This document shows positions 1 to 64,000 of a stretch of DNA of 64,000 nucleotides, piece by piece (positions within the stretch are counted from its first letter, which is position 1; each line of letters starts with the position of its first letter). Both the position numbers and the translations under genes were made by a program. Source of the stretch: Aquisalimonas lutea (GTDB lineage: Bacteria; Pseudomonadota; Gammaproteobacteria; Nitrococcales; Aquisalimonadaceae); NCBI RefSeq assembly GCF_030409225.1, contig NZ_JAUFPK010000001.1, positions 1,834,733-1,898,732 on the forward strand. Reading direction: 5' to 3'. Below the pieces are notes generated by a model. That model was given only the letters and a program-made list of their open reading frames with translations, was not told where the DNA came from and made no database searches.

Positions 1-1528
<1,528 letters not shown>

Positions 1529-1541
1529 TCCGACGGGCCCG

Positions 1542-2396
1542 CTATTCGCTGTCGCTGTCGTTCTTCGGCCGGTACAGCTCGACGTCGGCGTTCTGCCGCA
1601 GGTCCCGCACGTAGGCGTTGATCCGCTCTTCGGCGAGCTCGTTGCGGAGGTGCCCGGTCATCTGCTCGAACCGCGGCGGCTCGCGCTCGCGCCGGTCCTC
1701 GAGCTTGATTACGTGATGGCCGTAGCGGGTGCGGATGGGCTCGTGGGTGTACTCGCCCACCTCCAGCTCCTTGATGGCCTCGCCGAAGGTCGCCACCATC
1801 TCGCCGGGGACCACCCAGCCCAGGTCGCCGCCCCGGGAGGCGGTGGGCCCGTGGGATCGCTCCCGCGCGAGCCGGGCGAAGTCGGCGCCGTCGTCCAGTG
1901 CCTCGATGACTTCCCGGGCTTCCTCGGCGCTGCGGAGCAGGATGTGCCGCGCATGGAATTCCTGGCTGTGCTCGCCGCTGGCCACGGCCTCGTTGAAGCG
2001 CTCGCGCATGCGATCCTCGGAGACCGCGCGGCCCTTGAGGTCCTCCAGCATGGCCTGGGCCAGGACGGCGTAGTGCATGTTGCGCATGCGGGCCCGTACC
2101 CGCGGATCGTCGGCCAGGCCGTTGCTGCGCGCATCCTGGGCGATCAGCGCCATCTCCACGAGCTCCAGCAGGAGCGTTTCGCGCTTGTCGGCGCTGATGC
2201 CGTCCAGGCTCTTGCCGGTGCGGCGCCGGACGTGCAGCTCCAGCATGGTCTCGCTGATGGGCTCGTCGTTGACCCGGGCGACGATACGGACGTCCTCGCC
2301 GCTGTCGGCCGTACTGGCGTTCTGTTCGCACGCATTCAGGGCGAGCAGGGCGGGCAGAAACAGCACCAGCCCGCATAGCCGCAGTTGCGCATTCAT
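1542..2396 (-). CDS. parvulin-type peptidyl-prolyl cis-trans isomerase, probable lipoprotein
   Basis: 284 residues. It begins with a hydrophobic export signal and a possible lipobox (LNAC, residues 20-23), so it is probably anchored in the periplasm as a lipoprotein. The first half is a SurA_N-like chaperone region (RVNDEPISETMLELHV). Residues about 145-240 form a PpiC rotamase domain with the family pattern ARHILLRSAEEAREV, GGDLGWVVPGEM and TRYGHHVIKL. It probably helps outer-membrane or periplasmic proteins fold by isomerising prolyl bonds. It is convergent with ligA and shortly follows bolA on the same strand (2393-2396 overlaps the bolA stop), so yciI, bolA and this gene may be one transcript. 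EpsD- or PrsA-type names are possible, but the exact orthology is not clear. Confidence 0.85.
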   Translation of the reverse strand: MNAQLRLCGLVLFLPALLALNACEQNASTADSGEDVRIVARVNDEPISETMLELHVRRRTGKSLDGISADKRETLLLELVEMALIAQDARSNGLADDPRVRARMRNMHYAVLAQAMLEDLKGRAVSEDRMRERFNEAVASGEHSQEFHARHILLRSAEEAREVIEALDDGADFARLARERSHGPTASRGGDLGWVVPGEMVATFGEAIKELEVGEYTHEPIRTRYGHHVIKLEDRREREPPRFEQMTGHLRNELAEERINAYVRDLRQNADVELYRPKNDSDSE

Positions 2397-2683
2397 GCGG
2401 ACGCGCCCTCGTGTTCCTGCGGTGTCAGCGCGCGGATGCTGAGGGCATGGATGGTATCCCGTCGCATGGCGTCACCCATGGCATCGTAGACCAGTCGGTG
2501 GCGCTGCAGGGGCGGGCGGCCGCTGAACGCCTCGCTGACCACCAGCACGCGGAAGTGGCCGCCGCCCTCGCGGGCGCCCGGGTGGCCGGCGTGAAGATGG
2601 CTCTCGTCGGCGACCTCCAGGTGCTCGACCGGGAGCGCCGCCTGCAGGCGCTCCCGGATCATGGCCACGCGCTCCTCGGTCAT
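2393..2683 (-). CDS. bolA: BolA family protein
   Basis: 96 residues, the usual BolA length. BolA proteins have a class II KH-like fold, pair with monothiol glutaredoxins and act in Fe-S/iron metabolism or as transcription regulators. Family features are the N-terminal helix ([17 protein letters not shown]), a histidine in DESHLHAGH, the strand [13 protein letters not shown], and the signature [17 protein letters not shown] followed by [11 protein letters not shown]. The ATG at 2683 overlaps the yciI stop by 4 bases (ATGA), which implies translational coupling. The open frame continues upstream but is not BolA-like. Confidence 0.92.
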
Positions 2684-2979
2684 GGCAGCACCTTCTTGAA
2701 GGGTTTGACTGCGACCGACCGGTACACGCCCGCGGCCACGTACGGGTCGGCATCCGCCCACGCCCGGGCGTCCTCCAGCGACGGGAACTCGGCGATGACG
2801 ACGCTGCCGGTGAACCCCGCCGGGCCCGGGTCGTCGCTGTCCACCGCCGGGTTGGGGCCGGCAAGGAGCAGGCGCCCCTCGGCCTTGAGTGCCTCCAGGC
2901 GCTCCAGGTGGGCCGCCCGGGCTTCCTTGCGGAGCGGCAGGCTGTCTTCGACATCCTCGCTGACAATCGTGTAGAGCAT
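2680..2979 (-). CDS. YciI family protein
   Basis: 99 residues, a single YCII/dimeric alpha-beta-barrel domain. Typical features are the N-terminal strand [39 protein letters not shown], and [26 protein letters not shown]. These small proteins include stand-alone YciI, whose conserved His-Asp pair suggests catalysis, but the substrate is unknown. The gene overlaps bolA by 4 bases and is divergent from the YciO-like gene, with about 190 bases between them. Confidence 0.9.
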
Positions 2980-3114
2980 GGTGTGATCCGCCTTGTGTGT
3001 CCGTCTCGGGCAACAGGTGCCGAGGTTACTAACTTTTCAGCGACGATGGCCAGCGCGCGTGCGCGGACGGCGTCCCATGCCCGGGCGCGCGCTGCCGCAG
3101 CGCGCCTGTCCCGT

Positions 3115-3120
3115 TACAAT
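3115..3120 (+). promoter_or_regulatory. putative -10 element for the YciO-like gene
   Basis: TACAAT lies 52 bases before the ATG at 3172, with a weak -35-like CTGCCG 17 bases upstream (3092-3097). It matches the sigma-70 -10 well and stands out in very GC-rich DNA. Confidence 0.45.
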
Positions 3121-3171
3121 GGACATTCGTGGACGGCATCCGTTCGATACATCGGCAACCGCGGGGGCGTC

Positions 3172-3798
3172 ATGAGCCAGTATTTCGAGGTCCATCCCGA
3201 GACACCGCAGCCGCGACTGATGAAGCAGGCCGCGGCCATCATCCGGGAGGGCGGGGTGGTGGTCTACCCGACGGACTCGACCTACGCCCTGGGCTGCGCC
3301 ATGGGCGAGAAGGGCGCGGTGGACCGGATCCGCCGGATCCGCCAGCTGGGCGACGAGCACAACTTCACGCTGCTGTGCCGGGATCTGTCGGATATCGGCG
3401 TCTACGCCAAGGTGGAGAACACGGCGTACCGGCTGCTCAAGGCGTTCACCCCCGGGCCGTATACGTTCGTCCTGCGCGCGACCAGCGAGGTGCCGCGGCG
3501 GCTGCAGCACCCGAAGCGCAAGACCATCGGCATCCGCGTGCCCGATCACGCCATCGCCCGGGCGCTGCCGGAGTACGTGGGCGAGCCCATCATGACCACC
3601 AGCCTGCTGCTGCCCGGGCAGGACATGCCGTTCCCCGAGGCGCCGGAGATCCGCGAGCGCATCGGCAAGCAGGTGGACCTGGTCATCGACGGCGGGCCCT
3701 GCGGCATGGAGCCGTCCACGGTGGTGGACCTGACCGATGAGGTCCCCGAGGTGATGCGCCGGGGCGCCGGGGATGCCACCGTCTTCGAGGAAAGCTGA
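3172..3798 (+). CDS. YciO/Sua5/YrdC-family protein (threonylcarbamoyl-AMP synthase-like)
   Basis: 208 residues. Sua5/YrdC/YciO proteins bind nucleotide and RNA in a double-stranded KxR...SxN pocket. Sua5 and YrdC make threonylcarbamoyl-AMP for tRNA t6A37, while YciO has weak or different activity. Seen here are GGVVVYPTDSTYALGCAM near the N terminus, HNFTLLCRDLSD, the strand FTPGPYTFVLRAT, the RRLQHPKRKTIGIRVPDH region, and the PCGMEPSTVVDLT C-terminal motif. The pattern is closer to YciO than to YrdC (KRKTIGIRVP, TTSLL). The open frame extends 88 codons upstream, but homology starts at MSQYFEVHPE. Confidence 0.9.
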   Translation: MSQYFEVHPETPQPRLMKQAAAIIREGGVVVYPTDSTYALGCAMGEKGAVDRIRRIRQLGDEHNFTLLCRDLSDIGVYAKVENTAYRLLKAFTPGPYTFVLRATSEVPRRLQHPKRKTIGIRVPDHAIARALPEYVGEPIMTTSLLLPGQDMPFPEAPEIRERIGKQVDLVIDGGPCGMEPSTVVDLTDEVPEVMRRGAGDATVFEES

Positions 3799-3805
3799 GG
3801 CGGTG

Positions 3806-4018
3806 GTCGTGTCGGGCGAGAGGCAGCGGGGACCACGGGCAGGGCGACTAGCGGAGCCCCGTCGCGCAGGGCGTCCGGCCCCGAAGGGGTTGCTTCAGGG
3901 ATGAAGCAACCGAGCGTCAGCACAGGGACGTGCTGTCGCTCGGCCAGCCCGGAGCGACGGAAAAGGCGGAGCTCCGGAGCCCTGCCCGTGGTCCCCGCTG
4001 CCTCTCGCCCGACACGAC
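3806..4018. repeat. structured element bounded by a perfect 40-bp inverted repeat
   Basis: Bases 3806-3845 and 3979-4018 are exact reverse complements over 40 bp. Inside are two further stems: a 10-bp perfect hairpin (3888-3897 with 3902-3911) and a 12-bp stem with one mismatch (3912-3923 with 3930-3941, loop AGGGAC). The 213-bp element therefore folds as a long stem with internal hairpins on either strand. It sits directly behind the YciO-like stop codon. No coding sequence is convincing in it. A miniature inverted-repeat or REP-like element is the most likely explanation. Confidence 0.75.
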
Positions 4019-4208
4019 GCCGGCCAGGCTGGGGCGGGCATGTGGCCGCATTCCTGCGCCTGTCCCCTCCGGGCCGGGCGGCCTGCGCGGCGGGCCTCCG
4101 CGAGTCGCCCTACCGGACATGCCCTGCCCCAGGCCGGCCACGGGGCTTGGCGTGCCCCGCTTGTTCCGAAGTGATCATCCAAGTCTGTGCCGGCCTACGG
4201 CGAGCGGG
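4019..4208. other. non-coding stretch between the repeat element and trpS
   Basis: Together with the repeat element this is the 450-base gap before trpS. It holds another imperfect inverted pair (about 4020-4044 with 4118-4139), and bases about 4098-4115 are a near-complement of 3841-3858, so this part may be a second, decayed copy of the same element. The trpS ribosome-binding site follows. No gene was recognised. Confidence 0.4.
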
Positions 4209-4248
4209 TATGATGGCCGGCCATTGTGGTGTTTGAAAGGAGTTCGCG

Positions 4249-5466
4249 TTGAGTTCGCTACCGGCACGGCAGAGCCGCGTACTGTCCGGCATGCGGCCCA
4301 CCGGGCGGCTGCACCTGGGGCACTATCACGGGGTGCTGAAGAACTGGATCGACCTGCAGAAGGAGCACGAGTGCTTCTTTTTCGTCGCCGACTGGCACGC
4401 CCTGACCACCCACTACGAGGAACGCGAAATCCTGGCCGGTAACGTCTGGGAGATGCTCATCGACTGGCTGGCCTGCGGTGTCGATCCCAGCCTGGCGCGG
4501 GTGTTCATCCAGTCGCGGGTGCCCGAGCACGCCGAGCTGCACCTGCTGCTGTCCATGGTCACGCCGCTGGGCTGGCTCGAGCGCGTGCCCACCTACAAGG
4601 ACCAGCAGGAGCAGCTGCGCGATCGCGACCTGGCCACCTACGGCTTCCTGGGCTACCCGCTGCTGCAGTCCGCCGACATCCTCATCTACCGGGCCACCGG
4701 CGTGCCCGTGGGCGAGGACCAGGTGGCCCACGTGGAGCTGACCCGGGAGATCGCGCGGCGCTTCAACCACCAGTTCGGCCGCGAGCCCGGCTTCGAGGAC
4801 AAGGCCCTGGCGGCGGCGCGGAAGATGGGCAAGAAGAACAACAAGCTCTACCTGGATCTGCGCCGCAAGTACCAGGAGCACGGCGATACCGAATCCCTGG
4901 ACGTCGCCCGGGCGCTGCTGGACAACCAGCAGAACATCACCCTGGCGGACCGCGAGCGGCTGTACGGGTATCTCGACGGCAGCGGCGTGATCGTGCTCCC
5001 GGAACCCCGGGCCATGCTGACGCCGTCGCCGCGCATGCCGGGGCTTGACGGCCGCAAGATGTCCAAGTCGTACAACAACACCATCTCCCTGCGGGACGAG
5101 CCCGAGGAGGTGGAGCAGAAGATCCGCACCATGCCCACGGACCCGGCCCGGGTGCGGCGCACCGACCCGGGGGAGCCGGAGAAGTGCCCGGTGTGGGACT
5201 TCCACAAGACGTATTCGGACGCGGACACCCAGGACTGGGTGCAGCACGGCTGCCGCACCGCGGGCATCGGCTGCCTGGACTGCAAGAAGCCGGTGATCGA
5301 GGCCGTGCAGTCGGAGCTGCGGCCCATCCGCGAGCGCGCCCGCGCCTACGAGAACGACCCCGAGACCGTGCGCAGCATCGTCGCCTCCGGAGTCGAGGAG
5401 GCGCGGGACTGCGCGCGCGAGACGCTGGACGACGTCCGGCGGGTCATGGGCCTGCGCTACTGGTGA
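4249..5466 (+). CDS. trpS: tryptophan-tRNA ligase
   Basis: Class I aminoacyl-tRNA synthetase that charges tRNA-Trp. At 405 residues it is longer than E. coli TrpS (334) and matches the longer proteobacterial form. The HIGH-like motif is HLGHYHG (residues about 21-27) and the KMSKS loop is GRKMSKSYNN (about 267-276). The specificity region reads DQVAHVELTREIARRFN. Start is TTG at 4249, preceded by GAAAGGAG at the right distance; no in-frame ATG gives a complete N terminus. A -10-like TATGAT lies at 4209-4214. scpA follows 15 bases downstream, so trpS may lead the scpAB operon. Confidence 0.95.
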   Translation: MSSLPARQSRVLSGMRPTGRLHLGHYHGVLKNWIDLQKEHECFFFVADWHALTTHYEEREILAGNVWEMLIDWLACGVDPSLARVFIQSRVPEHAELHLLLSMVTPLGWLERVPTYKDQQEQLRDRDLATYGFLGYPLLQSADILIYRATGVPVGEDQVAHVELTREIARRFNHQFGREPGFEDKALAAARKMGKKNNKLYLDLRRKYQEHGDTESLDVARALLDNQQNITLADRERLYGYLDGSGVIVLPEPRAMLTPSPRMPGLDGRKMSKSYNNTISLRDEPEEVEQKIRTMPTDPARVRRTDPGEPEKCPVWDFHKTYSDADTQDWVQHGCRTAGIGCLDCKKPVIEAVQSELRPIRERARAYENDPETVRSIVASGVEEARDCARETLDDVRRVMGLRYW

Positions 5467-5481
5467 TCTCCGGGAGGACGG

Positions 5482-6300
5482 GTGACGGAAACGGCGGATA
5501 CGGACCATCTCCTGCCTGATCAGGCGGCTCCCGGGACCGCCGTGCGCGTGCGCGGCGAGCCCGTGCGGGAGCTGCCGAGGGATCTGTACATCCCGCCGGA
5601 CGCCCTGGAGGTCTTCCTGGAGACCTTCGAGGGGCCGCTGGACCTGCTCCTGTACCTGATCCGCCGCCAGAACCTCAACATCCTGGACATCCCCATCGCG
5701 GCCATTACCCGCCAGTACATGGAGTACGTGGAGGTCATGAAGGAGCTGCGCCTGGAGCTGGCGGCGGAGTACCTGGTCATGGCCGCCGTGCTGGCGGAGA
5801 TCAAGTCGCGGACGCTGCTGCCGCGGCCCCCGGCGGCGGAGGAGGACGAGGAGGACCCGCGGGCCGAGCTGGTGCGCCGCCTGCAGGAGTACGAGCGCTA
5901 CAAGATCGCCGGCGAGAACCTGGACGCGCTGCCGCGGGAAGGGCGGGACGTGTTCCCGGCGGTGGTGGAGGCCCCGGATGCGGAGCCCGAGCGCCGCCGG
6001 CCCGAGGTGGACATGCGCGAGCTCCTGGCCGCCCTGGCCGACGTCATGACCCGGGCGGAGATGTTCACCCATCACCACGTGCAGAAAGAGGCGCTGTCGG
6101 TGCGCGAGCGCATGACCGAGACCCTGGCGCGGCTGGAAAGCGAGCGCTTCGTGACCTTCACCGAGCTGCTCAACCCGCAGGAGGGGCGGGCCGGCGTGGT
6201 CGTGGGCTTCCTGGCGGTGCTGGAGCTGATGAAGGCGCACCTGGTGGAGGTGGTCCAGGCCGAGCCGCTGGCCCCCATCCATGTCCGGGCCCGGGCCTGA
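5482..6300 (+). CDS. scpA: segregation and condensation protein A
   Basis: ScpA is the kleisin of the SMC-ScpAB complex that organises and segregates the chromosome. The 272-residue protein has the kleisin N-terminal motif FEGPLDLLLYLIRRQNLNILDIPIAAITRQYMEY, a central linker rich in E and P, and a C-terminal winged-helix part (FVTFTELL...AHLVEVVQAE). The GTG start at 5482 has GGGAGG upstream. scpB follows after 35 bases and forms the usual pair. Confidence 0.95.
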   Translation: MTETADTDHLLPDQAAPGTAVRVRGEPVRELPRDLYIPPDALEVFLETFEGPLDLLLYLIRRQNLNILDIPIAAITRQYMEYVEVMKELRLELAAEYLVMAAVLAEIKSRTLLPRPPAAEEDEEDPRAELVRRLQEYERYKIAGENLDALPREGRDVFPAVVEAPDAEPERRRPEVDMRELLAALADVMTRAEMFTHHHVQKEALSVRERMTETLARLESERFVTFTELLNPQEGRAGVVVGFLAVLELMKAHLVEVVQAEPLAPIHVRARA

Positions 6301-6335
6301 TGACGGCGGGCATATCCTGAGAGGCTGGCACGTCC

Positions 6336-6954
<619 letters not shown>

Positions 6955-6962
<8 letters not shown>

Positions 6963-7776
6963 CGAGAAGCTCCAGAAGGTGCTGGCACGGGCGGGGCTGG
7001 GCTCGCGCCGGGAGCTGGAGGGCTGGATCCGCGACGGCCGGGTGCGCGTCGACGGCCGGGTGGCGACCCTGGGCGACCGGGTGACCGGCACCGAGCACAT
7101 CACCGTGGACGGCCACCGCGTGGCCCGGGAGCGCCTGGCGGGCCTGCGCCGCAAGGTGCTGGTCTACCACAAGCCGGTGGGCGAGGTGACCAGCCGCCAG
7201 GACCCGGAGGGCCGGCCCACGGTGTTCGAGAGCCTGCCGCGGCTCGGCCAGGGACGCTGGATCAACGTCGGCCGCCTGGATCTCAACACCCTCGGCCTGC
7301 TGCTGTTCACCAATGACGGCGAGCTGGCCAACCGGCTCATGCACCCGAAGTGGCAGCTCGAGCGCGAGTACGCGTGCCGCCTCTACGGGACCGTCGAGCA
7401 GAGCGTCGTCGACCGCCTGGTCGCCGGGGTGACGCTGGACGACGGCGAGGCGCGCTTCGACTCCGTCGAGCCCGTGGGCGGCACCGGCGAGAACGTCTGG
7501 TACCACGTGGTGGTGCGCGAGGGCCGGCAGCGGGAGGTGCGCCGCCTGTGGGAATCCCAGGGCGTGACCGTGAGCCGCCTCATCCGGGTGCGCTACGGGC
7601 CCGTGCGCCTGCCCGAGGATCTGCCCCGGGGACGCTACCGCTTCCTGGACAGCGACGCCGTGCGCGCGCTCTGCCGGGCGGTGGACCTGGACCCCGACGC
7701 CGCCATCAGCGCCTCGCTGCCCCAGGGGGGCGGCAGGCAGCAGCGCAAGCCGCGCAGGGCGGCGCGACGGCGGTGA
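6955..7776 (+). CDS. rluB: 23S rRNA pseudouridine synthase RluB-type (RsuA/RluB/E/F family)
   Basis: 273 residues. An N-terminal S4 RNA-binding domain (KLQKVLARAGLGSRRELEGWI) precedes the pseudouridine synthase domain with the catalytic aspartate in GRLDLNTLGLLLFTNDG. RluB converts U2605 of E. coli 23S rRNA to pseudouridine, and the position next to scpAB is typical of rluB. The C-terminal tail is basic (QQRKPRRAARRR), as in RluB. The ATG at 6955 is preferred over an earlier one at 6904 because S4 homology starts here. The gene overlaps the next one by 4 bases. Confidence 0.92.
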
Positions 7777-8447
7777 GCGTGGCGGACGTGCGCACCGTCT
7801 TCGACGTGCTCTACGGTGCCTACGGTCCCCAGCACTGGTGGCCGGCGACCACGGACTTCGAGGTGATGGCGGGGGCCGTGCTCACCCAGAACACCGCCTG
7901 GCGCAACGTCGAGCGGGCCCTGGCGAACCTGCGTGCCGTCGGCGCCCTGGAGCCGGCGGCGCTCATGGCCCTGGAGCCGGCGCACCTGGCGGAGCGGATC
8001 CGTCCGGCCGGCTACTACAACATCAAGGTGACCCGGCTGCGCAATCTCACCGCCGCCCTGCTGGACGACGGCGGCGTCGAGGGCTGGCGGTCGTGGTCCA
8101 CGGCCGCCCTGCGACAACGGCTGCTGGGCATCAAGGGGGTCGGCGAGGAGACCGCGGACAGCATTCTCCTGTACGTCTATCATCGCCCGGTGTTCGTGGT
8201 GGACGCCTACACGCGCCGGATCTTCGCGCGGCTGGAGCTCCTGCGGGGCGACGAGACGTACCGGCAGGTGGCTGCGGTGTTCGAGCACGCCCTGCCCGCA
8301 GACACGGCGCTGTTCAACGAGTACCATGCGCTGCTCGTGCGCCTGGGCAGCGAGTGCTGCCGGCCCCGGCCCCGGTGCTCGCTGTGCCCGGTTTGCGTGA
8401 TGTGCCCCACGGGGCGAGCGCAGGCGGGCGGATCGGCGGAAAGGTGA
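7773..8447 (+). CDS. endonuclease III-like HhH-GPD DNA glycosylase lacking the lyase lysine
   Basis: 224 residues, HhH-GPD superfamily base-excision glycosylase. The hairpin GIKGVGEETADSI is followed by FVVDAYTRRI with the conserved catalytic aspartate. The Nth lysine that gives AP-lyase activity (GVGRKTA) is replaced by glutamate (GVGEETA), so a monofunctional glycosylase such as MagIII/Mig-type alkylbase or mismatch enzymes is likelier than Nth. The C terminus has CX6CX2CX5C (ECCRPRPRCSLCPVCVMC), the Nth [4Fe-4S] spacing. Start is GTG at 7773, overlapping the rluB stop (GTGA). Confidence 0.88.
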   Translation: MSVADVRTVFDVLYGAYGPQHWWPATTDFEVMAGAVLTQNTAWRNVERALANLRAVGALEPAALMALEPAHLAERIRPAGYYNIKVTRLRNLTAALLDDGGVEGWRSWSTAALRQRLLGIKGVGEETADSILLYVYHRPVFVVDAYTRRIFARLELLRGDETYRQVAAVFEHALPADTALFNEYHALLVRLGSECCRPRPRCSLCPVCVMCPTGRAQAGGSAER

Positions 8448-8615
8448 AGTGCATCACGGATGTTTCCGCACGATCCGTCCATGGTAAGCTTCGATGGCGC
8501 AAGGACCCGCAGACGAAGCGACACGTACTGCAGTCGGCGCGGTGCCCGTGATTACCGGGCTGCCGGCCGGAGCGCCATGGTCGCGGAAGCACGATAGAGC
8601 AAGGGAAAGAGCCTC

Positions 8616-9056
8616 ATGATGGAGAGCCTGCACAAGGTCATTGATTCGGAATTCCGCCTGGCCGTGCTGGAGACGCACGAGCCCGATCGCGTGGTGGAGG
8701 CGTTCAAGCGCCTGACGCTGACCACCGGCCGCGCCGTCTACGGCTGGTCGCCCAACGACGGTCTCTACCGGCTGGGAACGGAGCGGATCTTCATTCCGCA
8801 CACCCGCAGCTTCACGGATGCCCTGGGGTATATCGCCGCCAGCCGGCACTACGGCATCTACCTGGTGCGCGACTTCCAGAACGCCCTGGACAAGCCCAGC
8901 GTCCAGCGGGCCCTGCAGCGCATCCTCGCCAAGGACGACGACGTCCGGCGCCTGGTGCTCATGCTCGGGTCGGATGTCACCATTCCCGAGGAGCTGCGCG
9001 GGCAGCTGGCGCGCATTCGCCACAACACCGCCCGGCGGGCCAACGGCGACAGCTGA
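8616..9056 (+). CDS. conserved hypothetical protein, resembles the N-terminal region of Ycf46-like AAA proteins
   Basis: 146 residues with no export signal. The order AVYGWSPNDGLYRLG, ALGYIAASRHYGIYLVRDFQNAL and RRLVLMLGSDVTIPEELRGQL is like the non-ATPase N-terminal domain of Ycf46/SpoVK-type AAA proteins, which has a W-S-x-x-D-G strand, a DF helix and an IP-EL end. No Walker motifs are present, so it would be a free-standing version of that domain. Function unknown. A GGGAAAGAG ribosome-binding site precedes the ATG. It stands alone between the glycosylase gene and a convergent small gene. The family link is from memory of the motif pattern. Confidence 0.7.
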   Translation: MMESLHKVIDSEFRLAVLETHEPDRVVEAFKRLTLTTGRAVYGWSPNDGLYRLGTERIFIPHTRSFTDALGYIAASRHYGIYLVRDFQNALDKPSVQRALQRILAKDDDVRRLVLMLGSDVTIPEELRGQLARIRHNTARRANGDS

Positions 9057-9101
9057 GCCCCGCCGCCACGGGCCCGGCGGGTGGTGGCGCCGCCCGCCGG
9101 C

Positions 9102-9353
9102 TCAGCGGTCCACCGGCTCGCACAGCACGGACGGGCGCTCGCCGCGCTGATAGTAGGGGTGCTGGCCGCGCATGTCGGCCATCGCCCGGTCGCGCTCTTC
9201 CCGCGTGGCATACCAGCGGTAGGCCTCCCAGTCCGGCCCGAGCAGATGCTCCGCGCGACGCGGATCGCCTTCCGGCAGGGTCAGCCGGATCCCGAACGGT
9301 TTCTCGGCGGCGTTGTTGTGGCTCATCTCGTTTTCCCGTGCGGTTGTGGTCAT
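9102..9353 (-). CDS. small hypothetical protein in the yciK operon
   Basis: 83 residues, soluble, with no recognised domain. The centre reads GIRLTLPEGDPRRAEHLLGPDWEAYRWYATREERDRAM, which looks like a small alpha-beta fold with two conserved-looking tryptophans. The ATG overlaps the SDR stop by 4 bases (ATGA), and an internal ATG at residue 10 could also be used. The tight coupling suggests it is expressed with the SDR. Confidence 0.6.
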   Translation of the reverse strand: MTTTARENEMSHNNAAEKPFGIRLTLPEGDPRRAEHLLGPDWEAYRWYATREERDRAMADMRGQHPYYQRGERPSVLCEPVDR

Positions 9354-10150
9354 GACATCCCCTTACCGTTTCCGGAGGCCAGGCTCAGGCGCACGCCCTG
9401 AAGGGCATCACCCGCCGGCCCCAGCGGGTAGAGCAGGCGTTGCGCCACGTCGTCGGGGCGGGGCAGGCTGGCGCTGTCCTCGCCCGGGTAGCCCTGCCGG
9501 CGCAGCGCCGTGTTCATGACGCCGGGGTCGACACTCATGGTCCGCACCGGGCTGCGCTCGCCCAGCTCGGCGGCCAGCGTCTCCATCATGCCTTCCTGGG
9601 CGAACTTGGATACGCCGTAGGCGCCCCAGAACGCGTGCCCGCGCCGGCCCGCGCGGTCGCTGACGAACAGGATGCGGCCCCGGTCGGAACGCTGCAGCAG
9701 GCCCAGAAGGGCCTGGTTGAGCAGGAACGGCGCGTTGACGTTGACATGCAGGGTGCGCGCCCAGAGCTCGGGATCGTACTGGTGCATGGGCGAGAGCTCG
9801 CCGAGCATGGCGGCGTTGTGGATCAGCACGTCCAGCCGGCCGAGCTCCCGGTCCAGGGCCGAGGCCAGCTCCAGGTAATCCGCCGGTCCGACGCCTTCCA
9901 GGTTCAGCGGGTGCAGTACCGGCTGCGGGTGGCCCGCGGTCTCGATGGCATCGTACACCGCTTCCAGCTGCTTGAGGTCCTTGTCCACCAGCACCACCGT
10001 GGCGCCGCGGCCGGCACACGCCTGGGCCAGGGCGCGGCCGAGGCCGGCGGCGGCTCCGGTCACCAGAACGGTACGCCCCGCCAGCAGATCCGCCTCGGGT
10101 GCGTAGTCCTGCGGGATCAGCGCTTCACGGATGTGGTTGTCTTCGCTCAT
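9350..10150 (-). CDS. YciK-type short-chain dehydrogenase/reductase
   Basis: 266 residues. Classical SDR Rossmann motif TGAAAGLGRA, the NAA motif (HNAAMLGE), catalytic Ser in FVSDRAGRRG and YxxxK as YGVSK. The sequence follows E. coli YciK closely (AMLGELSPMHQYDPELWARTL, AFWGAYGVSKFAQEGMM). YciK substrates are unknown. The ATG at 10150 overlaps the stop of the upstream squalene-synthase-like gene by 4 bases. In Pseudomonas, yciK lies next to mupP and ubiG, as here apart from one inserted gene. Confidence 0.9.
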   Translation of the reverse strand: MSEDNHIREALIPQDYAPEADLLAGRTVLVTGAAAGLGRALAQACAGRGATVVLVDKDLKQLEAVYDAIETAGHPQPVLHPLNLEGVGPADYLELASALDRELGRLDVLIHNAAMLGELSPMHQYDPELWARTLHVNVNAPFLLNQALLGLLQRSDRGRILFVSDRAGRRGHAFWGAYGVSKFAQEGMMETLAAELGERSPVRTMSVDPGVMNTALRRQGYPGEDSASLPRPDDVAQRLLYPLGPAGDALQGVRLSLASGNGKGMS

Positions 10151-11007
10151 CCACCTGCCTTTCTGCTGAGCCGCTGCTGGCGGCGCGCGGTGCGCCAGGC
10201 GATCCACAGGCGCCGCAGCGGCGTGAGTTCGAAGCCGCGTTCGAGCAACGGGAAATCCTCCTGCGCCATCTCCCGGAGCAGCGCCCGGTCCAGCGCGGCG
10301 AGGATGATACCACTCCGCAGCCGCGCCCGCTCGGCGTCGTCGAGGTGGGATTCCGCCTGCGCGATGAACGCCAGGATGCGCTCGGCCTGCTGCCGGAACA
10401 GCGCGCGCATGGCCTCGTCGGTCTCGTCCCGCAGCAGGTCCTCGCGCTGGATGCCGGCCTGGCGCAGCTCGTCCTCGGGGATGTACACCCGGCCGGCGCG
10501 GGCATCCCGGCGGACGCTGAGCAGCCGCCGGCGCAGGGCTCGGGCCATGCCCAGGTCATGGGCGAAGCGGGTGGCCGCGGTGCTGTCGGTGCCGGCGATG
10601 CGGACCAGGAGATGGGCGAACGCGCCGCCGGTGCGATGGCAGTAGACCGAGAGCTCGCGGAAGCTCGGGTAGCTGCCGTAGGCCAGGTCCATGGCGGCGC
10701 CCTCGATCATCTCCCGGAGGTCGTCTGCTGTCAGCCCATGGCTCTCGATGGCCGGCGCCAGGGCCTGGCTGGCGGGGTGTCGCGGCGAGCCGGCGAACAG
10801 GCGCTCGATCTCCTCGCGCCACCAGTTCAGCTTGACCTCGCCCACCGCGGCTTCCGAGACCTCGTCGGGGATCTCGGTGATCTCGGCATGCAGCGCATGC
10901 AGGGCCAGCAGAGCGTCGTGCTGGTCCGGCGGCGCGAAGCGCAGGGTGTAGTAGACCGCCGATCCGGGGGCGGCGATCTTGTCGCGGCAGTAGTCCAGCG
11001 GCTCCAT
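10147..11007 (-). CDS. squalene/phytoene synthase-family protein, NDUFAF6-like, probably not a prenyl synthase
   Basis: 286 residues of the trans-isoprenyl diphosphate synthase head-to-head fold. The aspartate-rich motifs needed for catalysis are degenerate. The first reads LHAEITEIPDEVSEAAVGE where catalytic members have R/D-D-x-x-D, and the second reads GMARALRRRLLSVRRDARAG where others have RDVxED. The retained pattern (EI..I.D.VSE..VGE.KL.WW; GMA.AL; GRVYIPEDEL) matches NDUFAF6, the mitochondrial complex I assembly factor, and its bacterial relatives. A structural or assembly role is therefore likelier than terpenoid synthesis. ATG at 11007; 4-base overlap with the SDR. Confidence 0.8.
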   Translation of the reverse strand: MEPLDYCRDKIAAPGSAVYYTLRFAPPDQHDALLALHALHAEITEIPDEVSEAAVGEVKLNWWREEIERLFAGSPRHPASQALAPAIESHGLTADDLREMIEGAAMDLAYGSYPSFRELSVYCHRTGGAFAHLLVRIAGTDSTAATRFAHDLGMARALRRRLLSVRRDARAGRVYIPEDELRQAGIQREDLLRDETDEAMRALFRQQAERILAFIAQAESHLDDAERARLRSGIILAALDRALLREMAQEDFPLLERGFELTPLRRLWIAWRTARRQQRLSRKAGG

Positions 11008-11128
11008 AGTATCCCTGGAAGATTCGTGAGGCCTCGCGGGAGGCAGGGGCGGCGGGGGCAAAGTGTAACGTCTTCGGCGGGCCGATTCCGAGCCGGCGCG
11101 GGCGGGCGTGGCGGTTCACCGCGGCCCG

Positions 11129-11812
11129 CTACCGGTGGGAGGGGCGCTCCGGCGGCGTGAACGCCGGGACGAGCCAGCGGAGCAGCTCGCCGGGGTGACC
11201 GATGAGGCCGTCGGCGCCCCAGAAGGTGGGCGTGTCCTCGGCGCAGAGATAGCCGAACAGGGCCACGATGGTCATGGTTCCGGCCAGGCGGCCGGCGTGG
11301 ACGTCGCGGTGGGCGTCCCCCACCACCACGGTCCGCCCGGGGTCCACATCCATGAGCCCGCAGGCATGGAGGATCGGGCGCGGATCTGGCTTGCGGCACG
11401 GGACGGTGTCGCCGCTGACGATGCAGCCGGCCCGCCGGGTGAGATCGAGATCCGTCAGCAGGGGTTCCGTGAGCCAGGCCGGCTTGTTGGTGACGACGCC
11501 CCAGCGCAGGCCGGCGTCATCGATGCGGTCGAGCAGTTCCGGTACGCCGTCGAACGGCCGGGTCAGGCGGCTGACCCGGTCCCGGTAGAGCGCCAGGAAG
11601 CGCTGGCGCAGGGGCTGCATGCGCGGATCATCGGCGGCCAGGTCGAAGCTGCGGGCGATCATGGCCGCGCTGCCGTGGGAGACCACCGGGGCATACAGGC
11701 CGGGTGCGAGGGCAGGCAGTCCCTGCTCCGCGAGCAGGTCGTTGGCCGCGCCGATCAGGTCGGGGGCCGTGTCCAGCAGGGTGCCGTCCAGGTCGAAGAG
11801 CACCGTGTCCAC
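11129..11812 (-). CDS. HAD-family phosphatase, MupP/Gph type
   Basis: HAD hydrolase with DLDGTLLDT (nucleophile and acid/base Asp), VTNKP (motif II), a conserved lysine in CRKPDP, and VVVGDAHRDVHAG (motif IV). Annotators usually call this phosphoglycolate phosphatase, but the gene directly after ubiG in Pseudomonas is MupP, the MurNAc-6-phosphate phosphatase of the peptidoglycan recycling shortcut, and the placement is the same here. The start is uncertain. I take the GTG at 11812, four codons before the HAD motif; the frame is open to an ATG at 11956 that overlaps ubiG, adding 48 Arg/Pro-rich residues that do not look like the family. Confidence 0.85.
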   Translation of the reverse strand: MDTVLFDLDGTLLDTAPDLIGAANDLLAEQGLPALAPGLYAPVVSHGSAAMIARSFDLAADDPRMQPLRQRFLALYRDRVSRLTRPFDGVPELLDRIDDAGLRWGVVTNKPAWLTEPLLTDLDLTRRAGCIVSGDTVPCRKPDPRPILHACGLMDVDPGRTVVVGDAHRDVHAGRLAGTMTIVALFGYLCAEDTPTFWGADGLIGHPGELLRWLVPAFTPPERPSHR

Positions 11813-11948
11813 ATGGGGCGGCCGCAAGTGGCGGGTCGGACCGCGCGCTGCGGAAGGTTCCGGCTGCTCCCGGCCACTCGCGCGATCCGGCGCCCGGGAG
11901 GTCGGTTCGGCAAGCGGTGCATCGATGGCACGGTCGAGTCTCACGGTG

Positions 11949-12662
11949 CTACGCATCCCCCGTTCTGGTGCAGTGGGCCAGGTAGTTCACACCGGTGTCC
12001 CGGGTCAGCCGGTATTCGCGGCTGACCGGGTTATAGGTCAAGCCGGTGAGATCGTCCATCACGGCGCCCGCGTGACGGCACCATGCGGCCAGCTCGGACG
12101 GCCGGATGAACCGGGCGTGGTCGTGGGTGCCGCGCGGCAGCAGGCCGAGCACGTACTCGGCGCCGACGATGGCGAACAGCCACGACTTGCGCGTGCGGTT
12201 CAGGGTGGAGAAGAACAGGTGGCCCCCGGGGCGCACGAGCCGGGTACAGGCGGCAACCACGGATTCCGGGTCCGGCACGTGCTCCAGCAGCTCCATGCAG
12301 GTCACCACGTCGAAGGAGCCCGGTACTTCCCGCGCCAGGTCCTCCACGGCAATATCGCGGTAGGTGATCTCCGCGCCCGTCTCCAGCGCGTGGAGGCGGG
12401 CCACTTCCAGGGACTCGGCGCTCAGGTCGATGCCGGTGACGCGCGCGCCGCAGCCGGCCAGCGCCTCGGTGAGGATGCCGCCGCCGCAACCCACGTCCAG
12501 CACGTCGCGGCCGTCCAGATGCGCATGGCGCTGGATGTAGCCCAGCCGGAGCGGGTTGATGGCGTGGAGGGGCTGGAACTCGCCGTCCGGATCCCACCAA
12601 CGGCTGGCGGCATCCGAGAACTTCCGGATCTCCTGCTCGTTGGCGTTCGTGCTCGCGTCCAT
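11949..12662 (-). CDS. ubiG: ubiquinone biosynthesis O-methyltransferase
   Basis: UbiG performs both O-methylations of ubiquinone synthesis with SAM. About 237 residues: N-terminal EIRKFSDAASRWWDPDGEFQPLHAINPLRLGYI, motif I VLDVGCGGGILTEALA, FDVVTCMELLEHVPDP, and C-terminal RLTRDTGVNYLAHC. The ATG at 12662 fits E. coli UbiG best; an in-frame ATG at 12710 would add 16 residues. It lies between mtaD and the HAD phosphatase on the minus strand. Confidence 0.95.
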   Translation of the reverse strand: MDASTNANEQEIRKFSDAASRWWDPDGEFQPLHAINPLRLGYIQRHAHLDGRDVLDVGCGGGILTEALAGCGARVTGIDLSAESLEVARLHALETGAEITYRDIAVEDLAREVPGSFDVVTCMELLEHVPDPESVVAACTRLVRPGGHLFFSTLNRTRKSWLFAIVGAEYVLGLLPRGTHDHARFIRPSELAAWCRHAGAVMDDLTGLTYNPVSREYRLTRDTGVNYLAHCTRTGDA

Positions 12663-12740
12663 AGGGCCCGTTGCGGCTTCCGGAATGCCATTGGTGCGTT
12701 CGTGCGGCACCGCTATCCCGGTTTCGTGCCGGTTATTGTA

Positions 12741-14060
12741 TCACGCATTGGGCTGCAGTTTAGCGCGCCAGGCGTCCAGGCGATTGAGAATGCGGTCACG
12801 GTCCAGCGTCACGAGCTCGCGGTCGTGGAGGAGCTGGCGTCCGGCGATCCAGACGTTGGTGACCTGGTGCCGGCCGGTGCTGTAGACCAGCTGCGAGATC
12901 GGGTGGTAGACCGGCCGGGACTCGATGACGCCCAGGTCCACGGCGGTGATGTCCGCGGCCTTGCCGGGTACCAGGGAGCCGATCTCGGCGTCGCGCCCCA
13001 GGGCGCGGGCGCCGTTGATGGTTGCCATGGCCAGCACGTCCGCGGCGGGCAGCGCGGCCGCGTCGCCGGCGACCACCTTGCCCAGCAGCGCCGCGGAACG
13101 CATTTCACCGAACAGGTCCAGGTCGTTGTTGCTGGCGACGCCGTCGGTGCCCAGGGCGACATTGATCCCGGCGTCGGCAAGGCGCTGCACCGGGCAGCAG
13201 CCGCTGGCCAGCTTCAGGTTGGCCTCGGGGCAGTGGAGGGCGTGGGCGCCGGAGGCCGCCAGGCGCTCGATCTCGTCGTCGGTCAGCTGCGTCAGGTGGG
13301 CGGCGATCAGGCCCGGGCTGAGCAGGCCGTTGGCCTCCAGGCGCGCCAGCGGGCGCTCGCCGGTGTGCTCGACGCTCTGGCGGACCTCGTCGGCGGTCTC
13401 GTGGACGTGGATGTGCACCGGGCATTCCAGCTCGTTCGCCAGGGTTGCGATGCGCCGCAGCCGCTCCTCGCCCACGGTGTACGGCGCATGGGGCGCGAAG
13501 GCGGTGGTGACCAGCGGATCGCCGCGCCAGGCGTCGTGCAGGGCCAGCCCCTTCTCGATGTAGTCGTCCGGCCCCTCGCCGTAGGGGGTCGGGAAGTCGA
13601 TGAGAATCATCCCGGCCGTCAGCCGCATCCCGGCCCGCGAGGCCACCCGCGCCGTGACCTCGGGGAAGAAGTACATGTCGTTGAAGCAGGTGATGCCGCC
13701 GGCGATCATCTCCGCGACCGCCGCCTCGACGCCGTCCTGGCAGAACTCCGGGCTCATGTGGGCGGCCTCGGCCGGGAAGATGTGCTCGTTGAGCCAGGCC
13801 ATCAGCGGCAGATCGTCGGCGATGCCCCGCATGAGGTTCATGGCGGCGTGGGTGTGGGCGTTGATCAGCCCCGGGATGAGGGCGTGTTCCGCCAGATCCT
13901 GGGTATGCTCGGCGCGGTAGTGCCGCCGGGCCTCGTCGGTGGGCACGACGGCGACGATGCGCCCGTCCCGCACGGCGACGCTGTGGTGGTCCAGCACGGT
14001 GCCGGCGGGTTCCACCGGGATGACCCAGCGGGCATTGATCAGGGTGTCGACGGCTTCCAT
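12741..14060 (-). CDS. mtaD: TRZ/ATZ-family amidohydrolase (MtaD-type 5-methylthioadenosine/S-adenosylhomocysteine deaminase)
   Basis: 439-residue metal-dependent amidohydrolase with the zinc ligands in [16 protein letters not shown], the later [15 protein letters not shown] and [14 protein letters not shown]. The MtaD clade deaminates methylthioadenosine or SAH. Divergent mtnA supports a role in methylthioadenosine handling. The ATG at 14060 is preferred because homology starts at [13 protein letters not shown]. The upstream neighbour on the other strand starts at 14251, leaving a 190-base divergent promoter region. Confidence 0.92.
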
Positions 14061-14250
14061 GGGGTTCTCCGTTGCATCGCTTGCGCACCGAGTGCGCATC
14101 ATCACCCGGTGGCGCGTATGCGACAATGGGGTGCGGTCCCGTCCCGCGGGAACGATATACGCCCGGCGCTGTCGGCTTCGGGCGAGGAGCCGCGTCCAGC
14201 GGGGTCCGGGAACCCCCGGCGGCACCCATTCAGCATGGCCCGGAAGCGCA

Positions 14251-15300
<1,050 letters not shown>

Positions 15301-15357
15301 TCGCCGCCGCGCCCGCCGGGACCGCGGCGGTACGACCCGTCCCCGCGGCCGCGTCCC

Positions 15358-15375
15358 TTGTCATTGAACTGTCAT
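15358..15375 (+). promoter_or_regulatory. PHO box upstream of the porin
   Basis: TTGTCAT, 4 bases, CTGTCAT: two 7-bp half-sites in the 7-4-7 layout of the PhoB site, 13 of 14 positions matching CTGTCAT twice. It lies 126 bases before the porin ATG. A clear -10 is not seen at the expected distance; the best AT-rich spot is CGTAAT at 15392-15397. Confidence 0.8.
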
Positions 15376-15501
15376 TGCACGGACACGTGCGCGTAATCCC
15401 TTTTCCCCAATCTGTTCCCCGGTTCGGCCAGGGAGGTTCCGGCACGGTCGCCGGGCCCCGGGCCATGGCCAACACAAACGCAAGCCCAAGGGGAACAATC
15501 C

Positions 15502-16515
15502 ATGAAAAAGCTTTCCACGACGGCACTGGTGATCGCGGCAGGTATGGCGTCGTCGGCGCAGGCCGCGGACTTCGAGGTCAGTGACAATACCACCGTGGGT
15601 GTCTACGGGGAGTTCGCGCCCATGCTGGTGTCCGAGAAAGACGGCGCCGGCGAGTCGCGCAGTGAATTCACCGACAACGGCTCCATTATCGGTTTCAGCG
15701 TCGATCAGCGCCTCGACAACGGCGTGACCCTGTTCGGTGTGGCGGAGTTCGAGTTCCTCACCGACAACAGTGATAACGACTTCGTGTTCGACGCCGGCTA
15801 CATCGGTGCCCGGGGGAACTTCGGCCGCGTGCAGCTGGGCAACTTCGACAGCGTCTACGAGGACCTGATCATCGACGCCACGGAGGTCGCCGAGCTCGCG
15901 GAGATCACCGACGAGTCCGTCATGTCCGAGGACAACCAGGTCGCGTACTACAGCCCGAGCTTCAATGGCTTTTCCTTCCGCGCCCAGGCGCGCTACATGG
16001 GTGACGGCGACGACAATGCCATCGCGGGCCAGGACAGCGCCGAGGTCGGCTTCTCGCTGGCCGGCGGCTACTCCGCCGACAACTGGGGCGTGTACGCCGG
16101 CTATGACGACCGCGGCTCCGAGGTGGTGGACCAGTACGACGCCAACGGCAACGTCACCGGCCAGGACTATGCCGACAACGGCACCTACGGCGTCAGCGGC
16201 ATCTACGGCATCGGCCCCGTGGAGCTGGCGGCCAAATACGCCATCCAGGATCTCGAGGACAACGATCCGGCCGGCGACGACATTACCTATGCGGCCCTGC
16301 GCGGAACGGTCACCTACGGCCCGGGCGACGTCTATGCCGCGGTCCAGGAGGTCATGCACGACAACGACGACGTGGTCGCCGACCGCACCGAGTTCACCGT
16401 CGGTGTCTCTCACGGCGTCGCGGACAATCTCGACCTCTGGGCCGAGGCCGGCTACTTCGACCAGCAGAACGATGCCGGTGACGTGATGGGTGTCGGCGCC
16501 ATCTACGAATTCTGA
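15502..16515 (+). CDS. acidic Gram-negative outer-membrane porin
   Basis: 337 residues. Signal peptide MKKLSTTALVIAAGMASSAQA, then a beta-barrel of alternating strands, ending YEF with the C-terminal phenylalanine used for barrel assembly. It is very rich in D and E (for example residues 85-95 and 200-230), as expected in a halophile. Family features include GVYGEFAPML, NFGRVQLGNFDSVYEDL, QVAYYSPSFNGFSF and GVSGIYGIGPVELAAKYA. Substrate is unknown; an upstream PHO box and a downstream PhnD-type importer suggest entry of phosphate or organophosphorus compounds. The ATG has AAGGGG upstream. Confidence 0.88.
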   Translation: MKKLSTTALVIAAGMASSAQAADFEVSDNTTVGVYGEFAPMLVSEKDGAGESRSEFTDNGSIIGFSVDQRLDNGVTLFGVAEFEFLTDNSDNDFVFDAGYIGARGNFGRVQLGNFDSVYEDLIIDATEVAELAEITDESVMSEDNQVAYYSPSFNGFSFRAQARYMGDGDDNAIAGQDSAEVGFSLAGGYSADNWGVYAGYDDRGSEVVDQYDANGNVTGQDYADNGTYGVSGIYGIGPVELAAKYAIQDLEDNDPAGDDITYAALRGTVTYGPGDVYAAVQEVMHDNDDVVADRTEFTVGVSHGVADNLDLWAEAGYFDQQNDAGDVMGVGAIYEF

Positions 16516-16600
16516 TTCCTCCGGTATCAGCTTCAGGGACAACCGGGCCAGGGATGGCGCGTCCCGTTTCTCCATTTCATCCGACGAGGAGTCAATCAGT

Positions 16601-17497
16601 ATGTTGCGTCACGCTATTGCCACGACGGCACTGCTCACCGGGAGCGTTCTTCTGGGCGGCTCCGGGACGGTTGCCGCCAGCACCGACCTTGCGGAAGCCT
16701 GCCCCAACCCCATGCGCATGGCGGACACCGGCATCGAGGGCATGGGGCAGCTGGACGAGGCATTCGGCCCGTTCCAGGAAGCGTTCCAGGAGCATACGGG
16801 CCTGGAGCTGGAGCTCTACAGCCTGAGCAACCGCACGGCTGCCGGCAACGCGCTGCGCTACGACGAGGTCGAGCTGGTCTTCGCCGGGCCCTCGGAGTTC
16901 GTCCTGTTCCAGCAGGAAGTCGAGGAGGGTGTCGAGATCCTGTTCGACATCAAGCGCCCGTACTACGGCTCGACCTTCCTGGCCAAGGCCGACAGCGGTA
17001 TCGAGTCCCTCGAGGGCATCGATGAGGATACGAGCATCGCCATGAAGGATACCGGCTCGACCAGCGGCCACATTATCCCGAGCCAGATGCTTGTCGAGGC
17101 CGGGCACGACATCGACGAGCTCGACATCACCATGGCCGGCGACGCGTTCACGCACGCCCTGGCCAACGGCGACGTGGACGTCATGGCCGGCGGTAACGAC
17201 GATGCCGACTACGTTCGCGAGGAGCTCGACCCCGAGGGCGACTATCGCGTGCTCGCCGAGTCGGATCCGCTGCCGGGCGATCCCGTGATCATCCGGGCCA
17301 ACATCGCGAGCGAATGCAAGACCCGGCTTCGAGAGACCCTCAGGGAGAACAGGGATGACCTCTGGGAAGCCCTGATCAGCACCGAGCGCAATGAGGAGAA
17401 ATTCCTCAACCGCGGTGCCGAGCTCGGCTTCAGCCTGACCGCCGAGGACTACCAGGTGATCAAGGAGGCCTACGAGGCAGCCGGCATCGACCTGTAA
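16601..17497 (+). CDS. PhnD-type phosphate/phosphite/phosphonate ABC transporter binding protein, system 1
   Basis: 298 residues. Signal peptide ending near VAAS, then a type II periplasmic binding fold. The head-group motif of PhnD-like proteins is present as DTGSTSGHIIPSQML (residues about 147-161). Family landmarks include FGPFQEAFQEHTG, LVFAGPSEFVLF and AGGNDDADYVREELDPEGDYRVL. It is highly acidic. It captures phosphonate, phosphite or phosphate in the periplasm; the exact ligand cannot be read. ATG 16601 has GAGGAG upstream. It follows the porin by 85 bases and precedes its ATPase and permease. Confidence 0.85.
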   Translation: MLRHAIATTALLTGSVLLGGSGTVAASTDLAEACPNPMRMADTGIEGMGQLDEAFGPFQEAFQEHTGLELELYSLSNRTAAGNALRYDEVELVFAGPSEFVLFQQEVEEGVEILFDIKRPYYGSTFLAKADSGIESLEGIDEDTSIAMKDTGSTSGHIIPSQMLVEAGHDIDELDITMAGDAFTHALANGDVDVMAGGNDDADYVREELDPEGDYRVLAESDPLPGDPVIIRANIASECKTRLRETLRENRDDLWEALISTERNEEKFLNRGAELGFSLTAEDYQVIKEAYEAAGIDL

Positions 17498-17518
17498 GGC
17501 CGCAACCCTCGAACGAGC

Positions 17519-17546
17519 GGGGCACAGGGACGTGCTCCCGTCTTTT
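17519..17546 (+). terminator. possible attenuating hairpin between binding protein and ATPase genes
   Basis: Stem GGGGCAC (17519-17525) with GTGCTCC (17532-17538), loop AGGGAC, one G-T pair, then a short TCTTTT. It may end part of the transcripts and so keep the binding protein in excess over the membrane components. Weak as a full terminator. Confidence 0.4.
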
Positions 17547-17600
17547 CATTTTCCGACCCGGTCCATGGGCGTACCGGGCTCCTGCCCCGGGAAGTCGGTC

Positions 17601-18404
17601 ATGAACGCGATCGAAGTCAACGACGTGCACAAGTCGTTCGGCGAGCTGCACGTGCTCCGCGGCATTGAGCTGACAATCCCGCGCGGTGAATGCGTGATCC
17701 TGCTCGGTGCCAACGGCAGCGGCAAGTCGACCCTGATCCGCTGTCTCAACGGGCTGGCACGGCCCGACGCCGGTGCCGTCCGCATCAACGGCGAGCTGCT
17801 CACCGGTGCCGGAGTCCGGCGCCTGCGCCGCTTGCGCCGGCAGATCGGCGTCGTCTTCCAGCACTTCAACCTGGTGCCGAATGTCAGCGCCCTGCAGAAC
17901 GTGCTCTACGGTGCGCTGGGCCGGCAGCGCGGCGGTCTGCTGCGCACGTTGCCGGCATTCGCGCCGAACGAGCTGCGGGAGCGTGCGATGGCCTGCCTCG
18001 ACCGCGTCGGCATGGCCGATTACGCCGCCAGTGATTGCCGCCATCTCTCCGGTGGTCAGCAGCAACGGGTGGCGATCGCGCGGACGCTGCTGCAGAACCC
18101 CGAGGTCCTGATTGCCGACGAGCCCGTCGCCAGCCTCGACCCGCGCGCCGGGCGCGCGGTGATGGAGCTGCTCATCGAGGTCGTGCGCGAGCGCGGCATG
18201 ACGGTGCTGTGCTCGCTGCACCAGTTGGAGCTCGCCAGCGAATACGGCGACCGCGTGGTCGGCATGAAGGCGGGGCGGATCGAGCTCGACGGCGCCCGCC
18301 AGTCCATCGGCCGTGCCTCGATGAGCGGCCTCTACGAAGGGGTTGTCCGGGTTGATCATGCCCCGTCGCACGCCGGCGTTGCCGCCGCGGCGGAATCCGC
18401 TTGA
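17601..18404 (+). CDS. PhnC-type ABC transporter ATP-binding protein, system 1
   Basis: 267 residues. Walker A GANGSGKST, Q-loop VFQHFNLV, signature [14 protein letters not shown], Walker B VLIADEPVASLDP, H-loop CSLHQLE. The length and the VPNVSALQNVLYGALG segment match PhnC. It powers import of the ligand bound by the upstream protein. ATG 17601 is chosen since ABC homology begins at MNAIEVNDVHKSF; the earlier in-frame ATG at 17532 lies in unconserved sequence. The permease gene begins 20 bases downstream. Confidence 0.9.
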   Translation: MNAIEVNDVHKSFGELHVLRGIELTIPRGECVILLGANGSGKSTLIRCLNGLARPDAGAVRINGELLTGAGVRRLRRLRRQIGVVFQHFNLVPNVSALQNVLYGALGRQRGGLLRTLPAFAPNELRERAMACLDRVGMADYAASDCRHLSGGQQQRVAIARTLLQNPEVLIADEPVASLDPRAGRAVMELLIEVVRERGMTVLCSLHQLELASEYGDRVVGMKAGRIELDGARQSIGRASMSGLYEGVVRVDHAPSHAGVAAAAESA

Positions 18405-18424
18405 TTACGTAAGGAGTGCAACCC

Positions 18425-19234
18425 GTGCAATCATCCTCTGCGTCGAACAGCGCGCCGACGCCCCCGCCGCGATTCAAGCGCCCGTCGATGTTCTCCTGGG
18501 CCGTGGGCCTGGTATTCCTGGCACTATTCATCCAGGGCGTGCTCGTGGTCGAGGTCACCCCGGGGCGGCTGGCCCAGGGGGCCGTCAACCTGGTCGACTT
18601 CGTCGGGCGGGCCATTCCGCCGGCCCAGAAGGATCTGGACACGGTCGGCTGGGCGATGCTCGAGACGCTGTATATCGCCATCGTCGGCGTCGTCGCCGGC
18701 GTGGTTCTCAGTGTGCCCTTCGCCCTGCTGGCGGCGCGCAACACGACGCCGCACGTTTTGGTTCGGGTGATCACGCGCTTCCTGATCGCGTCGATGCGCA
18801 CGATCCCCGACCTGGTGTGGGCGCTGATCTTCGTCGTCGCGGTGGGCCTCGGGCCGCTCGCCGGTGTGCTCGCCATCGTCATGGATACCATCGGCTTCGC
18901 CGCGCGCTTTTTCTCCGAGCGCATCGAGGAGGTCCATCCCGGCCCGTCCGAGGCGCTGGCGTCCACGGGCGCCGGCCGCCTTTCCGTGATCGGCGGGGCC
19001 ATCATGCCGGAGACCCTGGCGTCGATGACCGCCACCAGCCTGTTCAGCTTCGAGAAGGCGTTGCGCTCGGCCGTGACCCTGGGCCTGGTCGGTGCCGGGG
19101 GCATCGGCGTGGAGCTGGCGGCGGCGATGCGGCTGTACAACTACGACGAGGCGCTGACCATCATCATCGCCATCCTGATCTGCGTGCTCGGCTTCGAGCA
19201 GATCTCCTCGGCGATCCGTAAGCGGGTGATCTGA
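18425..19234 (+). CDS. PhnE-type ABC transporter permease, system 1
   Basis: 269 residues. N-terminal TM helix (FSWAVGLVFLALFIQGVLVV), four to five further TM segments and the EAA loop region (EALASTGAGRLSVIGGAIMPETL). TMRTIPDLVWALIFVVAVGLGPLAG is typical PhnE. A single permease suggests a homodimer, unlike system 2 with two. The GTG at 18425 is 8 bases after AAGGAG; a GTG at 18416 sits too close to that site. Confidence 0.88.
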   Translation: MQSSSASNSAPTPPPRFKRPSMFSWAVGLVFLALFIQGVLVVEVTPGRLAQGAVNLVDFVGRAIPPAQKDLDTVGWAMLETLYIAIVGVVAGVVLSVPFALLAARNTTPHVLVRVITRFLIASMRTIPDLVWALIFVVAVGLGPLAGVLAIVMDTIGFAARFFSERIEEVHPGPSEALASTGAGRLSVIGGAIMPETLASMTATSLFSFEKALRSAVTLGLVGAGGIGVELAAAMRLYNYDEALTIIIAILICVLGFEQISSAIRKRVI

Positions 19235-19502
19235 GGCAGCCGGGAACGTCCCCGGAAGGTGTTCCTTGCGCCCGCGGGCAGCTGCTCGTTCCGCGGTAAG
19301 CGGTCCGGTAATCCCATCAAGTCCTCCGCCCCCGGATTTATATGGACACCGACCGGTGGGCATTGTCCGGTGCCCGGGCCGGGAGCCACGCGCACGGTCG
19401 CCGGGCGCGCCTTGTACCGGTTCCGGGTCAGGTTGAAGATGCTGGGGTCGAACCCACTGACCGGTGAGGATCGGAGGGCTCCCGCAGGGCGCGTCGGGTC
19501 CA
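19235..19502. other. intergenic region, no gene recognised
   Basis: About 335 bases separate the system 1 permease from the convergent phytase-like gene (to 19569). It contains a TTTATAT at about 19337-19343, some short GC-rich palindromes near 19350-19380, and a terminator at its right end. Short frames here lack a ribosome-binding site and coding character. Confidence 0.4.
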
Positions 19503-19540
19503 TCAAAAACCCGCGCCCCGTCAAGACGGGACGCGGGTGC
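19503..19540 (-). terminator. rho-independent terminator of the phytase-like gene
   Basis: Stem 19509-19522 with 19525-19538 (14 bp, one mismatch), followed on the minus strand by a run of five T (19505-19509 as A on the plus strand). It lies 30 bases past the stop of the minus-strand gene and may also stop plus-strand readthrough from system 1. Confidence 0.75.
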
Positions 19541-19569
19541 TTCGGAATCACTCCGGGGCCGGACCCCCG

Positions 19570-21939
19570 TTAGTCACGACCAGGGAAAAGGTCCTGGTAG
19601 GCCCCGAGATCCAGGAAAGCGGTCTCTCCGGCCCAGCCGTTGACGCCATCGTTGTCCGTGACCAGGCGAAGGTGGCCGTCTTCCCGGACCGCCAGCCCTT
19701 CCGGCTTGTCCGAAATCCAGCCCTGGGCGTCCTTCAGGTACGGAATCAGATCAACCCGGCTCTTCTCCGCTCGGGTGATCCGCCCGTCCGCGAGGGCGGC
19801 GTCCGGGACGCGCACCAGGTGTTTCACTGCCGCGTATGCGCCGCTGCGGTTGTCACGCTCGATGAACAGCCAGGCGCCGTCCGGGGCCCGCTTGATCTCC
19901 GAAAGACCGACCCAGCTGGCCTGCTCCGGCGTGGCTTCGAGCTCGTAGGTAATGCTCTGCCATCGCTGGTTATCGGGGTTGTAGCGCCAGACACGGGTCT
20001 CGCCGGTGTCATCGTCGCGGCCGCTACAGCGCTCGGTGGTGTAGGTCCAGGGCAGCTGCTGGGCTACCAGCAATCGGTAGCCGGAGCCCGTGGGTTCTAC
20101 GGCCACACCTTCAAAGCCGTTGTCCAGCGTGCTCCGGTGCTCGCTTTCGGCGCGGCACTGGCGGATGGAGGGCGGTAGCTTCGCTGTCGCGGTGATTTCG
20201 CCGCTGGTCTCGACCCGAAGCAACTCGTTGGGGATGCCGCCCGGGGCCGCCCCTTCGCTGGCCAGCCAGCGATCACCGTCCGGCGCCACGGCAACGCCCT
20301 CAAGATCGTACCGCTCACGACCGCCGGTGAGCCGGATGCGCTCGGTAATCACCGCGGGCTGTTCACCCGCGTCGATGGCCAGGAGATGGGCGGGACGGTA
20401 GTAGGAATCCTCCACCGCGAGAACACGCTCGCCCTGTTCCGGTACCGCGGCCAGCGCGGACAGCGCTGACCAGGACAGCGGTCGTCCGTGGGCATCGTCG
20501 GCGGAGATCAGGTGCGGGTATGCCGGCGCCCCCTCACCAAGCCGGTAGACCATGGTGGTCGATCGCACACCGTGGGGCGGATTGTCCGCTTCGCCGACAA
20601 CAACGAGCAGGTCGCGGTCCGGCAGAGCCAGCACATCCTCGGGTTCCAGGGGTGCAGGCAGCAGCTGGACGAACCGCGGCTGGGTTCCCCACATCTCGTA
20701 GACGGCGACGAAGCCGCCCCGCTCGCTGGCGACGAACAGGTATTCATCGTCCCCGAAGCGGCTGTAGGCAACGCTCTCGGGCTCGGTCCCCTTGGCCTCG
20801 GACCGGTGCTCCGGATAATGCCCGTACCGCACGGCCCGGTGCTCGAACGCATTGCCGCTATCGAAGACCAGCCCACCGTCGGCACCGAACAGGCTGAAGC
20901 CCCGCGAACCACCCCGGAGGTCGCCTTCGTTGGCCGTCGCAAGGAGCGGTTCACCGTCGCCGCGCTGGATCCAGCTGATGGCATCGGGCTCGCGCGGCAC
21001 ACCCTCGAGTCGCTCGTTCAGGCGGATGCGGCTGTCGTTCGTGGTATCCACCGCCGTCAGCGTCGCGCGCCCTGCCGGGAAGTCCTGTACCACCTCGCCG
21101 CTCGCCACATCCACAACGGCGATGTGATTGTTCTCCTGCATCGAGACGGCCGCTTCCCCGTCCGCGTTGATCGTGACAAATTCCGGCTCGGGATCACCCG
21201 GGGCGTACCCGGCCAGGCCCGTCAACGCCACCTGCTGCGTCCGATCACGCTGATGGTCGAGGATCATCAAATACCCCGGCGGATTGTCGAAGTCGGTCTG
21301 CGGCAACCCCCCCGGCAGACCCCCGGCTTGGCGGCATTCCGACGCCGCCTCGCTATCGTCCTCCGGGACATCGGCTCCGTGGAGGGAACCACCCACACAG
21401 AGCTCCTCATTGCGCTCGTTCTCGATCGCCACCGCCGTGTACCGCCCCTGCGGACCGACAGCAACGGCATCAGGCTGACCACCCAGATCGATGCGGCGCA
21501 CCACCGAGGGTTCAGCCGGATCGCCGATATCGACGATTGCCAGGTGGCCGGATGGCTCGCTGAACGACTCGCTGGTATTGACGCTGACCAGAACCTGGTT
21601 CTGGCCACGCACGGCGACGGACGTCGGTTCGCCTTCCACGGCAATGGAGCCCTGGCGTTCCGGCGACGCCGGGTCCTGCAAGGACACCGTGACCACTGCA
21701 CCCTGCTCGCTGTCGGTGTAGACCAGCGTCCGCCCATCCGGCGTGGCGTCGACGATCTCCGCCGCTGTTTCGGTCGACGGGTCCGGGTTGCCGAGATAGT
21801 TCGGCAGCGTCGCGATGCGTTGGAACCGGCTATCGTAGTGCATGCCCGCGTGGTTGGGCTCCGAGTGCGCGGTCGGCAACACGACCAGCAGGCCAACCAG
21901 GCCCAGCGCGCCTATTACCGCAAGATTGCCGTATCGCAT
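19570..21939 (-). CDS. large exported phytase/esterase-like beta-propeller protein
   Basis: 789 residues. Signal peptide (MRYGNLAVIGALGLVGLLVVLPTAHS). The first two-thirds hold repeated propeller blades (TAAEIVDATPDGRTLVYTDS, HLAIVDIGDPAEPSVVRRID, HIAVVDVASGEVV). The C-terminal third fits the 'esterase-like activity of phytase' family: RERYDLEGVAVAPDGDRWLASE, DNGFEGVAVEP, ISDKPEGLAVREDGHLRLVTDNDGVNGWAGET. Such proteins are thought to hydrolyse phosphate or carboxylic esters outside the cytoplasm. Placed between two phosphonate-type importers, it may free phosphate from organic esters. ATG 21939 has GAGGGGGG upstream, and a weak PHO box lies before it. Confidence 0.82.
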   Translation of the reverse strand: MRYGNLAVIGALGLVGLLVVLPTAHSEPNHAGMHYDSRFQRIATLPNYLGNPDPSTETAAEIVDATPDGRTLVYTDSEQGAVVTVSLQDPASPERQGSIAVEGEPTSVAVRGQNQVLVSVNTSESFSEPSGHLAIVDIGDPAEPSVVRRIDLGGQPDAVAVGPQGRYTAVAIENERNEELCVGGSLHGADVPEDDSEAASECRQAGGLPGGLPQTDFDNPPGYLMILDHQRDRTQQVALTGLAGYAPGDPEPEFVTINADGEAAVSMQENNHIAVVDVASGEVVQDFPAGRATLTAVDTTNDSRIRLNERLEGVPREPDAISWIQRGDGEPLLATANEGDLRGGSRGFSLFGADGGLVFDSGNAFEHRAVRYGHYPEHRSEAKGTEPESVAYSRFGDDEYLFVASERGGFVAVYEMWGTQPRFVQLLPAPLEPEDVLALPDRDLLVVVGEADNPPHGVRSTTMVYRLGEGAPAYPHLISADDAHGRPLSWSALSALAAVPEQGERVLAVEDSYYRPAHLLAIDAGEQPAVITERIRLTGGRERYDLEGVAVAPDGDRWLASEGAAPGGIPNELLRVETSGEITATAKLPPSIRQCRAESEHRSTLDNGFEGVAVEPTGSGYRLLVAQQLPWTYTTERCSGRDDDTGETRVWRYNPDNQRWQSITYELEATPEQASWVGLSEIKRAPDGAWLFIERDNRSGAYAAVKHLVRVPDAALADGRITRAEKSRVDLIPYLKDAQGWISDKPEGLAVREDGHLRLVTDNDGVNGWAGETAFLDLGAYQDLFPGRD

Positions 21940-21984
21940 AATCCCCCCTCTTTCGTATGGCGGGGCGCAGCATGCACAGACCGC

Positions 21985-22002
21985 GTTACATACGAATGAC
22001 CT
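21985..22002 (-). promoter_or_regulatory. weak PHO-box-like site before the phytase-like gene
   Basis: On the minus strand AGGTCAT, 4 bases, ATGTAAC (9 of 14 positions matching), with CATGCT 10 bases downstream in the -10 position (21969-21974). It is weaker than the other sites in this window, but has the same geometry. Confidence 0.4.
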
Positions 22003-22155
22003 ACAGAAACCGCTTGCCTTGCGTGCTCCGCCCAACAGGATGCTGGGCCCGCGATGGCCGGCATCGACATGGCCCTCAGCGTCGTCGCCGTTCTCTCGAC
22101 CACGGCCCTTGTTGTCATCGTTGCGGGCCCGCCCCGGGCCGGAATGCCGGCGGGT

Positions 22156-22195
22156 CTGTCATCGCGACGTCAAGACGCTGTCATCGTGAGTTCAT
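22156..22195 (+). promoter_or_regulatory. four-unit PHO-box array before phnD system 2
   Basis: CTGTCAT (22156), ACGTCAA (22167), CTGTCAT (22178) and AGTTCAT (22189), each separated by 4 bases: a strict 11-bp period over four half-sites, the repeat of tandem PhoB dimers. The two outer-type units match perfectly and the other two at 4 of 7. A CAGGAT sits 10 bases past the last unit (22206-22211) in the -10 place, about 60 bases before the ATG at 22273. Confidence 0.78.
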
Positions 22196-22272
22196 CCGTT
22201 GCGGCCAGGATGCGGGCAAGTCAACGGGCCGCGCCGGTTCTCCGGCGGGCCCATTTCAAGGAGAGGTCGAGT

Positions 22273-23295
22273 ATGTTGCATCAGAACACGACACGGCCCG
22301 CGCCCGCGGCAGGAATGTTCAAGGTCGTGGCGCTTGTCGCCGCGCTCGCTCTTGGTGGCGGAGCCACGGCGCAGGCGCAGATGACGGAGTGCTCCCACCG
22401 CGGCGACCTCGCCGAGCGCTACTGCGACGACGACCGCGACCTGGTCGCCGACCTGCCCCTGGACCAGGCGCAGTGGCAGAACCCGGATACCCTGTTCTTC
22501 TCCTATGTCCCCGTCGAGGATCCGGCGGTGTACGAGGATGTCTTCGCGCCGTTCATCGACCACCTGGAGGAGGTGACGGGCAAGAACGTGCGCTACTTCT
22601 CCGCGCAGTCCTACGCCGCCCAGATCGAGGCGCTGCGCAGCGGGCGGCTGCACGTCGCCGGCCTGTCCACCGGCTCGGTGCCCTTCGGCGTCAACATCGG
22701 CGGCTTCGTGCCCTTCACCATCATGGGTACCGATAGCGGTGAATACGGCTATCGCATGCAGGTTATCACCCACCGGGACAGCGACATCGAGAGCCTGGAT
22801 GACCTCGCCGGCGAGACCATCGCCCACACCGAGCAGGCATCCAACTCGGGCAACCAGGCGCCGCGAGCGCTGCTGGCCGAGCGCGGCATCGTTCCCGGCG
22901 AGGACTACGAGGTCACCTATTCCGGCGGCCACGACCGCAGCATCCTCGGGGTGGCCAACCGGGACTATGTCGCGGCGCCGGTGGCTTCCTCGGTGCTGGA
23001 CCGCATGGCGGACCGGGGCGTGGTCGATCGGGATGACCTGCGGGTGATCTTCGAGACGGAATCGTTCCCCACCACCGGCTTCGGTCACGCCCACAACCTG
23101 CACCCGCGGCTGGCGCTGCTGGTGCGCAAGGCGTTCTTCACCTTCGACTTCGACGGCACCAGCGTGGGCGAGGAGTTCAGCGACGCCGACCGGTTCATTC
23201 CCATCACCTACCGCCGGAACTGGTCGGACATCCGCACCATCCAGGATGCCAACGACGTCGAGTACACCCGCGACCAGCTGGAAGCGCAGGAGTAG
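22273..23295 (+). CDS. phnD: PhnD-type phosphate/phosphite/phosphonate ABC transporter binding protein, system 2
   Basis: 340 residues. Signal peptide ending GATAQAQ, then DTLFFSYVPVEDPAVYEDVFAPFIDHLEEVTGKNVRYFSAQSYAAQIEALRSGRLHVAGL, the canonical PhnD opening. The head-group loop reads TEQASNSGNQAPRALL. It binds phosphonate, phosphite or phosphate in the periplasm. ATG 22273 has GAGAGG upstream and a PHO-box array further up. It is followed by ATPase and two permeases, a complete D-C-E-E set. No C-P lyase or phosphite dehydrogenase gene is in the window. Confidence 0.88.
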   Translation: MLHQNTTRPAPAAGMFKVVALVAALALGGGATAQAQMTECSHRGDLAERYCDDDRDLVADLPLDQAQWQNPDTLFFSYVPVEDPAVYEDVFAPFIDHLEEVTGKNVRYFSAQSYAAQIEALRSGRLHVAGLSTGSVPFGVNIGGFVPFTIMGTDSGEYGYRMQVITHRDSDIESLDDLAGETIAHTEQASNSGNQAPRALLAERGIVPGEDYEVTYSGGHDRSILGVANRDYVAAPVASSVLDRMADRGVVDRDDLRVIFETESFPTTGFGHAHNLHPRLALLVRKAFFTFDFDGTSVGEEFSDADRFIPITYRRNWSDIRTIQDANDVEYTRDQLEAQE

Positions 23296-23375
23296 CGGCG
23301 GGATCGTGACGACCGGCGGCGGCAAACGGGCCGCTGCCGGTCGCCGTCGTTCGTCCCGGCGGTTCGGAGGGCCCC

Positions 23376-24179
23376 GTGCTGACCATCGACAAGCTGACCA
23401 AGACCTATGCCGACGGCCACCAGGCACTGCGTGACTGCTCCTTCACGGTGCCCGGTGCGCAGGTGGTGGCGGTGATCGGCCCCTCCGGTGCGGGCAAGAG
23501 CACCCTGATCCGGTGCATCAACCGGCTGGTGGCACCGACCCGGGGGCACGTGCACCTGGGTGATACCGATCTCACGGCCGCCGGCACCGCCGGGCTGCGT
23601 GACGTGCGCCGGCGCATCGGCATGATCTTCCAGGAGTTCAATCTCATCGAGCGCCTGACGGTGATGGAGAACGTCCTGGCCGGGCGGCTGGCCACGGTGT
23701 CCTTCCTGCAGGCCTTCCTGCGGCGCTTCCCCGCCGGGGACATCGACCGTGCCTTCGAGCTGCTGGGCCGGGTGGGCCTGGACGGCTACGAGAACAGCCG
23801 CGCGGATGCCCTCTCCGGCGGGCAGCGCCAGCGCGTGGGCATCGCCCGGGCCCTGATGCAGGAGCCGGAGCTGCTGCTGGTGGACGAGCCTACCTCGTCC
23901 CTGGACCCGAAGGTGGCGCGCTCCATCATGGGGCTCATCTGCGAGCTCGCCGGCGAGCGCCGGATCCCGGCGCTCATCAATATCCACGACGTGGGGCTGG
24001 CGCTGGGCTTCGCCCAGCGGGTGATCGGGCTCAACGGCGGCCGCGTGGTCTTCGACGGCGCCCCGGAGGCGGTGGACGAGGCGGTGCTGACCCGGATCTA
24101 CGGCGCCGACGAGTGGCGCGACGCGTTCCGGCAGGAGGGCGGCGAGGACATGCTGGCCGCAGGAGGGGCGGCATCGTGA
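23376..24179 (+). CDS. phnC: phosphonate ABC transporter ATP-binding protein, system 2
   Basis: 267 residues with Walker [11 protein letters not shown]-loop [18 protein letters not shown], signature [15 protein letters not shown], Walker [14 protein letters not shown], and H-loop [10 protein letters not shown]. The segment [16 protein letters not shown] with [10 protein letters not shown] is typical PhnC. GTG 23376 is preceded by CGGAGG. It is coupled to the first permease by a 4-base overlap. Confidence 0.92.
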
Positions 24180-24982
24180 GCGGGGCTTCGGCGCAGGCGC
24201 CACGCCGCTGGCGGCCGGCGCCCCGGATCGCCAACCCCTGGCTGCGCCGCGGCCTGTGGGTGCTGGCGGTCGCGTACGTGGCCTTCGCCGTCGCCGACAT
24301 GGAGTTCGACGTCGAGCGTTTCATCAGCGGTATTCCGCGGGGTGTGGACATGGTGGCGTCCATGTTCCCGCCGGACTTCAGCCGCTGGCGGCTGCTGGTG
24401 GACGGGCTGGTGGAGAGCCTGCAGATGGCGTTCTTCGCCACCGGCATCGGCCTGGTCCTGAGCGTGCCCGTCGCCGTGGCCGCCGCCACGAACGTGGCGC
24501 CGCGGTGGCTGTACGCCCTGGCGCGCGTCTATATCGGATTGTCGCGCACGTTCCCGGAGGTCCTGATCGCCATCTTCTTCGTCAAGGCCTTCGGCTTCGG
24601 CGCGTTCGCCGGCGTTCTCACCCTGGTGGTGGCGTCCACCGGCTTCATCGGCAAGCTGCTGGCCGAGGAGATCGAGGCCATCGATCCCGGCCAGGTGGAG
24701 GCCATGCGGGCCACCGGCGCCGGGCCCGCGCACGTGCTTCTGTTCGGCGTGGCGCCCCAGGTGCTGCCGCGCTTCGTGGGGCTGATGATCTACCGGCTGG
24801 ACATCAACCTGCGCGAGTCCACCATTCTCGGCATCGTCGGCGCCGGCGGCATCGGTGCGGTGCTGTACAACTCCTTCGCCCGCTACGAGTACGACTTCTC
24901 CATGGCCATCCTGCTGGCCATCATCGCCGTGGTGCTGGTGGCGGAATGGTTCAGCGGCTACACGCGGGCCCGGATCACATGA
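24176..24982 (+). CDS. phnE: phosphonate ABC transporter permease 1, system 2
   Basis: 268 residues. About six TM segments and the EAA loop [23 protein letters not shown], then [21 protein letters not shown], typical PhnE. Start is GTG at 24176 (GTGA overlap with phnC, AGGAGGGG upstream). It probably forms a heterodimer with the next permease. Confidence 0.9.
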
Positions 24983-25791
24983 CCGGCGCCGCCGCTTCCG
25001 CCCCCGGATCCCGGCCGTGGCAGCGCTACACCCGCGGCCAGCGCCTGGCCCGTTTCGCTGCCTGGCTGGCGGCGGTGGCCGTGCTGGTGTGGTCGGCGGG
25101 AACGCTGGATATCCACTGGCCGTTCGTCCTCGACGCCCCGCGGCAGGCCGGCGACCTGCTCGGCCGCATGCTGCCGCCGGAGTGGCCGTTCTTCGCGCAG
25201 GTCATCGGCCCCATGGTGGAGACCATCAACATCGCCACCCTGGGGACGCTCCTGGGGGCGGCCCTGTCCGTGCCCGTGGCCCTGATGGCGGCGCAGAACA
25301 CGACGCTCAACGCGGCCACGCTGTGGGCGGCGCGGGTGGTCGTGGTGGCCTCGCGCTCGGTGAACGAGCTGGTCTGGGCGCTGCTGTTCGGGGTGGTGTT
25401 CGGGCCCGGGGCCATGGCGGGCATGGTCGCCGTCGGCGTGTCGTCCGTGGGCTTCGTGAGCAAGCTCGTCGCCGAGGGCATCGAGGAGGTCGACGGCGGC
25501 CAGGTGGAGGCCATCGCCGCCACCGGCGCCAGCCGCGGCCAGGTGCTGATCTACGCGGTGCTGCCCCAGGTGCTGCCCACCATCATCGGCGTGCTGACCT
25601 TCCGCTGGGACATCAATATCCGGCAGTCGTCCATCATCGGCCTGGTGGGCGCCGGCGGCATCGGCATCACCCTGAACAACGAGATGAACAGCTTCGCCTG
25701 GGCCAACGTCACGGTCATTCTCATCGCCATCTTCGCCGTGGTCATGGCCAGCGAATGGGTCTCGGCGCAGCTGCGCCGGCGAGTGACCTGA
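24979..25791 (+). CDS. phnE: phosphonate ABC transporter permease 2, system 2
   Basis: 270 residues, paralogue of the previous gene: ALLFGVVFGPGAMAGMVAVGVSSVGFVSKLVAEGIEEVDGGQVEAIAATGASRGQ and RWDINIRQSSIIGLVGAGGIG. Its ATG overlaps the stop of the first permease (ATGA). It is the last gene of the phnDCEE operon; the next gene begins 72 bases on and is unrelated. Confidence 0.9.
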   Translation: MTGAAASAPGSRPWQRYTRGQRLARFAAWLAAVAVLVWSAGTLDIHWPFVLDAPRQAGDLLGRMLPPEWPFFAQVIGPMVETINIATLGTLLGAALSVPVALMAAQNTTLNAATLWAARVVVVASRSVNELVWALLFGVVFGPGAMAGMVAVGVSSVGFVSKLVAEGIEEVDGGQVEAIAATGASRGQVLIYAVLPQVLPTIIGVLTFRWDINIRQSSIIGLVGAGGIGITLNNEMNSFAWANVTVILIAIFAVVMASEWVSAQLRRRVT

Positions 25792-25863
25792 ATCGCGCGC
25801 CTTGTCCGCCGGCCCGGCGCGGGTCACCATGGTGGATTCGCGTGCCGCAACCATGGAGACCAC

Positions 25864-26730
25864 ATGACTGCAGTCCCGCTCGGCGTCGGCCTGTATGTCG
25901 ACGCCGCCAACATCCAGATCAACGGCGGTTTCGGCATGCAGTACGACGTGCTGCGCCGCTTTGCCTGCCGCGGCGGCGGCGAGCCGGTGCGGCTGAACGC
26001 CTACATGATCTTCGACGAGGAGCGCGCGGCGCGGGACCGCCAGTACGGCACCGGCACCAGCAACTTCTTCGCCTCGGTACGCGAGTACGGCTTCAAGGTC
26101 ATCGTCAAGAACTATCGCTGGTACCGCGACGACGAGGGCAACGCCTACGCCAAGGCAAACGCGGACCTGGACATGGCGGTGGACGCCCTGCTGCAGTCCA
26201 AGAACCTGGGGCGGGTGATGCTGGCCACCGGTGACGGCGATTTCGTCCAGGTGGTGCGGGCGCTGCAGAACGAGGGCTGCCGGGTCGAGGTGCTCGCCTT
26301 CGACAATGTCTCGGCGGCCCTGCGCCGCGAGGCGGATGTCTTCGTGTCCGGCTATACGGTGCCGGATCTGCTGCCGTGCCGGGGCGGTGCGGCGGGCGTG
26401 CCCTGGGGCGAGCCCGGCTCGCGGGTGCGCGGGACCTGCTACCACCACAGCCCCGAGGGCTTCGGCTTCATGCGCTTCCTGCAGGGTGTGGCGGCGAATC
26501 TCTGGATTACCGACACCCGGGATCCGGACTCCCCGTACGCGTCCGCGTTCTTCCGCGATGCGGACCTGCCCGACGGCGTGCGGCCGGCGGATCTGCCCAG
26601 CCATCACCGCATCTTCGAGTTCGACCTGGGCAACTCGTCGGTGAAGGAAGGCGGCCTGCAGGCGACGAACATCCGCCAGGTCACCGCCCAGGGAGCGCGC
26701 CAGGAATACGGCGGCCCCGGGGAGCGATGA
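25864..26730 (+). CDS. LabA-like NYN-domain protein with a C-terminal cold-shock-like domain
   Basis: 288 residues. The N-terminal 170 residues are a LabA/DUF88 NYN (PIN-like) nuclease-fold domain: GLYVDAANIQ with the first acidic residue, ADLDMAVDALL, and LATGDGDFVQVVRALQNEGCRVEVLAF with the DGDF acidic cluster. From about residue 185, GSRVRGTCYHHSPEGFGFMRFL resembles the start of a CSD/OB-fold ('G-x-V...EGFGF'). Together these suggest an RNA-binding ribonuclease-like protein. Substrate unknown. It overlaps the next gene by 4 bases. Confidence 0.82.
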   Translation: MTAVPLGVGLYVDAANIQINGGFGMQYDVLRRFACRGGGEPVRLNAYMIFDEERAARDRQYGTGTSNFFASVREYGFKVIVKNYRWYRDDEGNAYAKANADLDMAVDALLQSKNLGRVMLATGDGDFVQVVRALQNEGCRVEVLAFDNVSAALRREADVFVSGYTVPDLLPCRGGAAGVPWGEPGSRVRGTCYHHSPEGFGFMRFLQGVAANLWITDTRDPDSPYASAFFRDADLPDGVRPADLPSHHRIFEFDLGNSSVKEGGLQATNIRQVTAQGARQEYGGPGER

Positions 26731-27068
26731 CCGGCGAGGTCTTTCTCCTTTCGGTGCTCGGCCTCGGCGCCGTGGTGCTTGCCTGGAGCGTGCTCATGGC
26801 CGCCCAGGAGCAGGCTCGCCGGGCAGCGGCCCGGCGCTGCCGCGACCTGGGCCTGCAGTTCCTGGACGAGAGCCTGGTGCGCGAGCGAACCCGGCCGGCA
26901 CGGTCGCGGGACGGGCGCGTGCACCTGGTGCACCGCTACCGGTTCGAGTTCTCCGCCGACGGCAGCCGTCGCCACGGCGGCGTGGTGGAGGTCGCCGGCC
27001 GGCGCGTGCGGCGCATCGACATGGAGCCGTGGCCGGAGCCCGGCGGCATCCCGCACGACGGGGGCTGA
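26727..27068 (+). CDS. DUF3301 family membrane-anchored protein
   Basis: 113 residues. One N-terminal TM helix (VFLLSVLGLGAVVLAWSVLM), then AARRCRDLGLQFLDESLVRER, HLVHRYRFEFSADGSRRHGGVVEVAGRRV. This matches the DUF3301 pattern of 'C...LQ.LD' and 'YRFEFS..G..R.GG'. Function unknown. The ATG overlaps the LabA-like stop (ATGA), a gene pair that is probably co-translated. Confidence 0.8.
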   Translation: MTGEVFLLSVLGLGAVVLAWSVLMAAQEQARRAAARRCRDLGLQFLDESLVRERTRPARSRDGRVHLVHRYRFEFSADGSRRHGGVVEVAGRRVRRIDMEPWPEPGGIPHDGG

Positions 27069-27140
27069 TTTCGCGGCCGGCGACAGCAGCGGCGATGGGG
27101 TGGGGCGCCGGCGTCCCATGCTGTCGCCGCCAAGCTGTGG

Positions 27141-27146
27141 TATAGT
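27141..27146 (+). promoter_or_regulatory. extended -10 promoter of gyrA
   Basis: TATAGT preceded by TGG (TGn), an extended -10, 105 bases before the gyrA ATG. No good -35 is seen. Downstream leader hairpins are listed separately. Confidence 0.5.
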
Positions 27147-27156
27147 CCCCGTTTTT

Positions 27157-27191
27157 CCCGGCCGACTGCCGGGCCGGCCGCGCGGCCGGCC
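27157..27191 (+). promoter_or_regulatory. GC-rich hairpin/palindrome in the gyrA leader
   Basis: CCCGGC (27157-27162) pairs with GCCGGG (27168-27173), and bases 27172-27191 form a perfect 20-bp palindrome of G and C. Both lie in the predicted transcript leader, about 60-95 bases before the ATG. A role in gyrA expression is possible but not shown. Confidence 0.45.
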
Positions 27192-27250
27192 GGGGCGGGT
27201 CGTGCCGCCGGCGCGTGCCGTACTACCACAACCACCAGCCGAGAGCGTCG

Positions 27251-29839
27251 ATGGCCAACGTCGCGAAAGAGATACTGCCGGTCAACCTGGAAGATGAGAT
27301 GAGGCAGTCCTACCTGGATTACGCCATGAGCGTGATCGTGGGCAGGGCGCTCCCGGATGTGCGGGACGGCCTCAAGCCGGTTCATCGCCGCGTGCTCTAC
27401 GCCATGCGCGTGCTCGGCAATGACTGGAACCGGCCCTACAAGAAGTCCGCCCGCGTGGTGGGTGATGTCATCGGTAAGTACCACCCCCACGGCGATTCCG
27501 CGGTCTACGACACCATCGTCCGCATGGCCCAGTCGTTCGCCATGCGCTACATGCTGGTGGACGGCCAGGGCAACTTCGGCTCGGTGGACGGCGACGCCGC
27601 GGCGGCCATGCGGTATACCGAGGTGCGCATGGCGCGCATCGCCCACGAGCTGCTGGCGGACATCGACAAGGAAACCGTCGATCTGGTGGACAACTACGAC
27701 GGCTCCGAGCAGGAGCCGGCGGTGCTGCCCGCGCGCTTCCCGAACCTGCTGGTCAACGGCGGCGCCGGGATCGCCGTGGGCATGGCCACCAATATTCCGC
27801 CGCACAACCTGGGCGAGGTCATCGACGCCTGTGTGGCCCTGATCGACGACGACAGCCTCACCGTGGACGACCTTCTCCAGTACGTGCCGGGCCCCGATCT
27901 GCCCACCGGCGCCATCATCAACGGCGTCAGCGGCATCCACGAGGCCTATCGCACCGGGCGCGGCCGCCTGATCATGCGCGCCCGCACCGAGATCGAGGAG
28001 GATGCCAAGTCGGGCAAGCAGACCATCGTGGTCAAGGAGCTGCCCTACCAGGTCAACAAGGCGCGGCTGCTGGAGAAGATCGCCGAGCTGGTCAAGGAAA
28101 AGCGCATCGAGGGCATCACCGAGCTGCGCGACGAGTCCGACAAGGACGGCATGCGCATGGTCATCGAGCTGCGCCGCGGCGAGGTGGCCGAGGTGGTGCT
28201 CAACAACCTCTACCAGCATACCCAGCTGCAGACGGTGTTCGGCATCAACATGGTGGCGCTGGTGGACGGCCAGCCGCAGCTGCTGAGCCTGCGCGACATC
28301 CTGGACGCCTTCCTGCGCCATCGCCGGGAAGTGGTCACGCGGCGCACCATGTACGACCTGCGCAAGGCCCGCGAGCGCGCCCACGTGCTGGAAGGCCTGG
28401 CGGTGGCGCTGGCCAACATCGATCCGGTTATCGAGCTGATCAAGGCTTCGCCGGGCCCGGCGGAGGCCCGCGAGGCCCTCACCGGCAAGCTCTGGGCCCC
28501 CGGCATCGTCAGCGACATGCTGGAGCGCGCCGGCGCGTCGGCGTCCCGGCCGGAGGGCCTGGCGGCGGGCTACGGCCTGCTGGACGGCGGCTACCAGCTC
28601 ACCGAGACCCAGGCCCAGGCGATCCTGGACCTGCGCCTGCACCGGCTCACGGGGCTGGAGCAGGACAAGATCCGCGACGAGTACCGCGAGCTGCTGGAGC
28701 GCATCGCCGACCTGATCGACATCCTCGACAGCACCGATCGGCTGATGCAGGTCATCCGCGACGAGCTCGTCGCGGTCAAGGAGCAGTTCGGTGATCGCCG
28801 CAAGTCCGAGATCGTGCACGACCGCATCGATCTGACCATGGAGGACCTGATCACCCCCGAGGACGTGGTGGTGACCCTGTCCCATCACGGCTATGCCAAG
28901 TACCAGCAGCTCGATACCTACCGCGCCCAGCGCCGGGGCGGGCGGGGCAAGAGCGCGACGTCCATGAAGGACGAGGACTTCGTGGACCAGCTGTTCGTGG
29001 CCAATACCCACGACATGCTCCTGTGCTTCTCCAGCCACGGCAAGTGCTACTGGCTGCGCGTCTACGAGCTGCCCCAGGGCAGCCGTAACTCCCGCGGCAA
29101 GCCCATCGTCAATCTCCTGCCCCTGGAGGATGACGAGCGCATCAACGCCGTGCTGCCGGTGCAGGAGTTCACCGAGGATCGCTTCGTGTTCATGGCCACG
29201 CGCAGCGGCACGGTGAAGAAGACGCCTCTGGCGCACTTCTCCCGGCCGCGCAGCAACGGCATCATCGCGCTGGACCTGCGCGGCGACGACGCCCTGGTCA
29301 ACGTCGGCATGACCGACGGCGGGCGCGACGTCATGCTGCTCAGCAGCGCGGGCAAGGCCATCCGCTTCCCGGAGAGCGAGGTGCGCGCCATGGGCCGGGG
29401 AGCGGCCGGCGTGCGCGGCATGCGCCTGGAGTCCGGCCACCGGGTGATCGCACTGCTGATCCTGGGCGAGGGCGATGTTCTCACCGCCACCGTGAACGGC
29501 TACGGCAAGCGCACGCCGCTGGAGGACTACCCGCGCCGCGGGCGCGGCGGCATGGGCGTGATCTCGGTTCGCACCGGCAGTCGCAACGGCGACGTGGTGG
29601 GGGCGACCCAGGTCACGGACGACGACGAGGTGATGCTGATCACTCGCGGCGGTACCCTGGTGCGCACGCCGGCCAGCGAGATTTCCGTGCTCAGCCGCAA
29701 CACCCAGGGCGTGAAGCTGATCAGCCTGGATACCGACGAGACGCTCATGGGCCTGGCGCGGGTCGAGGCCCTGGACGACCACGAAGGCAGCGACGGAGTC
29801 GAGGCCGATTCCGACGCGCCGGGCGACGACGAGACCTGA
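27251..29839 (+). CDS. gyrA: DNA gyrase subunit A
   Basis: 862 residues. GyrA breaks and reseals DNA in the GyrA2GyrB2 enzyme that adds negative supercoils. The catalytic tyrosine is in [11 protein letters not shown] (about residue 122). The quinolone-determining region reads [13 protein letters not shown], with Ser and Asp at the usual wild-type positions. The GyrA box is clear in RGGRGK (about residue 560), and the C-terminal beta-pinwheel repeats follow, ending in an acidic tail. ATG 27251 is taken; an upstream in-frame ATG at 27215 adds unconserved residues. serC follows by 57 bases. Confidence 0.98.
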
Positions 29840-29896
29840 TGATCCCCGGTCCGGTCGTCGCCCCGACGACGATTTCTTTCGGAACCAAGGGGAGAC

Positions 29897-30985
29897 ATGA
29901 CTATGTCCCGAGTGTACAACTTCAGCGCCGGACCGGCCGTTCTGCCGGAAGAGGTGCTCCAGCAGGCCGCCGGCGAGATGCTCGACTGGCACGGCTCCGG
30001 CATGTCCGTGATGGAGATGAGCCACCGCGGCAAGGAGTTCGTCTCCATCGCCGCGGAGGCCGAGCAGGACCTGCGTGACCTGCTGGGCGTGCCGGACAAC
30101 TACAAGGTGCTGTTCCTGCAGGGCGGCGCCACGGGGCAGTTCGCCGGCGTCCCCATGAACCTGCTGCGCGGCGGCGACCGGGCCGACTACATCCACACCG
30201 GCTCGTGGTCCGCCAAGGCCATCAAGGAAGCGCGCAAGTACTGCGACGTCAACGTCGCCTGGGGCGCCGACCAGGACACGCCCATGGGCATCGGGCCCGA
30301 GTCCGAGTGGAACCTGGACCCGAAGGCCTCCTACCTGCACTACACGCCCAACGAGACCATCTCCGGCGTGGAGTTCCACTGGGTGCCGGACGCCGGCGAC
30401 GTGCCGCTGGTGGCGGACATGTCGTCCACCCTGCTGTCGCGGCCCATCGACGTGTCGAAGTTCGGGGTGATCTACGCGGGCGCCCAGAAGAACATCGGCC
30501 CGGCGGGGCTGACCATCGTCATCGTGCGTGACGACCTCATCGGCGAGGCCATGCCGCACACGCCCACGTTCCTGAGCTACAAGGTCCAGGCGGATGCCGA
30601 TTCCATGTCCAACACGCCGCCGACCTACGCCTGGTACCTGGCCGGCCTGGTGTTCAAGTGGCTCAAGAAGCAGGGCGGTCTCGAGGCCATGGCCGAGATC
30701 AACAAGCGCAAGGCGGACAAGCTCTATGCCGCCATCGACGACAACCCCTTCTACAGCAACCCGGTGGATCCGGCCTGCCGCTCGTGGATGAACGTCCCCT
30801 TCGTCCTGGCCGACGACAGCCTCAACGGCACCTTCCTCGAGGAAGCCGAGGCGGCGGGCCTGACCACCCTGAAGGGCCACCGCAGCGTCGGCGGCATGCG
30901 CGCGAGCATCTACAACGCCATGCCCGAGGCCGGCGTCGACCGTCTCATCGAGTTCATGCAGGACTTCGCGCGCCGCAACGGGTGA
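29897..30985 (+). CDS. serC: phosphoserine aminotransferase
   Basis: 362-residue class V PLP aminotransferase that makes phosphoserine and acts in serine and pyridoxal synthesis. Features are [59 protein letters not shown] with the PLP lysine in AQKN, and the C-terminal [15 protein letters not shown] at 29897; an internal ATG two codons on is an alternative. Next in line are serA and pheA. Confidence 0.97.
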
Positions 30986-31051
30986 GCACCGCCCCCGCGT
31001 TTGCTTGCGCGCACGTTGTCGCCTGCTTTGTCGCTACATCAAGGAGTAACC

Positions 31052-32221
31052 ATGTACAAGATCCAGACACTGAACAACATCTCCGCCAAGGGGCTGGACC
31101 GCTTGCCCCGGGACAGCTACGAGACCGGCTCCGAGATCGCCAGCCCGGACGCCATCCTGCTGCGCTCGTACAAGATGCACGACATGGCGGTGCCGGATTC
31201 GGTACTCGCCGTCGGCCGCGCCGGCGCCGGGGTGAACAACATCCCCGTGGACGCCATGACGGACAAGGGCATCCCGGTGTTCAATACCCCCGGGGCGAAC
31301 GCCAATGCCGTCAAGGAGCTGGTCCTCGCCGGCATGTTCCTGGCCGCCCGCAATATCTGCCAGGGCTGGGACTACGCCCGCAGGCTGGAGGGGGATGACG
31401 CCGCCATCAGCAAGGAGATGGAGGCGGGCAAGAAGCACTATCGTGGCTTCGAGCTGCCGGGCCGTACCCTGGGTGTCATCGGCCTGGGCGCCATCGGCGT
31501 CAAGGTCGCCAACGCCGCCCGGGCGCTGGGCATGCACGTGGTCGGCTTCGATCCGGGCATTACCGTGGGCAGCGCCTGGGCCCTGGAGGCCGGCGTGCGC
31601 CAGGCCCACAGCGTCGACGAGCTGGTCAGCCGCAGCGACTTCATCTCGCTGCACGTGCCCTACAACGACCACACGGCCAACCTCATCAATGCCGAGCGGG
31701 TGGCCATGCTGCGCGAGGGCGGCGTGGTGCTGAACTTCTCCCGCGCGGGCATCGTCGACGACCAGGCGGTGGTGGACGCCATCGACAAGGGCCACCTCAC
31801 GGCCTACGTCAACGACTTCCCCACCAACCTGACCAAGAATCACCCGAAGTGCATCACCCTGCCGCACCTGGGGGCGTCCACCACCGAGGCCGAGGACAAC
31901 TGCGCCATCATGGTGGCCGACCAGGTGCGCGACTACCTGGAGAACGGCAACATCCACAACTCGGTGAACTTCCCGGAAGTGAACATGCCGCGGGCCGAGG
32001 AGTGCGAGCGCATGACCGTGGTCAATGCCAACGTTCCCAACATGCTCGGCCAGATCTCCACCACACTGGCGGACGCGGGGCTGAACATCGATGATATGTA
32101 CAACAAGTCCCGCGGCGACATCGCCTATACCGTGGTGGACGTCCACGGCAGCATTCCGCGGGAGGTCGCCGACGTGGTTCGCGGCATCCAGGGCGTGCTG
32201 AAGGTGCGCGTGCTGGACTGA
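31052..32221 (+). CDS. serA: D-3-phosphoglycerate dehydrogenase
   Basis: First enzyme of serine synthesis. 389 residues: substrate domain, Rossmann NAD domain (GVIGLGAIGVKVANAARALG), catalytic region with NFSRAGIVDD and LPHLGASTTEAEDN, and a C-terminal ACT domain (VNANVPNMLGQISTTLADAGLNI) that could sense serine. It is the short ACT-bearing form, without the intervening domain of longer SerA. Start ATG 31052 with AAGGAG upstream. It sits between serC and pheA. Confidence 0.95.
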   Translation: MYKIQTLNNISAKGLDRLPRDSYETGSEIASPDAILLRSYKMHDMAVPDSVLAVGRAGAGVNNIPVDAMTDKGIPVFNTPGANANAVKELVLAGMFLAARNICQGWDYARRLEGDDAAISKEMEAGKKHYRGFELPGRTLGVIGLGAIGVKVANAARALGMHVVGFDPGITVGSAWALEAGVRQAHSVDELVSRSDFISLHVPYNDHTANLINAERVAMLREGGVVLNFSRAGIVDDQAVVDAIDKGHLTAYVNDFPTNLTKNHPKCITLPHLGASTTEAEDNCAIMVADQVRDYLENGNIHNSVNFPEVNMPRAEECERMTVVNANVPNMLGQISTTLADAGLNIDDMYNKSRGDIAYTVVDVHGSIPREVADVVRGIQGVLKVRVLD

Positions 32222-32240
32222 CGCCCGGGGAGGGGCGGGC

Positions 32241-33326
32241 ATGACTGACCGGCAACAGCTCAGCGATGTGCGGGCGCGGATCGATGCCGTTGACGAGGAG
32301 CTGCTGGCGCTCGTCAACGAGCGCGGCCGGCTCGCCCAGGAAGTGGCGCGCATCAAGCGCGCCCAGGGCGAGGAGGGCGATTTCTATCGCCCCGAGCGCG
32401 AGCAGGAGATCCTGCGGCGCCTGGAGGCCCTGAACCAGGGGCCGCTGTCCGACGAGGTGATCGCGCGGCTGTTCCGCGAGGTCATGTCCGCCTGCCTGGC
32501 CCTGCAGCAGCCCCTGAAGGTGGGGTTCCTGGGGCCGGAGGGCACGTTCACCCAGGCCGCTGCCCTCAAGCAGTTCGGCCACGACGTGCAATTGCAGCCG
32601 CTGGCGTCCATCGACACCATCTTCCGCGAGGTGGAGGCCGGCGACATGAACTACGGGGTCGTCCCCGTGGAGAACTCCACCGAGGGCGTGGTGAACCACA
32701 CCCTCGACTGTTTCCTCACCTCGCCCCTGCAGGTGGTCGGCGAGGTGGAGCTGCGCATCCAGCAGAACCTTGCCAGCCGCGAGAACGATCTGGCGGCGAT
32801 CCGGCGGGTGTACTCGCACCAGCAGGGGCTGGCCCAGTGCCGCGCCTGGCTGGACAACCACCTGGCCGGCGCCGAGCGCATCACCGTGGACAGCACCGCG
32901 GAGGCCGCCCGGGTCGCCACCGCCGAGCCGGGCAGTGCCGCCATCGCCAGCGACGCCGCCATCGATCTCTACGAGCTGAACACGCTGGCGGAAGGGATCG
33001 AGGACATCTCCGGCAACACCACGCGGTTTCTCGTCATCGGCCGGCAGTCGCCGCCGCCCACCGGCGACGACAAGACGTCGGTGGTGGTCTCGCGCGCGGA
33101 CCGCCCGGGCGGCCTGGTGGACCTGCTGGAGCCGCTGGCCCGGCACGAGATCAACATGACGCGCCTGGACGCGCGGCCGTCCCGGCAGGGCGTTTGGGAG
33201 TACGCATTCTTCATCGATCTCCGCGGCCACGCGGAGGACCCGAACGTCAGCGAGGCGCTGTCGGAGATGAGCGAGCAGGCCTCGCTGTTCCGCGTGCTCG
33301 GGTCCTATCCCCGCGCTGCCCGGTGA
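32241..33326 (+). CDS. pheA: bifunctional chorismate mutase/prephenate dehydratase
   Basis: 361 residues. The N-terminal AroQ chorismate mutase helix (DVRARIDAVDEELLALVNERGRLAQEVARIK) is joined to a prephenate dehydratase (VGFLGPEGTFTQAAALKQFG, VPVENSTEGVVNHTLD, GNTTRFLVIG) and a C-terminal ACT domain (LVDLLEPLARHEINMTRLDARPS) for phenylalanine feedback. It leads to phenylpyruvate. ATG at 32241, GGAGGG upstream; hisC follows after 20 bases. Confidence 0.97.
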   Translation: MTDRQQLSDVRARIDAVDEELLALVNERGRLAQEVARIKRAQGEEGDFYRPEREQEILRRLEALNQGPLSDEVIARLFREVMSACLALQQPLKVGFLGPEGTFTQAAALKQFGHDVQLQPLASIDTIFREVEAGDMNYGVVPVENSTEGVVNHTLDCFLTSPLQVVGEVELRIQQNLASRENDLAAIRRVYSHQQGLAQCRAWLDNHLAGAERITVDSTAEAARVATAEPGSAAIASDAAIDLYELNTLAEGIEDISGNTTRFLVIGRQSPPPTGDDKTSVVVSRADRPGGLVDLLEPLARHEINMTRLDARPSRQGVWEYAFFIDLRGHAEDPNVSEALSEMSEQASLFRVLGSYPRAAR

Positions 33327-33346
33327 ATGCCTGTGGCGAGGGAAAC

Positions 33347-34477
33347 ATGACCGAACTGCGATCCGCGTTCCAGAAGCTGGCCGTTGACGGCGTGCAGGGG
33401 CTGGCACCGTACGAGCCGGGCAAGCCCATGGAGGAGCTGCAGCGGGAGTACGGGCTCACCGACATCATCAAGCTGGCATCCAACGAGAACCCGCGGGGCC
33501 CGGGCCCGCGGGCCGTGGAGGCTGCCCGCGCCGCGGCGGCGGATCTGCATCGCTACCCCGACGGCAACGGTTTCCGGCTCAAGCACGCCCTGGCCGTCCA
33601 CCACGGCGTCGCGCCGGAGACCATCACCCTGGGCAACGGCTCCAACGACGTGCTGGCCCTGGCCGCATCCACGTTCCTGGGGCCGGGCCGGGAGGCCGTT
33701 TTCTCGGAGCACGCGTTCGCCGTCTACCCCATCGTCACGGCGGCATCCGGGGCGACCGCGCGGGTGGCCCCGGCGCTCGGGCCGGAGACGGACATGCCGT
33801 TCGGCCATGACCTGGACGCCATGCGCGCCCGGGTGGGCGAGGCCACCCGGGTGGTGTTCGTGGCCAACCCGAACAATCCCACCGGGACCTGGGTCGGACG
33901 GGAGGCGCTCAAGGATTTCCTGCGCTCGCTGCCGGAGCACGTCATCGCGGTGGTGGACGAGGCCTACTGCGAGTACGCCGACCATCCGGGCATGCCCGAC
34001 GCCACCGAATGGCTGAGCGCGTTCCCGAACCTGGTGGTCACGCGCACGTTCTCCAAGATCCACGGCCTGGCGGGGCTGCGCGCCGGCTACAGCATCTCCC
34101 ATCCGGCCGTGGCGGAGCTGTTCAACCGGGTGCGCCAGCCGTTCAACATGAACGCCTGCGCCCAGGCGGCCGCCGAGGCGGCCCTGGCCGACCAGGAATA
34201 CGTCCGCGCGTCGGTGGCACTGAACACCGAGCAGCGCGACCGGCTCCGCCAGGGCCTGGAGGCCCTCGGCCTGGACGTGCTGCCGTCGGCGGCGAACTTC
34301 CTGTGCGTGCGCGTGGGGGATGCCGCGGCGGTGAACGAGGGCCTGCTGCGCGCGGGGGTGATCGTGCGGCCCGTGGCGGGCTACGGCCTGCCGGAGTGGA
34401 TCCGGGTCACGGTCGGGCTGCCGGAGGAGAACGAGCGCTTCCTGCGGGCGCTCTCGGCGCAGGTGGCCGGGGACTGA
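33347..34477 (+). CDS. hisC: histidinol-phosphate/aromatic aminotransferase
   Basis: 376-residue class I/II PLP aminotransferase of the HisC2 type. Motifs are LASNENPRGPGPRAVEA, VVFVANPNNPTGTWV, VVDEAYCEYAD, TRTFSKIHGLAGLRAGY with the PLP lysine, and the C-terminal RPVAGYGLPEWIRVTVG. Between pheA and tyrA it probably serves phenylalanine/tyrosine transamination as well as histidine. Overlaps tyrA by one base (TGATG). Confidence 0.93.
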   Translation: MTELRSAFQKLAVDGVQGLAPYEPGKPMEELQREYGLTDIIKLASNENPRGPGPRAVEAARAAAADLHRYPDGNGFRLKHALAVHHGVAPETITLGNGSNDVLALAASTFLGPGREAVFSEHAFAVYPIVTAASGATARVAPALGPETDMPFGHDLDAMRARVGEATRVVFVANPNNPTGTWVGREALKDFLRSLPEHVIAVVDEAYCEYADHPGMPDATEWLSAFPNLVVTRTFSKIHGLAGLRAGYSISHPAVAELFNRVRQPFNMNACAQAAAEAALADQEYVRASVALNTEQRDRLRQGLEALGLDVLPSAANFLCVRVGDAAAVNEGLLRAGVIVRPVAGYGLPEWIRVTVGLPEENERFLRALSAQVAGD

Positions 34478-35361
34478 TGACGGGCACGGGCACTGCATCG
34501 GTGGCACTCATCGGTACCGGCCTGATCGGCGGTTCCTGGGTTCTCGCCCTGCGCCAGGCGGGGTGCCTGCGCGGGCCGGTCTCCGGCTGCGGGCGTTCCG
34601 TGGCGAACCTGGAGACCGCCCGGGAGCGCGGTATCATCGATTCCGCGACCACGGACCCGCGCGAGGCCGTGCGCGGGGCCGACCTGGTCATCCTGGCGGT
34701 GCCCCTGGGCGCCACCGGACCGCTGCTGGAGACGATCCGGGACGTACTGGAGCCGCACGCCGTGATCACGGACGTGGGCAGCGCCAAGCAGACCGTGGTC
34801 GCGGATGCACGGCAGGCCCTGGGGGAGGGCGCGGCCCGGTTCGTTCCCGGGCATCCCATCGCCGGCACCGAGAAGACCGGCGCGGCGGCGGCGTTCCCGG
34901 AGCTCTTCCGCGGCCGGCAGGTGATTCTCACCCCCGGCGACGACACCGCCGAGGACGCGGTGGCGCAGGTCCAGTCCCTGTGGGAGGCGGCCGGGGCGCG
35001 CGTGGTGCGCATGAGCGCGGCCCACCACGACGAGGTGCTGGCGGCCACCTCGCACCTGCCGCACATGCTGGCCTATTCCCTGGTGGATACCCTGTCCCGC
35101 TGGTCGGACCGCGACGAGGTGTTCGCCTATGCCGCCGGCGGCTTCCGCGACTTCACGCGGATCGCCTCCAGCGACCCGGAGATGTGGCGGGATATCTGCC
35201 TGGCCAACGGCGACGCCCTGGTGGACGCCCTGGATCGCTACATGGCCGATCTCGCCGAGCTGCGCGAGGCCGTGCGCGCCGGTGACGGCGCGCGGCTGGA
35301 GGCGGTGTTCGGTCATGCCCGGCTCACCCGGGAACGCTTCGTCGCCATGCTGGAATCCTGA
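34477..35361 (+). CDS. tyrA: prephenate dehydrogenase
   Basis: 294 residues. Rossmann motif ALIGTGLIGGSWVLAL, then LVILAVPLGATGPLLE, DVGSAKQTVV, FVPGHPIAGTEKTGAAAA with the catalytic histidine, and ATSHLPHMLAYSLVD. It converts prephenate (or arogenate) to the tyrosine precursor. In Pseudomonas it is fused to AroA; here the two are separate genes 10 bases apart. Confidence 0.95.
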   Translation: MTGTGTASVALIGTGLIGGSWVLALRQAGCLRGPVSGCGRSVANLETARERGIIDSATTDPREAVRGADLVILAVPLGATGPLLETIRDVLEPHAVITDVGSAKQTVVADARQALGEGAARFVPGHPIAGTEKTGAAAAFPELFRGRQVILTPGDDTAEDAVAQVQSLWEAAGARVVRMSAAHHDEVLAATSHLPHMLAYSLVDTLSRWSDRDEVFAYAAGGFRDFTRIASSDPEMWRDICLANGDALVDALDRYMADLAELREAVRAGDGARLEAVFGHARLTRERFVAMLES

Positions 35362-35371
35362 GGAGACCGGA

Positions 35372-36712
35372 TTGCCTGTCGATCCCGCGTACGTCGATTA
35401 TCTGGTTCAGCCCGGCGGCAGCCTCTCGGGCCGGGTGCGCGTGCCCGGCGACAAGTCCATTTCCCATCGGGCGGTGATGCTCGGGGCCCTGGCCGAGGGC
35501 GAGACCCGGGTCAGCGGGTTTCTCGAGGGAGCGGACGCCCTGGCGACGCTGGCCGCCTTCCGCCGGCTGGGGGTTACCGTGGAGGGGCCCGATCACGGCC
35601 GGCTGCGCATCCGCGGTGTCGGCCTCCACGGGCTGACGGCCGCCGACGGGCCGCTGGACATGGGCAACTCCGGGACGTCCATGCGGCTGCTCACGGGCCT
35701 GCTGTGCGGCCAGGACTTCGACACCACGCTCACGGGGGACGACTCGCTGCGGCGTCGGCCCATGGCGCGGGTCACGGAGCCGCTGGCGGCCATGGGCGCG
35801 CACATCGAGACCGCGCCCGGGGGCACGGCGCCGCTGGCCATCCGCGGCGGGCAGCCGCTGCGGGGCATTCGCTACGAGATGCCGGTGGCCAGCGCGCAGG
35901 TGAAGTCCGCGCTGCTGCTGGCGGGGCTCTACGCCGACGGCGAGACCTGGGTGCACGAGCCCGCCCCCACCCGGGACCACACCGAGCGCATGCTGGCCGG
36001 GTTCGGCATGCCCGTGGAGCGTGCCGGGGCCTGGAGCGGCGTGCGCGGGGGCGGCACCCTGCAGGGGGGCGCCATCGACATCCCGGCGGATATCTCGTCG
36101 GCCGCGTTCCTGCTGGTCGGCGCCTGCATCGCCGAGGGCAGCGACCTGGTGCTGGAGCATGTGGGCCTCAATCCCACCCGCACGGGCGTCGTGGAGATCC
36201 TGGAGCTCATGGGCGCGGACATCGAGATCCGGCACCGCCGGGAGATCGGGGGCGAGCCCGTGGGCGATGTGCACGTGCGCGCCCGGCCGCTGCACGGCGT
36301 CACGATTCCGGAGCGCCTGGTCCCTCTGGCCATCGACGAGTTCCCGGCGGTGTTCGTCGCCGCGGCGTGCGCCCGGGGGCGGACCGTGCTCACCGGTGCC
36401 CGGGAGCTGCGGGTCAAGGAGAGCGACCGTATCGCCGTCATGGCCCAGGGGCTGCAGGCTCTCGGCATTCAGGCGGAGCCCCGGGAGGACGGCATGGTCA
36501 TCGAGGGCGGCCGCCCGGCGGGGGGAACCATCGACAGTCACGGCGATCACCGCATCGCCATGGCATTCGCCATGGCCGGCCTGCAAAGCGACGGGCCGAT
36601 TACCATCCGCGACTGCCGCAACGTGGATACATCGTTTCCGGGGTTCGCGGAGCTCGCGCGGAGCGCGGGGCTGGAGCTGCAAACCCGGACCGCTGAGGAT
36701 GCGCATGAGTGA
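35372..36712 (+). CDS. aroA: 3-phosphoshikimate 1-carboxyvinyltransferase (EPSP synthase)
   Basis: 446 residues. AroA joins phosphoenolpyruvate to shikimate-3-phosphate. Motifs are [60 protein letters not shown], and [12 protein letters not shown] with the [12 protein letters not shown] end. Start is TTG at 35372 with GAGGAG upstream; the earlier in-frame start at 35129 is inside tyrA. The coding end overlaps cmk by 8 bases. Confidence 0.96.
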
Positions 36713-37388
36713 CGACACGATTCCGGTGCTCGCCGTGGACGGGCCCGGCGGCTCCGGGAAGGGCACCATCTGCCGCGCGGTGACCGATGCCACGGGCTGG
36801 CACCTGCTGGATAGCGGCGCCATCTACCGCGCCCTGGCCGTGGCCGCCGCCCACCGGGCCATCGACGAATCCGACCCGGATGCGCTGGCGGAGGTCGGCC
36901 GGCACCTGGATGTGGTCTTCGCGCCGGCGGCAACCGACGACGTGCGCGTCTGGGTGGACGGGGACGACGTCACCCGGGAGCTGCGCAGCGAGACCACCGG
37001 TGAGCTGGCCTCCCGGGTGGCGGCGGTGCCGGCCGCCCGGGAGGCGCTGCTGGAGCGCCAGCGGGCCTTCCGCAAGGCGCCGGGCCTGGTGGCCGACGGC
37101 CGCGACATGGGCACGGTGGTGTTCCCGGATGCCCCGGTGAAGGTGTTCCTCACCGCCAGCCCCGAGGAACGGGCGCGCCGGCGCCATAAGCAGTTGAAGG
37201 AGCAGGGGGTTGATGTTAGTCTCGCCAGTCTTCTGGACGAGATCGCCGTACGCGACGAGCGCGACCGGAGCCGCGCCGTGGCGCCGCTGGTGCCGGCGGA
37301 TGACGCGGTGGAGCTGGATACCACCGGCCTTTCCGTGGAGGAAGTGGTCGGGAGGGTACTCAAGTTGCTGCAAGAACGGCTATCATGA
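36705..37388 (+). CDS. cmk: cytidylate kinase
   Basis: 227 residues. Cmk phosphorylates CMP and dCMP. Walker [22 protein letters not shown], and the CMP-binding [13 protein letters not shown] motif; lid region [14 protein letters not shown] 36705 overlaps aroA by 8 bases. rpsA follows, with a likely terminator between. Confidence 0.96.
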
Positions 37389-37422
37389 AGGGTTAGGATA
37401 GCGAAGCGCTATCTTCAGGGTG

Positions 37423-37455
37423 GTCAGCGGGCGCGGGCCTGCTGACTGTTTTTAT
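37423..37455 (+). terminator. rho-independent terminator between cmk and rpsA
   Basis: Stem 37423-37432 with 37437-37446 (10 bp, one mismatch) followed by TGTTTTTATT. A second small hairpin (GATAGCG with CGCTATC, 37397-37413) lies just upstream. It separates the aromatic operon from rpsA, which likely has its own promoter. Confidence 0.7.
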
Positions 37456-37513
37456 TCATCAACGCAACAACAGACATCGATCCCGGGATTGATGCTCTAG
37501 GACTGACTGACCA

Positions 37514-39205
37514 ATGAGCGAGAGCTTTGCCGAACTGTTTGAAGAGAGCCTGGCACAGACCGACATGCGCCCCGGCGCCATCGTCACTGGCAAGGTGGTG
37601 GCAATCCGCGGCGACCACGTGGTGGTCAACGCGGGGCTGAAATCCGAGGCCGTGATTCCCGCCAACGAGTTCTACGGGGAATCCGGCGAGATCGAGGTCG
37701 GTGTGGGGGATGACGTCGAGGTCGCTCTCGATGCCGTGGAGGACGGTTTCGGCGAGACCCGTCTTTCCCGGGAGAAGGCCAAGCGCGCCCATGCCTGGAA
37801 GCACCTGGAAAAGGCCTACGAGAACGGCGAGACGGTCACCGGCGTGATCAGCGGCAAGGTCAAGGGCGGTTTCACCGTCGATCTCAAGCACATCCGCGCG
37901 TTCCTGCCCGGTTCCCTGGTGGATATCCGCCCGGTGCGCGACACCACGTACCTGGAAGGCCGGGAGCTCGAGTTCAAGGTCATCAAGCTGGACGAGCGCC
38001 GCAACAACGTCGTCGTCTCGCGCCGGGCCGTGGTCGAGGAAGAGTACAGCGCCGAGCGCGAGGCGCTGCTGGAGCGCCTCCAGGAAGGCCAGCAGCTCAA
38101 GGGCATCGTCAAGAACCTCACCGACTACGGCGCGTTCGTGGACCTGGGCGGCATCGACGGCCTGCTGCACATCACCGACATGGCCTGGCGCCGCGTCAAG
38201 CATCCCTCCGAGGTGGTGGAAGTCGGCCAGGAGATCGAGGTCAAGGTCCTCAAGTTCGACCGCGAGCGCAACCGCGTCTCCCTCGGGCTCAAGCAGCTCG
38301 GCGAGGATCCGTGGGAGAACATCGCCCGGCGCTACCCCGAGAACACCCGTGTGGTGGGTCGTGTCACCAACATCACCGACTACGGCTGCTTCGTCGAGAT
38401 CGAGGAAGGCGTGGAAGGCCTGGTGCACGTCTCCGAGATGGACTGGACCAACAAGAACGTCAACCCGGGCAAGCTGGTGGCCGTGGGCGACGAGGTCGAG
38501 GTCATGGTCCTGGACATCGACGGCGAGCGCCGCCGGATCTCCCTGGGCATGAAGCAGTGCCAGGCCAACCCCTGGGAGCTGTTCGCCGCGACCCACAACA
38601 AGGGCGACAAGGTCACCGGCCAGATCAAGTCCATCACCGACTTCGGCATCTTCGTCGGCCTGGAGGGCGGCATCGACGGGCTGGTGCACCTCTCCGACCT
38701 CTCCTGGGAGGAGAGCGGCGAGGAAGCCGTGCGCCACTTCAAGAAGGGCGACGAGGTCGAGGCGGTGGTCCTGTCGGTGGACGCCGACCGGGAGCGCATT
38801 TCCCTGGGCATCAAGCAGCTGGAGGACGATCCCTTCTCCGCCTGGATGGCGTCCCATCCGAAGGGATCCATCGTCACGGGGACGGTTCGCGAGGTCGACG
38901 CCAAGGGGGCCGTGGTCGACCTGGGCGAGGGTGTCGAGGGCGTGCTGCGCGCCTCGGATCTTGCGCGCGAGCGTGTCGATGATGCCCGGAGCCACCTGAA
39001 GGAAGGCGACCAGGTCGAGGCGAAGTTCGTCGGCGTGGATCGCAAGAACCGCTCGGTCAGCCTGTCCATCAAGGCCAAGGACGAGCACGAGGAGGCCAGG
39101 GCGGTGCAGGACTACAGCCGCGGCAGCGCGGCGGCCGGCACCACCACCCTGGGGGATCTGCTCAAGGAGCAGATGGACGGCAACAGCCAGGACGACGACG
39201 ACTAG
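37514..39205 (+). CDS. rpsA: 30S ribosomal protein S1
   Basis: 563 residues with six S1 domains (about residues 20-87, 105-171, 190-260, 277-347, 364-434 and 450-520). Each has the GxVxxIxxxGxxV pattern, for example [29 protein letters not shown] and [31 protein letters not shown]1 helps bind mRNA to the 30S subunit. The ends are acidic. The reading frame is longer than E. coli S1 by a few residues only. Confidence 0.98.
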
Positions 39206-39217
39206 TCCGGGCTCGCT

Positions 39218-39246
39218 GCCGGGCGGCGGTGTCCCCGCCGCCCGGC
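39218..39246 (+). terminator. strong GC hairpin after rpsA
   Basis: Perfect 12-bp stem (39218-39229 with 39235-39246, loop TGTCC) 12 bases after the stop. It has no T tract, so it may stabilise the rpsA mRNA or act as a weak terminator. Confidence 0.5.
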
Positions 39247-39334
39247 GCTCTCCGCAAACGATCCATTCACCGGAGCACGGGTAGAGGCCCAGAAGGTTCG
39301 GCCCGTAACCCCACGGACTCGTCTGGAAAAAACA

Positions 39335-39619
39335 ATGACGAAATCCGAACTCATCGAAGTCATTGCCACCAAGCAGCAGCATCTCGCGTATCGTGATGTG
39401 GAGGTGGCGGTGAAGACGCTGCTGGAGCACATGAGCGAGGCCCTGTCCACCGGGCAACGTATCGAGATCCGCGGATTCGGCAGCTTTTCGCTGCACCACC
39501 GGCCGCCCCGGATCGGGCGCAACCCCAAGACCGGTGATCCCGTTGCCCTGCCGGCAAAGTATGTGCCACATTTCAAGCCGGGGAAGGAGCTACGGTACCG
39601 CGTCAACGGCGAGGGTTAG
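39335..39619 (+). CDS. ihfB: integration host factor subunit beta
   Basis: 94 residues, HU/IHF family. [37 protein letters not shown], then [28 protein letters not shown] with the proline that intercalates DNA. The gene follows rpsA, as in gammaproteobacteria generally, which favours IhfB over HU. Confidence 0.95.
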
Positions 39620-39743
39620 TGTCCTGCAACCCGGGTTTGTTACAGGCCGCTAGCATCCCGCGATCACGGCGTCGCGCAGCCCGGTTCCGGCGGCATGCGG
39701 CGGGGGCGGGTGCGGACGGTTTTCTATCAGCGGGAAGGTGAAC

Positions 39744-40037
39744 ATGCGTCGACTACTCGGGGTTGCGGCACTTCTGGTCATTGCCCTGTTCGGGCTGAGC
39801 TTCGCCCTGCTGAATGCCACCCGGGTGGACGTCGACTACTACTTCGGGGTCGTGGCCGCGCCACTGTCCCTGGCGCTGCTGATCGCCCTGATCCTGGGCG
39901 CGATTCTCGGCGCCCTGTCCGCTCTCGGGGTGCTCGTGGGGAAACAAAGGGAACTCCGTCGCCTGCGGCGGCGCGTACGCGACTCCGAGAAGGAACTCAG
40001 CGAACTCCGCCGCCTGCCGCTGAAAGACAATCGCTGA
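39744..40037 (+). CDS. lapA: LapA family inner-membrane protein
   Basis: 97 residues. Two TM helices (LLGVAALLVIALFGLSFALL and SLALLIALILGAILGALSALGVL), then a basic coiled-coil tail (LRRLRRRVRDSEKELSELRRL). LapA/DUF1049 works with LapB in lipopolysaccharide assembly and LpxC control. ATG 39744 has GGAAGG 5 bases upstream. The next gene, lapB, starts one base after the stop. Confidence 0.9.
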   Translation: MRRLLGVAALLVIALFGLSFALLNATRVDVDYYFGVVAAPLSLALLIALILGAILGALSALGVLVGKQRELRRLRRRVRDSEKELSELRRLPLKDNR

Positions 40038-40038
40038 C

Positions 40039-41208
40039 ATGGTCGAGCTGTTCTGGCTTCTGCTGCCGGTCGCCGCGCTGTCCGGGTGGCTGATCGGGCG
40101 CCGCGGCCGCGAGGGACCGGACCGCCGCACGGGGCAGGACGGGCTCCGGGGCGATTATTTCCAGGGCCTGAACTACCTGCTCAACGAGGAGCCCGACAAG
40201 GCCATCGAGGTCTTCATGCGCATGGTGGAGGTGGACTCCGACACCGTGGAGACCCACCTGGCGCTGGGCAACCTGTTCCGCCGCCGCGGCGAGGTGGACC
40301 GCGCCATCCGCATCCACCAGAATCTCATCGCCCGCCCGTCCCTGAATCGTGATCAGCGCACCCACGCACTGCTGGAGCTGGGCGAAGACTATCTCCGGGC
40401 CGGCCTGCTGGACCGCGCCGAGAACCTCTTCGAGGAGGTGGTGGAAAGCGGCGCCTACGTGCCGCAGGCGCTGCACCACCTGCTGGATATCTACCAGCAG
40501 GAGAAGGAGTGGGACAACGCCATCGCCGTGGCCTCGCGCCTGGAGGCGCATGCCGACCGCGCCATGGGGCCCATGATCGCCCAGTTCTACTGCGAGCAGG
40601 CCGATGCCGCGTGGCGCCAGGGCGAGCTCAACCGTGCCCGCAACCTGCTCAAGCGCGCCCTGACCGCGGACCCCCAGTGCGCCCGGGCGAGCATCCTCCA
40701 GGGGGATATCGAGCGCAGCGTGGGCAACTACAAGCAGGCCCTGAAATGCTACCAGCGGGTTCGCGAGCAGGACCGGGACTATCTGCCGGAGGTCCTGGTC
40801 GGGCTGCACGAGTGCTATACCCAGCTGGGCCGGGCGGACGGCTTCCGGGCCTTTCTCGAGAATCTCAAGCAGGACTACCGGGGCGCCTCGGTCATTCTCG
40901 CCCTGGCCGAACGCATCCGCCGCGACGAAGGTGAGGAGGCGGCGGCCCGGTACCTGGTGGAGGAGCTGCGGGCGCGGCCGTCGGTGCGCGGCCTCAACCG
41001 CCTCATCGAGCTCAACCTGGCCCGTTCCGGCCAGGCGGGGGAGGACGACCTGGAAGTCCTGCGCGAGCTGTTCCACTCGCTTCTCCGGGATCGGCCGGGC
41101 TATGCCTGCCGCAATTGCGGCTTCCAGGCCAGGACCATGCACTGGCACTGCCCCAGCTGCCGCTGCTGGGCGACGATCAAGCCGGTTCACGGCGTACAGG
41201 GGGAATAG
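40039..41208 (+). CDS. lapB: LPS assembly protein LapB (YciM)
   Basis: 389 residues. N-terminal TM helix ([16 protein letters not shown]), about nine TPR repeats, and a C-terminal rubredoxin-type metal site [21 protein letters not shown] with four cysteines. LapB tethers FtsH to regulate LpxC and so lipid A synthesis. It pairs with lapA as in E. coli. Confidence 0.95.
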
Positions 41209-41210
41209 CG

Positions 41211-41915
41211 ATGGCGGGCGAAGCGCCGCGAGTGGTGGTTGCCCTGGACGTGGACTCCCGGGAGCGGGCGGAGGCGCTGGCGTCCCGGCTGGACCCGGCG
41301 CTGTGCCGCCTGAAGGTGGGCAAGGAGCTGTTCACGCGCACCGGTCCGGAGCTGGTGGAGCGCCTTCATGCCCGCGGGTACTCGGTCTTTCTGGATCTCA
41401 AGTTCCACGACATTCCCAATACCGTGGCCGGGGCGTGCCGCGCGGCGGCGGATCTGGGCGTCTGGATGGTCAACGTCCATGCCCTCGGCGGGGAGCGCAT
41501 GCTCATCGCCGCCCGGGAGGCGCTGGACACGGCCGGCGGTGCACGGCCGCTGCTCACCGCGGTCACCATGCTCACCAGCCATGGTCCGGAGGATCTCGCC
41601 CGCCTCGGGCTCCGGGATTCGCCCGATGCCCTGGTTGCGCGGCTGGCGGCGCTGGCCCTGGGCGCGGGGCTCGACGGCCTGGTGTGTTCCGCCCGGGAAG
41701 CCGCGGACCTGCGGGCCGCGCACGGTCCGGATCCGGTGCTGGTCACCCCGGGCATCCGGCCGGCGGAGGCGGACGCGGACGACCAGCGGCGGGTCGTCAC
41801 ACCCGGCGAGGCGCTGGCGCAGGGATCGGACTACCTCGTCATCGGCCGGCCGGTGACGGCGGCGCCGGACCCCCGCCACGCCCTGGAGCGCATCAACGCC
41901 TCGATTGCCGACTGA
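41211..41915 (+). CDS. pyrF: orotidine 5'-phosphate decarboxylase
   Basis: 234 residues. Makes UMP. Motifs [31 protein letters not shown], catalytic [16 protein letters not shown] (DxKxxD), and [35 protein letters not shown] at 41211, two bases after the lapB stop. Gene order lapA-lapB-pyrF matches other gammaproteobacteria. Confidence 0.97.
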
Positions 41916-42044
41916 CCCGACGCTTCTGGCGGGTTCCCGGCTTGCGCGGTCGCCGCCCGGTGGCTAGCATGGTTTCCGTTCCGGGCGGCTTGCCGGAACC
42001 GCGGACATCGACGTCCGTGCCACAGCGACCAAAAGGAGTTGACC

Positions 42045-42320
42045 ATGTGGAAGCTGATTCGTCCTGTCTCCGTTACGCTGTCTGTGTTCGCGCTCACCGC
42101 GGGGGTTGCCCTGGCGGAGACCGTGGACATCAACCGGGCCGACGCCGATACGCTGGCGCAGGAGCTCGACGGCGTGGGGGATACCCGTGCCGCGGCCATC
42201 GTGGACTACCGCGAGGCCAACGGCGGCTTCTCCAGCGTGGATGCGATCACGGAGGTGAACGGCATCGGGCCGGCGACGCTGGAGGACAATCGCGAGCGCA
42301 TGCGCGTCGGAAGCGATTAG
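42045..42320 (+). CDS. ComEA-like secreted helix-hairpin-helix protein
   Basis: 91 residues. Signal peptide ending GVALA-ET, then a double HhH: VDINRADADTLAQELDGVGDTRAAAIVDYREANGGFSSVDAITEVNGIGPATLEDN. Such proteins (ComEA/YbaV-like) bind DNA in the periplasm for uptake. No other competence gene is near. The ATG at 42045 has AAAAGGAG at proper spacing; a TTG at 42039 lies too close. Confidence 0.9.
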   Translation: MWKLIRPVSVTLSVFALTAGVALAETVDINRADADTLAQELDGVGDTRAAAIVDYREANGGFSSVDAITEVNGIGPATLEDNRERMRVGSD

Positions 42321-42358
42321 TCCCGCCGGGCACCGCCGTGCCGACACGATGAATCCGT

Positions 42359-42384
42359 GCGCCCGCCATCGGCGGGCGCTTTGC
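42359..42384 (+). terminator. terminator between the ComEA-like gene and convergent gst
   Basis: Perfect 9-bp stem GCGCCCGCC (42359-42367) with GGCGGGCGC (42371-42379), then TTTGCG. It sits 38 bases after the stop and just before the end of the minus-strand GST gene. Confidence 0.6.
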
Positions 42385-42385
42385 G

Positions 42386-42982
42386 TTAGGCGTCGACGGG
42401 CGCAGTGTCCTTCACCGAGGGTCGCGTGCGCAGGGCGTCGTGCCATGCGCCGAGCTGCGGGCGATCCTCCGCCCAGGCGAGCTCCGGGAAGCGGAAATCC
42501 AGGTAGTCCAGGGCCACCACCGCTGCAATGGCGCCGAGCTCGGGCATCGCCCCCGGCAGCCGCGCTTCCATCCGGTCCAGCGCCTGGCGGATGGCACGGT
42601 CCCGGCGCTGGCCCAGCGGGGAGTCATCGAACGCCTCGCCGGCGGCCTTGCGGCCGAGCAGCTTGTGTACGGCGGCGTCGATGATCCCGACGGCGATGCC
42701 GGCCTCGCCCAGAACCCGGCTGTCCGCGCCCTTGGGTAGCAGGGCGCGGTCGGGGTGGCGGCGCTCGAGGTACTGGGTGATCAGCGTCGCCTCGGTCAGC
42801 GTCGTGCCGTCGTCGGTGACCAGGGTCGGCACCCGGGTCAAGGGATTGACCTGCATGAGGCCCGGGTCGTCGTCCCACGGATTCACCACGTGGTGTTCCA
42901 CCTGTGCCCCCAGCCCCTTCTCGTGGATCGCCATGCGCACGATGCGGGCATAGGGGGAGGTGAGGCTGTAGTAGATCTGCAT
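42386..42982 (-). CDS. glutathione S-transferase family protein
   Basis: 198 residues. N-terminal thioredoxin-like domain (MQIYYSLTSPYARIVRMAIHEKGL, with LTRVPTLVTDDGTTLTEATLI for glutathione binding) and an alpha-helical C-terminal domain ending in PELAWAEDRPQLGAWHDAL. Ser in the first motif is the likely catalytic residue. The substrate is unknown. It is divergent from pstS. Confidence 0.88.
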   Translation of the reverse strand: MQIYYSLTSPYARIVRMAIHEKGLGAQVEHHVVNPWDDDPGLMQVNPLTRVPTLVTDDGTTLTEATLITQYLERRHPDRALLPKGADSRVLGEAGIAVGIIDAAVHKLLGRKAAGEAFDDSPLGQRRDRAIRQALDRMEARLPGAMPELGAIAAVVALDYLDFRFPELAWAEDRPQLGAWHDALRTRPSVKDTAPVDA

Positions 42983-43067
42983 GGCTGGGGCTCCTCTCGG
43001 AACAGGTGTGCCGCGTACCCGGTCGATCCGCGGCGCAACTGCACCATTCCGTACCGGGTTTTGATTT

Positions 43068-43101
43068 GTTTCACGAGTTTGTCATATTTCTCCCCTAGTC
43101 T
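43068..43101 (+). promoter_or_regulatory. PHO box and -10 of pstS
   Basis: GTTTCAC, 4 bases, TTGTCAT (43068-43085), then TAGTCT at 43096-43101 exactly 10 bases downstream. This is the arrangement of a PhoB-activated sigma-70 promoter where the box replaces the -35. About 95 bases before the pstS ATG. Confidence 0.82.
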
Positions 43102-43196
43102 GCTCCTCGAAACGCGCCGGGAGTGAACCTGAAGCGGACTCCGGCGGGTGACGTTTCACCACAGCAACGAGGCAACTCGACCTGAGGAGTGGTTCC

Positions 43197-44213
43197 ATGC
43201 AGAACTGGAAGAAGTCCGCAATTGCACTGGCCGCGATCGTCGGTGCGAGCTCCGTCGCCGTAGCCCAGGAGCGCGAGCAGATTCGCATCGTGGGTTCGAG
43301 CACGGTGTATCCGTTCGCCAGCTACGTCGTCGAGGAGTTCGGCGCCACCACCGACTACCCGACACCGACCATCGAGTCCACCGGTTCCGGCGGCGGCATC
43401 CGCCTGTTCTGCGAGGGCGTCGGCGCCAGCCATCCGGATATCACCAACGCCTCCCGGCGCATGAAGCCCAGCGAGTTCGACCGCTGCCAGGACAACGGCG
43501 TCGAGGAGATCACCGAGGCGATGATCGGCTCGGACGGCATCGTCTTCGCCCAGGCCACGGAGAACGAGGAGCTGGCGCTGACCCGCGAGCAGATCCTGCT
43601 GGCGGTGGCGGCGCGGGTGCCCCAGGACGGGGAGCTGGTGGACAACCCCTATGACAACTGGAACGAGATCGATTCCAGCCTGCCGGACCGTGAGATCGAG
43701 ATCCTGGGGCCGCCGACGACCTCCGGCACACGTGACGCGTTCGAGGAGCTGGTCATGGCAGCGGCGAGCGAGGATGCCGGCTACTCCGAGGAGTACACCG
43801 AGGTGCGCTCCGACGGCGCCTACGTGGACTCCGGCGAGAACGACAACCTGATCGTCCAGCGCATCCAGGAGAACACCGCAGCCATCGGCATCTTCGGCTA
43901 CAGCTTCCTGGAAGAGAACCGCGATGTCATCGAGCCGGCGTCCGTCGACGGCGTGATGCCCACCACGGAGGCCATCTCCGCGGAAGAGTACCCGGTGGCG
44001 CGCAGCCTGTGGTTCTACATCAAGAAGGCGCACGAGGGCTCCGTCGCCCCCGGCATCGACGAGTACGTCAGCCTGTTCATGGACGACCTCATGATCGGCC
44101 CCGACGGTCTCCTGGTCGAGCAGGGCCTGATTCCCCTTGCAGATCAGGCGCGTTCGCGGTGGCAGGAGCGGGTTGCCGATCGGGTGAACCTGCAGCGTAG
44201 CGACCTTGAGTGA
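43197..44213 (+). CDS. pstS: phosphate ABC transporter substrate-binding protein
   Basis: 338 residues. Signal peptide MQNWKKSAIALAAIVGASSVAVA, then VGSSTVYPFASYVVEEF, STGSGGGIRLFCEG and GPPTTSGTRDAFEEL, the phosphate-binding loops. It delivers Pi to PstCA. GAGGAG precedes the ATG. A perfect 8-bp hairpin (44227-44252) follows the stop and may limit readthrough to pstC, which starts 173 bases on. Confidence 0.95.
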   Translation: MQNWKKSAIALAAIVGASSVAVAQEREQIRIVGSSTVYPFASYVVEEFGATTDYPTPTIESTGSGGGIRLFCEGVGASHPDITNASRRMKPSEFDRCQDNGVEEITEAMIGSDGIVFAQATENEELALTREQILLAVAARVPQDGELVDNPYDNWNEIDSSLPDREIEILGPPTTSGTRDAFEELVMAAASEDAGYSEEYTEVRSDGAYVDSGENDNLIVQRIQENTAAIGIFGYSFLEENRDVIEPASVDGVMPTTEAISAEEYPVARSLWFYIKKAHEGSVAPGIDEYVSLFMDDLMIGPDGLLVEQGLIPLADQARSRWQERVADRVNLQRSDLE

Positions 44214-44226
44214 TCGTCTGTAACAT

Positions 44227-44252
44227 ACCGCCCCGCGCCGGGTAGGGGCGGT
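44227..44252 (+). terminator. hairpin after pstS
   Basis: ACCGCCCC (44227-44234) pairs perfectly with GGGGCGGT (44245-44252). There is no T tract. Likely an mRNA-stabilising or attenuating structure that favours pstS over the membrane genes. Confidence 0.5.
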
Positions 44253-44386
44253 GGATTCAGCGGCCCGGCCGGCGACTCGCCGTCCGGGCTGCTCCATTGT
44301 TGTGGCTCCGGCCTTGCGCCGGAAGCGCACATGCAAGACGGCAAGGGGGAGTACGAGTTCATGGGGCTGGATGAGGGGAGCTCCTC

Positions 44387-45634
44387 GTGAGTGTCGCAGA
44401 AACCATCCTGTTGCTGCTGGCCGGGTTGATTCCGCTGGGGTATGCGGCCTTCTACCTCGGGCGCCGCAAGGCGCTGGCGACGGTGGCCGACGGCGTGCGC
44501 ATGCACTCCAGGCCGCAGCAGTACGGCTGGTATTCCTTCGTCTGGATGGCGCTGCCGGGCATCGGTATCGCGGTTGCGGCGTCGCTGCTCAACCTTCTGG
44601 GTTTCGTCACGCCGCCGCGGGAGCTGGTGCTCCTCATGGCCCTGATTACCGGCGCGGCCGGCCTGGGAGTGGGCCTGAGGTCCATCCGTCCGGCACTACG
44701 GGCCCGCAACGTGCTGGATAACCTGATCCGCTGGCTGCTGCTGGGCGCGGCCATGATCTCCATCATGACAACGGTTGCCATCGTACTGTCCGTGCTGTTC
44801 GAGGCCATGCGGTTCTTCCGCGAGGTCAGCGTCTGGGAGTTCATTACCGGGACCGTGTGGAGCCCGGGCGACTCGTTCCTGGAGGCGGCCGGGCGCGGCG
44901 ACGAGGTCGGCGAGCGGGGGGCCGCGTTCGGCTCGGTGCCGCTGTTCGCCGGCACGTTCATGGTGACCGGCATCGCCATGGCGGTGTCCCTGCCCATCGG
45001 CCTGCTGTCCGCCATCTTCATGTCCGAGTACGCCACCCCGCGGATCCGCGGCATGGCGAAGCCGCTGCTGGAAATCCTGGCCGGCATCCCGACCGTCGTC
45101 TACGGCTTCTTCGCCGCCATCACGGTGACGCCGGTGGTGGTCGACATCGCCGGTCTGTTCGGCCTGGATGCCTCGTACAGCAACATCCTGTCGCCGGGCA
45201 TCGTCATGGGGATCATGATCATCCCCTTCATCTCGTCGCTGTCCGACGATGTCATCAACAGCATTCCCCAGAGCCTGCGGGAAGGCGCATACGCCCTGGG
45301 AACGACGCGCTCGGAGACCATCCGGAGGGTGGTGGTACCGGCGGCGCTGCCCGGCGTGATCTCGGCCTTTCTCCTGGGCGTGTCCCGGGCGCTGGGCGAG
45401 ACCATGATCGTGGTCATGGCCGCCGGCGTGCGCCCGAACCTGACCTGGAACCCGCTGGAGGACATGACCACGGTGACGGTCAACATCGTCTACTCGCTGA
45501 CCGGGGACCAGTCCTTCGACAGCCCGCAGACTCTGTCCGCATTCGCCCTGGGGCTGGTGCTGTTCATCGTGACCCTGACCCTGAACATCATCTCCACGGT
45601 GCTGGTGCGGCGGTTCAAGCAGAAGTATGACTGA
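44387..45634 (+). CDS. pstC: phosphate ABC transporter permease PstC
   Basis: 415 residues, longer than the E. coli form (319), because of an N-terminal extension with two to three TM helices (ETILLLLAGLIPLGYAAFYL; VWMALPGIGIAVAASLL) ahead of the PstC core. EAA-type loop ALGTTRSETIRRVVVPAALPGVIS. Start is GTG at 44387 after GAGGGGAG. It overlaps pstA by 8 bases. Confidence 0.93.
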   Translation: MSVAETILLLLAGLIPLGYAAFYLGRRKALATVADGVRMHSRPQQYGWYSFVWMALPGIGIAVAASLLNLLGFVTPPRELVLLMALITGAAGLGVGLRSIRPALRARNVLDNLIRWLLLGAAMISIMTTVAIVLSVLFEAMRFFREVSVWEFITGTVWSPGDSFLEAAGRGDEVGERGAAFGSVPLFAGTFMVTGIAMAVSLPIGLLSAIFMSEYATPRIRGMAKPLLEILAGIPTVVYGFFAAITVTPVVVDIAGLFGLDASYSNILSPGIVMGIMIIPFISSLSDDVINSIPQSLREGAYALGTTRSETIRRVVVPAALPGVISAFLLGVSRALGETMIVVMAAGVRPNLTWNPLEDMTTVTVNIVYSLTGDQSFDSPQTLSAFALGLVLFIVTLTLNIISTVLVRRFKQKYD

Positions 45635-46817
45635 GCAGACTTCCATGAAGACACGACGGCTGACCGGATCCATCGATGACCCCCGCATGCAGCGGCGCTA
45701 CCGGGCGGAGCGGCGGTTCCGGCTCTATTGCATGTCGGCGATCGTGCTGGCGCTGGCCATCATCGTGACCTTCTTCAGCAACATCATCAGCCAGGGCTAT
45801 ACCGCGTTCTGGCATCACCAGGTCCAGGTGACCCTGGACTACAACGAGCGCGCGGCGCGCCTCGGGCAGTTCGCCCTGGACGGGGACATACGGGAGGTGG
45901 CCACCCGGGGCGCAACCCGGACGATTCCCCGGGAGATGGAGCGCAACCCGGATCTGGCGGGGACTACCGAGCAGCGGTGGGTGCCCGTGAAGGGGGAGAT
46001 CGACCAGTACCTCAAGCACGGCCGCTCCATCGCGGACCCACTGCAGGAGCAGGTGGACGCGCTGGCGGAGGCCGGCCGGATCCAGAGCAGCTTCAACTGG
46101 CGCTTCTTTACCTCCGGCGACTCCAAGCTCCCGGAACTGGCGGGGATCATGTCGGCCGCCGTCGGCACGCTGTACGTCCTCTCCATCACGTTGCTGTTTG
46201 CCTTCCCGGTGGGCGTGATGTCGGCGGTGTACCTGGAGGAGTTCGCGCCGGACAACCGCTTCACCCAGGCCATCGAGGTCAATATCAACAACCTGGCGGC
46301 GGTGCCGTCGATCCTGTTCGGGCTCCTGGGGCTGGCGGTGTTCATCAATTTCTTCGGCGTGCCGCGGTCGTCGGCGTTGGCCGGGGGGCTGACGCTGGGG
46401 CTGATGACGCTGCCGATCATCATCATCAGCACGCGGGCGGCCCTGCGGGCGGTGCCCGACCCCATCCGCCTGGGGGCCTTCGCCATGGGGTGCTCGCGCT
46501 GGCAGGTGGTCCGCGATCACGTGTTGCCGGTGTCGCTGCCGGGCATTCTCACCGGAACCATCATCGGTATCGCCCAGGCCATGGGCGAGACCGCGCCGCT
46601 GATCATCGTGGGCATGATTGCCTACATCCCCGACGCGCCCACGAGCATCTTCCAGGCTGCAACGGTCCTGCCGGCGCAGATCTTCACCTGGGCGGGCGAG
46701 CCGGAGCATGCCTACGTCGAGAAGACCGCCGCCGGCATTATCGTTCTCCTGGCCGTGCTTCTGAGCCTGAACGCGGCGGCCGTTCTCCTGCGCCGCAAGT
46801 TTGAACGTCGCTGGTAG
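45627..46817 (+). CDS. pstA: phosphate ABC transporter permease PstA
   Basis: 396 residues, longer than E. coli PstA (296). After the first TM helix ([19 protein letters not shown]) there is a periplasmic loop of about 100 residues, then the core TM domain with [23 protein letters not shown]. Large forms of PstC and PstA together are usual in Pseudomonas and Halomonas relatives. ATG 45627 overlaps pstC. Confidence 0.93.
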
Positions 46818-46836
46818 CGACACTCGAGGGGTTGCC

Positions 46837-47715
46837 ATGTACTCTGACAACGTTGCCGAACGAACCGCCACCACGGGACGGCCCGCTGATATGACGCCGC
46901 CGAACGAGCACGAGCCTCCGCGGCAGGAGGACGCCGGCACCCCGGAGGCTGCCGAGAAAGAGGTGAAGGTGCGCGCCGACAGCGTGCGGCTGTGGTACGG
47001 CGAGACCCAGGCGCTGCACAGCGTCAGCCTGGACGTCTACGCCCGCGAGGTGACGGCGCTCATCGGGCCGTCCGGCTGCGGCAAGACCTCGTTCCTGCGC
47101 TGCATCAACCGCATGAACGACCTCATTCCCAGCGTGCGCATCGAGGGCAGCATCACCCTGGACGGCGAGGACATCTACGATCCCAGCGTCGACGTAGTCC
47201 AGCTGCGCAGCCACGTGGGCATGGTGTTTCAGAAGCCGAACCCGTTCCCCAAGAGCATCTACGAGAACATTGCCTACGCGCCCCGGCTGCATGGCATCGT
47301 GAACTCGCGCACCGAGCTGGACGAGCTGGTGGAGAACTCGCTGCGACGCGCGGGCTTGTGGAAGGAGGTGTCCGATCGCCTGCATACCCCGGGCACGGAA
47401 CTCTCCGGCGGCCAGCAGCAGCGCCTGTGCATTGCCCGGGCCATTGCGGTCAACCCGGAAGTGATCCTCATGGACGAGCCGGCGTCGGCCCTGGATCCGC
47501 TGGCGACGGTGACCATCGAGGAACTTATCGATGAGCTCAAGGATCGATATACCATCGTGATCGTTACCCACAACCTGCAGCAGGCCGCGCGCGTTGCCGG
47601 GTACACGGCGTTCTTCCACATGGGGGAGATCGTCGAGTTCAGCGACACTGATACTCTGTTCACGAATCCGCGGGAACAGAAGACCGAAGACTACATTACC
47701 GGCCGGTTCGGGTGA
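46837..47715 (+). CDS. pstB: phosphate ABC transporter ATP-binding protein
   Basis: 292 residues. Walker [59 protein letters not shown] and [11 protein letters not shown]. An acidic, Pro-rich N-terminal stretch of about 45 residues precedes the ABC domain. ATG at 46837 with GAGGGG upstream. Confidence 0.96.
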
Positions 47716-47757
47716 GGCTTCGCCGTCCCGGGCCGCCAACGATGGATCGATACCGCT

Positions 47758-48480
47758 ATGGACAAGAAGAGCATCACGCAGCACGTCTCGCAGCAGTACA
47801 ACGAGGAGCTCGAGACCATTCTCACCAAGGTCATGAACATGGGCGGCCTGGTGGAGCGGCAGCTCTCGGATGCCCTGGTGGCCCTGGTGGAAGGCGATAC
47901 CCAGCGTGGCGAGAGCGTTGTCACCTCGGATTACCTGGTCAATGCCGCCGAGGTGGAGGTGGACGAGGAATGCACCCACGTCATCGCCCGCCGCCAGCCG
48001 GCGGCCATCGATCTACGGCTGGTGCTGGCGGTGATCAAGACCATTACCGACCTGGAACGCATCGGTGACGAGGCCGAGCGGATCGGCCGCATGGCCCTGC
48101 ACCTGCTGGACCAGGATCGCCAGTACGGACCCATGGACGAGATCCAGGCTCTGGGCGAGCACATCAAGGGCATGCTCCACGGAGCGCTGGACGCCTTCGC
48201 GCGCATGGACGCCGAGCAGGCCGTTCGGGTCGCCCAGGAGGACATCAAGGCGGATGCGCAGTACGATGCCATCTTCCGCCAGCTGGTGAGCTACATGCAG
48301 GAGCATCCCCAGGCCGTGCCGTCGGTCCTGGATATCTTGTGGTCCGCCCGCTCCCTGGAGCGCATCGGTGACCGGTCCCGGAACATCTGCGAATACATAG
48401 TCTACTTTGTGCGGGGCAAGGATGTCCGTCACACCAGCTTTGAGCGGATGGCCCAGGAGGCCACGGGCGATCGGCGGTAA
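47758..48480 (+). CDS. phoU: phosphate transport system regulator PhoU
   Basis: 240 residues, two repeats of the PhoU three-helix bundle with metal-binding E/D motifs (TDLERIGDEAERIGRMA in the first and SARSLERIGDRSRNICEY in the second). PhoU links PstSCAB activity to PhoR. phoR lies convergent 54 bases away, with a small AGGCCC/GGGCCT hairpin between. Confidence 0.96.
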   Translation: MDKKSITQHVSQQYNEELETILTKVMNMGGLVERQLSDALVALVEGDTQRGESVVTSDYLVNAAEVEVDEECTHVIARRQPAAIDLRLVLAVIKTITDLERIGDEAERIGRMALHLLDQDRQYGPMDEIQALGEHIKGMLHGALDAFARMDAEQAVRVAQEDIKADAQYDAIFRQLVSYMQEHPQAVPSVLDILWSARSLERIGDRSRNICEYIVYFVRGKDVRHTSFERMAQEATGDRR

Positions 48481-48534
48481 CGCGTCCGCCGGCGCGGCGA
48501 TGGCAGCGCCTGTTGACGGGAGGCCCGGCGGGCC

Positions 48535-49884
48535 TTAACGGGCTTCGGCCCGGGTGACCGGCGTGGCGGCTTCGTCCTGCTCGTTGCCGGCCATGTCGAC
48601 CAGGCGCGCCGCGGGGAAGCGACAACGGAAGCGGCTGCCCCTGCCGGGCTGGCTCTCGATCTCCAGGGTGGCATCGTGGCGCTGCAGGGCGTGACGCACG
48701 ATGGCCAGCCCCAGGCCGGTACCGCCCCGCGACCGTGAACGGCTGGTGTCCACCCGGTAGAAGCGTTCCGTGAGCCGGGGAATGTGCTCCGGCGGAATGC
48801 CGATGCCGGTGTCGACCACCTCGAAGCAGCCGTCCTCGCCGTCCCGGAACCAGTAAATGGAGACCTCGCCGCCCTCGGAGGTGTACTTCACCGCGTTCTG
48901 GACCAGATTGCTGAACGCGCTCTGCAGCTCCGAGGCGGCGCCGTTGATGCCCACGGCCGGGTCGGTCTCGCAGTGCACCTGCACCTGCCCGTCGGCGATC
49001 ATGCGATTGTCCCGGCACAGCTCCCGGGCCAGGGCGGCGATGTCCACCGGAGCGTCCCTGGCCGGGTCCGGCTGGGCATCGAGGCGGGAGAGCAGCAGCA
49101 GGTCCTCCAGGATGCGCCGCATGCGCTCCGCCTGCCGGTGCATCTCCTGGACCGGGCGGCGCCACTCCTCGGCGGCGGCGCCGTCATCCTGGCGCAACGT
49201 ATCCAGGTAGCCGGTGATCACCGTCAGCGGCGTACGCAGCTCGTGGGAGGCGTTGGCGACGAAGTCGCGGCGGATTTTCTCCAGCCGGTGCAGCTGGGTG
49301 ACGTCGCGGGCGATCAGCAGGCGCTGGTCCTGGCCGTAGGGGATGATCTGCAGCGACAGCCGCACGTCGCTCGCCACCGGACTGTCCACCTCGATGGGCT
49401 CGTCGTACATGCCGTTGTTGAAGTAGGCCACGAACTCCGGGTGACGGACCAGGTTGAGGATGTGCTGGCCGATGTCCACCGGCGTGCGGAAGCGCAGGAG
49501 GCGTTCGGCGGCGGAGTTGAACCAGACGATGCGATTGTTGGCGTCCAGGACCACGGTGCTGTCCGGCATGGCGGCCGTGGACTGGCGGAACTCCCGGACG
49601 ATGGTCCGCAGCCGGCTCTTGCGCTTCTTGTTCCGGCGCTGCATGCGGTAGAACTGGTCGAAAATGGCGCCCCACAGGCCGGAGCTCTCGGGTGGGTGCG
49701 CGCTGCGGGAGGCGCTCACCCACTGGTATAGCCGGTGCTGCTGGTACAGGTGCCAGGCGAGATACAACGACACGGCCGCCAGCAGGCTCAGGGTGAAGGC
49801 GTCGAGGACCAGGCCGACGATGGCCGCCAGGAGCAGGATCCCGGCCAGCCGCAGGATCTCTTCCGTCCAGGGCGACCGGTTCAC
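48535..49884 (-). CDS. phoR: phosphate regulon sensor kinase
   Basis: 449 residues. Two N-terminal TM helices (LAGILLLAAIVGLVLDAFTLSLLAAVSLYLAW), a DUF3329-like stretch, a PAS domain (VVLDANNRIVWFNSAAERLL), HisKA with FVANASHELRTPLTVITGY (phospho-His), and HATPase motifs NLVQNAVKYT, DTGIGIPPEHI and GGTGLGLAIV. phoB ends 6 bases upstream, so they are co-transcribed. Confidence 0.95.
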   Translation of the reverse strand: MNRSPWTEEILRLAGILLLAAIVGLVLDAFTLSLLAAVSLYLAWHLYQQHRLYQWVSASRSAHPPESSGLWGAIFDQFYRMQRRNKKRKSRLRTIVREFRQSTAAMPDSTVVLDANNRIVWFNSAAERLLRFRTPVDIGQHILNLVRHPEFVAYFNNGMYDEPIEVDSPVASDVRLSLQIIPYGQDQRLLIARDVTQLHRLEKIRRDFVANASHELRTPLTVITGYLDTLRQDDGAAAEEWRRPVQEMHRQAERMRRILEDLLLLSRLDAQPDPARDAPVDIAALARELCRDNRMIADGQVQVHCETDPAVGINGAASELQSAFSNLVQNAVKYTSEGGEVSIYWFRDGEDGCFEVVDTGIGIPPEHIPRLTERFYRVDTSRSRSRGGTGLGLAIVRHALQRHDATLEIESQPGRGSRFRCRFPAARLVDMAGNEQDEAATPVTRAEAR

Positions 49885-49890
49885 GGTGAC

Positions 49891-50583
49891 TCACTCCCGG
49901 AGGGAAAACCGGTAGCCGGCCCCCCGCACGGTCTGCACGAAACGTTCCGCCCCGGTCCCGTCCAGGGCCTTGCGCAGTCGCCGGATGTGTACGTCAACGG
50001 TGCGCTCCTCCACGTAGACGTTGGGTCCCCAGACCCGGTCAAGCAACTGTTCGCGAGTGTAGACGCGATCGGGGTGGGCGACAAAGAATTTCAGCAGCCG
50101 GAACTCCGTGGCCCCCAGATGAACGGCCCGCTGATCCACGAGCACCCGGTGTGCCGCGATCTCGATGCGCAACGGGCCCACTTCCAGGATGTCGTCGCCT
50201 TCCTCGCCGCCGGCCCGCCGCAGGACGGCGTTAATGCGTGCGGCGAGCTCCCGCGGCCCGAACGGCTTGGTGACATAGTCGTCCGCCCCGGCGTCCAGGC
50301 CGCGGACCTTGTCCTCCTCCTCCGTGCGTGCGGTGAGCATGACGATGGGGATTTCCTGGGCAAGGTTCTCGCGCCGCAGCGCCCGGGCCAGGTCCAGCCC
50401 ACTGGTGTCGGGCAGCATCCAGTCCAGCAGGACCAGGTCGGGCTGGTGGTCGGTGATGGCCACCCGGGCCTCGGCGGCATCGGCGGCTTCCACCACGCGG
50501 TAGCCCGAGCGCTCCAGGCTGAACTCGACCATCTCGCGGATGGGCTGCTCGTCGTCGACGATCAGAATCGTTTTCTCGGTCAT
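49891..50583 (-). CDS. phoB: phosphate regulon response regulator
   Basis: 230 residues. Receiver domain with phospho-acceptor Asp in DLVLLDWMLPDTSGLDL and Lys in YVTKPFGPRELAARI, followed by an OmpR-type winged helix (LGATEFRLLKFFVAHPDRVYTREQLLDRVWG, RTVDVHIRRLRKAL). It binds PHO boxes, several of which lie in this window, one of them before phoB itself. Confidence 0.96.
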   Translation of the reverse strand: MTEKTILIVDDEQPIREMVEFSLERSGYRVVEAADAAEARVAITDHQPDLVLLDWMLPDTSGLDLARALRRENLAQEIPIVMLTARTEEEDKVRGLDAGADDYVTKPFGPRELAARINAVLRRAGGEEGDDILEVGPLRIEIAAHRVLVDQRAVHLGATEFRLLKFFVAHPDRVYTREQLLDRVWGPNVYVEERTVDVHIRRLRKALDGTGAERFVQTVRGAGYRFSLRE

Positions 50584-50684
50584 TCCACCCTCGGCTACGC
50601 CAGTTACGGGACTCTAGTGTCCCGTCCCGAAAGTTCGTGCGATTGATGAGGCCCCAGCGTCGCCAGCGCCGAGTAACTGGACGC

Positions 50685-50718
50685 ATTAGAGCAGTGTAAT
50701 ATGACAGTTGTGTGAAAG
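50685..50718 (-). promoter_or_regulatory. PHO box and -10 of phoB
   Basis: On the minus strand CTTTCAC, 4 bases, CTGTCAT (50701-50718), followed after exactly 10 bases by TCTAAT (50685-50690). It implies autoregulation of phoBR and a start about 95 bases before the phoB ATG. Confidence 0.82.
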
Positions 50719-50733
50719 CGTCGGGAAGACCCG

Positions 50734-51885
50734 TCAGGCGGCCGGTGATGCCGGCACCGGGCCGGCGATGCCCGCATGACAGGCGAGAATGCCCTCGAAC
50801 CGGTCGGCCACCGTTGTCCAGTCCTGCCGGGTGACGCTGGCGCGGGCATGGATGCCGAGCCGCCGGCGCAGCCGCCCCTCCCTCGCCAGCAGCGTCGCCG
50901 CGGCCCGGAACCGGGCGGCGTCGCCGAAGGGCACCAGCAGGCCGTTGTCGAACGAGCGCATGTGCTCCGCCGCAGCGCCGCTGTCGAACGCCACCACCGG
51001 CAGGCCGCTGGCCATGGCCTCGAGGACCACGTTGCCGAACGTGTCGGTGAGGCTCGGGAACAGGAACAGATCCGCCGAGGCGTAGTGGGCGGCCAGGTCC
51101 GGGCCGGATAGCGAGCCGGTGAACACGATGTCCGGGTGCTCGGCGGCCAGGGACGCCCGCAGCGGGCCGTCGCCGACCATGATGCAACGCGCTTGGGGGA
51201 CGGCCTGCTCGATGGCGCGAAAGCTGCGGATGGCCAGCTCCACGTTCTTCTCCGCCGCCAGCCGGCCCACGTACAGGATCACCGGGCTGCCCGGGAACAC
51301 GCCCCATTGCTGCCGCAGCGACGGATTGCGCCGCTGCGGTCGGAACCGTCCGGTATCGACGCCCCGGGGCAGCACGGCGACATCGCCGAAGCCCCGCTCG
51401 CCCAGGGTCGCGGCGAGGCGGGCCGTGGGCGCCAGAGTGACCCGGGTTCGCTGATGGAAGCGCCGCAGGTACGCCTCGATCAGGGGTGCCGCCAGCCCCA
51501 TCCCGTAGTAGCGGCCGTAGGCGGAGAAGTGGGTGTGGTAACCGGACACCACGGCGATGCCCAGGCGCCGGGCGGCGCGCACGGCCGCCCATCCCAGCGG
51601 CCCCTGCGTGGCCACGTAGACGACGTCTGGGGTGCGCTCCCGCCAGTGCGCGACCAGGCGCCGGACCGTGGGCAGGCCGAACCGCACGCTCGGATAGCCG
51701 GGTACCGGCAGGCCCGGCAGCGCCAGCACGGAACTCGCGCCGGTGCCGGGCACATCCGGCCGCGCCGGGATCACCAGGTCGATGTCGTGCCCGCGGTGGC
51801 GCAAGTGGTCCACCAGCGTACCCAGCGTCATGGCGACGCCGTTGGGCTCGGGGCGGTAGGTCTCCGTTACCAGGCCGATGTGCAT
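50734..51885 (-). CDS. GT4 glycosyltransferase, Agt/MgtA/SQD2-like
   Basis: 383 residues, GT-B fold. HIGLVTETYRPEPNGVAMTLGTL at the N terminus and, in the acceptor half, PVILYVGRLAAEKNVELAIRSF, MVGDGPLRASL, and SLTDTFGNVVLEAMASGLPVVAF in the nucleotide-sugar site. Its relatives glycosylate diacylglycerol or other lipids. With PlcP encoded divergently, an Agt-type role (DAG to glycolipid during Pi starvation) is the best guess. ATG 51885 with AAGGT upstream; a TTG at 51903 is alternative. The small gene upstream ends 36 bases away. Confidence 0.82.
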   Translation of the reverse strand: MHIGLVTETYRPEPNGVAMTLGTLVDHLRHRGHDIDLVIPARPDVPGTGASSVLALPGLPVPGYPSVRFGLPTVRRLVAHWRERTPDVVYVATQGPLGWAAVRAARRLGIAVVSGYHTHFSAYGRYYGMGLAAPLIEAYLRRFHQRTRVTLAPTARLAATLGERGFGDVAVLPRGVDTGRFRPQRRNPSLRQQWGVFPGSPVILYVGRLAAEKNVELAIRSFRAIEQAVPQARCIMVGDGPLRASLAAEHPDIVFTGSLSGPDLAAHYASADLFLFPSLTDTFGNVVLEAMASGLPVVAFDSGAAAEHMRSFDNGLLVPFGDAARFRAAATLLAREGRLRRRLGIHARASVTRQDWTTVADRFEGILACHAGIAGPVPASPAA

Positions 51886-51921
51886 GAATGATACCTTGCG
51901 CAATCGAAAGTCGGGGCCGGA

Positions 51922-52218
51922 CTAGCGGAACGCCCCCCGGCCCGCGAGGCAGAGCAGCCCGGGGCGCGTTTCCACCACCACGAAGTCGCCGGAGCGGCCG
52001 TCCTCCAGGCGAACCGTCGCCGCGCTCCTGCGGCGGAGCCGCTCCGGGATGCGGACACAAGGGACGAATACCTGCAGGGCGCCCCGGGAACGGGCCGCCG
52101 TCCGGTGGATTACGATCTGGTCGCTGCGCAGCAGGACCCTGCCGGCCTGCACGATATTGCCTTCTCCGGTCTCCCACTCCGCCACGGTGCCACCTCCGTC
52201 ATTCGACCGTGTCCGCAT
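51922..52218 (-). CDS. small unknown protein, first gene of the glycosyltransferase operon
   Basis: 98 residues, no TM, basic. Sequence features are GTVAEWETGEGNIVQAGRVLL, RSDQIVIHRT and ATVRLEDGRSGDFVVVETRPG, suggesting a small beta-rich fold. No family was recognised. ATG 52218 with AGGGAG upstream; the frame is open to 52263, but the PHO box there makes the shorter start more likely. It lies between the PHO box and the glycosyltransferase. Confidence 0.6.
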   Translation of the reverse strand: MRTRSNDGGGTVAEWETGEGNIVQAGRVLLRSDQIVIHRTAARSRGALQVFVPCVRIPERLRRRSAATVRLEDGRSGDFVVVETRPGLLCLAGRGAFR

Positions 52219-52243
52219 GATCTCCCTTGCGTGTCTCACCGTG

Positions 52244-52272
52244 TTGACGTAGAGGTGACACATTCATGACAG
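52244..52272 (-). promoter_or_regulatory. PHO box for the glycosyltransferase operon
   Basis: On the minus strand CTGTCAT, GAAT, GTGTCAC (52255-52272; 12 of 14 positions matching), then CTCT and a third unit ACGTCAA (52244-52250) on the same 11-bp period. A matching -10 is not obvious. Confidence 0.75.
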
Positions 52273-52303
52273 TTCGTACCGGCTCGGGATCGTTCGCATG
52301 CAT

Positions 52304-52343
52304 GCGTCATCGAACTGAATTGCCGCTGACACACTCCCTTCAA
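52304..52343 (+). promoter_or_regulatory. degenerate PHO-box array for the plcP operon
   Basis: Units GCGTCAT (52304), CTGAATT (52315), CTGACAC (52326) and CCTTCAA (52337), each 4 bases apart. Matches to CTGTCAT are 5, 4, 5 and 4 of 7. CACACT at 52354-52359 lies 10 bases past the last unit. The transcript would start near 52366, which fits the ATG at 52397 and not the earlier ATG at 52349. Confidence 0.55.
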
Positions 52344-52396
52344 GAGAGATGTTCACACTTCCGTCGAAACTGAGCCATGCAGGAGGCAAAGCCGAT

Positions 52397-53200
52397 ATGG
52401 CCGTCGTAGAGAACATGCGCCCGCTGCGCTACCGGAGCATCTTCATTTCCGACGCACATCTCGGGTTCCGCGGCGCCCGAGCCGACTACCTGCTGGAGTT
52501 TCTCGAGGCGACCGAATCCGAGTACCTCTATCTTGTCGGCGACATGCTCGACATCTGGGAGATGCAGAAGCGCGTCTACTGGCCCCGGGAGCATGCGCTG
52601 GTGGTGCGCAGGATCATGGAGAAGGCGTGGAACGGTACCAAGGTCGTGTACCTGCCGGGCAACCACGACGAGGCCATGCGGGCCTACAACGGCAGCGTCC
52701 TCGACCAGTTCTCCATGACGGATCAGGCCATCCATACGACGGCGGACGGCCGGCGGTTTTTGGTTCTGCACGGGGATCAGTTCGATACCGTCGTCAAGTG
52801 CTCGCGGCTCCTGTCCATGCTGGGAAGCCGCTCGTACGGCCTGCTGCTGCGCGCCAACCACTGGGTGCACCTGGTACGGCGCGTATTCGGCTTCCCTTAC
52901 TGGTCCCTGGCCGCGCACGTGAAGTACCGGGTCAAGAACGCCATGGCCTACATCTCGAACTTCGAGGAGATGGTGGCCTGGGAGGCGACCCGGCAGCACG
53001 TCGACGGCGTGGTCTGCGGTCACATCCACTATGCCGAAATGCGCAGCGTCGGTGACGTGCTGTACTGCAACGACGGCGACTGGGTCGAGAGCTGCACCTC
53101 GCTGGCGGAGAACCACGACGGCTCGCTGGAACTGCTGCGATGGGCCGAGCTGCGCGAGCAAGCGCGCCCGGACGAGCAGGTGTCCGCCCGGATCGCCTAG
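52397..53200 (+). CDS. PlcP-like calcineurin-type phospholipase C (usually annotated LpxH-like)
   Basis: 267 residues. Metallophosphoesterase motifs DAHLGFRG, GDMLDIWEM, LPGNHDEAMR, LHGDQFD, and GHIHYAEM. The segments MQKRVYWPREH, VFGFPYWSLAAHVKYRVKNAMAYISNFEE and CNDGDWVESCTSL resemble PlcP, which under Pi starvation splits PE or PG to DAG and a phospho-alcohol. True LpxH is shorter. Divergent glycosyltransferase and a PHO box support PlcP. ATG 52397 has AGGAGG 10 bases upstream. The next gene starts 11 bases downstream. Confidence 0.85.
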   Translation: MAVVENMRPLRYRSIFISDAHLGFRGARADYLLEFLEATESEYLYLVGDMLDIWEMQKRVYWPREHALVVRRIMEKAWNGTKVVYLPGNHDEAMRAYNGSVLDQFSMTDQAIHTTADGRRFLVLHGDQFDTVVKCSRLLSMLGSRSYGLLLRANHWVHLVRRVFGFPYWSLAAHVKYRVKNAMAYISNFEEMVAWEATRQHVDGVVCGHIHYAEMRSVGDVLYCNDGDWVESCTSLAENHDGSLELLRWAELREQARPDEQVSARIA

Positions 53201-53211
53201 GAGAGCCCGTC

Positions 53212-54258
53212 ATGCGAGCACCCGATACGCTGCTGAAGCATTACTGGTCGTCGCCGGCCCGGGCCATGGTGGCTCACGGTCCCCTGCGGCCCGGCGCACT
53301 GGGGCGCAACCGCGGGGGTACGACGGCGGTGGCGGTGGACGCGCCGGCACCGGCAACCGTCATGCGGGACGAGCTCGGGGCGTTGCCCGAATCGGCCCGG
53401 CTGGCCGGCAGCGGCCAGCTGAGCGTGTATGCGCTGCATGCCGCCCAGGCACCGGCGGTCGTCCAGGAGGTGGGCCGTCTGCGGGAGCTTACCTTCCGGG
53501 ACGTGGGGGAGGGCAGCGGCGGCCAGCGCGATCTGGACTGGTTCGACAGCTACTACACCCACCTGGTGGTCTGGGATGGCCATGCCGGGTGCGTGGTGGG
53601 GGCCTATCGGCTGGGTTTCACCGATCGCCTTCCGGGCTGGGATCGCGCGTCGGCGCTGTACAGCAATACCCTGTTCCGGCTCTCGGAGAGCTTTCTCGCC
53701 GAGGTGGAGCCGGCCATCGAGCTGGGGCGCTCCTTCGTGCGCCGGGAGTACCAGCGTAGCTACGCGCCGCTTGCGCTGCTGTGGAAGGCCATCGGCGCCA
53801 TCATCGGCGACGCGCCGCAGTATCGGTACCTGTTCGGCCCGGTCACTATCTCCGGGCGGTACGATGCCGCCTCCCGCGCCATGATGGTGCGCTTCCTGGC
53901 CAAGCCCGGGCGGGCGTCGTCGCTGATGCCGCTGGTTCAGCCGCGGCACCCGTTCCGGCCCGGCGCCAGTGCCCGGGCGCTGGCTCGCCTCGCCGACCGG
54001 GCGGATTCCGTGGAAGCCCTGAGCCGACTGATCGCCGCGGGCGAGAAGGACGGCGCCGGCGTGCCCATCCTGTTGCGCCAGTACCTGAAACTGGGGGCAC
54101 GGTCGGTGGCGTTCAGCGTCGATGCCTCCTTCGGCCGGTGCCTGGATGCCCTCTGCCTGGTCGATCTGCTGGCCACCGATCCGCGCACGCTGCGCCGGTA
54201 CATGGGCGCGGATGCCGCATCGTCCTATCTTGCCGCCCATCATCGCCGAAGCGCCTGA
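53212..54258 (+). CDS. OlsB/OlsF-like GNAT N-acyltransferase
   Basis: 348 residues. After a non-conserved N-terminal segment of about 90 residues, it matches the Acetyltransf_5/OlsB-like domain: GRLRELTFRDVGEGSGGQRDLDWFDSYYTHLVVWD, GAYRLGFTDRLPGWD, AIELGRSFVRREYQRSYAPLALLWKAIGAII, GPVTISGRYDAASRAMM. In OlsB and in the N-terminal half of OlsF this domain N-acylates ornithine (or glutamine) to the lyso-lipid. No O-acyltransferase domain is present. It is second in the plcP operon (AGGAGAG before ATG 53212). Confidence 0.78.
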   Translation: MRAPDTLLKHYWSSPARAMVAHGPLRPGALGRNRGGTTAVAVDAPAPATVMRDELGALPESARLAGSGQLSVYALHAAQAPAVVQEVGRLRELTFRDVGEGSGGQRDLDWFDSYYTHLVVWDGHAGCVVGAYRLGFTDRLPGWDRASALYSNTLFRLSESFLAEVEPAIELGRSFVRREYQRSYAPLALLWKAIGAIIGDAPQYRYLFGPVTISGRYDAASRAMMVRFLAKPGRASSLMPLVQPRHPFRPGASARALARLADRADSVEALSRLIAAGEKDGAGVPILLRQYLKLGARSVAFSVDASFGRCLDALCLVDLLATDPRTLRRYMGADAASSYLAAHHRRSA

Positions 54259-54261
54259 GCC

Positions 54262-54861
54262 ATGAGCGCGCTACCGGCGTCCGATCGCTGGCTGTTCCTG
54301 CGCCGGTTCCTCGCCCGGGGGCGCCGTATCGCCAGTGTCACGCCCTCGAGCCGTTCCATGGCCCGGGCCCTGGCCGCGGGGGTGGATCCGCTGCGGCCTC
54401 AGACCATCGTCGAGCTCGGCGCCGGGACCGGGGCGGTCTCCGGTGTCGTCGTCGAGCGGATGCATCCGCGCAGCCGGCTGCTGGCGGTGGAGGCGGACCC
54501 GGAGCTCTGGGGCGTTCTCCGGCACCGGGTACCGGAGGCCGTCCAGGGCGATGTCGCGGACCTGCCGGCCCTGCTGGACGCGCACGGCGTCGGTGACGTG
54601 GACCTGGTTGTCAGCGGTCTGCCCGTGCCCAGCCTGCCGTACGCGATCAACGTGCGCATGTTCGAGTGGCTGGCCCGGCTGCCGGGAGACGTCGGCTTCA
54701 GCCAGCTCACCGTCATGCCCTGGGTGTACGCGCGTCTCTATCGCCGGCTGTTCCGGAACGTGGACTTCCGGCCGGTGCCTTGCAATCTCCCGCCCGGGGG
54801 CGTGTATCACTGTCGCGGGGTGCGAGAGGACTTCCGGGCCGCACTGCCGGGACCGCGGTGA
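54262..54861 (+). CDS. PmtA/OlsG-like SAM-dependent lipid N-methyltransferase
   Basis: 199 residues. N-terminal FLRRFLARGRRIASVTPSSRSMARAL and motif I VELGAGTGAVSGVVVERM, then DLVVSGLPVPSLPYAINVRM, the pattern of rhizobial PmtA. PmtA methylates PE to PC; the PmtA-like OlsG methylates ornithine lipids. The gene starts 3 bases after the acyltransferase stop, so its substrate is likely that enzyme's product or a phospholipid. Third and last gene of the plcP operon. Confidence 0.8.
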   Translation: MSALPASDRWLFLRRFLARGRRIASVTPSSRSMARALAAGVDPLRPQTIVELGAGTGAVSGVVVERMHPRSRLLAVEADPELWGVLRHRVPEAVQGDVADLPALLDAHGVGDVDLVVSGLPVPSLPYAINVRMFEWLARLPGDVGFSQLTVMPWVYARLYRRLFRNVDFRPVPCNLPPGGVYHCRGVREDFRAALPGPR

Positions 54862-54870
54862 CTGCCACAC

Positions 54871-54896
54871 AAAAAAAACGCCCCGTTGCCGGGGCG
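54871..54896 (-). terminator. minus-strand terminator-like hairpin
   Basis: Stem CGCCCCG (54879-54885) with CGGGGCG (54890-54896), loop TTGC, next to eight A (54871-54878), so it reads as a rho-independent terminator on the minus strand. No minus-strand gene with coding character lies upstream, which hints at a short RNA. For the plus operon it is only a hairpin without a T tract. Confidence 0.6.
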
Positions 54897-55303
54897 CAAG
54901 GAATCCTTTCATTGAGGAGGAGAAGCATTGCTGTGCGGCCTCCTGCCGCTCAAGAATCTAAGCAATAACCGGGCCATGTGGGCTCGTACCCGGAAAGGCG
55001 GATGACACGGGCGGGTCAATGTGCTGGACCGCGGCGGGGTGTCGCCGCCGTGCGTCATGAGCGGGCATGTCGCAGTACGGTGCACAACTGCGGGGCGGTG
55101 CGCGGCCCGACCCGGAGCGATGCTCCGTCATCGTTCCCGGGGTGGCCCCGGGCGGTGACACCGGGCCGACGGGGCGCGCAACAATGCCCGCTGTGATCCG
55201 GGCTCGGGACGCGCGTGTGCGAACTGTGAACGGGTTCACTGCGCACGGAGCCGGACTGGTGTTTCCTCGGCCATACCAGCCCATTACGGAGTGACTGCGT
55301 ATC
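54897..55303. other. non-coding stretch before the YjfB-like gene
   Basis: About 410 bases with no convincing gene. A weak minus-strand PHO-like pair (GTGTCAT, 4 bases, CTTTCCG; 54991-55008) lies about 95 bases before the minus-strand terminator. The small frames here lack a ribosome-binding site. No plus-strand promoter could be defined. Confidence 0.35.
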
Positions 55304-55525
55304 ATGGCGGAAGCGACCGGAATCGCATCCCTGGCCTCGGGCCTGAGCCAGGCCCGGATCCAGTCGGAGGTGCAGACGAGCGTTGCGCGCAAGGCCCTGG
55401 ATATCCAGGAGTCCACGGCGCAGCAGCTCGTGGATGCATTGCCGGACGCTTCGGGGGCGGCCCCTGCGGGGTCACCGGTCAATCCCGGCGACCGGGTCGG
55501 GGCGTTCGTCGACACGAGCGCGTAG
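55304..55525 (+). CDS. YjfB-family putative motility protein
   Basis: 73 residues, helical. SLASGLSQARIQSEVQTSVARKALDIQESTAQQLVDALP and a C-terminal NPGDRVGAFVDTSA. This matches the short YjfB motility family (LSQ...EV...V.KKALD...). Function unknown; no flagellar gene is in the window. Confidence 0.7.
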   Translation: MAEATGIASLASGLSQARIQSEVQTSVARKALDIQESTAQQLVDALPDASGAAPAGSPVNPGDRVGAFVDTSA

Positions 55526-55551
55526 CCTGCCGCTACGGCCGCGGGCGGTGA

Positions 55552-55971
55552 CTACACCAGCTCGCGGGCGGCCTGAACCCAGCCTTCCACCTTTTTCTCC
55601 GAGATCACCACGGACTGTTCCCGCAGTTGCCGGGTAATCGCCTTGATGTCCGCCGCGGCCAGGTCGTCGAAAGTGCGGATGCCCATGCCCTGAAGGCGTC
55701 CCGCCATGGCCGGGCCGATGCCCTTGATGGTCGTGAGGTCGTCGACTGCGTCGTCGCCGGGACCCGACGTGGGGGCGGCCGTGCTCGCCGGAGACTCGCT
55801 CGCCGCCGTGTGCGCGGCCTTGTCGCCGGTCTCGTCCTGCCGGTCGTCGGCCTCACGGCCCGCGGACTGGCCCGCGGAGGTCTCCCGCGAGGATGATGTG
55901 GACGTGTGCTGCTCCCGCGGCAGCCACCAGAAAAGCAGGTCCAGCCAGCGTCTGAAGAGATCCTGTGCCAT
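55552..55971 (-). CDS. helix-hairpin-helix protein with N-terminal membrane-proximal helix
   Basis: 139 residues. N-terminal amphipathic/hydrophobic stretch LFRRWLDLLFWWLPRE, a low-complexity acidic and Ser/Thr-rich linker of about 60 residues, then an HhH domain: DLTTIKGIGPAMAGRLQGMGIRTFDDLAAADIKAITRQL. Such domains usually bind DNA. ATG 55971 has GGGAG upstream. The frame extends to 56058, but no homology supports it. Confidence 0.7.
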   Translation of the reverse strand: MAQDLFRRWLDLLFWWLPREQHTSTSSSRETSAGQSAGREADDRQDETGDKAAHTAASESPASTAAPTSGPGDDAVDDLTTIKGIGPAMAGRLQGMGIRTFDDLAAADIKAITRQLREQSVVISEKKVEGWVQAARELV

Positions 55972-56141
55972 GGTGCCATCTCCCTGCGTGGGAGCCGCGC
56001 CGCCTGCATCCCGCGGGACGCTGTCGCCGGCGCGGCGTGAACGTCGGACGTCAGCCACGTCCGACGTTCATTCTTCCATACCCGGGCAGAGAGGTCACCA
56101 GCCGCCGCCGGCGCGGCGACCGCGGGAGGCGTTGGCGGGCG

Positions 56142-57902
56142 CTAGTCCTGGCCGAGCTCGCGGAGCGCCTCGGCCCGCAGGTCCTTGCGCAGCACCTTGC
56201 CGACCGGGGTGAGCGGGATCGCCTCGCGGAAGATGACCCGCTTCGGGATCTTATAGCCGGTCAGCGACTGGCGGCAGTGCTCGCGAATGGCCTCCTCGGT
56301 GACGGAATCGTCGGCCTTGACCACGTAGGCCTGCACTGCCTCGCCGGTTTCGTCGTCGGGCACGCCGACGACTCCGACCTCGCGGACCCCGGGATGCCGG
56401 GCGATGACGTCTTCCACCTCGTTGGGGTACACGTTGAAGCCGGAGACGTTCACCATGTCCTTCTTGCGGTCGACGATGTAGAAGAACCCGTCCTCGTCCA
56501 TGCGGGCGATATCACCGGTGTGGAACCAGCCGTTGTGCATGGACTCCTCCGTGGCGTCGGGGCGATTCCAGTAGCCCGCCATGACCTGCGGTCCCTTGAC
56601 GATGAGCTCGCCGGGCTCGCCCACCGGCACCGGGTTGTCCTGCTCGTCGACGATCCGGCAGTAGGTACCGGCGTAGGGGATGCCGATGCTGCCGGTCTTG
56701 ACCGGGCCGTTCAGCGGGTTGCTGGTAACGCCCGGGCTGGTCTCCGTGAGCCCGTAGGCCTGGTAGATCGGGTGGCCCACCACCTCTTCCCAGCGCCGGG
56801 CGGTCGCGTTCTGTACGGCGGTGCCGCCGCCGATGGTGATGGCGAGATTCGTCGGCGGCGCCTCGCGGAACCAGTCCTCCGCCAGCAGGCCGTTGAACAG
56901 GGTGTTCACGCCGGAGAAGAAGCGAATGTCGTACTTGGCGAAGGCCGGCTTGAGATTGGCCACGGGCCGTGGCGAGGGGATCAGCACGTTGTGCCCGCCG
57001 AGGCTGAAGAACACGCCGCTCACCCCCAGGGCGAAGATATGGTACATGGGCAGCGCCGTCATGGCCGTGCGCTCGTCCGGCAGCGCCTCCTTCAGATTGT
57101 TGTAGGATTGCTGGATGTTGCTCAGCAGGTTGCGGTGCGTGAGCATCGCCCCCTTGGAGCGGCCCGTGGTGCCGCCGGTGTACTGCAGCGCCAGCAGGTC
57201 GTCCGCGCCGACCTCCAGGGTGGTGACGTCATCGCCGGCGGCGATGCGGCGCTCGCCGGCCCGGATCGCCTGCGCCAGGGGCGTGACCGCCATGTTCGCC
57301 GGCGGCACCATTTTCTTCAGCTTCTGGACGGTCTGCACGATGAACCGGCGCAGCGGCGGGAAGAACTCGGCGACGCTGTGCACCAGGACGTGCTCCACCC
57401 GGCTTTCCGGCACCACCTCGGGGAGCTTGTCCGCAAACATGTTGATGACCAGCAGCAGCCGGGCCCCGGAGTCGTTGAGCGCGTGATCGATCTCCGGGAC
57501 GGTATACAGCGGGTTGATGTTGACGATCACGCATCCCGCCTTGGCCGCGCCGAACAGAAAGACCGGATAGGCCAGGCAGTTGGGGCTCTGGATGGCCACC
57601 CGATCGCCCTTGTCCAGACCCAGCTCGAACCGCAGGTAGGCGGCGAAGGCGTCGGACAGGCGGTCGACTTCCGCGAACGACAGGGTGCCCGTGGTCCCCG
57701 TGGGCAGGCAGGTGGTGAATGCCGGCTGTGCGGCGTGCTCGCGACTGGCCCGGCGCACCATGTCGCCGAAGCTGGTGTAGGGCAGGGCGTCCAGGTCGGA
57801 CGGTGCGCTGTCCGCATAGAACTTCAGCCAGGGCCGGGCGTCATACGCCTCGAAGCTCCCCTTGCCGGCATTCACGGCCGGATCCTTCGCCGTATCGGTC
57901 AT
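56142..57902 (-). CDS. long-chain fatty-acid-CoA ligase (FadD-like)
   Basis: 586 residues, ANL superfamily. P-loop YTGGTTGRSKGAMLTHRN, YGLTETSP, FHTGDIARMDEDGFFYIVDRKKDM and the catalytic Lys in PLTPVGKVLRKDL. It activates fatty acids to acyl-CoA with ATP. It is downstream of the thiolase and hydratase genes on the same strand, and so is likely part of a beta-oxidation set. Confidence 0.9.
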   Translation of the reverse strand: MTDTAKDPAVNAGKGSFEAYDARPWLKFYADSAPSDLDALPYTSFGDMVRRASREHAAQPAFTTCLPTGTTGTLSFAEVDRLSDAFAAYLRFELGLDKGDRVAIQSPNCLAYPVFLFGAAKAGCVIVNINPLYTVPEIDHALNDSGARLLLVINMFADKLPEVVPESRVEHVLVHSVAEFFPPLRRFIVQTVQKLKKMVPPANMAVTPLAQAIRAGERRIAAGDDVTTLEVGADDLLALQYTGGTTGRSKGAMLTHRNLLSNIQQSYNNLKEALPDERTAMTALPMYHIFALGVSGVFFSLGGHNVLIPSPRPVANLKPAFAKYDIRFFSGVNTLFNGLLAEDWFREAPPTNLAITIGGGTAVQNATARRWEEVVGHPIYQAYGLTETSPGVTSNPLNGPVKTGSIGIPYAGTYCRIVDEQDNPVPVGEPGELIVKGPQVMAGYWNRPDATEESMHNGWFHTGDIARMDEDGFFYIVDRKKDMVNVSGFNVYPNEVEDVIARHPGVREVGVVGVPDDETGEAVQAYVVKADDSVTEEAIREHCRQSLTGYKIPKRVIFREAIPLTPVGKVLRKDLRAEALRELGQD

Positions 57903-58130
57903 CTTGCTTCTCCTCTCGTGACTCTTGTTCTATTTCTGTTGATGCTTGGGCGCGATGCCGCACGGACACCGCCCAGTGTGCCATCATGAGACAGAATAGC
58001 AGGATGATGCGCATTCGGCAGGAGCCGCTCGTCGCCGGGATGCGATACGGCTTCCAGGGGGCAGCAAGGGGCATGGCCCGGGCCGGGAGGTGGGGTGGGG
58101 CGCGATTGCACCCCGCCCCGTTGACGTGGT

Positions 58131-59309
58131 CTACGCGAGCTCGAACAGCCCCGCCGCGCCCATGCCGGTGCCGACGCACATGGTGACGACCACGTAGCGC
58201 GCGTTGCGGCGCCGGCCCTCGATGAGCGCGTGGCCGGTGAGCCGCGAGCCGGTCAGGCCGTAGGGATGGCCGACGGCGATGGAGCCGCCGTTGACGTTCA
58301 GCCGCTCGTCCGGGATGCCGAGCTGGTCCCGGCAGTAGAGGACCTGGACCGCGAACGCCTCGTTCAGCTCCCAGAGATCGATGTCGTCGACGCTGAGGCC
58401 GTGGCGCTTGAGCAGCTTGGGTACGGCGTAGACCGGGCCGATGCCCATCTCGTCCGGCTCGCACCCGGCCACGGCGAAGCCGCGGAAGATGCCCAGGGGC
58501 TGGAGATTGCGGCGCTCCGCCTCCCTGGCCGTCATGAGCACGCAGGCCGAGGCGCCGTCGGAGAACTGGCTGGCGTTGCCGGCGGTGATCACGCCCCCGG
58601 GCAGGGCGGAACGGATGCCGCTGACCCCTTCCAGGCTGGTGTCCGGGCGGATGCCCTCGTCCTGCGCCACGGTGACCTCCTTCGTGCCCATGGCGCCCGT
58701 GGCCTTGTCCGCCGTCGCCATGACCGTGTCCATGGGCACGATCTCGTCGTCGAACCGGCCGGCCTCGCGGGCGGCGGCGGCGCGCTGCTGGCTGCGTACG
58801 CCGTACTCGTCCTGGGCCTCCTTGGCGATGCCGTAGCGCTCCGCCACCGTTTCCGCGGTCTGGAGCATGCTCCAGTAGAGAGCGGGCTTGTGCTCGGCGA
58901 GCCACTCCTCCTTCATGTACGTGGTGTTGACGTCGGCCTGGACCGTCGAGATGGACTCCACGCCGCCGGCGACCATCACCGGTGCGCCGTCCACGATGAT
59001 GTGCTGCGCGGCCATGGCGATGGCCTGCAGCCCGGAGGAGCAGAAGCGGTTCACGGTCACGCCGCCCACGCTCACCGGCAGTCCGGCGCGCATGGCGCCC
59101 ATGCGGGCGACGTCGTTGCCGGTTGAGCCCTCGGGCAGGGCGCAGCCCATGATCACGTCATCCACCTCGGCGCCGTCGACGCCGGCGCGCTCCACGGCGT
59201 GCCGGATGGCGTGCCCGGCCAGGGTGGCGCCGTGGGTCAGGTTGAAGCCGCCCCGCCAGGACTTCGCCAGCGGCGTGCGGGCAGTGGATACGATGACTAC
59301 GTCATTCAT
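58131..59309 (-). CDS. acetyl-CoA C-acyltransferase (thiolase)
   Basis: 392 residues. Active-site Cys in [17 protein letters not shown], His in [19 protein letters not shown], and Cys in [15 protein letters not shown]. It cleaves 3-ketoacyl-CoA in beta-oxidation. ATG 59309 has GGAGAG upstream. The bifunctional gene ends 45 bases before it. Confidence 0.93.
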
Positions 59310-59354
59310 TGGATCTCTCCTAGTGGCGGGCGATTCCGCCACTCCGTCACGAGC

Positions 59355-61445
59355 TCAGTTGAACGTCTTGCCTTCGGCGGCGAGTCCTGCCAGCAGGGGT
59401 GCGGGCTCCCAGAAGCCGGGCTGGACGTGGGGGTTGGCACGGAACTGCTCCATGGCCCGCTCCACGTTCATCAGCCCGACCTGGTCGGCGTAGTGCATGG
59501 GCCCGCCCCGGTAGACCGGGAAGCCGTAGCCGGTGAGGTAGACCATGTCGATGTCCGAGGCCCGCTGGGCAATGCCTTCGTCGAGGATGCGCGCGCCCTC
59601 GTTGACCAGGGCGTAGACGCAGCGCTCGACGATCTCCCTGTCGCTGATCCGCCGGGGCGTGATGCCGAGCTCCCGGCGGCAGTCGTCGATGACGCGGTCG
59701 ACCTCCGGGTCGTGCAGGGCGTCGCGCCGGCCCTGCTCGTAGCGGTAGAAGCCGGCGCCGGTCTTCTGGCCGAAGCGGCCCATCTCGCAGAGGCGGTCGG
59801 CGATGACCAGGCGCTTCATCTCCGGGTGCTCGGCGTACTGGCGCTTGCGGATGGCCCAGCCGATGTCGCCCCCGGCCAGGTCCGCCATGCGCAGCGGCCC
59901 CATGACGAAGCCGAAGTCCTCGATGGCCCGGTCGATCTGCTCGGGGCTGGCGCCTTCCTCCAGCATGATCAGTGCCTCGCGCTGGTAGGGCAGCACCATG
60001 CGGTTGCCGATGAAGCCGTCGCACACCCCGGAGACCACCGCGGTCTTGCGGATGGTCCTGGCGATCTTCATGACCGTGGCCAGGACGTCCTTCGCCGTCG
60101 CGTCGCCGCGCACGACCTCCAGCAGCTTCATGACGTTGGCCGGACTGAAGAAATGCATTCCTACCACGTCCTGCGGGCGGCCGGTGCAGGCGGCGATGCG
60201 GTTGAGATCCAGGGTCGAGGTGTTGCTGGCGAGAATGGCGCCGGGCTTGCAGGTGGCATCCAGGGTCTCGAAGACCTGTTGCTTGACGCCCATGTCCTCG
60301 AACACCGCCTCGATGACGAGATCGACGTCCCTGTAGGCGTCGTAGTCGGTGGCGGTGTGCAGCAGGGCGAGCTTCTGCTCGGCTTCGTCCTGCTTCATTT
60401 TGCCCTTCTTGACGCGACCCTCGTAGACGCTGCGGATGTGGGCCACGCCCCGGTCCAGGGACTCCTGCTTCATGTCCAGGATGGTCACCGGAATCCCGGC
60501 GTTGAGGAAGTTGATGGCGATGCCGCTGCCCATGGTGCCGGCGCCGATGACGCCCACGTGCCGGATCTCGCGCACCGGGGTGTCCGCGGGGACATCCGGG
60601 ATCTTCGATGTCTTGCGCTCGGCGAAGAACGCGTGTCGCAGCGCCGCGGATTCCGGCGTCTGCATGAGCTCGGCGAACAGCCGGCGCTCCGTCTGCAGGC
60701 CCTCGTCGAAGGGCTGGTCCACCGCGGCGCGGACGGCCTCCAGGCACTTGAGCGGCGCCGGGTAAGCCCCGGCCATCTGGCGGATACCGTTGCGCGCGTA
60801 CAGGAAGAACGGCTCCGCCTTGGGATGGGAAACCCGCAGGTCGCGCACCCGCTTCAGCGGCCGGCCCTCGGCCACGATCTGTCCGGCCAGCGCCACGGCG
60901 TCGGCCTCCAGCTCGCCGTCGCTGTAGGCGTCGAACAGGGCGCTGCCCTCGAACATCGTCGCCGGCACGGTGGTCCCCGAGACGATCAGGTTCAGGGCGT
61001 GCTCGACGCCCACCACCCGGGGCAGGCGCTGGGTGCCGCCGGCCCCCGGCAGCAGGCCCAGCTTGACCTCCGGCAGGGCCACGCTCGCGCCCCGCGTGCT
61101 GATGCGGAAGTGGCACCCGAGGGCGAGCTCCAGGCCGCCGCCCATGCAGTTGCCGTCGATGGCGGCGATCACCGGCTTGCGGCTGGTCTCGATGATGTTG
61201 ATCACCGTCGGCAGCGTCGGCTCGGCGAGCATCTTCGGCGTGCCGAACTCGCTGATGTCGGCGCCGCCGGAGAAGCTCCCGTTGGCGCCGGCAATCACGA
61301 CGGCGCGGACGCTGTCATCCTGCTCCGCCCGGCGGATGCCGTTGACGATGCCTCGGCGCACGGCGTGGCCCAGACCGTTGACGGGCGGGTTGTCCAGGCG
61401 GATCAGGGCGGTATTCCCTTGGGTTTCGTAGTGGGCGTCGCTCAT
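59355..61445 (-). CDS. bifunctional enoyl-CoA hydratase/3-hydroxyacyl-CoA dehydrogenase (FadB/FadJ-like)
   Basis: 696 residues. Hydratase domain with [28 protein letters not shown] and [20 protein letters not shown] (two catalytic Glu), then a Rossmann domain [34 protein letters not shown], and the C-terminal 3HCDH domains. Domain order is that of FadJ/MFE-1. Length is a little below FadB (about 715). It lies next to a TetR gene with a palindromic operator candidate. Confidence 0.94.
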
Positions 61446-61462
61446 GTCATCTCCCGGATTCA

Positions 61463-61476
61463 ATACACATGTGTAT
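61463..61476. promoter_or_regulatory. palindromic operator candidate between fadB-like and tetR
   Basis: ATACACATGTGTAT, a perfect 14-bp palindrome 18 bases before the fadB-like ATG and about 105 bases before the TetR start. TetR regulators usually bind such palindromes near their own gene. It would control the beta-oxidation operon. Confidence 0.65.
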
Positions 61477-61580
61477 GGTGGTAACCGTAGTCGATGGCCG
61501 GCGCGGGCGTCAATTCCGGGGCGCACGCCGTGCACGCACAATGGCAAGCTATCCGTAGTCAACGACAGCAGGAGGTATTC

Positions 61581-62252
61581 ATGACCACGGCTCAAGGCGA
61601 CGGCGGCCGGCGGCGGAGCGAGCGCGAGCAGCTGTCGCGGGACGACTGGCTGGACGCGGCGGCGGGCCTGATTGTCGAGGGCGGCTTCGATGCCGTGCGC
61701 ATCCTGCCCCTGGCGCGGCGCCTGGGTGTGTCCCGGGGCAGCTTCTACTGGCACTTCCGCGATCACCAGGATCTCGTCTCCAGCTTCCTGCAGCGCTGGC
61801 AGCAGCGACGCATGGCGGAGCTGGAGCTGCTGACCCCCGCCGGCGACGACCTGCGCGCCGAGACCCACCGCATCCTGCGCCTGCTGCTGGGCGAGTCCGG
61901 ACGCAGCGTGCGCCGCATGCGCGTGGAGCTGGCGGTGCGCGACCTGGCCCGGCGCGACGACGAGGCGGCCCGGGCCGTGGCCGCCGTGGACGAGGCCCGC
62001 ATCCGCCACAACCAGAACCTGCTCCTGCGCAGCGCCGACGATCCCGAGGGCGCCCGTGACCTGTCGCTGCTGCTCTACGTCGCCACCATCGGCGCCCAGC
62101 TGGTCATGGCCGGCCCCGCCGGCGACGAGGCGACCCTGGCGCGGCTGGAGCGCCTGATTGCCGGGCTGGTGTCCCGGGACGGGCCGGCAGCGCTGCAGTG
62201 GTGCGGCGAGGAGGGTGCCCCGGACGGGACGGAAGGTTACGGGGACGGATAA
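61581..62252 (+). CDS. TetR/AcrR family transcriptional regulator
   Basis: 223 residues. N-terminal HTH: LDAAAGLIVEGGFDAVRILPLARRLGVSRGSFYWHFRDHQDLVSSFL. The C-terminal ligand domain is helical; the effector is unknown but, given its neighbour, may be an acyl-CoA or fatty acid. ATG 61581 has AGGAGG upstream. Divergent from the beta-oxidation operon. Confidence 0.9.
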   Translation: MTTAQGDGGRRRSEREQLSRDDWLDAAAGLIVEGGFDAVRILPLARRLGVSRGSFYWHFRDHQDLVSSFLQRWQQRRMAELELLTPAGDDLRAETHRILRLLLGESGRSVRRMRVELAVRDLARRDDEAARAVAAVDEARIRHNQNLLLRSADDPEGARDLSLLLYVATIGAQLVMAGPAGDEATLARLERLIAGLVSRDGPAALQWCGEEGAPDGTEGYGDG

Positions 62253-62410
62253 GCGGGGCCGGCTGGTATCCGCAACATTGCCGGTGGATCAACCCGGGCA
62301 TGATCCGTAGGGTATGGAGACTCGAGCCCGCTGCGGCGGGCTGAAACGCACTGCATAATCGGGCGTGTCGCCGTGCCCGCCGGCCGGCGACGCCCCCGGA
62401 GGAGAGTGTC

Positions 62411-63043
62411 ATGACCGTGCTGATCATCGGAGCCAATGGCCGCGTCGGCAGGCAGCTGTGCGAGCTGGCCGCCGAGGCCGGGATCGACGTGCGCGCCATG
62501 GTGCGCCACCGTGCCGAAGAGCCGTTGTTCCAGGAGCAGGGGATCGAGACCGTGCAGGCGGATCTGGAAGGTGATATGGAGCACGCCATGGACGGCTGCG
62601 ACCAGGTGGTGTTCGCCGCCGGGTCCGGCCCCCATACCGGCTCCGATCGCACCCTGCTGGTGGACCTGCATGGCGCCGTGCGCGCCATCCAGCTCGCCGA
62701 GGACAAGGGCATCTCCCGGTTCATCATGCTCAGCGCCCTGCGGGCGGAGGATCCGCTGACGGCGCCGGAGAAGCTGCGGCCCTACATGGCGGCGAAGTAC
62801 GCGGCGGACCTGGTGCTCGCGCGCTCCGCCATGCCCCACGTCATCCTGGCGCCGGGCCGGTTCACCGACGACGAGGAGGCCTCGGGCCTGGTATCGACGG
62901 CCCCGGAGCAGCACCACGACATCACCATCAGCCGGGGCAACGTTGCCCAGGCCCTGGCCGTCATCCTCCGCAGGCCGGAGCTCGTTGACCGGCGGATTCC
63001 GCTGGTGGACGGCGATACGCCGGTGGAGCAGGCGCTCAGCTGA
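62411..63043 (+). CDS. NAD(P)-binding atypical SDR/NmrA-like protein
   Basis: 210 residues. Rossmann motif VLIIGANGRVGRQLCELA, then QVVFAAGSGPHTGSDRTLLVDLHG and RFIMLSALRAEDP, KYAADLVLARSAMPHVILAPGRF. Resembles YwnB/YhfK-type sugar-epimerase-like SDRs. Substrate unknown. Its end overlaps the convergent cfa gene by 8 bases. Confidence 0.85.
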   Translation: MTVLIIGANGRVGRQLCELAAEAGIDVRAMVRHRAEEPLFQEQGIETVQADLEGDMEHAMDGCDQVVFAAGSGPHTGSDRTLLVDLHGAVRAIQLAEDKGISRFIMLSALRAEDPLTAPEKLRPYMAAKYAADLVLARSAMPHVILAPGRFTDDEEASGLVSTAPEQHHDITISRGNVAQALAVILRRPELVDRRIPLVDGDTPVEQALS

Positions 63044-64000
63044 CGCGCCGGTAGCCGCCGACGAGCCCCCGCTTGGACAGCACCAGCTGCCACAGCTGCA
63101 CCTCGCGGGCGCGGAACAGCCCGGCGCAGCTGAGCAGGTAGTAGCGCCACATGCGGTAGAAGCGGTCGCCGTAGCGCTCCCGGAAGCGGGGCCAGGCGGC
63201 CTCGAAGTTGCGGTGCCAGGCCATGAGCGTGTGGTCGTAGTCGGCGCCGAAGTTGTGGGCGTCCTCGATAACCGCCAGATCCTCGGCGGCATCGCTGATC
63301 TGCGCCAGCGCCGGCAGGTCGCCGTTGGGGAAGATGTACTTGTCGATCCACGGGTCCGGTGCGGAGCCGCGCTTGTTCTTGCCGATGGTGTGCAGCATGC
63401 ACAGGCCGTCGTCGCTGAGGCAGCGATGGACGGTCTCCATGAACGTGCGGTGGTTCTTGCGGCCGACGTGCTCGAACATGCCGATACTGACGACGCGATC
63501 GAAGGTCTCGTCGATCTCGCGGTAGTCCTGCAGCCGGAATTCCACGGGCAGCCCCTGGCAGCGCTCGCGGCCCAGGCGGACCTGCTCCCGGGAGATGGTC
63601 AGGCCCACGCATTCCACGCCGTAGTGCTCGGCGGCGTACTGCATGAAGCTGCCCCAGCCGCAGCCGATGTCGAGCACGCGCATGCCGGGCTCGAAGCCGA
63701 GCTTGCGGCAGATCAGGTCCAGCTTGGCCTCCTGGGCGTCGTCCAGGTTGTCGGCCTCGCGCCAGTAGCCGCAGGTGTAGGTCATGCGCCGGTCCAGCAT
63801 GGCCTCGTAGAAGTCGTTGCCCAGGTCGTAGTGGGCCTCGCCCACCTGCCGGGCGCGGCGCAGGCTCTGGAGGTTGAGCAAGCGCGCGCGCAGGGAGTGG
63901 AAGACCAGCCGCAACGGCTGGACCTGATCCTGGATGCCGGCCCGCAGGAGGCGGTAGAAGAACTCGTCGAGCTGCTCCGCGTCCCAGTCGCCGTCCATGT
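63036..64000 (-). CDS. cfa: cyclopropane-fatty-acyl-phospholipid synthase, N-terminus cut by the window edge
   Basis: About 320 residues visible. Motifs are AHYDLGNDFYEAML, YTCGYWREADNLDDAQEAKLDLICRKLGF, SAM site VLDIGCGWGSFMQYAAEHYGVECVGLTISREQ, and HTIGKNKRG. The enzyme adds a methylene group from SAM to unsaturated chains of membrane lipids. The reading frame is open through the window's right end, so the true start may lie outside; the ATG at 63998 falls inside the domain's N-terminal part. Confidence 0.93.
   Translation of the reverse strand, partial: MDGDWDAEQLDEFFYRLLRAGIQDQVQPLRLVFHSLRARLLNLQSLRRARQVGEAHYDLGNDFYEAMLDRRMTYTCGYWREADNLDDAQEAKLDLICRKLGFEPGMRVLDIGCGWGSFMQYAAEHYGVECVGLTISREQVRLGRERCQGLPVEFRLQDYREIDETFDRVVSIGMFEHVGRKNHRTFMETVHRCLSDDGLCMLHTIGKNKRGSAPDPWIDKYIFPNGDLPALAQISDAAEDLAVIEDAHNFGADYDHTLMAWHRNFEAAWPRFRERYGDRFYRMWRYYLLSCAGLFRAREVQLWQLVLSKRGLVGGYRRVS

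Follow-up and report, generated by a model that had tools for sequence, protein, structure and literature searches.

Different enzyme sets for the synthesis of ornithine lipids have been described. In OlsF, a bifunctional ornithine lipid synthase known from Serratia proteamaculans, Vibrio, and Flavobacterium, the C-terminus is the OlsB-like part, the N-terminus belonging to a different family, PF19576 (2024 review, PMC11631085); OlsB, of the OlsBA pathway, and the C-terminal half of OlsF are members of one GNAT family. In the planctomycete Singulisphaera acidiphila, the gene of the methyltransferase OlsG (Sinac_1600) shares an operon with genes for the synthesis of ornithine lipids, the partners of OlsG being OlsH, a GH3 protein, and the O-acyltransferase OlsI, an alpha/beta hydrolase (PMC12493201). 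A free-standing N-acyltransferase of the OlsF C-terminal type is also employed in the glycine lipid synthesis of Bacteroides (GlsB/GlsA), and PmtA of Agrobacterium has its fold and SAM site in common with the methyltransferase considered below. In the remodelling that follows phosphate starvation, finally, the published contexts of plcP are glycosyltransferase (glycolipid) genes, such as agt, and betaine-lipid genes (Sebastian et al., PMC4796936).

The locus described here lies in a window (the whole stretch of DNA analysed, 64,000 nucleotides long) of the 4.2-Mb, high-GC genome of the gammaproteobacterium Aquisalimonas lutea, where a protein corresponding to the C-terminal half of OlsF and a methyltransferase matching OlsG over its full length are encoded side by side, behind a plcP-like gene. 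Each of the described systems is resembled in part only: the N-terminal PF19576 half of OlsF is missing from both the protein and the host genome; unlike S. acidiphila, the host is a gammaproteobacterium devoid of GH3, its operon is phosphate-linked, and its methyltransferase scores under the OlsG cut-off; an OlsA-like protein is present, but an olsBA operon is not; a GlsA-type PF19576 protein is absent, and N-acyl glycine would have no amine to methylate; the methyltransferase, despite its PmtA fold, belongs to a different clade, lacks the catalytic tyrosine and carries another C-terminal motif; and the plcP-like gene and the glycosyltransferase gene are accompanied by a PHO box as in PlcP/Agt remodelling, whereas the genes that follow plcP in its operon form an aminolipid pair. 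The interpretation favoured here, to which we assign somewhat better than an even chance, is that the pair would form a methylated ornithine-lipid cassette, with N-acylation, a separate O-acylation, and N-methylation, in a phosphate-starvation setting. The family-level identity of the proteins, the intactness of their genes, the layout of the operon, the PHO box and the recurrence of the pair elsewhere can be read directly from the DNA. No report of an olsF-olsG pair was found in the literature searched. The component families are known; new with respect to that literature are the combination of OlsF-type and OlsG-like enzymes, the Pho/plcP context in which it stands and its occurrence beyond planctomycetes.

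Organization of the Operon and Its Phosphate Setting

The relevant features, in window coordinates, are the following.

50734..51903, minus strand: GT4 glycosyltransferase (PF13692/PF00534), Agt-like by context (glycolipid branch)
51922..52263, minus strand: 113-aa ORF between the PHO box and the glycosyltransferase gene, with no match in Pfam or NCBIfam
52255..52272, minus strand: PHO box CTGTCATGAATGTGTCAC, predicted PhoB site in the divergent promoter region, 12/14 consensus bases
52349..53200, plus strand: PlcP-like metallophosphoesterase, first gene of the operon, 283 aa (PF00149, E 7e-11)
53212..54258, plus strand: free-standing N-acyltransferase ACYLTRANSFERASE, 348 aa, intact ORF
54262..54861, plus strand: predicted OlsG-like SAM-dependent lipid N-methyltransferase METHYLTRANSFERASE, 199 aa, intact ORF
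54878..54897, minus strand: hairpin with a T tract past the methyltransferase gene, not above shuffle expectation

The acyltransferase and methyltransferase genes are on the plus strand and separated by 3 bases, as an earlier reading made from the sequence alone (hereafter, the sequence-only reading) had stated, and the pair begins 11 bases after the end of the plcP-like gene. Homologues of the PlcP-like protein, 45–58% identical, adjoin OlsF in other gammaproteobacteria, and it is on this context that we infer the gene to encode PlcP rather than another LpxH-like enzyme. The PHO box, whose chance of occurring in the 103-base intergenic stretch is about 2e-4, lies 76 bases before the plcP-like gene; the operon had been described as a PHO-box operon, and the box is indeed there, but it is oriented toward the glycosyltransferase side; it probably serves the plcP-like gene too. 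As for the glycosyltransferase, its nearest curated model is N-acetylglucosaminyl phosphatidylglycerol synthase (162 bits, under cut-off), and its homologues elsewhere adjoin OlsF and plcP. Since the annotated start of the intervening 113-aa ORF falls within the PHO box, its true start is probably internal.

Neighbouring genes read by sequence as phoB, phoR, phoU, and pstB. The window as a whole is a large phosphate-acquisition region, with binding-protein genes in addition to the pst/pho genes at 44–50 kb; tandem PHO-box-like repeats occur at 15358–15386 and 22156–22195, in the vicinity of two genes (16490–17497 and 22054–23295) whose products are periplasmic binding proteins of the phosphonate type.

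A similar setting is found for OlsF in other gammaproteobacteria, at least five of which (L073–L077) have plcP nearby, two of them (L075, L077) together with Agt-like glycosyltransferases; within the same order, OlsF adjoins an Agt-like gene in one member (L281) and genes reading as pstS, pstC, and pstA in another (L282). At L281 (6407–8238, genome G001), OlsF is carried in two overlapping frames, corresponding to its O-acyltransferase and N-acyltransferase halves, as the result of a frameshift or as a variant with two genes. At the four loci of other genomes where the pair recurs (L084, L085, L087, and L093; see below), no PHO box of at least 11/14 was detected; the phosphate link is therefore seen in the window alone among the paired loci and, as judged by gene neighbours, for gammaproteobacterial OlsF as well. 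In the part covered of the literature mentioning both olsF and plcP, no report of a linkage of OlsF to plcP, Agt, or pst was found.

The N-Acyltransferase and the Choice of Head Group

The product of 53212–54258 matches Acetyltransf_5 (PF13444, E 6e-21) and, among curated NCBIfam models, OlsF, with 227 bits over profile positions 305–569 of 570, that is, the C-terminal half, below the OlsF equivalog cut-off. GlsB follows with 138 bits, while the two curated OlsB models give 39 and 35 bits, far from their cut-offs of 350 and 320. The PF19576 O-acyltransferase domain is not contained in the 348 residues. Given the stretch of the OlsF profile that is matched and the published assignment of the two halves (PMC11631085), the protein is to be read as the C-terminal half of OlsF standing alone, i.e., an N-acyltransferase; its earlier designation as OlsB/OlsF-like is thus borne out, but the ornithine acylation attributed at that time to the N-terminal half of OlsF belongs to the C-terminal, OlsB-like one. 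All columns invariant across 13 OlsF-type proteins are kept. The AlphaFold2 model has a mean pLDDT of 88.6, residues 1–36 being disordered, and by fold comparison resembles acyl-homoserine-lactone synthases and other GNAT enzymes; a sequence search of the PDB returned only noise. The remaining two PF13444 proteins encoded by the host (L002 and L003, at C1:1303319–1303621 and C1:1293983–1294273, about 9 kb apart) were considered as OlsB and rejected, one being a PEP-CTERM/exosortase-associated acyltransferase and the other a FeeM-like GNAT.

The presence of a methyltransferase next to this enzyme restricts the head group. Ornithine or lysine fits as the substrate of methylation; glutamine and glycine, from which no free amine remains after N-acylation, do not and were rejected on chemical grounds, so that the methylated glutamine lipid envisaged by the sequence-only reading is unlikely. 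That the methylated lipid made by the pair is instead based on lysine, or is some other aminolipid with a free side-chain amine, deserves consideration, since OlsF homologues have been suspected of lysine-lipid synthesis (PMC11631085), lysine keeps a free amine just as ornithine does, and the choice of head group is unreadable from sequence; we nevertheless hold it unlikely, the best curated matches of the two proteins being an ornithine lipid synthase, OlsF, and an ornithine lipid methyltransferase. Ornithine is accordingly retained below as the presumed head group.

The Methyltransferase

Against the OlsG model NF041658, the product of 54262–54861 scores 182 bits over its full length, under the cut-off of 350 bits, as do all other members of the OlsG-like clade that were tested; against the Agrobacterium PmtA model NF045881, it scores 54 bits. 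The OlsG score alone was rejected as a proof of substrate, because PmtA-like proteins encoded in other genomes, too, obtain more bits from the OlsG model than from that of Agrobacterium PmtA, albeit by smaller margins. In a maximum-likelihood tree (whose rows do not include OlsG of S. acidiphila, sought in 294 sampled genomes of its phylum with nothing over the cut-off), the protein is placed among 33 OlsG-like rows, split from 20 PmtA-like rows at 100/96. It had been described as PmtA/OlsG-like; by scores and tree it is OlsG-like rather than merely PmtA-like, and it belongs to a clade clearly apart from its PmtA-like relatives.

The two groups differ also at positions of known function. In A. 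tumefaciens PmtA, Tyr161 activates the amine of PE and is important for its methylation (PMC12139422); the corresponding position is Tyr or Phe in 56/56 PmtA-like sequences and in none of 47 members of the OlsG-like clade, the window protein having Val at its residue 151. The neighbouring position of Ile159, in turn, affects the number of methyl groups added by the Agrobacterium enzyme, which is a three-step one; as in the latter, Ile or Leu is found in 47/47 OlsG-like clade members, while Phe or Tyr occupies the position in 54 of the 56 PmtA-like sequences, and this makes trimethylation by the OlsG-like enzyme plausible. Most members of the clade, including that of the window, have the C-terminal motif PPGGVYHC (6/7 among members found without the motif as a search pattern, one-residue variants allowed), PmtA-like proteins mostly ending in PPA.

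The SAM-binding E/DxGxGxG motif and the S-type PmtA fold are both present, and the nearest structure to the predicted fold is A. tumefaciens PmtA (9ko3). The common superfamily and fold, the failure to find a second close PmtA-like protein in the host genome, and the weakness of scores from an OlsG model that outscores the Agrobacterium one even for PmtA-like proteins could all suggest that the enzyme is a PmtA making methylated PE or PC, a mere neighbour of the acyltransferase. Its placement in a separate clade, the replacement of Tyr161 by Val and the pairing with OlsF-type enzymes in three labelled phyla besides that of the window all speak for a substrate other than PE, and the methylation of phospholipids would suit a phosphate-starvation operon poorly; the PmtA assignment is thus quite improbable, and the methylation of an ornithine lipid is preferred.

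Recurrence of the Pair in Other Genomes

A scan of GTDB species genomes with the methyltransferase as query gave 45 OlsG-like loci, in 4 of which an acyltransferase of the window type is encoded directly upstream on the same strand, a pairing that exceeds chance. These four loci, labelled as three phyla, are those of an Armatimonadota MAG (L084), of the Phycisphaerae KatS3mg104 (L085) and of two Myxococcota MAGs (L087 and L093); each is a contig of a MAG, and its taxonomic label could be erroneous. L084 and L085 encode a complete OlsF fusion (PF19576 and PF13444), and in L087 and L093 only the C-terminal half is present, as is the case in the window. In the acyltransferase tree, the window protein, the four paired acyltransferases and a gammaproteobacterial OlsF (L054) group together at 80/94, a moderate support accompanied by several long branches, the end branch of the window protein measuring 1.09. 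From this grouping, the pair looks like a travelling cassette, which on the natural reading of these arrangements would once have been olsF-olsG, the O-acyltransferase half having been lost at least once. Only 1/14 sampled genomes of the window's family has the cassette, which was thus probably acquired; a search of viral contigs and plasmids for the methyltransferase returned nothing.

OlsG-like genes are infrequent in gammaproteobacteria, 4 of the 369 genomes sampled having one at no less than 179 bits and the rest giving at most 128 bits. In every gammaproteobacterial genome found to carry such a gene, an enzyme of OlsB or OlsF type is encoded as well, and those genomes in which the gene is unlinked all have an OlsB-type match. 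Among 24 genomes of the same order, the 4 with OlsG are all comprised in the 10 with an ornithine-lipid N-acyltransferase (hypergeometric probability about 0.02, calculated by hand and ignoring kinship). Outside this class, full-length OlsF occurs in 11 planctomycete or armatimonad genomes carrying the methyltransferase, whereas in some twenty planctomycete genomes that encode a member of the clade no GH3 match and no strong OlsF match was obtained; not every member of the clade is therefore explained by an OlsF or GH3 partner. In some marine Phycisphaerae (L089, L090, L092, and L095–L097), OlsF and the OlsG-like gene are found at separate places of the genome, and these organisms are candidate producers of methylated ornithine lipid. 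The OlsG-like gene of a contig titled Singulisphaera sp. GP187 (L115) clusters with Phycisphaerales-type sequences rather than with GH3 neighbours, and the label may be wrong.

The O-Acylation Step

The conversion of N-acyl ornithine into an ornithine lipid requires an O-acyltransferase, which the sequence-only reading had supposed to lie elsewhere in the genome, suggesting a search for OlsA/PlsC-like partners. A whole-genome search shows that PF19576 is absent, so that an enzyme of this family is ruled out, as is, in the absence of GH3, the OlsH route. Four PF01553 proteins are present (PlsC-like, PlsB-like, DUF374, and OlsA-like), among which the search yielded one candidate.

Genome position C1:1964352–1965200, about 66 kb past the end of the window: OlsA-like protein, 283 aa, with 155 bits for OlsA against 100 for PlsC

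Its score is under the 300-bit cut-off of the OlsA model, and no PHO box was found near its gene; homologues adjoin OlsB in two other genomes (G190 and G302). No better candidate for the O-acylation step was found, and to this extent the earlier expectation is supported. Orthologues with 53–71% identity are present, however, in members of the family without OlsB or OlsF, and since these relatives have no ornithine-lipid N-acyltransferase, the protein is possibly a housekeeping enzyme with a second use.

A different solution may exist in Myxococcota, where genes of alpha/beta hydrolase type lie directly upstream of the free-standing C-terminal half of OlsF (L087:5930–6952 and L093:5821–6885); the two proteins share 29% identity (E 3e-21), only that of L087 giving a clear Pfam match. 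By analogy with OlsI of S. acidiphila, they may replace the lost O-acyltransferase half. No homologue of them was found in the window or in selected stretches of the host genome.

PlsC-family enzymes serving more than one lipid exist, an example being OlsA of R. capsulatus. This, together with the apparent exchange of the lost half for a hydrolase in Myxococcota, which suggests that O-acylation is kept, makes it very unlikely that the product of the pair stays mono-acylated, as a methylated N-acyl ornithine acting as lyso-lipid, detergent, or signal and not as a membrane lipid, even if PF19576 is absent and the sole OlsA-like gene is unlinked, lacks a nearby PHO box and is conserved where the pathway is not.

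Proposed Pathway and Its Occurrence

In the pathway proposed, the GNAT enzyme would N-acylate ornithine with a 3-hydroxy fatty acid, an OlsA/PlsC-type enzyme encoded elsewhere in the genome would O-acylate the resulting N-acyl ornithine to ornithine lipid, and the OlsG-like enzyme would add one to three methyl groups to the free amine of the side chain, giving mono- to trimethyl ornithine lipid. The position of the cassette, behind the plcP-like gene and near a PHO box, leads one to expect the lipid when phosphate is scarce; under PhoB control, methylated ornithine lipid would appear at low phosphate along with glycolipid, replacing phospholipids, its synthesis running beside PlcP-driven phospholipid turnover and glycolipid synthesis. 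In this scheme we infer the ornithine head group, the O-acylating enzyme, the number of methyl groups, and the induction. That the cassette, rare in its family and with an acyltransferase on a long end branch deprived of its partner domain, has been acquired but no longer works in the host is most improbable, given the intact ORFs, the conservation of all invariant residues, the confident folds, a third-position GC like that of neighbouring genes, and the operon with its PHO box.

A broader proposal is advanced tentatively, its chances being in our judgement slightly below even: N-methylated ornithine lipids would not be confined to planctomycetes, a mobile OlsF-OlsG-type cassette being spread across Gammaproteobacteria, Myxococcota, Phycisphaerae, and Armatimonadota; in the present host it would be wired to the PlcP phosphate-starvation response, and its O-acylation would be interchangeable, provided by a fused PF19576 domain, by an OlsA/PlsC-type enzyme or, in Myxococcota, by an alpha/beta hydrolase. 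Trimethylornithine lipids of peat have been credited to planctomycetes (PMC7828035); in a 2025 study, olsG was stated to be present in certain planctomycete genomes only, and a head group of m/z 145 was called lysine over methylornithine partly on account of this restriction (PMC11828411). Both the attribution and the inference lose force if methylated ornithine lipids are produced by gammaproteobacteria and myxobacteria as well. Under phosphate control, a trimethyl ornithine lipid would represent a phosphorus-free counterpart of phosphatidylcholine. Arhodomonas aquaeolei, a cultured relative with OlsB, has an unlinked OlsG-like gene, which renders part of the idea directly testable.
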